A DNA stretch of 48,946 nucleotides from Spirogloea muscicola (taxonomy: Eukaryota > Streptophyta > Zygnematophyceae > Spirogloeales > Spirogloeaceae), in assembly GCA_009602725.1 (NCBI GenBank), contig WELB01000055.1, forward strand, positions 576,112 through 625,057, in the 5' to 3' direction. The notes beneath the pieces are model-generated. The model did no database searches. It was not told the DNA's origin and saw nothing but the letters and a program-made list of their open reading frames with translations. Of this stretch, positions 1 to 48,946 are shown piece after piece (position 1 is the stretch's first letter; each line of letters starts with the position of its first letter). The position numbers and the translations under genes are program-made.

Positions 1-291
<291 letters not shown>

Positions 292-369
292 CAGACGGAA
301 GAGATTTAAAGACAATGAGCCGATTTCCTGTTTTTATGTTTGTAGCTCGATTGGATAGACCACCAAAGA

Positions 370-530
370 CATATCGAGAAGAAAGTGCTCGCCCATTGAG
401 AATAGGGGCTTGGAAAGCCAGCCCAAACAAGAATTAAAAAGGATGAGAAGGGGGCCAGAGGAAGCGCTAAAAAAAACAAGCACACAAAGAAATAAAGCAG
501 CTACGGATCACTCAGTAACCCCTGCAGGCG
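370..530 (-). mobile_element. LINE 3' UTR fragment (hairpin-tailed family)
   Basis: Read on the minus strand, this matches the 3' UTRs at about 2890-3050, 3500-3580 and 20500-20650. It runs from a GGGGTTACTGAGTGAT start, through a T-rich stretch and a CCCCCTTCTC block, to a GGCTGG/CCAGCC hairpin followed by CAATGGGCGAGCACTTTC. In other copies the upstream part encodes a conserved C-terminus ending in SRGY and a stop. It is a short, non-functional 3' fragment. Confidence 0.6.
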
Positions 531-540
531 ACGGGGCGAC

Positions 541-592
541 GTGTTTCAGCCGGCTAGCTACTCAGACTTGCATCTCCTGACTAGAGGTTATT
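541..592 (+). mobile_element. LINE ORF2 extreme C-terminus
   Basis: A short in-frame stretch reads PASYSDLHLLTRGY and then TGA. The same closing signature (SDL..L.RGY plus stop) ends several other fragments in the window, for example at 1043, 2613, 2909, 20513 and 21126. This marks it as the last few codons of a non-LTR retrotransposon ORF. Only the end survives. Confidence 0.55.
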
Positions 593-687
593 GAGCGTTT
601 CCTGGCTGATGTCTTAGTCTTAGTCCTTCGTACTCCGGCTCCTTCAGACCTCGTCGGAGGAGGCGGGCTACGCAGTCCGCCAAGCGG

Positions 688-1043
688 CGGGCGCAATGGA
701 ACGGAAATACTCGGACCACCCGGTGGGAGACGAGTTTGCTCCACTAGCAGTTGACGTGCATGGAGCCTTTGGCACAAAATGGTTTGACTTGCTTCACCAC
801 CTTGGGCGGCGTGCAGCAGCCCGCCACCTCGGGCAGCAGGGCGAGCAGCCCGGCTGCAAAGTCGCCGGGTTCCTCGCTCAAGTCTTCCGAATGCGTTTGG
901 CCATCTCGATGCAGCGGTTCCTTGCCTTTGCGGTTCACTTGCGCGCAGGCCGAGCTTTGGTGGAGGCCTCCCGCTTCCGTCAGGGCGACGTCTTTCTGCC
1001 GGCTAGCTACTCAGACTTGCATCTCCTGATTAGAGGTTACTGA
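688..1043 (+). mobile_element. LINE ORF2 C-terminal domain fragment
   Basis: One open frame reads ERKYSDHPVGDEFAPLAVDV, then a linker, then LAQVFRMRLAISMQRFLAFA, and closes with SDLHLLIRGY and TGA. This domain follows the reverse transcriptase and zinc-knuckle region in this LINE type. It has relatives at 2050-2613, 22840-23230 (minus), 31480-31950 and 33420-33642 in this window. The copy is 5' truncated and has no reverse transcriptase catalytic motif. It could be mistaken for a small host gene, but the repeated relatives argue against that. Confidence 0.65.
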
Positions 1044-1129
1044 GCGTTCCCTGGCTGATGTCTTAGTCCTAGTCCTTCGTACTCCGGCTCCTTCAGCCAT
1101 ATTTAATTCCATAGGGGCTGGCGCGTTCA

Positions 1130-1545
1130 AGCGCGCTTCGCGGCCGTGGTGGACAAGGCCGCCTACACCACCGCCGTGCTGCAGCTCCCCGAGGCCGACT
1201 TGCGCGGGCGCGCGAAACTTCAATAGGCCTCCTCCCCGAGGGCAGCGGCGTGGCTTCAGGCCCTCCCCATCAATGACGCCCTCACCCTCCCCGATTAGGT
1301 ATTTCGCACTGCCGTCCACCGGGCTCCTGGGACTACCGCCTCCATGTCTCCAGGGCGTGCGTCAGTGTGTATGCGGCGAGCGAGGGGCCGAGTCTGGAGA
1401 GCTGGCCGCTCATGTTCTACGCTGCGCCCACGGCGGCGAGCAGACAGCGGCCCACGACCGCCTCCGCGATGCGATGCATGGCATCCTGGTGGAGGCTGGC
1501 TTCTCGGTGGCAGCGGAGCACTCCGGCGTCATGCCGCTCCAGGAA
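1130..1545 (+). mobile_element. LINE post-RT region with zinc-knuckle-like motif
   Basis: Frames here read WLQALPINDALTLPD and then CGERGAESGELAAHVLRCAH, followed by HDRLRDAMHGILVEAGFSVA. The pattern of W.xALP, then a Cys/His cluster (C-x(n)-H-x3-C), then H..LR..., and E.SG.MP is typical of the segment after the reverse transcriptase in non-LTR elements. The segment changes frame at least once and carries a stop near the LTLPD stretch, so it is a decayed fragment. It lies downstream of a C-terminal fragment (688-1043) in the wrong order, so the two come from separate insertions. Confidence 0.65.
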
Positions 1546-1549
1546 AGGT

Positions 1550-1970
1550 GCTCGCCCATTGAGAAGAGGGGCTGGCAAAGCCAACCCAAAAAGAATGGAC
1601 AATGTTCAAAGCCAAAGAGAGAGGTGCTGAAAAAGGACTACACTACAAAGTGCAAGACGGTGCAGATGGAGATGCAGATGGCTGCTCAGTATCCACGTGT
1701 GAGCAACAGCAGATCAGATTAACTCGGAGCAGGAGAAGCGGCACTCTGCCGAGACCTGAAAGGGCTTCCAGGAAAGGGCTGACGGTTTCCACGCCCGTCG
1801 CGCACACCTGGTGGCCACCCCACAGACCGGCGGGCCACGTCTTCTCCTGGACGTGGTGACCTCGGTTTCCGTACTATGTAGCCCTGTTTAGTCTGCCTAG
1901 ACTCTGCCTGAACAATGTGTCGGCCTGAATTGGCTTCCATTTCATTTCATGCGCCCCGCGCGCCTTCTCT
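1550..1970. repeat. Dispersed LINE-tail modules
   Basis: At 1550-1610 lies a minus-strand copy of the hairpin tail (CTCGCCCATTGAGAAGAGGG then GGCTGGC and GCCAACCC). At 1690-1735 is a STATCCACGTGTGAGCA-type module seen also near 26770, 27010 and 29950. At 1911-1970 is a TTTCATGCGCCCCGCGCGCC module, which appears in the opposite orientation near 20370, 21750, 26870 and 29825. Together they look like rearranged 3' UTR pieces of one LINE family. I see no gene. Confidence 0.5.
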
Positions 1971-1974
1971 CTCC

Positions 1975-2715
1975 TGGATGTGGTGACCACCGACGCATAC
2001 GACCGCTTGCACCCAGCCCAATGTGCCACCAAGGTGGGTATGCGGTCGCCTGCGCCGCTCGGGCTAAAGAGCTCAAGTACGCCGACCATCCGCGGGAAGA
2101 CGAGTTCTTCCCGCTGGCGATTGACACGCATGTGGGCGTTGGGCGCTCGGTGGCTCGAGTTGCTCACCCAGCTTGCCCGCCCCGCCATCGCCCGTCGCTT
2201 CCATGGGAGGCATGTAAGGGCCCAGCATCGACACACATCGCTGGGCATGCTGTGAGCGGTGCAGAACAAATAAAACTGCGGCACTACACCGATTGCCCCC
2301 AATGCGATCAGCTCCTGCCAGCGGCAATCGACATCTATGGCTGTCTGGGTCCTCGTTTCCACCCTCTCCTTCAAAACATTGCCAATCTAGGCTACACTCG
2401 ACGTGCAGATGTGTTTCCGGCTGAGATGGGCTTGCCAGCTGCATATCTGTCGCTCTTGCGATGACGAGTTTTGGCCTATTTGCAGCGTGCTCAGGCTAGT
2501 GCCTTGCACCAGTAAGCTGGGCGAGCTCTAGTTGGTGGCAGAAGGGCTCCGTTTCTGGCATCTAGTATTCATGCATCGTTAAGTGACCTTTATGTTTTGA
2601 CCCGTGGTTATTGAGAGGGTCAATCTGCTGTAAATTATGTAGATCTTTGGATGTGCTTGCCTTTGTACTTGGCCATTTGGCCTACATATTTTTCTTATAC
2701 AAGGAATTCTTTCTT
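1975..2715 (+). mobile_element. LINE ORF2 C-terminus plus 3' UTR (family A)
   Basis: Fragments read LDVVTTDAYDRLHPAQCATK, KELKYADHPREDEFFPLAID, KLRHYTDCPQCDQLLPAAID and LQRAQASALHQKAGRALVGG, then SDLYVLTRGY and TGA at 2611-2613. The frame shifts between the first two blocks. A TGA interrupts the domain at about 2461, where the minus-strand copy near 23050 reads on through Arg. The KLRHY block looks like a second, slightly different copy of the KELKY block. The 3' UTR follows with a GGCCATTTGGCC palindrome near 2680-2691. It is a decayed 5'-truncated LINE. Confidence 0.65.
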
Positions 2716-3130
2716 GGGGAGCCGGTGGACTTTCCTGCAGCCGGGTTGCTAGCGCAGGTGTACCGGATGCGCTTGGCCGTCTTGGTCAATGGCCCGCGCG
2801 CTGCACCTGCGGGCCGGCAGAGGCCCTCGGTGCTGCCTCTGGCTCTGGCCAGGGGACCCACTTCCAGGAGCCTAGAGTCTCTGACCTGAGGCTGCTTAGC
2901 AGGGGTTACTGAGTGATCCGTAGCTGCTTTGTTTCTTTATGTGCTTGTTTTTCTTAGCGCTTCCCTGGCCCCCTTCTCCCCCTTCCTTTGTTGATTCTTA
3001 TTTGGGCTGGCTTTTCCAGCCCCTATTCTCAATGGGCGAGCACATTCTCTTTGGGGCTGGCCTCTCCCAGCCACCAGTCAATCTGGCCGCGCTTCCCCTG
3101 CTAAGCAGGCCTCAGGTCAGAGACGCTAGG
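2716..3130 (+). mobile_element. LINE C-terminus and hairpin-type 3' UTR
   Basis: A frame reads GLLAQVYRMRLAVLVNG, matching FLAQVFRMRLAI of the 688-1043 fragment. Shortly after, QGTHFQEPRVSDLRLLSRGY ends with TGA near 2909. The 3' UTR contains a T-rich stretch, a CCCCCTTCTC block, the stem GGGCTGGC/TCCAGCCC near 3005-3025, then TCAATGGGCGAGCAC. A second imperfect stem (GGCTGGCC...CCAGCCAC) follows at 3055-3075. This is one of the better copies of the hairpin-tailed 3' end. Confidence 0.6.
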
Positions 3131-3499
<369 letters not shown>

Positions 3500-3500
<1 letters not shown>

Positions 3501-4583
3501 CCTGGCCCCCTTCTCGTACTTTGTCCATTCTTTTTCGGGCTGGTTGTTCCAGCCCCTATTCTCAATGGGCGAGCACTTTCTTCTGAGAGATGGAGGAGGG
3601 TGACGAAGCAGAAGGGGGAGGAGGCGGAGAGGATCCGAGCGCGCTCTCGGATGTCGTGCGGCGGAATGCGGCTGCTGATATTTAAGAATCGGCTGTAAAC
3701 TGCCGTGCGGCGAAAGAAGCTCCACCACCTGTCAGCTCTGTCCACAAGCGCAGTGTAGCGGGCCTGGGCCCGCAGGTCGGGGGTGTGCGCAAGGTGGATG
3801 AACGGAACGACCTGCTTCGACATGTCGGGGTGGGCCGCCAGGAGCGCGACGCGGGCGCGCGGAGAGCAGCCTGGAAGTTTGTGCATCATTGCACGCCACT
3901 CTTTTACCTCCTTCCAGCCTTGCTGCACCTTTCACTTGTAGATTGATGCACACAACTCAAGCTGGTGTACCGCTGTGTCAGTCACAGTGGCAGTTGACTG
4001 CAAATTTAGGGAAAATCTCAGCGACCACGAGCTGCAGCATGCTCCTACATAAACAAAGTTGCCACTTCAGAGTGTCTAAGATGTCACCATAAGATAGCAG
4101 CAGTCGCGACTGGCTGCAGTTGCTTGCCTTAGTTCAGTCAGCTAAAGTAGATGCCTGATAAGGCTCCCACGGCAAGGTGGGCACATGCAGCTCCATGTAC
4201 AGGCCTGGACCACTTCAAGCAGCTGTATGCAGACTGTGCACATCTTTGTACAGTGTGTATGCATCAAGGCTGCGCGTAATGGTTGGCGGTATCTTGGGCA
4301 CAAGAAGCTGCCAGAAGGAGCCCACTATGAGGCCCATGTCTGTGGAAGCCAAGCTTCGAATGCCTGCCATTGGCAGCCCGGGCACCAGTCAATAGTCAAT
4401 TTTGCCCACATGTACGCCAGCGACTGGGCAACCATGAGCAGTTGGGGCATCACGGCTTCCGGGGTGGGTGCAGTGGCGGTTTGCTAGGCAGCGCGCTGAG
4501 GGAGCGCGAGACTGGCGATCGCGACCGTGTCAAGTCCGTATCTACGAGCCTTCCTGAGCCTCCTCCAGTGCTACCGAGCTGAG
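3500..4583. other. Hairpin-tail repeat, then unassigned sequence
   Basis: At 3500-3590 lies another plus-strand copy of the hairpin 3' tail, ending in GGGCGAGCACTTTCTTCTG. On the minus strand 3590-3928 is open and reads, in part, HPDMSKQVVPFIHLAHTPDL and DRADRWWSFFRRTAVYSRFL. I do not recognise this peptide. It could be a retroelement piece or the remains of an exon. From 3960 to 4583 I see no convincing gene. It is the 3' flank of the minus-strand receptor kinase gene and probably includes its 3' UTR. Confidence 0.35.
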
Positions 4584-7500
4584 TCAACAAACAGATTGCT
4601 GCATGTCGTCAGTGGCGCCGTGGGCACATGGAAAGGCTTGCCGCCTCACAATGCAGAGCTGGCATGAGCGCATCTTTGCAAAGCTCACCCTGCCGGCGAC
4701 ACTCAAGCTGCGCGTGACCTCTGCACGGTCCACCTCCTCGGAGTAACCCGCATTCACGCTGCCTGTCACGCTGCCGCCGTCGTCCTCACTGCTGCTTGCA
4801 TAATCCCGAACTCCTGACACCCGGCTTCGCTGCCCGACCTGCAATCACGGTGCAGAAATTTGGCTGCTCATTGCACTGCTTAATGACTCCTCCAAGACTT
4901 GGTATCTTCCCCGAGCAGACAGACACCATGCCTACTGTCAACTTTCATAGGATAGAAAGTACAAAGGCAAAGGATCATGAGCCACACTCACCAGGAGACC
5001 AGCCGTGTCCAGTGAGTCAGTGTCGGTCTCTAATGCGGGTGGGATAGCCGCAACGAGTAGCTCGGCGACCTGCGACATGCGGGGGCGGTCCTCGGGGTCG
5101 TGCTGGAGGCATTTGCTGGCGATCTTGGCAAACGCTTGGACCGACTCAGCGGACATTGTGCTGTTGAGCCGCAGGTAGGGGTCCACCATGGCCATGAGCT
5201 GCTTCTTGTACTCCAGCTGCGGGAGGAACTGCGCATGCAAGTGGCCCAGACAGCGAGACAGTGTGCGGCGGTCAGCTTACAGAACAAAGCAGACGAAAAA
5301 TGTCATACTCGGAAGTACGGTTACAATTACAGTTACATTCACATTTACAAGTACAGCTACAGTTACAATCACCATCATGTTTACAACTGGCACAATCCTG
5401 GTCGCGCTCACCCAGGTGAGGAGCGATTGTTGGCCTTTTGGCCTCATAGGATCAAGGGGCTTGCGGCCTGTGAGCAGCTCGAGCAGGACCACACCGACGC
5501 CGAACACATCCCCTGCAAGGTCCTGCAGGCCGCCACTGCGCTGCTCCGGGGCCTGGTATGGCACCGGGCCGCCTGCTGGAGTTTGTCCAGGTTGGACCGC
5601 GAGCACCGACGTGCCCTCAAGCAGCGCTGCGATTCCATACTCCACAATCTGCTCAAGCACCACAGTACCACCCATTACTAGCTGTCTTGACCTCCCGTAG
5701 ATGATGCCAAAGGGCTCTGTTTGTTTGTGATGGCGAAGCAAGGCGGACCTTGGCCCGGAAGGTCGAGTCCAGCTTAATGCTGGACGAGCTGATGTCACCA
5801 TGCAGCATGCCAGCCTTGTCGTGGAGGTAAGCCAGGCCCTCAGCGACATCCGCCGCCACGCGAACGCGCCTCTGCCAGGTCAGGGCCCTTCCAAAGCGTA
5901 GGTCCCCTGGAGGCAAAGATGATGCAAAGGATTGATACATCCAGAATCATGTGTGCCAACAGAAAGGCCAGGCCATAGTGGTGCTGGCCTGTACACAAGG
6001 TTACGAGAAGAGATCTACAGAGGCTAGCATCACACAAAGCTTGGCCTGAGCTGCGCAGCTCTTCATGGCTACTCAGCACTGCTTGAGCAGTGCATGCAGT
6101 GACTCACCATGGAGATGGTCCTGGAGGGAGCCATTGGCCACCTGCGCATACACGAGCATGCGCTCCGGTCCCTCACTGCAGCAGCCGATTAGCGGCACAA
6201 GGTAGGGGCTGTTAAGCTGCTGCATGGCCGCTCCGCGCCGGAGCATGGCAGCTCTGTCCAGGGACTCGCCAGCATGAAGAACAACCACAACGGCATTGTC
6301 CCCCATGAGAAGATGAGCCTGTTCAAGCACAGCCGAAGGTGTTATCAGCTGCCTTCAACATCGAAAGACGAGTCCCGGCTGTGACAATCTGATGCAAAGC
6401 AGAACAGGTCCATGAGAAGCCACAAGCAGGAAAAGATGCTGATAGTGCAAGGCACTGCAGCAAGATTTTCATTGCTTGAATATGCTAGCCAGTCACCTTG
6501 AAGCTGCGGCCGAAGCTGCTCTCCGTCAAAACATTGGAGTTGGCGAAGCCGTCCGTGGCACGGTGCAGGTCGGCCAGGGTGAACACCGCTGGGTGCATGG
6601 TCCCCTCGGGGATGGTGGGCTCCAAGATGGTGGGTGGGAGCCGAGAGGGCAGTGGTGGGGGAATAGTGATGTCTTCCTCGGCGAAGCTTATGCGCTTTGC
6701 AACGGCCCTCAAGGGAGAGGCAGAGGGTGCCTGGCGACCCTCTTCCAGGTCCTTGAAGGCGGAGTCCGACACCAGCATCTGGCTTGGTGAGGGCAGCATC
6801 TTGGCTGGAGTCCCCAAGTCGCTTGCGACATCCTCCATTGCCGCCTTTGCCCAGCCTGCCATCCAGGGAAGCACGGTAGGGCTGTCGGTTAGCAGGGACA
6901 ATAATTGTCATTGCCGTGATGACCAAAGCCATAACAGTCGAATATGCAACAGCTGCAGAGCTACAGAGAGCAAGGTAATGCTCTGATGCATCAGCAAGCT
7001 AGTGCTTGCAAGCATAGTAAGTGAGTACGCACCAGCCTTGCGAGTGTGGGCGGTGGGCCGTGGGTAGTCAGGGCTGATGGACGGAGCCGCCCTGGACGTC
7101 CCCTGCCGCCTGCGCCAGTAGAACCAGTAGAACAGGGCCAGCCCCACGACCAGCGCAAGTCCCCCGCAGACTGCTCCGGCCACTACTCCAGCGTTTGAGC
7201 TACTGTGCTTCTTGCCTCCTCCTGTCTGAGGCGGCGTGATTGCTGTGCAGGAACAATACACAAGTGACTCATTGGTCGATGTCCACAAAACCCTTGTGCA
7301 CCTTGGGACAACTGCGCCTTGCTTCTGTACCATCAGTTGCTCGTGTAAACCAGCTCCTCGTCCTCTTCTGCTTGCTCCTGAGAGCTACTATTGAATTGAC
7401 TGGAATATCAGAATTGACTGCGAGAATGCCTTGGTTGTGGTACTCGAATCAGATCTCTACTTAACCTCCATCACAATTGTGCTGGTAGTAGCTGCCATAG

Positions 7501-9892
7501 ATGAACCTATACTGAGTACAGTGTCTTACCTGTGACTGTGTAATTCTGGTACTCTGAGGACAAAGTGAGGCGGTGTGATTGGATCTTCTCTGTGATGTCC
7601 TTCACGGCCTTATTGTCTAGTGACATGCCCTGCAGAATCCAATTTACCTCTGAGTTGCAGCAACTACATGCAGGACACATCCAGCTGCTACAGTCAAGGA
7701 TTGGCTTGCACAATCCATGCATTGCACAGGATGCTTCGGATAAGCCTGACCTTGAGCGGGAGGACATTGATGGTGAGGATGACACTTCCAGCCTGCCGCT
7801 TGACCACCTGGAGCTGTCGCTCCTGCAAGCCCAGCTGGCCAGCCAGCTCTTGGAGCAAATGGCCCTCCATGGTCCAATTGTAGCTGGCGTACTTCAGGTC
7901 GACAAAGCGCAGCACGAGCACCAGAGGGAAGACGCACAGGCAGCTAGACGTATTGTATGGGCTTTGGACCTGGTCTTGTTGACAGGGCCTGCAGGCTGGC
8001 GGCGACAGTGGGGTTGCTGCAAGAGGCGAAGGAGTGATGGTTGTACGAGGAGGGGGCTGAGGTGTAGGCTGGGGAGCTGCTGTGAGGGGAGGCGGAGGAC
8101 CTTGAGTGTAGGGAGGGAGTGCAGAGGGAGGGAGGACGGGAGGCAGCAGCGGGCTGGCGGGCAGGGGCACAGATGGAGGATATGCTGGAGAAGGTGCGGC
8201 CTGACTTGTAGTGGGCGCGCCGATGGGCGCGCCCCGCATGACCTGGCTGTTGGGAGGGTAGGCTCCAGGCGGGGCTTGTGGCGGCTGCTGCTGTGGAGCA
8301 GGAGTTGGTTGTAATGTAACAATGGAGGTGGGAGGTGAGGATGGTGGAGAGCTGCCAGGTTTTGGGTAGAGCATGGGTGCTGAAGCTGGAGCTAGGGGTG
8401 TTGGAGTCCTGGTAGCAACCGGCGGACTTGCGCTTGCTGGTGGAGGGGCCGCAGGCAAGGAGGGAGGCTCTGCTGGCGGCTCACTGGAAGGAGGCGGGCT
8501 TCCAGGAGGAGGGTTTTCAGGAGGAGGGCTTCTGGGGATGGAGGGAGGAGAGGGAGCCGGTGCCGTCGGCGGATGCTGCGGAGGCGGCGCCTTGGAGGGT
8601 GGCGGAGGCTGCGGAGGTGTGTTCTTAGAGACAGGCGGAGGTTCAGAGAGTGGAGCTTCTGAAGAGGGTGGAGTCGCATTGTCTGGGCACGGTTCTCCGG
8701 GGGTGAGTGCACACAGATCGTTCCCTGGTGTGATCCTGAAACATGGAGAGCCCCATGAGAAGGTCATATCGTCAGGCCTTTTACTACTGATGATGAAGGC
8801 CACATCCTTGGCGTTGTGCCAGTGGCAAGCCTAGGCTAGCTGTAGTCCGTGCATCAAGCGCAATGGGGAAACACAGCAATCAGTGGTATCAGTAACCTCA
8901 AGTCTGGTATGTTGCTGAAACTAGCTGGCACACTCCCTGTGAAGCTGTTGTTGTAGAGGTGCCTGCATGCAAAGCAACAAGGCCCATCAAGTCATCACGA
9001 GCTTGGGAGACCTAGTAGCCTTGAGAAGAATTTGACATGAGAGGGCTCGTTGCTTCTCACAATTTAGCAGCCTAGACGTGATCGGTGTGCAGCATATGGC
9101 ATGTTGTATTTATGCAACAGTATGACACTAAGCTCTCTCTGACTTCCAACCACGGCGCGGATGGGGACTGATGAGCAGTCAGGCAGGGCTGGGCTTACAT
9201 CTGCAAGCAGGACTTGAGATTGCCCAGCTCGCTTGGCAGCTTTCCGCTGAGCTCGTTGTTGAAAATCCACCTGGGAAACTCCATCACAACAACAAGCTGT
9301 CCTTCAGGACCTTCGTCGTCAACAAGCACATGGCTTGTCCGCACGGAGCGGTGTCAACGCGGGGAGGTGCCAGGGGTCCTCACAAGATCTGGAGCGAGTC
9401 GAGCTGGCCGAGCTCCGGGGGTATGTGGCCGTAGAGCGCGTTGTCGTAGAGATATAGCTGCTGCAGGTCCGCCAGCTTCCCCAGCTCCTTGGAGAGCTTG
9501 CCCTTGAGGCCCAGCCCGCTGAGATCCCTGAGCACGCACTTGCCGGAAGGCCGTCTCGTCAATGGAGAGCGCTGAACGTAGAGATCGTTACAGACCACCC
9601 CCAAGGAGGCCATTGTGTGATCAATGACTAGAGACCTAAGCACGGTAGGCCGAGACGTAAGGGTGGCTCACAAGTGAGTTATGGCGCCGTCGGTGCAGGT
9701 GACACCCCGCCAGGTGCCGTCGCAGGGGTCCTGGCCGCTCCACGATCCGAACACGTCCGATTGGCCGGGGAACTCCGCCATGAAAGCGGCGAGCGGCTCC
9801 GAGGACGGCGCAGCGGCCACGGCCGCCGCAAATCCCGCCGCCGCTACCACTGCGAGCCAGGCCCGGAGCGGCGGCCGGCCCCGGGGCGCCAT
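4584..9892 (-). CDS. LRR / proline-rich receptor-like pseudokinase
   Basis: Thirteen exons join in frame to about 1095 residues: 9892-9672, 9527-9384, 9270-9199, 8962-8897, 8735-7751, 7629-7530, 7242-7033, 6855-6497, 6318-6108, 5906-5749, 5681-5412, 5228-4992, 4838-4584. A signal peptide (LRAWLAVVAAAGFAAAVAAA) is followed by an LRR N-cap (GSWSGQDPCDGTWRGVTC) and about four LRRs on phase-2 exons. Exon 5 holds a long PPP/SPP-rich extensin-like linker and a CRPCQQ...CLCVFPLVL region like that of ALE2-type plant receptor kinases. The membrane helix is AVCGGLALVVGLALFYWFYW. The kinase domain starts at FTLADLHRATDGF. The VAIK lysine is absent (NAVVVVLHAG), HRD is HGD with no following Lys or Asn (HGDISSSSIKLD), and DFG is replaced (VEYG). 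It is probably a catalytically dead plasma-membrane receptor or co-receptor. Strubbelig-type receptors are an alternative relative. Confidence 0.85.
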
Positions 9893-10664
9893 CGCGGCAG
9901 CCCCGCGGCGCCTGCCTGCGGCCAGCGGTCTCTCCGCGATCGACGGTGCGTGGCAGCTGCCAGGCCCGAAAGCTGCAGCGCTGCACCTCGTTTTCTACGC
10001 CAAGCTCGCGCGCTCAGACGAGGCGTGAGGCGGGGACAGGGGCGCAGGAATGGCGGGGGGCGGGGGTAGCGAAGGGGGGGGNNNNNNNNNNNNNNNNNNN
10101 NNNNNNNNNNNNNNNNNNNNNNNNNNNNNNNNNNNNNNNNNNNNNNNNNNNNNNNNNNNNNNNNNNNNNNNNNNNNNNNNNNNNNNNNNNNNNNNNNNNN
10201 NNNNNNNNNNNNNNNNNNNNNNNNNNNNNNNNNNNNNNNNNNNNNNNNNNNNNNNNNNNNNNNNNNNNNNNNNNNNNNNNNNNNNNNNNNNNNNNNNNNN
10301 NNNNNNNNNNNNNNNNNNNNNNNNNNNNNNNNNNNNNNNNNNNNNNNNNNNNNNNNNNNNNNNNNNNNNNNNNNNNNNNNNNNNNNNNNNNNNNNNNNNN
10401 NNNNNNNNNNNNNNNNNNNNNNNNNNNNNNNNNNNNNNNNNNNNNNNNNNNNNNNNNNNNNNNNNNNNNNNNNNNNNNNNNNNNNNNNNNNNNNNNNNNN
10501 NNNNNNNNNNNNNNNNNNNNNNNNNNNNNNNNNNNNNNNNNNNNNNNNNNNNNNNNNNNNGGCGCCCACACGCGAGCGGGCGCGCCGGGATGTCTGCGCC
10601 CTCCCGCGGCCGCCCTCGGCGCTGAGGCGCCGGCCGCCCGCGGCGCGGCCGGCCTCCCCTTCCG
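9893..10664. promoter_or_regulatory. Shared spacer of divergent receptor kinase genes (with gap)
   Basis: The two receptor kinase start codons face away from each other, at 9892 (minus) and 10665 (plus). The spacer is about 770 bases on paper, of which 10082-10560 (479 bases) are Ns, so its true length is unknown. The sequenced edges are extremely GC-rich, like the 5' ends of the other genes here. By position it must hold both promoters, and a bidirectional promoter is plausible. No TATA box or specific site can be seen. Confidence 0.55.
10082..10560. other. Assembly gap (479 Ns)
   Basis: Run of unknown bases in the GC-rich spacer between the divergent receptor kinase genes. The first base after it is 10561. 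The gap length may be nominal. Confidence 0.99.
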
Positions 10665-13600
10665 ATGGCAGGGCCGGCGGCGGCGAATGCCGGCCGCTCT
10701 GCCCTGGCTTTGCTGGCCCTTCTCGTCTCCTTAGCTGCGGCCGAGACGGCCGCCGCCCAGCCCACTGATGGCTACCTCATCAATTGCGGGGGCCCGGCCT
10801 TCATCGACATCTTTGGACGGCAGTGGACTGCGGACTCCAGCTACACAGGGGGAGTCCGGGCTGTAGCCACGGCCATTGACATCACAACCCTTACGAACGA
10901 CCTGCAGGGCTCAGCAGGTAACGCCCAATCGTCCTGTTTAGCAGCGTCATTGCTTCTCTTCGTCACAGGGAGGGCAATGACAGACTGAAGAGTGCTATGA
11001 GGCCGCTATACAACTTTTCTTTGAGGGGCAGGCTTCACAAGGATGCCATGTGCTCTGCAACGCTAGTTTCGTGCCGTGGGCGCGGTCTTGTCGTCATAGA
11101 CGGCTGCCTGCATGTCTCTTGTCCTGGTAGAGTGGCCAGCGTCAGGCAATAAGTCCATATCGTTACTGTTTATATGCACATGTTCGCCAACTCAATAGGC
11201 AACAGTAGGTTCAGTGTGGAGCATTTGTACAGCATGTGCTCTTGTAGGTTGGTATTATTGTGTTACGACATATCATAAGGGGCCTCAAAATGGGTTACTG
11301 AAGGAAGGTGAAGGTGACTAACCATTTATGCCATGCATGCCATGCAAGCCTACATGACTTTCACACGAGCCCAGTCATCTTCAATGTGCTGAGTACTCTT
11401 TTGAGAGCTCAGTGTGTGTGCGTGTGGGTGCTTGTTCTTGTCTGTATTGCAGATCCTCAACTATATGCAACTGCTCGTGCCTTCAGCCTGAGGCCAACGG
11501 ATGCCATGAACGAAAGCCTCTCTGCAGGCTCTTATAATCTGACGACAGACTTGAAGGGGCAATACCTTCTGCGACTCCACTTTGCTTTCCTACTTTACCA
11601 GGCCCCAGCATTTGATGTCCGTTCAGCAACTTTTGCCGTGGTTGCTGGCGGGATCTCTCTTTTCCCTTCCATGAATGTTATCACGAGATTGCAAGATGTT
11701 GGTCGTTCAGGTAAGCTGGCACTGTGATGTCACCTGCAAAGTCAAAGACCATGACCTTACAATCTGGAGGCAAATTGCTGGCAAGGAGTGGCGAAGTCTC
11801 ATGAATGTCTTGCTCTGCTGCGCAGAGGTCCGAGAATTCCTCCTTCCAACACTTGGAACGCCGTACATTCTTGTCGACTTCCAGCCCACTACAAGAAGCT
11901 CATTTGTGTCTGGCATTGAGCTCATCAATGTTGCAACAGTGTTGGATACAGGAGCAGTAAAGGGTCATCATGCTCATGGTGACATTCCAGCCAAGATTTT
12001 CAATGGAAGCCTATATGGCAACAAGGTCACTCCACACATGTTGCTGGAAACGCTTCATAGGATCAATTGTGGTGGAAATGTGGTGACCCCAGATCTTGAT
12101 TCTGTGGGACGTACATGGGCAAAGGACTACGGATGGGCAATGTAAGGAGATAGGAGGCCAACATAACTCCCCAATATTATTCCTCACAGTTTCCAAACAT
12201 GCATTCATATGCATACCAGCCATTCCGTGCCCATCAATCGGCTGACTTCACTGTTGCTTTTCACACAGCCTTGAAGAGTCTTCTTTAGGGGCTATTGTAA
12301 TGTGATACCTGGGTCATGTCTTGCAGTCTGGGCTCAACTGTCGTTTCCACAAGCAATGACATCAATGGGACTGGCATTGGACCTGCATTACTGCCACAAG
12401 TTGTCTACCAGTCACAACGAGCAGCGATTGCACTCTCTAATTTTCAGCTATCTTATGCTCTGCTCGTGGACCCGGGTTTTCAGGTTTTAATCATATCTCC
12501 CTTTTGACCTGATAATGACAATGGCCTCCATGCATGCTGTTTCTGCCAGCCTGTCACAGGGCCTAGAATGTCTGCTATCATTATAGTCAATAACGAGCAA
12601 GCAGGACTATTTCTTCACCCATTTAAGAGTTGTGACATTCAGGAGCATATTGACATTCTTGCATGTTGTTGCCTTTGCTTTCACTGGTACATTGTGCTGA
12701 GCTGTTGTTATGGCGGTGGTCGGCGGCAGTACTTGGTCAGGATGCACTTTGATGACATTGGTTCAGAAGAAGGAACAAGCAATCCTACTCCTCCCGTAGG
12801 GGATCAAAGTTTTGACTGCCTTATCAACTACAGCCCAGTGCTCATCAATTTCAGTCCTAAGAAGAGTGCTGGTGGAACTTTTTCAGCAATATACAAGGAT
12901 TACTTTGCAAGCTCCTCCCGCAGCGTAAGTCTGGTCAAGAATCCTCACGTCCTCATGGTATCCGAGCTAGCTTGTTGCCCTTGATTCCTGCACTGAGATA
13001 TAGCTTCCAGATCAAGTCAGTCTGTACTAAATTCGGCCTTAATGCAGATACCTCTATACTCACATGATGACCTTCGTGACTTTGTGGCAGTCTCTGCTTG
13101 AGATTGATCTTGCACCGTCCCTTCAGTCTGGGTTGTCAATGGGCCCAACAATCTGCGGGGTGGAGATCTTTAAGGTAGATTGTATACAGTGCAAATCGTG
13201 GTCACACTTGTGAGACAAAAGTACGTCGATTTGTATACCGCAGTAGGATGTAACGTACAATACCTTGTCATGCTGGGGTGTATTTCACTCTGCACAAGTC
13301 GAATATTGACTATACAATCCAGTAGCATGACTGAATCTTCCTTCCAATATCTGTGGTTGGTAGCAAACTTTATGATGTTTGCTGGAGGTGATATGAAGCC
13401 CAATTGTAGCTGATAACTGCTCTTAAGTGCATCTCAGCTGGTCAAGCTTGTCATTTAAGTCGTGGTCACTGCTGTTCCAGGTAAGGGTCATCAGCGCCAA
13501 GCTGCGGGCTAGTGGGCCACCTGAGAAACCACAATCACCCATGGTGAGGGCACCCGTACCTCCTTCAGTGACAGCCAGTGCCCCAAGCCCTGCAAACCCC

Positions 13601-16600
13601 TCCAGCGTCTGGTCTAGAGAAGCGCAGACTCTACTGGCCATCAAGTATCTCTTGGGCAATCCCAAGAGCCTCACCTCGTGGGGTGCCAACACGATGCCCT
13701 GCGACAAGAACCCGTGGGCAGGTAAGCATGGCATCATTGATGTCATACATTGGTACAAATACACTGCAGTGTATATTTATAGGCCTCAATCATGAGATTC
13801 GTACTTAGCACATGATAAGTGCAATCTGCCAAGCTCGTGATATGCTTTCATTGTCAAAATGCAGGTGTTGGTTGCAGTGGCACTGTAGTCACGTCCATTA
13901 TATTGCCGGTTTGCACTTCACCTCTGCTGCTGCTGGGTTGATCAGCATTTGTTATACCTTTCTGACATGCTGGATGGAGGGGTTACAAGAGAGCATTGCA
14001 CCTTGTTAAGCTGATGACTTAGGTCAATGCAGGGAAGCAGTCACATTCACCTCATATATGTACCAGCTGAAGATCCCACTAACATACATTCCTGAGTATG
14101 CAGCACTTTGGGCTCTCTGGGGCGCTCCCTAGTCAGCTGGCTAATCTCCAACATCTCCGGGACGTCTGGCTCAATGATAATGAGCTGACTGGAACATTGG
14201 CATCCACTATTGGCCAACTCAAAAGTCTCATGACTCTCAGGCTGCATAACAACACTCTGAAAGGCTCAATTCCAGCAGCCTTTGGCCAGTTGACTTCCCT
14301 CCAGGAGCTGACTCTAGATTCCAACGACTTTTCTGGTCTGTTATTGGCCTGCTTTAATCAAGCATTCAACTTGGCTGCATGTCGATTTCTCCTGCATTTG
14401 AAGTGGTGCTTGCAGTTTTTGGATGGTGTTTCATCTGTCAACATCTCCTCTAGTTGCAGACAAACGATAAGGATCCTTCTGGGCATGTTGCAATTCTCTC
14501 ACAAACTTCTGAGTTTACATCCCACGCAGGTCCTCTGCCCCTGGGCTTGCTGAACCTGCCATCCTTAGCTAACAGTGGCGATAATTTCTCAATCGCTCGC
14601 TTTCTGCCCGGCAATGCCAAGTTGTGCATTCCATCAGATGTTCATGTGCTGGTTCAGACAGGCCTACCTACTTGTCAAGAGGGTAGCAATGGCAAGGGTG
14701 GCAATGTGGGAACTATTGCTGGTATCGTGGCGGCTGTTTTAGGGACCTTGGGTGCCGCCTGTCTTGTGGCAACATCTATTATCTGCTGTCACTGGTACAG
14801 GCGCAAAAGGTGAAGCTTACTCTTGTGTGCCTTCTCTTCAAAGGTGTTACTGCAGTGCATGATGTCACATATTCTGCAACCCCCTTTGGACACTACTTTG
14901 ATGATATCGTTCGAGCAGCCTGCCGTTCATTGCTGTTTGCCATGCAGCAGACAAATAAGGATTTGTACGCAGTTAGTGGTTCCGAATACACCTTTCATTC
15001 TCGGCAATGTATCTGGCCTTGCCTTGTGTGAGGGGATGCATAGATTGCATGATGTGCTGTACTGAACATCAGCTGGATGTGCTCATCAGGAGGATGGAAA
15101 GGTCGCAATTGTTAGTAGGACGGATGAGCCGCACTAGAAGCACCAGCAGCCTCAACACTCAGAGTCTGGGCATCATGGCTGGCAAGGACTTCACACTGGG
15201 CGAGATGAGAAGGGCCACAAAGGACTTTGCCAATTCCTGTATGATTGGTTCTGGTGGCTTTGGCAACGTCTACCGGTACAAGGCCACTCCTGTTTCCATA
15301 TCCATATTCCTATTTTTGCCTGTATAGTTGATTTTGCTAGCTGTGCATGAGTGGCCGCCAAACACATGCTAGCAGATAGTTGGCTGGCTTATAAAAATTA
15401 AGGTCTTTAGAGAGGATGCAGGAATGTTCCACAGTACTTTCACATCATCATATGATGCTGTCCCTGGATGGGTACAGTGGTACCTTGCCAACGGGTCACG
15501 TGGTCGCCATCAAGAGGCACATACAAGGGAGCGGGCAGGGCAGTGTCCAGTTTTACATGGAGCTCGAAGTACTGTCCAGAGTTCGACACCGGCACCTCGT
15601 GTCCCTCATTGGCTACTGTCGCGAGCGTGGGGAGATGATCCTCGTGTAAGCGCTCCACATGCACAACCCCCAGCTTGATATGAGAAAATTTTGCCATCGG
15701 ATGTACGCTGGGTCTCCTTCTCGTGCAATATATTTGGCTCGCATGTTCTGAACCCAAAGACTAATTACCGGCAGACGCTCTTCATCAGGTATGAGTTTAT
15801 GTCGCGGGGCACGTTGAGAGAGCACCTGGTGGGAGACACGCCCACGCCAGATGTGCCCCTGGGCTGGAAAAAGCGTCTCGAGATCTGCATTGGTGCTGCC
15901 AAGGGCGTCGACTACTTGCACCGTGGCTTGGCCCCTCCAATAATCCACAGGTGTTCAGATTATGTGAATTACACTAGGCGCTTCATACTTGGTGTTGTAA
16001 AGTTTGATTGCTTGCAAAAACCTTTGTTGATCACATGTGTGCTGCTGTACATTACAGGGATGTGAAGTCTACCAACATCCTTCTGGACACAGATTTCTCG
16101 GCCAAAGTGGGGGATTTTGGCCTCTCACACCTTGGGCCGCAGAAGGACGAGACCCATGTGTCAACGGCTGTCAGGGGCAGCTTTGGTTACGTCGACCCTG
16201 AATATTACAAGTGGCTCAAGCTCACAGACAAGAGTGACGTGTATAGCTTTGGAGTTGTGTTGCTAGAAACCATCGCTGGGAGAAAAGTCATCGATTTAAC
16301 ACTTTCCATGGACACATTGCAGGTGAGATTGGATAGTGCTCTTGCATCACAGCAGTCCTCACAGCATGTGCTGCATCTTGGCTCCTGCAAATGTGTTGTA
16401 GGTGCTTGTTGTAGAGTTTAATTCATCATTACTCTCCACTTGATTGCTTCAACCTTGTAAAACGTCATCAGGTCAATCTTGTGGAGTGGGCAAAGCCACA
16501 CATGGTTAGCGGAAGTTTTGAGGCCATCGTGGACCCCAAACTCAAGGGCGCCTACTCCCCTGCCTCAATGACAAAGGTTGCCGAAGTTGCCAGCGCGTGC

Positions 16601-16945
16601 TTGCAAGTAAGTCCTGCTCCACTTTGCTGCGATGCATCATGTGGACCAAGCACCAGGCGCTTGACTTTCTTCACTATTGAAATCATGTACCTTGCCACTC
16701 TGCATGGAGCTTCTTTTAAGCATGGTGCCTTATCTGGTGCCATTGGAGTGTGCAAAATCGTGTATCCAGTATTCAAGTTAATCCATACAACCACGATGTA
16801 GCACCCTCTATGGTGATCTTCCAGAACATGAAGACTGATGCAGGGTGCTGTGCTCATCCAGGAACCATCGAGCTTGCGACCGTCCATGGAAGAGTGTGTG
16901 CGGGGCTTAGAAGAGGCGCTTCGTTTAGAGAGTGCGGCCTTATAG
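10665..16945 (+). CDS. Malectin-like / LRR receptor kinase (active)
   Basis: Sixteen exons join in frame to about 1025 residues: 10665-10917, 11453-11710, 11826-12141, 12327-12483, 12730-12924, 13091-13174, 13481-13721, 13865-13908, 14104-14335, 14530-14809, 15090-15275, 15478-15645, 15789-15950, 16058-16322, 16472-16606, 16844-16945. A signal peptide ([19 protein letters not shown]) is followed by a malectin-like domain ([20 protein letters not shown]; later [13 protein letters not shown]), an LRR N-cap ([18 protein letters not shown]), about three LRRs, and a membrane helix ([20 protein letters not shown]). The kinase has [14 protein letters not shown] (catalytic Lys), [15 protein letters not shown] and YVDPEYY, so it should be an active Ser/Thr kinase. 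The kinase most resembles the CrRLK1L (FERONIA-like) type, whereas malectin plus LRR is the layout of the LRR-I type. It acts at the plasma membrane, probably in cell-wall or glycan sensing. The last exon encodes [20 protein letters not shown] and is duplicated elsewhere in the window. Confidence 0.9.
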
Positions 16946-18381
16946 CAAGAGTGGAGCATGTCACAGAGCAGCACCCCTTTGTACCCTTACAACAACCCTT
17001 TCCAACAGTAGACAAATTTATATTGACATTTTGGTTTCTCCAGAGCTCGAAGTAGCTCCTGGCTTGTAGGTATACACGCTACTCGCGAGTGGATCGACAT
17101 TGGTGATAGCGTTTCATCAGTTCTAAAGCTGCGCCTTGTAGAGATTGTTACCAGTGTTGCTAAAAATGCGTGCCCATGAGCTCCTGGTGAGTCGTTTTTT
17201 TATCCCACTTGTAGTGGCAAAGCAAAGCATGCTTTGTATTGCAGTGCACTGCAACACAATGCACTGCATCGTCCAGCATCCAAGGTGCCAAGACAGTAAA
17301 GATTGGCAATCTGGGCTAATTATGGCACAACCAGCCCAAGATGCAAGCCCTGCATGACATGGCAACTTCATGCTGACCTTCGGAGAGCAATACTGGTGGA
17401 AGGCTGAGGGCTCTTACAATCAAGCTGTGATTATGTTACAACAACGTGTATAACAGGAAAAGCATGCCATGCACTACGACTTCCGAAGGTCGCAACTCTC
17501 TTTAAGCATAGTCTCAAGCATGGAGTGTTGAGATTTCAGATCTCTTGATTGTTGGTGTCGCACATTTTGGCCGCATCCAAGACTCACCAGTCCCCGCCTT
17601 CTCCAATCTGAGTCCTCATCTGAGCTTTGCCCCTCTTCCAAGCAAAGCGCCCGTCACAGTGGTGCAATTTGAGATCAACTCATGGCGGCAGAAAAAGACC
17701 AAGCTAGCACAGGCTTCGGCTAGCTGCAGACAGAGGTTAGACAACCATATGCTCTGCAAGCAACCATGGTGGGTGGCAGCCATAGCTAGGGCGCACCCGG
17801 AGCAGCAGTGCGTACGCCTTAACATCAGCACTATGCTCGTATTGGGCACCCCTGAGTCACTAAGAGCGCTACCATGGCTCACAGGCTGAGTGAGATGGTT
17901 ACTCAGCCCATGCGTTGATTCACGATACTACCACATTTGACAAAAAGGTTTCCCAGCCGCAACTGCTAGCTCTTTATGATTCATATCCACCAAACTACTA
18001 CTCAAATCTCGACGTGTTAGTATTGCACCTTACTGTTACTCAGCAATCTCGTGCCAGCACCATTATTGTGCGTGTACTTGCAGGCCCACACTTATGTCAC
18101 AATTTCGTGCATTTGAAACAAGCACCTTGGGTCCCTGCTGCAAGCGAGCCAGTGGACGCCGTAAAAGTAATGCAAGCAATGGTCGTAGTAGCGAAAAGAC
18201 ACCTTATTCTCTTTTGCTGCCATTCAAGATCCCGTTAAATGACACTATTTCCGCTCTGACTCTGAATGCAAGCACCAGCAACGGCGCGAGCATTGCTAAT
18301 GGCGTCATCTTAGCCGAACTACTGATTATCATCTTCAGCAATGTTCGCTCACTTTGAGCCTTTTAGAAGTGGCTAGGGGGT
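16946..18381. repeat. 3' flank of the active kinase gene, multiply duplicated
   Basis: No gene is seen. The sequence after the kinase stop, up to about 18110, recurs in order near 28345-29050, 31010-31454 plus 32060-32330, and inverted at 28010-27270. Landmarks are GCCCATGAGCTCCTGG near 17170, GCAGTGCACTGCAACACA near 17240, CATCCAAGGTGCCAAG near 17280, and CTTGCAGGCCCACACTTATG near 18080. A stretch at 17370-17790 is missing from the other copies. This sequence is either the gene's 3' UTR and flank or an older repeat next to it. Confidence 0.6.
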
Positions 18382-19839
18382 TCAACAGACACCAGTACTT
18401 CTATAAAACACGTTGTTGCAACCGCACACAAAACCTGCCGGAGGTTTGCCAGCATCTTTAGCAGTGCAACTTGAGCAATCCTTCTTCACTCCTTCGGGCC
18501 CCCAACAGCAAGCAAGTGCCCTAGTACCATCGCACGTTATCGTCTGAGAGTAATAGCAGTTCTGCTTGCAACAACGCGCAGGCGAATTGTTGCTCAAAGC
18601 CTTGATGCCATTGCTGGAAGCTGTTGATACGCACTGGCAGTTGGTGTTCCCACTGGTCCCTATATCTTGGCAAGTGCACCCGCCTGCCAGAAAGAAGCAA
18701 CAGTAAGCAGGAGCCATGGTCATCATCCCGTAATCACATTGCAGGTAACAAAAGTTGATGTGCAAGCGTTGGCGATCTAGATGGTGCTTAAAATAGTACT
18801 TCACTATAGACGTGAACGAGTACTCCTGTGTGGACGATTGCAGTATTTGTGTGACGTGCAGGCCGTATCCACGGCTGGCCCCATGCTTTGGAACCAACGC
18901 AACACTTCAAATGCATGTATGACTGTTCCGAATCTGGGTATTGACAAAAATGGGTGGAGGAGTATCTTACACGAAGGGGTGCAGTCTCCTTCGCAGCCAC
19001 AACCGCCTGCGGTACCGCCAGGAGCGCCGCTGCACGGCTTGTTTGTGCAGCCGTTACTTGAGCACGTGGAGTCGTCACCTGCCAGTCGCCTCTCGCGTTG
19101 AAGCCCTTCATAACGCTCCTGGGTATCATTACAGAGTTTTGTGCGATGAGCCTGAAGTGGAGGGACGCGCTCATGAGGCCAGGTGCACTTGCGTAGCGCT
19201 GTTGGAAAGTGCTTGGGGTAGTAGCCAGTATCCACAAGCGTGGAGACTCCCTCTGTCATGTGGTTAAGAGCCTGACATGTTAAACGAACTAAGGATGCTC
19301 CTTCCACGGGCTCAAATTTGACATGGCAGCTGGTGAAGCGATCAGCCGCCAAGTGATCCCCTGCCTCGCATGTTACACAGCGCCATCTGCCGCATCAAGA
19401 AGGAAATAGTCAGTTGCAGGGACCAAATTTCTGAAGGCTTACGCGAGACGCCCACCTCTGCTGATCAGCGCAGATTTGCCTGTGTTCTGCGATGCACTGA
19501 GTAGAGAGGAACGACATAGAAAAGACGGCCACCTCAATATGAACCCTAAACCAGAAAATCTAAATCCTAAACTCAAGGGGGCAGTTCGTCCACTCACCTT
19601 GCCCTCGAAGTGCAGCCTGTGTGATGCACCAGAATGCAGTCGTCGCTGTTGGTCGTCATGCCAACTGGCAGCCCCTTGGCGTGGAACATCTCCCCGGTCT
19701 CGTCGCTGAGAATGGCGTACTCGAGCTCCTCCTTGACAGCGTCGACATGGCTGCAGCAGAAAGTTGCAACCACGGCAAGCAGCACAAGGTGACGGAAGCG
19801 CAGCAGCCGAGCTTCGCAAGCCAGACTAGATGGCGCCAT
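18382..19839 (-). CDS. Secreted cysteine-rich protein, function unknown
   Basis: Three exons (19839-19598, 19386-18971, 18683-18382) join in frame to about 319 residues. The start ATG at 19839 gives a basic start followed by a hydrophobic core (HLVLLAVVATFCCSHVDA), a good signal peptide. The mature chain is rich in Cys: WRCVTCEAGDHLAADRFTSC, a glycine-rich CSSNGCTNKPCSGAPGG block with GCGCEGDCTPSC, then CCKQNCYYSQTITCDGTRAL, and it ends GFVCGCNNVFYRSTGVC. No membrane helix or catalytic motif is seen, so it is probably secreted and disulfide-rich. I do not recognise the family. It is tail to tail with the active receptor kinase gene about 1.4 kb away. A role as ligand or wall protein is only a guess. 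Confidence 0.7.
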
Positions 19840-20450
19840 GTGCACGTAGCCAGATGGTCAAGCAGGTGTGGAGGTAAGAGCCAGGCGCGTCTGAGCGGAG
19901 GGCCGAGCACCGCGGGACTCTCTGAGGAGCGAGAATCACTGGGCGAGCACTTTCTCCTGAGAAGCGGAGAAGAGGGGCGAGCTGCGGAAGGGCAGAGGGA
20001 GAGCGGGCGAGGGGGACCGGGGAGGGGGTACAATGCGGCTGCTGAAGCCAATAATGGGACAGGGAGTAGGAAAGACGCATTCAGGAGACGGTGGCTAGGA
20101 GAGGCCAGCCCAGAGAAAAGAATGACCAAAGTTCGGAAGATGCCAGGGAGGCGTGGCTACGCCCTCGCATTTCTCCGCTACATGGTCACGACCACCCTCT
20201 GCGTGCACCTGGCTGGCTTCTACAGCCGCTTTTCGGACCTTGGCAATCCTTTTCGGGCTGGTTTCTCACAGCTCCTTGCACCCATTAGGAGAGCCACTAC
20301 TTCGTCTTGAAAAGCAGCAGAGAGGAAGAGATCGTTTGGGCGTGCGGGTGTAAGTGGTAAGAGAGAAGGCGCGCGGGGCGCATGAAATGAAATGGAGGCC
20401 AATTCAAGCCGACACATTGTCAGACAATGTAAGAGGGGGGGAGGGGGCGA
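19840..20450. repeat. Upstream flank of Cys-rich gene, with dispersed repeat modules
   Basis: The first part is the 5' flank and promoter of the cysteine-rich protein gene. From about 19935 it turns into repeat: GGGCGAGCACTTTCTCCTGA, a purine-rich block, GCGGCTGCTGA near 20040, a stem GGCTAGGAGAGGCCAGCCC near 20090, CACCTGGCTGGCTTCTACAGC near 20205, and GGCGCGCGGGGCGCATGAAA near 20370. Each of these recurs elsewhere in the window. I see no gene. Confidence 0.5.
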
Positions 20451-20660
20451 CAGGGGACCCACTTCCAGGACCCTAGCCTCTCTGATTTGCGGCTGCTTAG
20501 CAGGGGTTACTGAGTAATTTGTAGCTGCTTTCTTTCTTTGTGTGCTTTGGTTTCTTAGCGCTTCCTCTGGCTTCCTCTGGCCCCCTTCTCGTTCTTTGTT
20601 CATTCTTTTTTGGGCTGGCTTGTCCAGCCCCTATCCTCAATGGGCGAGCCCTTTCTGACT
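20451..20660 (+). mobile_element. LINE C-terminus and hairpin-type 3' UTR
   Basis: The frame QGTHFQDPSLSDLRLLSRGY ends with TGA at 20511-20513. The 3' UTR matches that at 2910-3040: a T-rich stretch, a doubled CTTCCTCTGG, CCCCCTTCTC, the stem GGGCTGGCTTGTCCAGCCCC, and CTCAATGGGCGAGC. This is one of the cleanest copies of the hairpin-tailed 3' end. It is 5' truncated to the last 20 codons. Confidence 0.65.
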
Positions 20661-20990
20661 GGGGGGGGGCACAGGCGGCTGACTCAGCCGCACGCCCAGC
20701 CGCCAATTGCTAGCGAAGGGGGGGGCCCGCCAAGCGGCTCGAAGCGGCCGGGGCATGGCACGACGCCCAAGCGTGCTGGCGCAGCCGCTAAGTGGCTCAG
20801 GCGGGGGAGCCACCGTCCAGACAGTGCGTGGGGCCGGGACCCGCGCATGCGGGCATGCAACTTGGCGCCCTGTTGCTTCGGCCGAGCTCGCGGCGGCTCA
20901 GCAGCCGCCAGGTGTTAGATCGTGGTCGGCTTGACCTGCCAATCATCTGATGGAAGAAAGTGGCTCTGGTTTTGGGGGGGTGGGCTTCTG
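20661..20990. other. GC-rich sequence without recognised content
   Basis: A GC-rich block follows the hairpin tail (poly-G, CGGCTGACTCAGCCGCACGC). Short open frames on both strands have no recognisable domain. The block joins directly to the next LINE end near 20990. It may be filler between insertions. Confidence 0.3.
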
Positions 20991-21235
20991 TTTGCAGCGT
21001 GCTCAGGCTAGTGCCTTGCACCAGAAAGCTGGGCGAGCTCTAGTTGGTAGCAGAAGGGCTCCGTTTCTGGCATCTAGTATTCATGCATCGATTAGTGACC
21101 TGTATGTTTTGACCCGTGGTTATTGAGCGGGTCAATCTGCTGTAGGTTATGTAGATCACTAGATGTGCTTGCCTTCGTACTTGGCCATTTGGCCTACAAT
21201 TGTTTCTTATACACGAAATTTATGCTTCGGAGGAG
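20990..21235 (+). mobile_element. LINE ORF2 C-terminus plus 3' UTR (family A)
   Basis: The frame LQRAQASALHQKAGRALVGS continues to ISDLYVLTRGY and TGA near 21126, then a 3' UTR with GCGGGTCAATCTGCTGTAGG and the palindrome GGCCATTTGGCC near 21183. It is nearly identical to 2485-2710 and so a fairly recent relative of that copy. It is 5' truncated. Confidence 0.7.
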
Positions 21236-22585
21236 GAGGCAGCGCGCTCTACGAAGAGCTAGCTCTTTTCTCTCTTTTCCAGCCCCTATCCTCAATGGGC
21301 TAGCACTTCCTTCGGAGGAGGAGGATGCGCGCGCTCTGCGAAGAAGGGCTCGTCCATCTGCGAGCCCCACCGAAGCCCCGGCGAGCCCCTATTCTTAATG
21401 GGCGAGCACTTTCTCCTGCGAGCCCCCTTCCCTTGCAGCCCTAACCCTAGCCAGGGGACCCGCTACCAGGAGATGATTCTCTCCGCCCTGCGGCTGCTTA
21501 GTAGGGATCACTGCCTGTTTCGTAGCTACTTGAATCCTTGTGTGGCTTAGCGCTTTCCCCGGCCCCTTCGAACCTTGTTCAGTCTTTACTCGTGGCTGGC
21601 CCTTCCAGCCACCGCCCTCTCTTGGAAAGCGTCTTCTATTCCATAGCGCGGCCTGCGCGCAAGCGCACGGCGTGAGCCAGGGAAGAGGAAGAAGTGGCTC
21701 TCCCAAAGGGGAGAAGTGGCTCTCCCAGAGGGGCCAAGGGCCCCGGGAGAAGGCGCGCGGTGCGCATGAAATTTAAAGGGAGGCCAATTCTAGCCTTACA
21801 AATGTCCTGTTAACTGGGTAATGAGCTGGCTAAGGGGGACACTAGTATCCCCGAGTTAGCACATATCTGACAAGCTATACTGAGGAGCCAAAACACCACC
21901 ACGGAAGCCACTAGCCTGGGCTAATGCACGACCAACACGCTGGTGAATCGCTAGTGAACGCGCCCGGCAGGAGTTGACAGGGTCCACTGGGGCCAAAAGC
22001 CCCCTTCTTCGGGAAAAGCCCTTCTTCCGCCTCTAGCTATTTCGAGTGTGCACTTACTAAGTAGAGGTTATTGAGAGCCTGATTGCTGACATTTAAGAGA
22101 GTAGTAATGTAACAGATACTGAACCGATAGTCAGTAGATAGCGGTCAGCGGATGATGTAACAGACAATGCCCATAAATACCGGAAACCGGCCGGGTGTCA
22201 CACCCTGCGGGGCACCCTGTCCGCCCTGGGGCTGGCCCGTTACAGCATCTTGCTTCTTGCGCCATCCGGCCCTTTCAGACCTTGTCCATTCCCTTTGGGC
22301 TGGCCTCTCAAGCCATTGCTGTCAATTTGGAAGCGCTGTTTTCTTTTCTGGCCAAAAGCGCTGACCCAGAGGCTTGGGTAGGATGGATCACTTACTAAGC
22401 ACGAGTGAGAAGCCGCAAATCCGCGCTTTGCATTAGAAGTAGACAGACAGGGCCCACATCGAAGGGGCCCACCCATGCTGGAATTCGTCGTCTTCGGTCG
22501 CCGACGGCAAAGGTTGCTACTTTCAGCTATTCGGTCACTGGCAACTGGCACACACACCGACCAAATGGTCAGTGGGCCCCCACCT
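21236..22585. repeat. Mosaic of LINE 3' tails and short dispersed repeats
   Basis: Pieces in order: two truncated copies of the hairpin tail around 21275-21300 and 21380-21412; a QGTRYQEMIL-type C-terminal end near 21455; a hairpin tail variant near 21560-21640; the GGCGCGCGGTGCGCATGAAA module near 21750; a GTATCCCCGAGTTAGCAC module near 21845; and a GGCCCTTTCAGACCTTGTCC tail variant at 22265-22335 that recurs at 44925-45000. I see no gene. Confidence 0.5.
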
Positions 22586-22620
22586 CCTTCCCTCCCTCCC
22601 TCCCTCCCTCCCTCCCTCCA

Positions 22621-22681
<61 letters not shown>

Positions 22682-22830
22682 NNNNNNNNNNNNNNNNNNN
22701 NNNNNNNNNNNNNNNNNNNNNNNNNNNNNNGGGAGGGAGGGAGGGAGGGAGGGAGGGAGGGAGGGAGAAGGGAGGGAGGAAGGGAGGGAGAGAGGAAGAG
22801 AGAAGTGGGGAGGGGAAATGCGTGTGTATT
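22586..22830. repeat. (TCCC)n-(TC)n / gap / (GGGA)n microsatellite
   Basis: A TCCC run (about 22586-22620) passes into a TC run to 22681. Then come 49 Ns (22682-22730) and a GGGA run to about 22830. Pyrimidine repeats left of the gap and the complementary purine repeats right of it mirror the 3131-3500 locus. Confidence 0.95.
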
Positions 22831-22834
22831 GAGA

Positions 22835-23235
22835 GATGGAGGGCCATGTGTGGCCAAGTACAAAGGCAAGCACATTGACAAATGTACGTCACCTGCTGCT
22901 AAGCTGACCCGCTCAGTAATGAAGAGTCAGCACATAGAGGGTTGCCAACTGATGCCCGAATACCGGACGGCAATCGACAAGCTCTTGAGCTACCAGCTAA
23001 GGCTCGACCAGCTTTCTGATGCAAGGCATGAGCCTGAGCTCGCTGCAGACAAGCTGACACTCGACGACGCAAGAATGACAAGTAGGCTGCCGCCATGCTC
23101 ATCTGAGCTGGAAGCATATCCTCACGTCGAGGGTATCCTAAGCTTGCAATTTCTGCAGCAAGGTGTGGAAGCGAGGGCCCATGCAGCCAAAACTGTCGGT
23201 TGCCGCCGGTAGGAGGCCATCGACATTTTTGATCA
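22835..23235 (-). mobile_element. LINE ORF2 C-terminus plus 3' UTR (family A, reversed)
   Basis: On the minus strand, RKLRHYSDYPCSDQKCRW, ASLGYPRREDMLPAQMSMAA and AYLSFLRRRVSACLQRAQAH match the plus-strand copy at 2270-2480. RAGRAL is seen as KAGRALAGSS. The RGY end and 3' UTR are altered (NPLCADSSLLSGSA). This copy keeps Arg codons where the 2460 copy has a stop. It is 5' truncated near 23250. Confidence 0.65.
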
Positions 23236-24335
23236 CTGCAGGGGTAGTCAGAGTAGTGTCGGAGCTTTCTCTGCTCAGAGGGGGGGTGGAGAGAGATAAG
23301 AATCCCGTGTATTAGAAACAAATGTAGGCCAAATTGGAGAGAGAGAGACACAGGGCGGGCCCCTCCCTTTCCAGCCCCTATCCTCAACGGGCGAGCACTT
23401 TCTTCTTGTCTTTCCCCCACGGCCCTGCCACTGACTTTATGTACTTGATGTGCAGCTTGGTGTACCTCTGCGTAGAAGTTGACAGGAAGTCAACTCGCTC
23501 AGAAGCTTGCTGGAGGCGTACAGGACTGGTAACTTCCATCATCGGGTTGATGCTATGATTTGTCTCATTGAAGACTACCCACTCATACCTCTCTGCAACA
23601 TTGTTGTGTACAGGTTCAAACTACAATGTCGGCTGCGAGTGTCGAATGCCAGATCCAAACAAAGATTGTAGTTACTACCTAAAGAGTCGCCACCGGGTAC
23701 ACAAGCTTGCATTGACCAAACTCCCAATTCATATGGAGGTAGTTGCAACGGCGGATAATCAAATGACAGTAAGTGCCAAATATGGATTTGTACGGCCAAG
23801 AAATATGCATCTGGTACGGTATATTGTATGTGCGAATCATAGATGACGACTTGGCTACTTAGACGTGTCATACACAACGTACAGGACTCTTTCTCATAGA
23901 TGCGTGGCTTTGTCTAATACAACTGCTGAGTTGAGTCGCTAGACAAACGTCCAGCCCCTCAAGCCTGATGCTTTCGAAGACTTAGCGGAGTTCTTCTGTC
24001 GTGCAACATGCCCTGCTTTCAACCCTGACTACAACTGCAGGTTGTCAAGTCGACTGTACGATGTGAAGCATGTCTATGCCTACTTGCACATGTACTTGCA
24101 AGGAGAATAAGTACCACAACAACATGTAGGAAGACTTCAGAGCAACGCATTGCACAATGATTTACTGACATACAAAGCCGGAATTTGGATATCTCAAGCC
24201 TTATGTCGCCTTACCTTGCGTGCATTGTATTGACATTGTCCTTTGCTTGCCAATTCACGCAGAGTCACTTGCTGCAGATGTAGTGCCCATTGGCATCACA
24301 GCAGCCTGTCCTTGCTGTGGTACTATGTGACCAGA
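23236..24335. other. Intergenic sequence, one hairpin tail, no clear gene
   Basis: A hairpin tail piece lies at 23365-23405 (CAGCCCCTATCCTCAACGGG). An open frame at 23568-23846 (plus) contains NVGCECRMPDPNKDCSYYLK, but I do not recognise it and no supporting exon is visible. From 23850 to 24335 I see nothing beyond ordinary intergenic sequence. Confidence 0.3.
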
Positions 24336-25233
24336 ATGCCGCCCTGGCCTTTGAAGGCCTATCAACCACTCCCGATGATAGCTGCCATACGAAGCTGTAG
24401 AGCACATTCGGTAGCTCACGTAAAATGAGATCGAACTTTGGCACACCTGGATGGCTTCTTGTTGTCGGGCTGGTAGCTCAGGCTATTCCAGTATACCAAA
24501 AGCATTGGTTGCTCAATCCAGAATGCGGCTCTGCTTAATTTGCAGCATTTTCAGGCTCTAGCCACACATCAGCGTGCTGGGCGCGTACTAAGCCAGGCCA
24601 CTGGCTTGCGAGGTGGTGGTCTGGCGCCCCAGAATACTATGGTATGTATATATGCTCATTCGTGGGTGCCACAGTCCCCCTTCAGTTGTGTTTTGGTTTC
24701 GCTATGTAAGCCCCTGTTGAACATTCCCTTTTTCTTACACAGTTTACTGAATGTTGCCCTCCCTCTCCTCTTATGCGCACTGCGCGCCTTCTCTTGTTAG
24801 AGGGGCGTTTGATGATGCATGCCCCAAAGGAAGAAATTTCTTATTCACCTGTGACACAATCAAGTAGACTGCAAAAACGACTGCAAAAACGGCGGCCGAC
24901 TGCAAAAACGGCAGACAACATACAATATGACACCAGAAAGAAGAGAGCATCTGGACACAAGTGACTCATGCTCCAAAAGCAGAGTTGCATGTATGAAATT
25001 CAGCGACAAGTCACAATCACCCTTCTATCAAGTCATGCTGTCTTGTTGAATCTCGTCAGGCACTGTATGAGGCAGTGCTTGTCTCCATTGAAGAAGCAAT
25101 AGCCACTATCGACGAACACCTGACTGCTAAAATCTGCCCTTCTGCAACAATCATCAACGTGAAAATCGGCCGCCTGCCCTACAGCAGAGGCCAGCATGCG
25201 CAAGATGGTTTCTGCGGGCAGGTTGTAGCAGAG
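24335..25233. repeat. Duplicated block next to RPL23 (copy 1)
   Basis: From about 24340 this block matches 32335-33320 almost collinearly. Landmarks are GATAGCTGCCATACGAAGCT near 24374, the LINE-like CAGGCTCTAGCCACACATCA near 24552, GTTAGAGG...GATGCATGCCCC near 24796-24824, GAGGCAGTGCTTGTCTCC near 25067, and GAGGCCAGCATGCGCAAGAT near 25187. It runs straight into the last exon of RPL23, which is also duplicated. The part at 24540-24800 looks like a reduced LINE C-terminus (HQRAGRVLSQATG) and its 3' UTR. Confidence 0.65.
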
Positions 25234-25959
25234 TCACACAATTGCATTGGCGGCACTTGCAATCCGCGGCCACAGGTCGGCGCACTCCTTACCAATGGGG
25301 CCTGTAACAGCGGAACCTGGAAGAGCACCCCAAGTCCAACACTTCAGCTCCTTGGACGGACAATCACCCGCAAGTACATACCATGCAGAAGACCGATGCA
25401 AGCACAGAGGCTGGAAGCAGTAGCGATGGAAAAAGACAACATGGCTGCTGATGTGAAGGGCCGACAAGGTGCTGCCAAGGACAAAGCCCCGCATACCCTT
25501 CATCTCGCCCTTGGGATTCACGATGACGCCGGCGTTGTCTGCACGAAGGAACAGGCAGAGTCATGTGAGTGCGCTTGCGACTTGTAGCAGCAAAGCAGGC
25601 GGACGGTGGCCCACAGTCGGCGAATCCCATCAAATTGATGGGGGGTCGAGGCTAAAGGGCTGCCCACCCTCGAAGTACATGAAGACGCCATCCTTCCGGC
25701 GCCAGGGCTTGCGCTGGCGCACGATGACGGCGGGCATGACCTTCTTGCGTAGGTCGGGTTTGCCCTTCTTCACGGTGGCCATCACCATGTCGCCGACGCA
25801 GCCGGCGGGCAGGCGGTTGAGGCGGCCCTTGATGCCGCAGACGGACATGATGAACAGGTTCTTGGCGCCTGTGTTGTCCGCGCAATTCATCACCGCTCCC
25901 ACCGGCAGCGCCAGCGACATCCGGTACTTGGCGCCCGTCGCGCTCGTCCTCGCTGCGCG

Positions 25960-25991
<32 letters not shown>

Positions 25992-26068
25992 CATGGCTGG
26001 GCGAGGCGAGCCGAGAGGGCGGCCATGGGAGGGTCAGGCGGGGACGGGAGCTCACCACGGGCGGACAT
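25234..26068 (-). CDS. RPL23: 60S ribosomal protein L23 (uL14)
   Basis: Four exons (26068-26056, 25952-25668, 25538-25497, 25316-25234) join in frame to 140 residues, the usual length of eukaryotic uL14. The chain contains [76 protein letters not shown] and ends [19 protein letters not shown]. It is a cytosolic large-subunit protein at the subunit interface. The start chosen at 26068 gives MSARARTS, matching the family's short N-terminus. An in-frame ATG at 26092 would add eight residues, one of them uncertain because of an N at 26074. Exon 1 has only 13 coding bases. The 5' flank is very GC-rich. A copy of the last exon lies at 33320-33405. Confidence 0.96.
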
Positions 26069-26092
26069 GGCGGNGGCTTTGCTGGTCGCCAT

Positions 26093-26440
26093 GGCGGCAT
26101 TGCCGCCAGCGCCGCTCGTGGCGGCGGCGGCGGCCGCGGCGGCGGCGGCCGCGGCGGCGGCGGCGGCGGCGGAGGGAACCTGGCGACAGGCCCGGTCTAG
26201 GTTAGGGCTTCCGGAGCTGGCGGCGCCGCTCTATCTGGCGGCGCCGCTCTTTCTGGCGGCGCCGTGCTCGCCTTCCGAAGGGGCCTGCCCGGCTCCCTCG
26301 CCCTGGCGGGTGGCGAAGGGCCGGGGGTGCGCCGCTAACCTGGCGGCGATGTCAGACTGGCGGGGGCCCTCGCGGCAGCGGGAGGCTTAAACCCGCCTTA
26401 TACCTCCGGCCCCGGTGCCCAACAAGAAAACAAAGAGTGT
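26093..26440. promoter_or_regulatory. GC-rich 5' flank of RPL23
   Basis: CGG/GCC trinucleotide runs (25957-25985 in intron 1; 26115-26172) and a tandem CTGGCGGCGCCGCTCT at 26218-26265 lie upstream of RPL23. A plus-strand open frame here is poly-Ala followed by low-complexity sequence and is not supported as a gene. Near 26390-26425, CCCGCCTTA...CCCCGGTGCCCAAC resembles a stretch just upstream of ECD. The promoter role is inferred from position only. Confidence 0.4.
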
Positions 26441-27145
26441 GCGGCTGCTGATACTATGAGGAACGAGCTGTATAGATCAGCCAGGTGCATTCAGAGGGTG
26501 TTGAAGACTGTGTTAGCGGGGCCACAAGCTAGGCAGACAGGTTTTCCTCGCTGTGCAAGCCAGAGCTTGCCGCAAGGGCGCGACCGGCTCGGCAATACGA
26601 AGCAAGAAGAGAGAGAAGAATGAGCTCGCCCATAGAAGAGAGGGGCTGGCAGAAGCCAGCCAAAAAAGAATGGACAAAATCCGAAGAGCTACAACAGGTG
26701 CCGAAAAGAAGGGAAACACACAGCTAGGCATCTAGACAACTAGACATGACGAAACCACAGGAAGCGCAGTACCCGCGGGTGAGCAACATCAGGTCAGAGT
26801 AGCTCGAAGCTGGAAAAGAAGCAGGCAGACGAGACCCGGAAGCAGCAACAAGAGCACGGCACGAGAAGGCGCGCGGAGCGTATGAAATCAAAGGGAGGCC
26901 AATTCATACCAAGACATTGTTCAGGCAGTATCTAGTACAGGATGAATAAGGCTATAGAAACGGAGCCCTATGCTAAGTAAGGTGCCTAAGGTAAAAGGGC
27001 GACATTAGTACCCACGGGTGAGCACATGCAAATCCGACAAGCTAACTTGCGGAGCCGCAAATCAATCGAGAGCCGCATTCTGTGATGGGCAACCAATGCT
27101 TGTGGATTTACAACAATGCCCTGAGCTACCGGCTTGACAACAAAC
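26441..27145. repeat. LINE-tail repeat modules
   Basis: In order: GCGGCTGCTGATAC near 26442, CAGCCAGGTGCATTCAGA near 26480, CACAAGCTAGGCAGACAGG near 26525, a minus-strand hairpin tail at 26620-26690 (GGGGCTGGCAGAAGCCAGCC), GTACCCGCGGGTGAGCAACA near 26770, GGCGCGCGGAGCGTATGAAA near 26870 and GTACCCACGGGTGAGCACAT near 27010. The same order of modules is found at 29165-30120. This is one composite dispersed repeat, probably a LINE 3' UTR. No gene is seen. Confidence 0.55.
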
Positions 27146-28050
27146 AGCCACCTGTCATGCCAAGCTCAATCCCCTTGAATGTGAGCTTTACAGCTTTATA
27201 TGGCAGCTACCATGGGGAGTGGTTGATATGCCTTTCAGTTGTGATGTAGATTTGGGCCTGCAATCAAACGCACGAAGGTGTTGCTAACACGAGATTGCTG
27301 AGGACTAGTAAGGTGCAATAATACCCCGTACCAAGGATTGCTCAGTGATTTGTTGGATATGAATCACAAATCAGCCCAGATGCGGCTGGCGAACCATTCT
27401 GTCATATGCGGTAGTATCATGGACCAATGCATGGGCTGGGTAACCATCTCACACAGCCTAGTGGGCCGTGGTTGGGCTCCTAGTGATTGATGGGTGCCCC
27501 GGTACTTCTGGCATAATGCTGAATCTGAGGCGTCCGCTCTGCTGCTCTGCTACCCTAGCATGCAAACCTGCATCATCTTGGCACCTTGGATGCTGGACGA
27601 TGCAGTGCAGTGTGTTGCAGTGCACTGCAATACAAGGCATGCACTGCTTCTACACCATCCATGGGGGACAAATTTGATCCGCCAGGAGCTCATGGACACG
27701 CATACTTAGCAACACTGTCAAAAATCTTGACGGGCGCGCTTTACAACTGAAAGACTCGCTAGCCCATTGTCAATCCAGTCACAAGTAGCGCGGATATCTA
27801 CAAGACAGGAGCCCTGGAGGAACCCAAATGTCATTGTATTTGTCTAAGATCTGTTGAAAAGGTCTGTTGTAGGGTACATAGGAGTGCTGCTCGGTGAAGT
27901 GCTCCACTTTCTCCATAAGGACGCACTCTCTATTTGAAGCGCCTCTTGTAAGCCCCGCACACACTCTTCCATGGACAGTCGCAAGCGCGATGTTTCCTGG
28001 ATGAGCACAGCTCTCAACTCTCACTTCTTGGCTCTCACCTGCATCGTATG
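27146..28050 (-). pseudogene. Inverted copy of kinase last exon and 3' flank
   Basis: Read on the minus strand this starts with the last-exon-like peptide ([20 protein letters not shown], about 28015-27935) and continues through the same 3' flank as the gene at 16844-18110. The flank landmarks CCATGAGCTCCTGGCGGATC near 27685, GCAGTGCACTGCAACACA near 27612 and CATCCAAGGTGCCAAGATGA near 27580 are all present. The TAG stop of the parent exon reads TGG here. It has none of the other kinase exons, so it is a gene-end fragment. Confidence 0.7.
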
Positions 28051-29165
28051 ATGAGCTTCAGTACAAGAAGACTGACGCAGGTTGCCGTGCTCGTCCAGGA
28101 ACTATCGAGCTTGCGGCCGTCCATGGAACAGTGTGTGTACGGGGCTTAGAAGAGGTGCTTCGATTAGAGAGTGCGTCCTTCTAGCAAAAGGAGTGGAGCA
28201 GATGAGGCGCATGATGAGCTTTCAGAGCAGAAATACTGAGGCTGGTTGCTGTGCTCGTCCAGGAACCATCAAGCTTGCAACCTGCCATGGAGTGTGTGCA
28301 GGGCCTCAAAGAGGCGCTTCGACTAGGGAAAGTGTCCTTATAGCAAGAGTGGAGCATTTCACAGAGCAGCACTCCTTTGTACCCTACAACAAACCGTTTC
28401 AACAGATTTTAGACAAACTTTACAATAGATTTTGGTTCTTCCAGAGCTTGATGTAGCACCTGGCTTTAGGTATCCACGCTACCTGTGACTAGATCTACAA
28501 TGGCAATGTAGAGCTCTCAGTTGTAAAGCTGCGCCTGTGGAGGTGGTTGACAGTGTTGCTTAAGAGGCGTGCCCATGAGCTCCTAGCGGATCATATCTGT
28601 CCCCCATTGATGGTGTCGAAGCAATGCATGCATCGTCCAGCAGTGCACTGCAACACATTGCACTGCATCGTCCAGCATCCAAGGTGCCAAGTCGATGGAG
28701 GTCTGCAACCTAGGGTGCACCAGAGCAGCAGGGCGGACGCCTCGAATTCAGTAGTATGCCAGAAGTACCGGGCACTCATCAGTCACTAGAAGCGTTACCA
28801 CGGCCCACTAGGCTGTGTCAGAAGGTTACCCAGCCCATGCATTGGTCCAAAATACTACCGCACTTGACACAATGATCCCCCAGCTGCATTTTCTGGTGTC
28901 ATATATTACGAAATTAACGTATCTACTGACCCATACTTGGCACGGGGTATAATTCTACCTTACTGTTATCTCAGCAGTGTGTGCCAGCACCAAAGTGTCT
29001 GCAGCTACTTGCAGGCCCGCACTTGTGTCACAGCTGAAGGCCTATCAAGTACCCCCCATGATTGCTGCCATACAAAGCTGTAAAGCACTTTTAGCAGCTC
29101 ACTTGCAATTAGATCAAACATTGGCATGACAAGTGGCTCCTTGTTGTCAGGCCGGTAGCCAAAAA
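28051..29165 (+). pseudogene. Two tandem copies of kinase last exon plus 3' flank
   Basis: Two copies of the terminal kinase exon lie about 155 bases apart. The first (about 28080-28195) has one extra base in the TGTGTGTACGGGG stretch, which shifts the frame. The second (about 28240-28350) stays open as VAVLVQEPSSLQPAMECVQG, then LKEALRLGKVSL and TAG, with one codon missing relative to the parent. The conserved 3' flank follows to about 29165, ending TTGTTGTCAGGCCGGTAGCC. This arm and the 27146-28050 arm form an inverted repeat with a short centre near 28050-28075. Confidence 0.7.
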
Positions 29166-30125
29166 ATGAACGCGGCTGCTGACATGATCGGCCGTAAAAG
29201 CCAGCCAGGTGCATACAGAAAGTTTTCGTGAAGGAGCCACAGGCTAGGCAGATAAGGCGATCCCAATACCACCGTGTCAGCAATAGGAAGTCAGACGAGC
29301 TGAGGGAAGGAAGAGCAAGCCCGCTGCGCAAGACAGAGGCTGCTGCAAGGAGGCGACCGGCTGACGGTGCAAAGCGAGCGCTTGGGACCGCTGCGGGGAC
29401 ATAGATAGACGCATTCGGTAGCAGGCACAAGACCCAAAAGGCATCGCGCCTCCAGGAAGTGCTGCACCCTATTCGCGGCGCCGGTCAGCTTGAGAGGCCA
29501 GCAGCAAAAGTAAGGAATAACAGTGCTTCTAAATTAACTGGTGGCTGTGAGAGGCCAGCCCAAGATAATGGACAAGGTCTGGAGAGTAAGGAGGACCACC
29601 GGACCCCGTAACACCAGTGGATGTCCATGGCCAGGGGGCAAAAGGTATTGCCAGCACGGAGGTCCTCGTACTTGTGTAGCCTCTTCTATTCGGCAACCAT
29701 CACAGCAAAGCGGGTCTCAGCAATATTGGTGCCCTTCTTCTGTCTGTGAGGACGACGTCCGTGAAGAAGAAAGAGTCTCCCAGTAGAGGCCGATGGCTGT
29801 GATTGGCCGGCCCCGGAATAGAGAAGGGGCGCGGTGCGCATGGATAAACTGAGGCCAATGCAAGCCAACACATTGTTAAGGCAAAGTGTAGTGCACAAAC
29901 TTACATAAGATGAAGCCCTATGCTAAGGTGGCTAAGGTAACAGTGGGACGTGAGTACCCACGGGTGAGCACATACAAACTGACAAGCTAATACGAGGAGC
30001 CGGAGCGCTGCCATGGAAGCCGGTGGCCTGACTTAGAGCGCGCCCAGCACGCTTAATAGCCAGAGCTTGCGAGCGCTGCAAACTAAGCGAAAGCCGCATT
30101 CTGTGACATGTAACTAATGTCTGCG
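29166..30125. repeat. LINE-tail repeat modules and reduced LINE C-terminus
   Basis: The module order matches 26441-27145: GCGGCTGCTGAC, CAGCCAGGTGCATACAGA, CACAGGCTAGGCAGATAAGG, then GAGAGGCCAGCCCA near 29550, GCGCGGTGCGCATGGATAAA near 29825 and GTACCCACGGGTGAGCACAT near 29950. On the minus strand, 30120-29930 reads MRLSLSLQRSQALAIKRAGR and ALSQATGF, the C-terminal LINE domain, followed by its 3' UTR. So the module set is the 3' UTR of a minus-strand LINE end. Confidence 0.55.
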
Positions 30126-30655
30126 GAATGCTAGTGTACCTCAAGCTGCCCCCCGACTTCGACGACGCGCGTCAACCAGTGGGCCAGATGTTGGTTGAGG
30201 GAGGACCATTTCATGCCATAGCCACCGTAATCACCCAAAGCGCACGGATAGAAGTGGTCTTCTCGGGGTTGTCCTTGACATGCCTCTCTTTTTTGCGCTC
30301 CGCGCTGGACGTTGCTCAGCCAGGCACGGTTGACGTGGGTGCTCCAGCTTTGTGTGCGTCACTGAATACAACGTCCAGGAGCAGGCGAGGCCCACAGCAC
30401 GGGGGGAGTGGCGACCACGTCCAGACGCCGCATGTAGGGCTTGCCGCGCCTTGTGGAGGTCGGCATGATGCCGGACACCTCCATTGCGGGATGATACCCC
30501 GCCTCACGCACAATTTTAAGCATAGTATCTCTGAGTAAGTCGTGGGAGGCAATGCGCTCACCCCTTCCACCACACCTCAGCATGTGCGCAGCTAGAGCGA
30601 GCTTATCATCGCAACATGGCCACACTGGCACTGGCAATTGCCAGCCAAGCAAATG
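30126..30655 (-). mobile_element. LINE post-RT region, zinc-knuckle-like
   Basis: On the minus strand the frame reads LALAAHMLRCGGRGERIASH, DLLRDTMLKIVREAGYHPAM and EVSGIMPTSTRRGKPYMRRL, then DVVATPPV. This matches the 1390-1545 fragment (HVLRC..., HDRLRDAMHGILVEAGF, EHSGVMP) and carries the same H-x3-C motif. The frame breaks after about 30360, and the rest toward 30126 holds short matching peptides in other frames. It is a decayed fragment without a reverse transcriptase core. Confidence 0.65.
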
Positions 30656-30734
30656 GGAGGGAGGCCGAGGTGATGATGCAGCGCTGTACGAAATAGGTTA
30701 TCCGGGTCAGAGGTTGAGGACTCAGATTGTGGCG

Positions 30735-31454
30735 CATGAGGCGCATGATGAGCTTCCAGAACAAAAAAGACTGATGCAGGTTGCCGTGCTCATCCAGGAA
30801 TCATCGAGCGTCCATGCATGGAAGAGTGTGTGCAGGGCTTAGAAGAGGCGCTTTGATTAGAGAGTGCGTCCTTACTGCAAAAATGGACTGGATGAGGCGC
30901 ATGATGAGCTTCCAGAATCGAATCGCTGATACAGGTTGATGTGCTCACCCAGGAACCACTGAGCTTGCGACCGTCCATGGAAGAGTGTGAACGGGGCTTA
31001 GGAGAGGCGCTTTGGATAGAAGTGCGTCCATATAGCAACAGTGCGGATTTCCACATAGCAGCACCACTTGTATCATACAACAAACCTTGCATCTACGTAA
31101 ACTACACCAAACCTTTTCAACGAATCTAAGACAAACTTTTGAAGATAATCCGGTTCCTAGAGAGCTCGAAGTAGCTCCTGGCTTGTAGGCTTTCACGCTA
31201 CTTGTGTCTGGATCGACAATGGCGGCAGCAATTCATAAAGCGCCCTTGGAGACTGTTGACAGTGTTGCTGAAGATGCGTGCTCATGAGCTCCTGGCGGAT
31301 CACAGCTGTCCCCCATTGATGGTGTCAAACCAATGCATGCTATGTATTTCAGTGCACTGCAACACAGTGCACTGCATCGTCCAGCATCCAAGGTGCCAAG
31401 ACGATGGAGGTTTGCGAGCTAGGGTGCACCGGAGCTGCGCGGACGCCTCAAATG
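30735..31454 (+). pseudogene. Two tandem copies of kinase last exon plus 3' flank
   Basis: Two terminal-exon copies about 155 bases apart (about 30776-30850 and 30933-31020) each follow GCGCATGATGAGCTTCCAGA. The second reads [20 protein letters not shown] and then GLGEALWIEVRPY. The first lacks part of the LRPSM block. The 3' flank follows: GCTCCTGGCTTGTAGG near 31175, CTCATGAGCTCCTGGCGGAT near 31281, GCAGTGCACTGCAACACAG-type sequence near 31350, and CATCCAAGGTGCCAAGACGA near 31385. At 31454 the flank is interrupted by a LINE end and resumes near 32062. Confidence 0.7.
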
Positions 31455-32061
31455 CGGCACCCTAAGCATTGTAGGCGTGCAACCTGGTGGAGGACCACGG
31501 GCCTTGGTTGATGTTGTTGTTCCGGAGACTTATAAAGGTCCAGCATCGACGCACACTGCTGGCCACGCAGTGGGCAGTGCAGAACATAGAAAGCTGCAGC
31601 ATTACTTCGACTCTCCCCACTGCGATCAGCACTGCCAGCTGCAGTCGAGATCTGTGAATATCTAGGTCCTCGACTCCACTCTCTCCTTCAGAGAATTGCC
31701 AATCTAGGCTACGCACGACGCGCAGATGTGCTTCCGGCTGAGATGGGCTTGCCAGCTGCATATAGTCGTTCTTGCGACGTCTGTCGGCCTGTTTACAGCG
31801 TGCATAGGCTAAGGTGCCTTTCTTTCTGGTGCTTTGCACCAAAAAGCTGGGCGAGCTCTAGTTGGTGGTAGAAGGGCTTGGAATTTGGTATCTCGTACTC
31901 AGGCATCGATTAGCAACCTTTATGTGTTTACTGAGCGCCCGTGGTTACTGAGCGGGTCAAATTACTGTAGGTGATGTACTTCATCAAATGTGCTTCCCTT
32001 TGCACCTGACCATTTTGGCCTTTGTTTGGCTTAAAAATACGAACATATCAATCTAGCATAA
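31455..32061 (+). mobile_element. LINE ORF2 C-terminus inserted into kinase-flank copy
   Basis: Pieces read LVDVVVPETYKGPASTHTAG, HAVGSAEHRKLQHY and DSPHCDQHCQLQS, then in other frames the LPAEMGLPAAY-type block. After a RGY-TGA end near 31950 the 3' UTR GCGGGTCAAATTACTGTAGG continues to about 32035. There are at least two frame changes. The kinase flank copy is collinear on both sides, so the LINE end was inserted after that duplication. CTAAGCAT near 31464 and CTAGCAT near 32053 may be remnants of a target-site duplication. Confidence 0.65.
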
Positions 32062-33405
<1,344 letters not shown>

Positions 33406-33414
33406 AGCGCGGCC

Positions 33415-33650
33415 TGCGGTGGTTTGCCGCCAAGGACTGCAGAGCGAGCAGCTCGGCTTCACCGCTGTCGGAATGCTTGCTCAAGTGTACAGGATGCGCC
33501 TTGCAATTTTCCTGCAGCGGTCCTTAGCATTTGCCGTCCACTTGCATTGTCGCCTTGGCTGCTGCCTCCAGATTTCGTTAGGGCGACGTTTTTCCGCCCG
33601 CTAATTATTATGACTTGCACTTGCTGACCAGAGGTTATTGAGATTCCACT
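33415..33650 (+). mobile_element. LINE C-terminal fragment
   Basis: One frame reads GMLAQVYRMRLAIFLQRSLA and FAVHL. After a frame change the end reads YYDLHLLTRGY and TGA near 33642. It is close to the fragments at 688-1043 and 2716-2909. It is 5' truncated and faces a reversed relative about 90 bases away. Confidence 0.6.
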
Positions 33651-33724
33651 TAATGACGTCTTGGAGACTAGTATCCTGCTTTTGGCACCATCCGGCCCAT
33701 ACAAAACATGTACATTCCTTTGAG

Positions 33725-33910
33725 CTCTCCATAACCTCTAGGCAGCAAGTGCAAGTCAATATGAGTAGAGGGCAGAACAGCGTCGCTGAAACCTGGCGGC
33801 AGCAGCCAAGGCGCGGCCTGCGCGCAAGTGGACGGCGAATGCTGAAGCCCGCTGCAAGGCGTATCCTGTGCACTTGAGCAAGCGACCCGACGGCATTGGA
33901 GCTGGGCTGC
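33725..33910 (-). mobile_element. LINE C-terminal fragment, reversed
   Basis: On the minus strand, VGSLAQVHRIRLAAGFSIRR leads, in another frame, to HIDLHLLPRGYGELKG. The stop after RGY is lost (GGA for TGA). Together with 33415-33650 it forms a tail-to-tail inverted pair. Confidence 0.55.
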
Positions 33911-34245
33911 TGTCCTTGGCGGCAGGAACAGCACTGGGCTATTGTATCCAGTGGGTTGAAGAGGACACTATCCACAGGTTTTCTGCATGCCATATTGCAG
34001 CCACCAAGGCTGCTGAAGACACTTACTACCAAGGGGATGACAGACCATGAACTGGCAGAACTTGAAGTCGAAGAGAGGTACAGGTGTTACCTTTCTCTAC
34101 TACCAGACTGGACCAGAGTTGCTGCTTGCAGGGTAGCAGACGCATGGGGTCCGAAGGCACTCGAAGCAGAGTTGGTTGATCCAGGTGTTCATCAAGGACC
34201 GAAAGAGGTTCAACAATTCTATGCGAGCAATCTTGTAACGACTCT
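33911..34245 (+). other. Unidentified coding-like segment, one arm of an inverted repeat
   Basis: An open frame contains ERYRCYLSLLPDWTRVAACR and then DAWGPKALEAELVDPGVHQG. The second part is repeated inverted at 34545-34447 as WGPKAFEAELVDPGINQEPK. The DNA of the two arms is closely similar over about 95 bases. I do not recognise the protein. The rest of this stretch holds no clear gene. Confidence 0.4.
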
Positions 34246-34375
34246 GAAGCAACCCTGCAAGACCCGTGGTTATTGAGCGGGTCAATCTGCTGTAGGTTAT
34301 GTAGATTTTTAGATGTGCTTGCCTTTGTACCTGGCCATTTGGCCTACATTTCTTTCTAATACACGATCTCTCCTG
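34246..34375 (+). mobile_element. LINE family A 3' UTR with last codons
   Basis: The end KTRGY plus TGA near 34276 is followed by GCGGGTCAATCTGCTGTAGG, CCTTTGTACCTGGCCATTTG and GGCCATTTGGCC near 34334. It matches 2600-2715 and 21112-21235. Only the 3' UTR and five codons remain. It sits in the loop of the inverted repeat made by 34140-34235 and 34447-34545. Confidence 0.65.
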
Positions 34376-34610
34376 CAAGGCCTGTAGCTACTCCTCCAAA
34401 GAGTTCCATGACCACTGGCCCCTTCTCACCGAATCCAAACGGAATGACGCCCGCATAGAATCGTGGATCCTCTTTCGGTTCTTGATTAATACCTGGATCA
34501 ACCAACTCTGCTTCGAATGCCTTCGGACCCCAGAAGTCTTGGTACCGGGGCAATAAGGTGGCAGCTGGATGAGGTGCTGCCGTTCCTCTCGCTCGAACAA
34601 AGCTCCGCAC
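34376..34610 (-). other. Unidentified open frame, second arm of inverted repeat
   Basis: The minus-strand frame reads YQDFWGPKAFEAELVDPGIN, QEPKEDPRFYAGVIPFGFGE and KGPVVMELFGGVATGLAGEI. The sequence looks like real, non-repetitive protein, and the last part has a Gly/Ala-rich helix-like stretch. I could not place it in a family. It may be a relic exon or part of a gene whose other exons are missing. Confidence 0.4.
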
Positions 34611-34728
34611 CCTTCTTCTCGCTGAAACCCGCCTTAAGCCCCGCCCCCGGCGCCCAACGAAAAGCCCCTCCCCCTGGCGGCGACGACGCCGGCCATGGCC
34701 GCGCCGCCCGGCGCCGCGGGCCGCAGCG

Positions 34729-39158
<4,430 letters not shown>

Positions 39159-39699
39159 AAGCCTAGCTCTTTGAGTTGCACAAATACTTCGAGGATGGAA
39201 AAGTAGATGTCATCTAAACCCCATCATCTTCCAGTTGTGGGTGCTGACTACCTTGTTTAGCATACTGTGAGCGAGGCAACGTGGACTGGTATTGCTTGTA
39301 CAAGTGCAATGATTAGAAAGTTTAGGCTTACGATTGTAGATTTGCAGATCTGGCAAGTCCTAAAGTGTGCACCGTACTGCTACTATCTGCTCCACTGAAT
39401 TTCAACCTGATCCAAGGCATAGCCTATTTGGTGAACCTAAGCACTAAGGTGGTTTCCTGCTATTAATGGCAAGGACGCAAAACCTAAAACCATACCCATA
39501 ATCCTAAACAGGAAGGCTTTATGCCAGGTTGAATACCTCCAGCTCAGAAGCGAGCATGCCTGCACTTGTGCAAGCTTTTGGACCAGCAACAGCCTCTACT
39601 AGCATGCACAAGCCTGCCCAAGAATTTGAAGACGCTGTGTAAGGTATTAAAGAGGAAATCATAGGGGGCCTTGAAAGTCATAACAGAGTCAAAGTGCAT
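39159..39699. other. Convergent intergenic region ECD / POLA2
   Basis: About 540 bases between the stop codons of two convergent genes. It should hold both 3' UTRs and polyadenylation sites. I see no repeat, RNA gene or open frame of interest. Confidence 0.6.
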
Positions 39700-42600
39700 T
39701 CAAAGTTTCAAAAGGTCGACTCTGCACCGCTGGTGCATGTGGCCGCCACCCACTGCAACCTGCACAAGCGCTAAGGTGCCGCCGCTATTGCCCTTGGCGA
39801 CCCTCCCTGGATTGATGCACAGCACCTGGTGATCTTTGCTATTACACTCGCCGCCCTCTTGGTGGACCTCCATGGCTGTGGCTGATTGAGAAGCCTCCTC
39901 ACCAGCCGTGTGGAGAATGGGTGATGGCTCTGACTGCCTCGGCAGCTCCTGGCAGAAAAGTATGCCAATGTGACGACCACTGCTGAGCCCCAGTCCTGCC
40001 TAATGGCTTTGCACAGCGGCTTGTCACAGCAGGCAGGACAACCATGACAGACAAAGCAGTGAGCTGTAAGCAACTTCAATGTGCGGCAATAGCGTCAGCT
40101 ACAATATTGTATAAAGATTGAAAGCTGTGCTCACTTTCACGAAGGCAGCCAGGTCGGACAACAAGAGTAGGAGGTCGGGCAACACGGGTAAGTCCAGCGC
40201 CGCCGCCCTCTGCAATGTGGGATCCAGTGGCACGCCCAGAGCGGGCGGGAACAGCGGGTAGAAGCTGGCAACAGCACCGCCATCAGAAGTACAATACAAG
40301 AGCCTGTAAGGTCGACTATCGAGCGACTTTTTGCTTCTTATCTGCTTCACATAGTTGCCTGGTACGGACAAGTCCATAAGTCGTAACCCCAAGCCCAGAG
40401 CCTTGCCCCTACAGAATGTCAAATATGAGGCTGCCTTTCTTAGCTGGAGGCGTGAGCCAGCCTGGCACGGCAGGATCGCATGAGGTGGTCAGCACATTGG
40501 GTTACCTGCGCTGCCTGATCATATGGCTGGCTAGCCGCGTCATGCGATCACTGCCGGAATTGGACGCCTCCTCGCTGCTCAGATGCTTGAGGATGTCCAT
40601 CGAATTGCACCCAATCACGACCTGGGCCATGACCACAACCAGAGAGCTTGCTCCCTCAGTCTTGTGGTTTCTGCAGGCAGCTTGTACTGGCGCTGCTGCC
40701 CTTGATCGGACTTTGGTGACTAACAAGGCTGAAAATCAAAAGCTTTTGAAGTGGGGTGCATGACCTACGATTTCACTACAATATTGACTACACTCACGTC
40801 ATTGCAACTGAGGAGCCCAGGGTTCGATGCACAGTACACCTGCCCAAGTAGACTTTGGTCAATGTCCAACCATTAATTGTGACTAAGGCAACAGATTTTC
40901 AGAGGAGAACTTCCAGAAACTGTTCACAAGGATAGCCGCATACGACAGACTAAGCCTCACCTGTCTGTCAGGGTCTTCAAAATCTCGAGCATGGAAGGGG
41001 GGCTGCCAACAATGACCACAGATCCTCTTGAATATGAGCACACCCTGTCTCCTCCCTCTGGAAGAGCCTAGTCATGCATGCATTGCTATATGCTGCTAGA
41101 TAGCCACGCGGAGGACTTGGATCCTCTGCATCAGGTTGCATTGCATACTTGATAGCTTTCCTGGTTTTGCAAGATTAATGTCAATGGAGGCACCTGGGGA
41201 TATAGGAATGTGTGGTGGGCATCTCTGACGGATGGCACCAACACAACTTGGCACTTGCTGCCCACTGCCTTGCACCACTGCTCAACCTGCATTGCAATGC
41301 GGATTGTGTTAAAGTGGTCGTAGGTTGGCACATTCAGTACCTACCGCAAGACCAACTGATTACTTCAATTGCAATATTTGGGCCCCATGTATTGACAGCA
41401 GACGCCTACTTAGGCCGACTTGATGCAATAGCGAAAGAGCAGTATGAGTGGTACACAGCTCAAAGACTCAAGAAACACATACCATGTTGAACTGACATGC
41501 TTCATTGACTTGGAAGTGATGAAGCTCAGTGGTGATTGAACTTGGTCGACAGAGAGCAGCGTGGCACTGACCCTTGTGCAGATTTGCTGTTGGAAGAGCC
41601 TCTTGAACGTGACCTCGAGGTTGCCCGTCTTGACACCAGGATGCTCTGAGTCGACGAAGGGCCCTAAATAAAAACAATATGCACATGGTCAGCAGGTGTC
41701 TGAGTAATAGATAGATGAAACCTGTAGTATCTCATCAAAGACAGAATCTGGCGCAAGAGAGGCAACTGGAGAGCGAAGTAAATGTAAGCACCAAAATCAG
41801 GAGGTTCGGCCGCTGCTCGAGCGCGTAGTCCAGGAGCTCTTCAAGGGGCTCGTACAGGAGGTTGTCGCTGGTTGTGTAGGGCCCAGCAGCAACGATCTGA
41901 CCAAGTCATGGACAACAGAAACTTCTATTTGAGCTTGACTTTCTTCACAGATGACTTAAACGACTGACAAGCTACGAGCTCCACAGTGGATAGTTGCAGC
42001 CTCTGACCACTTTCAGAGAGTCCATGGACGACGTCGAGGGCTTGGGATCGTCATCGCCCTTCAGCCTCTTGCCATTATGGTGCACTCTATCCGTGGACCT
42101 GGCCGGCGTTGGCAATGGCGGCAACGGTAGCGTGTCCATGACCTCATTGGCCACCAGGCAGTGCCCGGGTTTCTTCCCCTCACGCCTATGATCTGTTTTA
42201 GCCTCCACAGGTGAGAATCAAATTAACTACTGCTTTCATCGATGTTAATAGAAGTGAGAATTTTCTCTAGAACATGGGGCCCTAATACCAAGGGATATCA
42301 TAATCAGAACGGCCGTGCTTGAGTGTCATTGAGATGGATGAGCCAAGCCTCAGAGGCACACTGAGGCCCATTACCTGGCCTGGGAAGAGGGAGTACTGAG
42401 GGATGTTCTGAAGGTCCAGGCGTACTCGTGCTCCCAGCAGTGGGGGCAGGGGGCTGCAATGAACGCCAGCATCATATGCAGGTGTCCATCAGCTCTGCAA
42501 GGACTCCATGACAGATGCCAAAAGAGAGATCGTAGAGTGAGAGGCTTGGCGATGAAGGCTATATAAGCTGTAGTCCTACGCTTGCGAGTGATGCAAGACA

Positions 42601-44572
42601 CTTGCCTGCCTTCAAGCATCACAGACTTATTGTTCAGCCGGGCACCCTCTGCATCACAGCACACTCGTCCAACGACCGTGACAGGGTCCTGCAGCGTGCA
42701 GAGCGACGCAGATAAGTCACCTCTGTACTTTGATCTTAAGGCGGTTATCGTGTTGCTGTTTATGTGAGCAATTATTTCTGCTTGCAGAACATTGTCATTG
42801 TACCTGAGAAGCATACATGTTCTGCTGGGCTGGGTCGAGGAGGCCGCAGCTTGCGAGCACGGCACTGAAGCGCTCGATCTTGCGAGCCTCGCTGTTGAAC
42901 TGCTGCCAAGCAGAGACCCTTCCTCAGATCATAATCATTAGATATGAAAGAAGAAGATCAGTCGAAATGCCATGACTCCAGTGGTATATCAGAAATCGAA
43001 GCCATGGCACCTCGGCAAAAGTAAGCTGTTATCTTCAGGTTGGACAAGCTTCAAAGCAAGTGGCAATGACCAGCACTGACCCTCTCCTCAGTAGTGTAGC
43101 GCATGTAACGGGCGTCTGGCGACAAGCGCTGCCCGAGGAGCTCCACACGGCTCCTAGCCACCGGCTGATGGGACGGGGCCTCGAAGGTAACACCTTCATT
43201 GTAAGAGGCGATGACCGCCCCCCGGTTGCTTCGACTGCCAAAGGGCGTGAAGGGTGTCGCTGGGCCGGGCTCCTTCTCTGCCGATGCGCTGGGCGTCCGT
43301 GGCGCTACGCCTGGTGTTCCTGGGCCACAACAGAGTGTTACACAAGATGACACGTGCAACTTGTTAGCTTCAATCCCTGCAGCCAGAGCTGAGATTATAG
43401 CTGAGCCTCTCATATTGTGGGGTATTGTGCGAATTCATTCAGGTACTATGATTCGCAACTCTTCTGTGTTCATCTAATTGTAGACTTGCCGACTCTGACT
43501 GCACGGTATTGCCGACTCAAGGCCAGGCCACTATGAGATTGCAGTGTGCAGCAAACCTGAGCCAGGAGAACCAGCTCCAGTTGCAGGACCCGACGGAGTG
43601 GCTGACGGCTGGCTGTCATTGGCAGCTTCAGGCTGTTTAGCCAACTCGTCGACCAGGCTGACCAGCAGCCCACGTGGAGACAGTGACGAGGGTGAGCATT
43701 GCATTCATTGGGCCGCATAGCAGCAGATGGATCTTGGACCAACGATACGCCAGTGCTATGCTTCCAAGAACGTGGTACTCATGTCCCTTGCCAAGTGCTC
43801 TCAGTCACAGTGATGCTGGGCTTAAGCTGAGCACCTGCTGGTTGCAATACAGCACTACCTGTCTCACAACGATGGGATCGTACGAGCTCTTGCTTAGGAG
43901 GCTGAGGAAGCTGACCAGGCCCACACACCTGTCAATGTCGTCCTTGGTATAGAAGTGCACGCCGATGGCCTTCTTGCGCTCGGCGGCCAGCTCGTCCTGC
44001 AGGTAGTTGCGGAACCCGGGGATCTGCGCGGCGAGCACCTTGTCGCCATTGAGCTGCCTGCAGCAGCGACGCAGCAGAGATGTCTCAGCAGAGCGCCAGA
44101 GAGGGCCAAGTTGCCAGAGCCCGAAACTGCTGGTGCTGCCTCTTGGAGGCCACTTGCGCTGCTGTCGGCCACCGCAAACGACTATGGCGGCAAACTTAAG
44201 CTATGGCGGCAAGGCATCACCGTCGTGGTACCTGTTGAGGTAGAAGACCTCCCAACTGGCCGCGAGCTTCCGGGGACCGACGCCGAGCACGGTACACAGC
44301 GACACGCCTGCGCGCGGCGCTCGCTCGCTCGCTCAATCAGGCTGAGCTCCCGCTGCCGCCGCCGCCGCCGTCAGCCGTCGCCGCCAAGGCCCTCAGGACC
44401 TCGCTCCTGGGACAGCGCGCGGCTGGACGGTCCTGCGCCGCCGCCGCCAGCGCCGCGTCCGGCTCTCGTTGCACTCACAAGCGGCGGCCGTGTCGTCGTC
44501 CTCCGCCTCAAACCCCCCCGCCCGGAGCTCCCGCGCCACGTCGTCCGCCGTCGCCGCCGCCGCCGCCGCCAT
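39700..44572 (-). CDS. POLA2: DNA polymerase alpha subunit B
   Basis: Seventeen exons: 44572-44479, 44307-44232, 44057-43929, 43657-43557, 43319-43081, 42902-42804, 42688-42606, 42453-42375, 42192-42008, 41896-41792, 41663-41572, 41286-41194, 41002-40961, 40839-40798, 40621-40506, 40264-40135, 39825-39700, giving about 610 residues. Motifs in order: KLAASWEVFYLNRQLNGDKV, HFYTKDDIDSLVDEL, TPFGSRSNRGAVIASYNEG, the OB-fold DPVTVVGRVCCDAEGARLNN then KSVMLEG, VRLDLQNIPQYSLFPGQ, and the phosphodiesterase-like domain IVAAGPYTTSDN, GPFVDSEHPGVK, VVLVPSVRDAHH, VVIGCNSMDILKHLSSEE, SFYPLFPP, VLCINPGRVAKGNSGGTLA. It is the regulatory subunit linking polymerase alpha to primase and needed to start DNA replication in the nucleus. 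Exons 9 and 11 are each one base short of the expected frame, both at GGG/CCC tracts. The intron after exon 7 starts with GC. In-frame ATGs also exist at 44593, 44677 and 44680. Confidence 0.94.
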
Positions 44573-44680
44573 CGCCGCCGCCGCGGCGGCCATGACCGCC
44601 GCCACCGCCGCCGCCGCCACCGCGGTCTCCCTCCCTCCTCGCAGGCGCGCCCACTCCCCCCCTCCCCGCCCCGCCATCAC

Positions 44681-45497
44681 GGCTACGTCAGGGCCCCTCG
44701 CCTCCCGGCCCTCCGGCGGGGGTCGGTTTCAAAGACGCTTTGGCGCGCGCGGGAAAGCACCCCGCCGCAGCCCCGTTCACTCTGTCGAGCACCTCAGGCC
44801 TCTGGGCTGCCGTCCATCACTCAAGATACCCCACTTCCTCCATGGCTGCTCAGCTCTGCTGATGCTCTCATCCCGCAGCCTGGGTGATGGCTTCCACAGC
44901 TAGACTACATCCTGCTCTTTGCGCCATCCGGCCCTTCCAGACCTTGTCCAGTCCTTTTGGCTGGCCTCTCCCAGCCACTGCTGTCATTTCGGAAGAGCTG
45001 TTCTTCCACAACGTGACACAGACTGCTTGTCTGCGACCACTACATTGTCAAGCTGAAGCTGGAACGGCTCTCCTCGTATGTCAAGCCAAACGCAGTGGTA
45101 AGAGTTTCTCAGACTGCACCTACTTGCTAAATCCTCTTCCAGCACATCTACTTGCTCACGCCAAATTCTCATGTTGATACACTTCTTGGGCTGGCCCCTA
45201 ACAAATGTGCGCCCTTAATATTACATGAGAATTTTGATCACAGATATCATCCTCCGAGTCAGGCAGTTGGCAAGAGACACTGCAAGATTGTATTGAACTT
45301 CATGACATTGATTCTTCACTGGGATCAATAAGGAGAGTGCAAATAATCAATAAGAATATTTGTAAGATGGCTCCTGGGGCCTGTAAGTCTGGTTCTCTTG
45401 TCTTCTCAGAGTTCATAAGCAAAAATTCCGGGCTATGCGACACATCTGCAGGCTTGCTCTTCAGCACCTTGTAAGTGTGTTCTGTTCTGTGATCTCT
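44681..45497. other. Intergenic: POLA2 5' flank, tail repeat, AGPase 3' flank
   Basis: The first part is the GC-rich 5' flank of POLA2. At 44920-45005 lies a GCGCCATCCGGCCCTTCCAG repeat with GGCTGGCCTCTCCCAGCC, matching 22255-22340. Both are variants of the hairpin tail. The rest, from about 45010, is probably the 3' UTR and flank of the AGPase gene. No gene is seen. Confidence 0.5.
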
Positions 45498-48400
45498 TCA
45501 GATGATGGTGCCTGCAGGAATCACGGCATCCTTGATTACAGTGACAATGCCATTCTTGATAAAATAACCATCAGTCTCCCTTGCGGCCTCCTCAACCCCT
45601 TCCTTGTTAACAATCTGCCTTGGCACAAGTCATGACAGGCATGCAATCAGTATGATCAGTATGATCAGTATGATCAGTAGTACAACAAAGCAGACGCCTT
45701 GACCACGTAGCACACAGTACTTCCTGTTTGATACATCGGTGACTTTCATTTAGCATCAATAAACGACTACCTCAGCTTTCTTTTTCGGAGAACATTCATG
45801 AGCTTTACAAACCCAAATACATATATGTTGCTCAGCGCTGCAGCTTGAAGCGCGTGTATGCAGGTGTGCACCTGCACGTTGTCTCCAACTCGGGCATTCT
45901 TGTCCACAATTGCTCTCCTGACAATGGTATTCCTACCTATTCCCATAGGAATGCCACCACTGGCTTCCAGCATTTCACGTTGAGCATCCGTCTATAACAA
46001 AGAAGACAGCATGAGGATGAGCTCAGTTGTCAATTGCAGGTAAGTGTTGGGCGTGCCCATGAACTCATGGCAAGGAGAGAGCCTGGCAACCAGAAGACTG
46101 AGTAACATCAGCAGTCACTGCACCTCGTAGTAATCAGCACCCATCAGGAGGGAGTCCTCGATGACGGCACCCGCATTGATCCAGGCCCGGAGCCCAACGA
46201 CTGAGTGGTGGATCTTACAATCCTGGTGACAAGTGCACGCGCAATCGTATATGAGAATGTAATAGGAGATGGAATCAATCAGAGAATGCCCAACAAAGGG
46301 CTTGTTATGAGCAGATTTGAGTACTCAGAGCCCCAGGCACAGCTTGGGACATTGCTCAAGTAGTTTCTCTACATTGCCTGCCTAAGCTTATACAGACCAG
46401 GGTCACTCTCAACCTCAAGGCCTCCTGCTTAAAGAGAGGATTTGACCAGTTCTGACCAACACTTACAGGAAACTACTAAGCCTTGCTCATCTCCGGATTC
46501 CATACACACGCAGGAGAAGAGTGCTCCTAATTAGGGAAGATCTTCTGATCACGTCTGCCTGCGGCCCCTCCTCACTGCAATCATGTTACACAGGGCTAAA
46601 TTTATAGTCATACCTTCATCATGCAGCCGTCACCGAAGACGCTGTCTGTGACATCGGCATCCAGCATCCTGGAGGGAGGCAGGAACCGAGATTGCGTGTA
46701 GATGGGAGCAGACCGGTCGTAGAAGCTGTCCAACAAGTTAGGAGTGTTAGCACCTATACCTGTCTATACGAACATTCTATGGCTTCCACACCTGGCTCGC
46801 AGAAGCGCAACTGACGAGTGCCATTCTATCAACATGCGAAAGTTGAGTAACACTACAAGGCTTTCCATGTTGCAGGTGCCTGTTGCTAAGCTAGCCCCAG
46901 ATCTTGAACTGTGATTGTGACTCTTACAGAAGCTTGGTTCAGACTGCACAACCAGCAAGGACTTCTAATAATCAAGCCCTCTTCTGTCTACAGACGTATA
47001 AGCCCAAAGGCTGGTAAAATTGGGTCATGAAGCTCTAGGGATAGCTCTAGGCAAAGGTAGACATCAATGCCAGGATCAGTTGAGCAGTTACAGCAAACTT
47101 CTTAGCAGAAAGTTGTGTACCTGAACTCAGGGTTGGCAGCTGTGATCCCAAGGTTGGCGTGGTAGAAAGCTTCAATTGTACCAATGTCCTCCCAGTATCC
47201 ATCATACAAGAAGGCTTGCACCTGCAGCGGCGTGCTTGTCACACATGAGAATACATAGCTACAAGGCTGCTGTTGAATATACAATGCCCTCTCAAGTGCA
47301 CCAGAGAGAACCAAGAAGTGCTTCTCAACACTTAGGCCACCTCCCTCCTTCTCACCTTGGCCCCCTTTGCGCAAGCACCGGGGATGACCTCGCTGCCAAA
47401 GTCATTGGCAGTGGGGAAGTCCTTGGCGAGCATCTGGAGCATGGCCTTCTTGCTGATGACGTAGATGCCCATGGACGCAATGTAGGGCATGTCCTTTGCC
47501 CTGGCCTCGTCAAGGCCCAGCACTGTTGTGTCGACCTGGAAGAGGACGGTGGCTTCATGAGCAGGCCTCTACAAATTGGTAATTCAGACTTCTGCTAATA
47601 GATATATTAGGGGCCGCAATGTTGCTTGGGAACTTGGTGTCTTACCGCCATCCTCTTCAGGTCAGCGCCCTTGGGCTTCTCGGCAAACTCAATGATGCGC
47701 CCCGTGTTGTCAATCTTCATGAGCCCAAAGGCGGTGGCCCGCTTCTCGTCCATGGGCAAGGCTGCGATGGAGATGTCGGCGCCGCTCTCGCGATGCGCCT
47801 GGATGAACCTCTGGTAGTCCATGCGGTAGAGCTGGTCTCCCGCCAGGATCAGGTACTCTAGCACATTCTGCTCCTCGAATAGCCACAGGTACTGGCGGCA
47901 GGCATCAGCCGTCCCCTGCCAAGCACATACCAGGGTGATCAGAGTTACACCCAGCTAGTTTTGTGTACCTTGGCAAGTCAAGACGAATAATTGCTTTCCA
48001 TTACATTCATCGCTTCACTACAGCCCTAAGTGCTTATCAGGGCCTCAGCCGTTCCATTCACCTGGAACCAGTTGGGGTTCTCAGGGCTTTGCTGCGCTGC
48101 CAGGACCTCGACAAATCCCTCATTTTTGAAGCCGCCCATGCTGCTGCCGTAAGCGCGGGACAAATGCCGATTGAGTGATGCTGAGTTGAACTGCGTGAGG
48201 ACGTAGATTTTCCGAATGTTGCTGTTGATGCAGTTGCTGACGGGAATGTCGATCAGCCGATAGTTGGCGCCCAACGGCACCGCAGGCTTGGCGCGCTTCT
48301 TCGTGAGAGGGTACAGCCGGGATCCGGCGCCTCCACCGAGGATCACGCCAAGGACACTCTGCGGAGGCAGTCCTGGTGTGATGAGTGTATAGGGCTTTCA

Positions 48401-48946
48401 CGCCGCTTCTTGACCGTGCAGATCCCTTACGACATTAGAGAAGCACCGATGCCTTGGTGTCGCCTAGCTCAGACAGTACCAAAGCTACGTGACATGCCAT
48501 TCACGACTCCGCACTCGACTGCTCAGCAAGCGCGCCCTGCTGCAGGTTGCCGAGCAGCTACCGTCGACTTCAGTCGACCAGTATGCAGCACCGAGCCTTC
48601 TTACGGCTAGATGTGACGACGATCTTGTGGCTGTCTCGTGTTTGTCAGACAACTATTGGCCAGCCTCAGCCCCAGCGAGCTACCGGCAGGTGAGCGCGGC
48701 CGCACGTGGCCATCACTGTCCGCTTCGCTGCGGACGCTGATGCGACATCGAGAGCCAAGGACCGGGGAACCAAGCGGACTCACGTTTCCGGCGTCGGGCT
48801 CCAGGCAGCTCTGCCCTGTGAAGTCGGAGTCTGAGACGGCCCGTGGGGAGACGGCGGCGCGGCGCTGCCAGCGCCGGCCGCTGGCGGCCGGCGCGACCAG
48901 CAGGCGGCTGCCGGAGAGCTCGCAGCGGCCCGAGCGGAGCTGCCCC
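45498..48946 (-). CDS. APS1: Plastid ADP-glucose pyrophosphorylase small subunit (5' partial)
   Basis: Nine exons: >48946-48784, 48358-48062, 47915-47646, 47535-47356, 47221-47121, 46725-46614, 46222-46124, 45991-45872, 45614-45498, giving at least 485 residues. The enzyme makes ADP-glucose from glucose-1-phosphate and ATP, the committed step of starch synthesis in plastids. Visible motifs: [40 protein letters not shown] (nucleotide site), [20 protein letters not shown] (with the catalytic Asp), FAEKPKG (substrate site), [46 protein letters not shown], then the beta-helix domain [46 protein letters not shown], and [20 protein letters not shown] (activator-site lysine). The Cys in [10 protein letters not shown] matches the redox-regulated Cys of higher-plant small subunits. 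The Arg-rich start of exon 1 looks like a transit peptide. Its ATG lies beyond the window. All exon junctions keep frame. Confidence 0.97.
45646..45679. repeat. 9-bp tandem repeat
   Basis: The unit ATCAGTATG is repeated nearly four times in the last intron of the AGPase gene (45615-45871). Each unit contains TGATCA. It looks like a simple tandem repeat without a visible function. Confidence 0.85.

Follow-up and report, generated by a model that had tools for sequence, protein, structure and literature searches.

Two large receptor-like kinase genes start head to head in the DNA of the alga Spirogloea muscicola, one of them with a kinase that has lost many catalytic residues. The locus raises the question whether a dead and a live receptor really stand side by side here as intact genes, and whether they work together. 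The window analysed is a stretch of 48,946 nucleotides on contig C55 (C55:576112-625057), and the genome searched comprises 153.1 Mb in 471 contigs; positions without a contig name are those of the window. In our best explanation, to which we give a probability of roughly 0.7, a non-catalytic receptor (gene A) and an active receptor kinase (gene B) diverge from one short 5' region.

Layout and gene models

An earlier, sequence-only reading had described two receptor-like kinase genes head to head about 0.8 kb apart, with intact reading frames over 13 and 16 exons. We built the exon models of both genes by hand from the sequence; they rest on it and on the second copy on contig C77, and the script-checked models agree with that description. 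Gene A (minus strand) has 13 exons and encodes 1084 aa, and gene B (plus strand) has 16 exons and encodes 1019 aa. All introns are GT-AG with compatible phases, there is no internal stop, and the pair is also kept exon by exon on C77.

4584-9892, minus strand: gene A, a receptor with LRRs, a Pro-rich region, ALE2_N, a transmembrane (TM) segment and a pseudokinase (splicing, Pfam, conserved splice sites on C77)
10665-16945, plus strand: gene B, a receptor with a malectin-like domain, LRRs, a TM segment and an active-type kinase (splicing, Pfam, PDB match, C77 copy)
10082-10560, no strand: assembly gap of 479 N (counted; 463 N at the same place in the C77 copy)

The ATGs at 9892 and 10665 are separated by 772 bp, of which 479 are N, the gap length being an assembly estimate. 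Measured between start codons rather than mapped transcription starts, this spacing is below the 1 kb that defines a divergent, bidirectional promoter pair. The earlier reading would have given up the pair for a gap of tens of kb; the gap is short on C55 (479 N) and C77 (463 N), yet 22.9 kb long at this place on contig C40.

Elsewhere in the window, 36401-37165 contains one or more exons of an SGT1-family gene (PF07093, 138 bits), a long CT microsatellite lies at about 3120-3560, and a second N gap (22682-22730, 49 bases) is found within another CT repeat.

Copies of the pair in the genome

The same A/B pair is found, inverted, at C77:569601-584300, with a gap of 463 N at the matching place. 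Because the whole pair is present again on C77, the observation of paired genes is more than chance. The splice sites of both genes are all kept. For gene B, 14 of the 16 exons are equal in length between the two contigs and the other two differ by whole codons, while 12 of 13 are equal for gene A, whose last exon differs by 2 bases and gives a different C-terminus. This 2-base difference changes the final about 20 residues of A (4584-4650). Protein identity between the copies is 94.7% for A and 95.7% for B, and DNA identity is 93% over the A half and 84-90% over the B half.

The DNA search, in which 9 of 11 candidates were scored, overlooked the pair on C77, so the genome searches used here can miss real copies. 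A third copy of B starts at C40:701331, and the 22,912 bases immediately upstream (678419-701330) are N. Protein searches gave close copies of A only on C55 and C77 (55 of 747 and 131 of 405 candidates scored), and a tblastn search of A against C40:601001-719000 returned four weak matches, all within the B copy. To the left of A, the comparison of C55 with C40 yielded 12 scattered short matches and no collinear run; C55 itself is N at 569985-576111. For a third A on C40, loss and concealment in the 22.9-kb gap would look alike.

The genome of S. muscicola is described as triplicated (PMC7994812). In our genome search, the malectin-like matches fall into two three-contig sets (C14/C16/C38 and C5/C41/C54) and otherwise occur in twos. 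A further divergent malectin-like gene pair lies at C14:859212-870479 and C38:186464-197722, and N runs adjoin the 5' end in four of the five malectin-like loci inspected (L009, L010, L012 and L013, not L011). Judged from the two copies of our pair, the A-B linkage is older than the duplication; it would count as a single inheritance, weaker than conservation across species.

The DNA search matched only the B half on C40, and we therefore considered that the pair might be an assembly mis-join across the gap. A mis-join would fit the unequal GC content to the left and right of the gap, the start of the C40 match at the gap edge and the 22.9-kb gap of C40 at this place. This candidate was set aside once C77 showed A and B head to head: the same order and orientation with a near-equal gap, though in the same assembly, make a mis-join at the C55 gap very improbable.

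Outer part and membrane segment of gene A

8897-9892, minus strand: exons 1-4, with signal peptide (by eye), LRR N-cap and four LRRs (by-eye count) (splicing, Pfam)
7997-8683, minus strand: Pro-rich stretch in exon 5 (splicing, composition)
7235-7963, minus strand: ALE2_N domain, residues 426-532, exons 5-7 (Pfam, cysteines)
7103-7180, minus strand: TM segment, about residues 551-576 (sequence; TM_ErbB1 match under the cut-off)

The outer part of A had been called LRR plus extensin-like. Its LRR half is borne out by Pfam, with LRRNT_2 at 24.4 bits (cut-off 20.7) and LRR_1 at 32.2 bits (cut-off 20.6). The extensin-like half is a loose description, and Pro-rich fits better: Pro makes up 37% of residues 166-425, where there are seven SPP and two SPPP but neither SPPPP nor YxY. 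Moreover, that description overlooked an ALE2_N domain with CxxC...CxC cysteines, whose Pfam score is marginal (27.9 bits against a cut-off of 27). The cysteines, at residues 416, 419, 433 and 435, overlap the start of ALE2_N, and an alignment of four sequences, both copies of A among them, has the CxC in every one. The ALE2_N region had no structure match in PDB up to E = 10. The PDB search with the outer part matched HPCA1, with the best stretch within the LRRs, and the cysteines of HPCA1 presumably resemble the CxxC...CxC of A.

Searching the genome with ALE2_N returned 9 matches (E up to 1) spread over six contigs, and only the one on C20 is above the cut-off (the match on C8 has 17.8 bits, under it); the search gave no match at gene A itself, where introns split the domain. 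The loci on C20 and C8 carry HRDFKASN, DFGLAK and AVK or AIK, and their kinases are predicted to be live. With its short LRR, Pro-rich stretch and Cys-bearing ALE2_N, the outer part of A probably faces the cell wall.

The pseudokinase domain of gene A

5058-6535, minus strand: pseudokinase domain, residues 707-978, exons 8-12 (Pfam, PDB match, alignment)
6283-6285, minus strand: codon at the VAIK Lys position, encoding Val (alignment)
5779-5802, minus strand: catalytic loop HRDxKxxN changed to HGDISSSS, with Arg, Lys and Asn lost and Asp kept (alignment)
5634-5642, minus strand: DFG changed to EYG (alignment; the C77 copy likewise has EYG)

The kinase domain of A scores 101.6 bits in Pfam (cut-off 23.1). 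We aligned 10 kinase domains, read the columns by the usual motif names (VAIK, HRD, DFG, etc.) and built a tree from them. The alignment agrees with the claim that this kinase lacks the VAIK Lys, the HRD Arg, Lys and Asn and the DFG, and it adds further losses: the alpha-C Glu is replaced (Arg and Ala, respectively, at the two candidate columns), and two glycines are gone from the glycine loop, which reads TESSFG. The HRD Asp, the APE and the alpha-F Asp are retained, and all the losses are identical in the C77 copy. Gene A thus combines lost catalytic residues (alignment) with a recognisable kinase fold (Pfam), as a pseudokinase does at the level of sequence. In PDB it matches 5xd6 best (160.7 bits), and in the tree of 10 sequences A stands beside 5xd6, apart from the C20 and C8 kinases; with a branch length of 1.2 and a support of 0.857, the subfamily of this kinase is best taken as provisional.

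The kinase fold of A most likely lost phosphate transfer and would act through protein-protein contact, as in STRUBBELIG or BIR2 of land plants. STRUBBELIG is reported to function without kinase activity (PMC3095605), with binding of partners through the kinase fold as the proposed mode, and BIR pseudokinases are reported to act non-catalytically and regulate BAK1 (PMC10317173). On the other side, A retains the HRD Asp, and ILK1, a plant pseudokinase, is described as having confirmed activity (PMC9403797). An unusual catalytic or nucleotide-binding activity of A would be in line with the three retained elements and with a fold under selection, but the DFG Asp, VAIK Lys, loop Asn and alpha-C Glu are all gone and the glycine loop is broken, and we regard such activity as improbable.

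Selection between the two copies

Counts of dN/dS between C55 and C77 were made by the method of Nei and Gojobori. For the kinase of A the ratio is 0.147, from 13 synonymous and 6 nonsynonymous changes; the share of nonsynonymous changes (6 of 19) is far below the 75.1% expected without constraint (P = 7.8e-5). The kinase of B has a ratio of 0.052, and dS is 0.061 for the A kinase against 0.20 for the B kinase. The dead kinase of A is therefore preserved by purifying selection between the copies. The earlier view, that an active receptor kinase has a probable pseudokinase receptor as its neighbour, is supported.

Within gene A, the tract 5400-6900 is 97-99% identical to C77, introns included, against a background of 92%. 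Gene conversion or another sequence exchange between the copies may explain this tract and may account for part of the low divergence of A; such homogenisation would affect divergence more than the dN/dS ratio.

The many lost catalytic residues and the unlike C-terminal ends of the two copies could also suggest that A is a decaying pseudogene. Against decay, neither copy has lost a splice site, the reading frame is intact in both as far as the last exon, and dN/dS over residues 1-1060 is 0.222 (P = 1.4e-16), which leaves a pseudogene scarcely credible.

Gene B

10779-13483, plus strand: malectin-like domain, residues 39-422 (Pfam)
13616-14334, plus strand: LRR cap and four LRRs (by-eye count; Pfam LRRNT_2 and LRR_8)
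15238-16906, plus strand: kinase, residues 737-1007, catalytic motifs present (Pfam, PDB match, alignment)

Gene B had been read as a malectin-like plus LRR ectodomain with a kinase that has every catalytic motif, and both Pfam and the 10-domain alignment confirm it: Malectin_like scores 69.2 bits (cut-off 24.5), LRRNT_2 23.9 bits (cut-off 20.7), LRR_8 37.1 bits (cut-off 27) and the kinase 144.3 bits (cut-off 23.1). In PDB, the best match of the kinase is FERONIA with 316.0 bits, followed by 2qkw as the next protein (281.8 bits) and SYMRK (280.6 bits), and the 10-sequence tree groups it with FERONIA at a support of 1.0. The best 60 PDB matches of the outer part are all LRR matches. A FERONIA-type kinase and homoeologous copies fit the streptophyte lineage proposed from the letters. 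We take gene B to be an active receptor kinase, which probably senses the state of the wall or a secreted ligand.

The 3' end of gene B (16810-17294, including the last exon) is repeated in both orientations 10-15 kb downstream, at 27576-28011, 28047-28691 and 30745-31402, and further copies of it occur on other contigs (C77:556492-567103 and C442:20151-20502). C55 and C77 differ by 17 changes in the signal peptide of B (10665-10772), of which 16 alter the amino acid (P = 0.02, uncorrected for the choice of region), and the mature protein is conserved.

The shared 5' region

9893-10664, no strand: shared 5' region, GC-rich, candidate bidirectional promoter (CpG o/e, copy comparison)

Beside the gap, CpG o/e is 1.02 on the A side and 1.14 on the B side, compared with 0.61 and 0.48 over the genes. 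Between C55 and C77, the upstream sequence is identical at 189 of 189 positions for A and 100 of 104 for B, while the introns are identical at 1855 of 2041 (A) and 2776 of 3177 (B). The perfect match upstream of A has P = 1.4e-8 at the rate of the A introns and P = 0.003 at a rate of 97%. The mismatch nearest to the gap on the B side lies 54 bp from it, and the comparison of C55 with C40 gives 83 of 92 there against 2638 of 3160 in the B introns.

The longest identical run in the 12-kb alignment, 234 bp at 9848-10081, includes 45 bp inside the first exon of A and was reached in none of 2000 shuffles. The runs that follow in length, of 159 and 135 bp, both lie within gene A and are likewise beyond nearly all shuffles; identity is thus clumped, and the shuffles understate chance. 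The identical run touches the gap edge, and it is possible that the gap was filled with reads of the other copy. The 5' region fits a constrained two-way promoter, and A and B would be transcribed apart from this one short CpG-rich region.

Do the two receptors act together?

The best explanation can be extended: the products of A and B may form one receptor/co-receptor module, co-expressed from the shared two-way promoter, in which the dead A sets specificity or gates the live B. This extension excludes the rival account, in which A and B are accidental neighbours with unrelated tasks. S. muscicola has about 27,000 genes. From this gene number and 142 receptor kinases, we estimate roughly 0.2 divergent receptor-kinase pairs by chance, which is rare but not negligible; the number of receptor kinases is the one reported for the species (PMC10868138). 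The other divergent malectin-like pair (C14, C38) also speaks for accidental neighbours, while the 5' region is unusually conserved for such an account, unless the conservation is an assembly effect. We lean towards accidental neighbours.

A joint module draws on the head-to-head arrangement on two duplicated segments, on the finding that no identical run at the locus is longer than the one at the 5' end of A, and on the short LRR outer parts of both proteins (Pfam; by-eye count). It also has parallels in land plants, where FERONIA-class kinases are described as cooperating with LRR-extensin proteins, although a single complex is unclear, and where the pseudokinase BIRs regulate BAK1 (PMC10317173). 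However, the linkage on C77 is inherited and not independent, the third copy of A is not located (C40 gap), and divergent neighbours in Arabidopsis are reported to be either alike or significantly different in expression (PMC4222868). A module of A and B is a tentative reading that we consider doubtful, and we give about one chance in four to physical contact between the two proteins.

A still more specific form, in which a FERONIA-type malectin-LRR kinase and its own dead LRR/Pro-rich/ALE2_N partner make up a dedicated two-gene unit under one two-way promoter, an ancestral wall-sensing module, seems unlikely. If it were true, a dead receptor anchored in the membrane and a live receptor would fill the roles that LRX proteins and FERONIA took on later, in land plants. 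Among the listed papers on head-to-head receptor-like pseudokinases or on CrRLK1L and malectin-like receptors of zygnematophytes, none describes such a pair in its title or opening lines, which is a weak negative.

Comparison with known receptor families

Gene B shares with the CrRLK1L family (FERONIA) a tandem malectin-like ectodomain (residues 39-422, 69.2 bits) and a FERONIA-type kinase, but in B an LRR cap and LRRs separate the malectin-like domain from the membrane (LRR_8, 37.1 bits). To our knowledge, CrRLK1L ectodomains have no LRR. An algal relative is CpRLK1 of Closterium, compared here by description: malectin-like outer part and FERONIA-type kinase are alike, while B has the LRR cap and LRRs. 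A 2016 review places CpRLK1 between CrRLK1L and malectin-LRR kinases, perhaps by way of additional extracellular sequence; it notes that other CrRLK1Ls do not have the additional extracellular sequences found in CpRLK1 and in MLD-LRR-RLKs, and reports that knock-down of CpRLK1 blocks gamete release (PMC5002434). With the MLD-LRR kinases (SYMRK, LRR-I), B shares the order of a malectin-like domain followed by LRRs, whereas its kinase matches FERONIA better than SYMRK, the one member of this group in the comparison (316.0 vs 280.6 bits). We leave B as a candidate intermediate between CrRLK1L and MLD-LRR kinases.

Gene A resembles STRUBBELIG and the LRR-V group, compared by description, in the order of LRR, Pro-rich region, TM segment and kinase. 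It has four LRRs by eye, while SUB is reported to have six (PMC3095605), and it has an ALE2_N domain and lost catalytic residues; because of the four LRRs and ALE2_N, we did not file A under STRUBBELIG. With ALE2 and other ALE2_N receptors it shares an ALE2_N domain before the membrane (marginal score), but it adds LRRs, and its kinase is dead rather than an active one of the extensin group, which is why A was not filed under ALE2 either. LRX proteins with FERONIA offer an analogy only, a wall protein of LRR and Pro-rich parts that acts with a malectin-like kinase (PMC10317173), and A differs from them by a membrane anchor and a kinase fold and by having neither SPPPP nor YxY.

In summary, A and B are real, preserved variants of known receptor kinds. 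Zygnematophytes are described as sister to land plants (PMC11096116), and an LRR-bearing FERONIA-type kinase beside a preserved dead-kinase receptor of mixed LRR, Pro-rich and ALE2_N make-up bears on the way in which the large families of land-plant receptors were put together. The A/B pair is also a concrete case for asking whether the pairing of dead and live receptors predates land plants.
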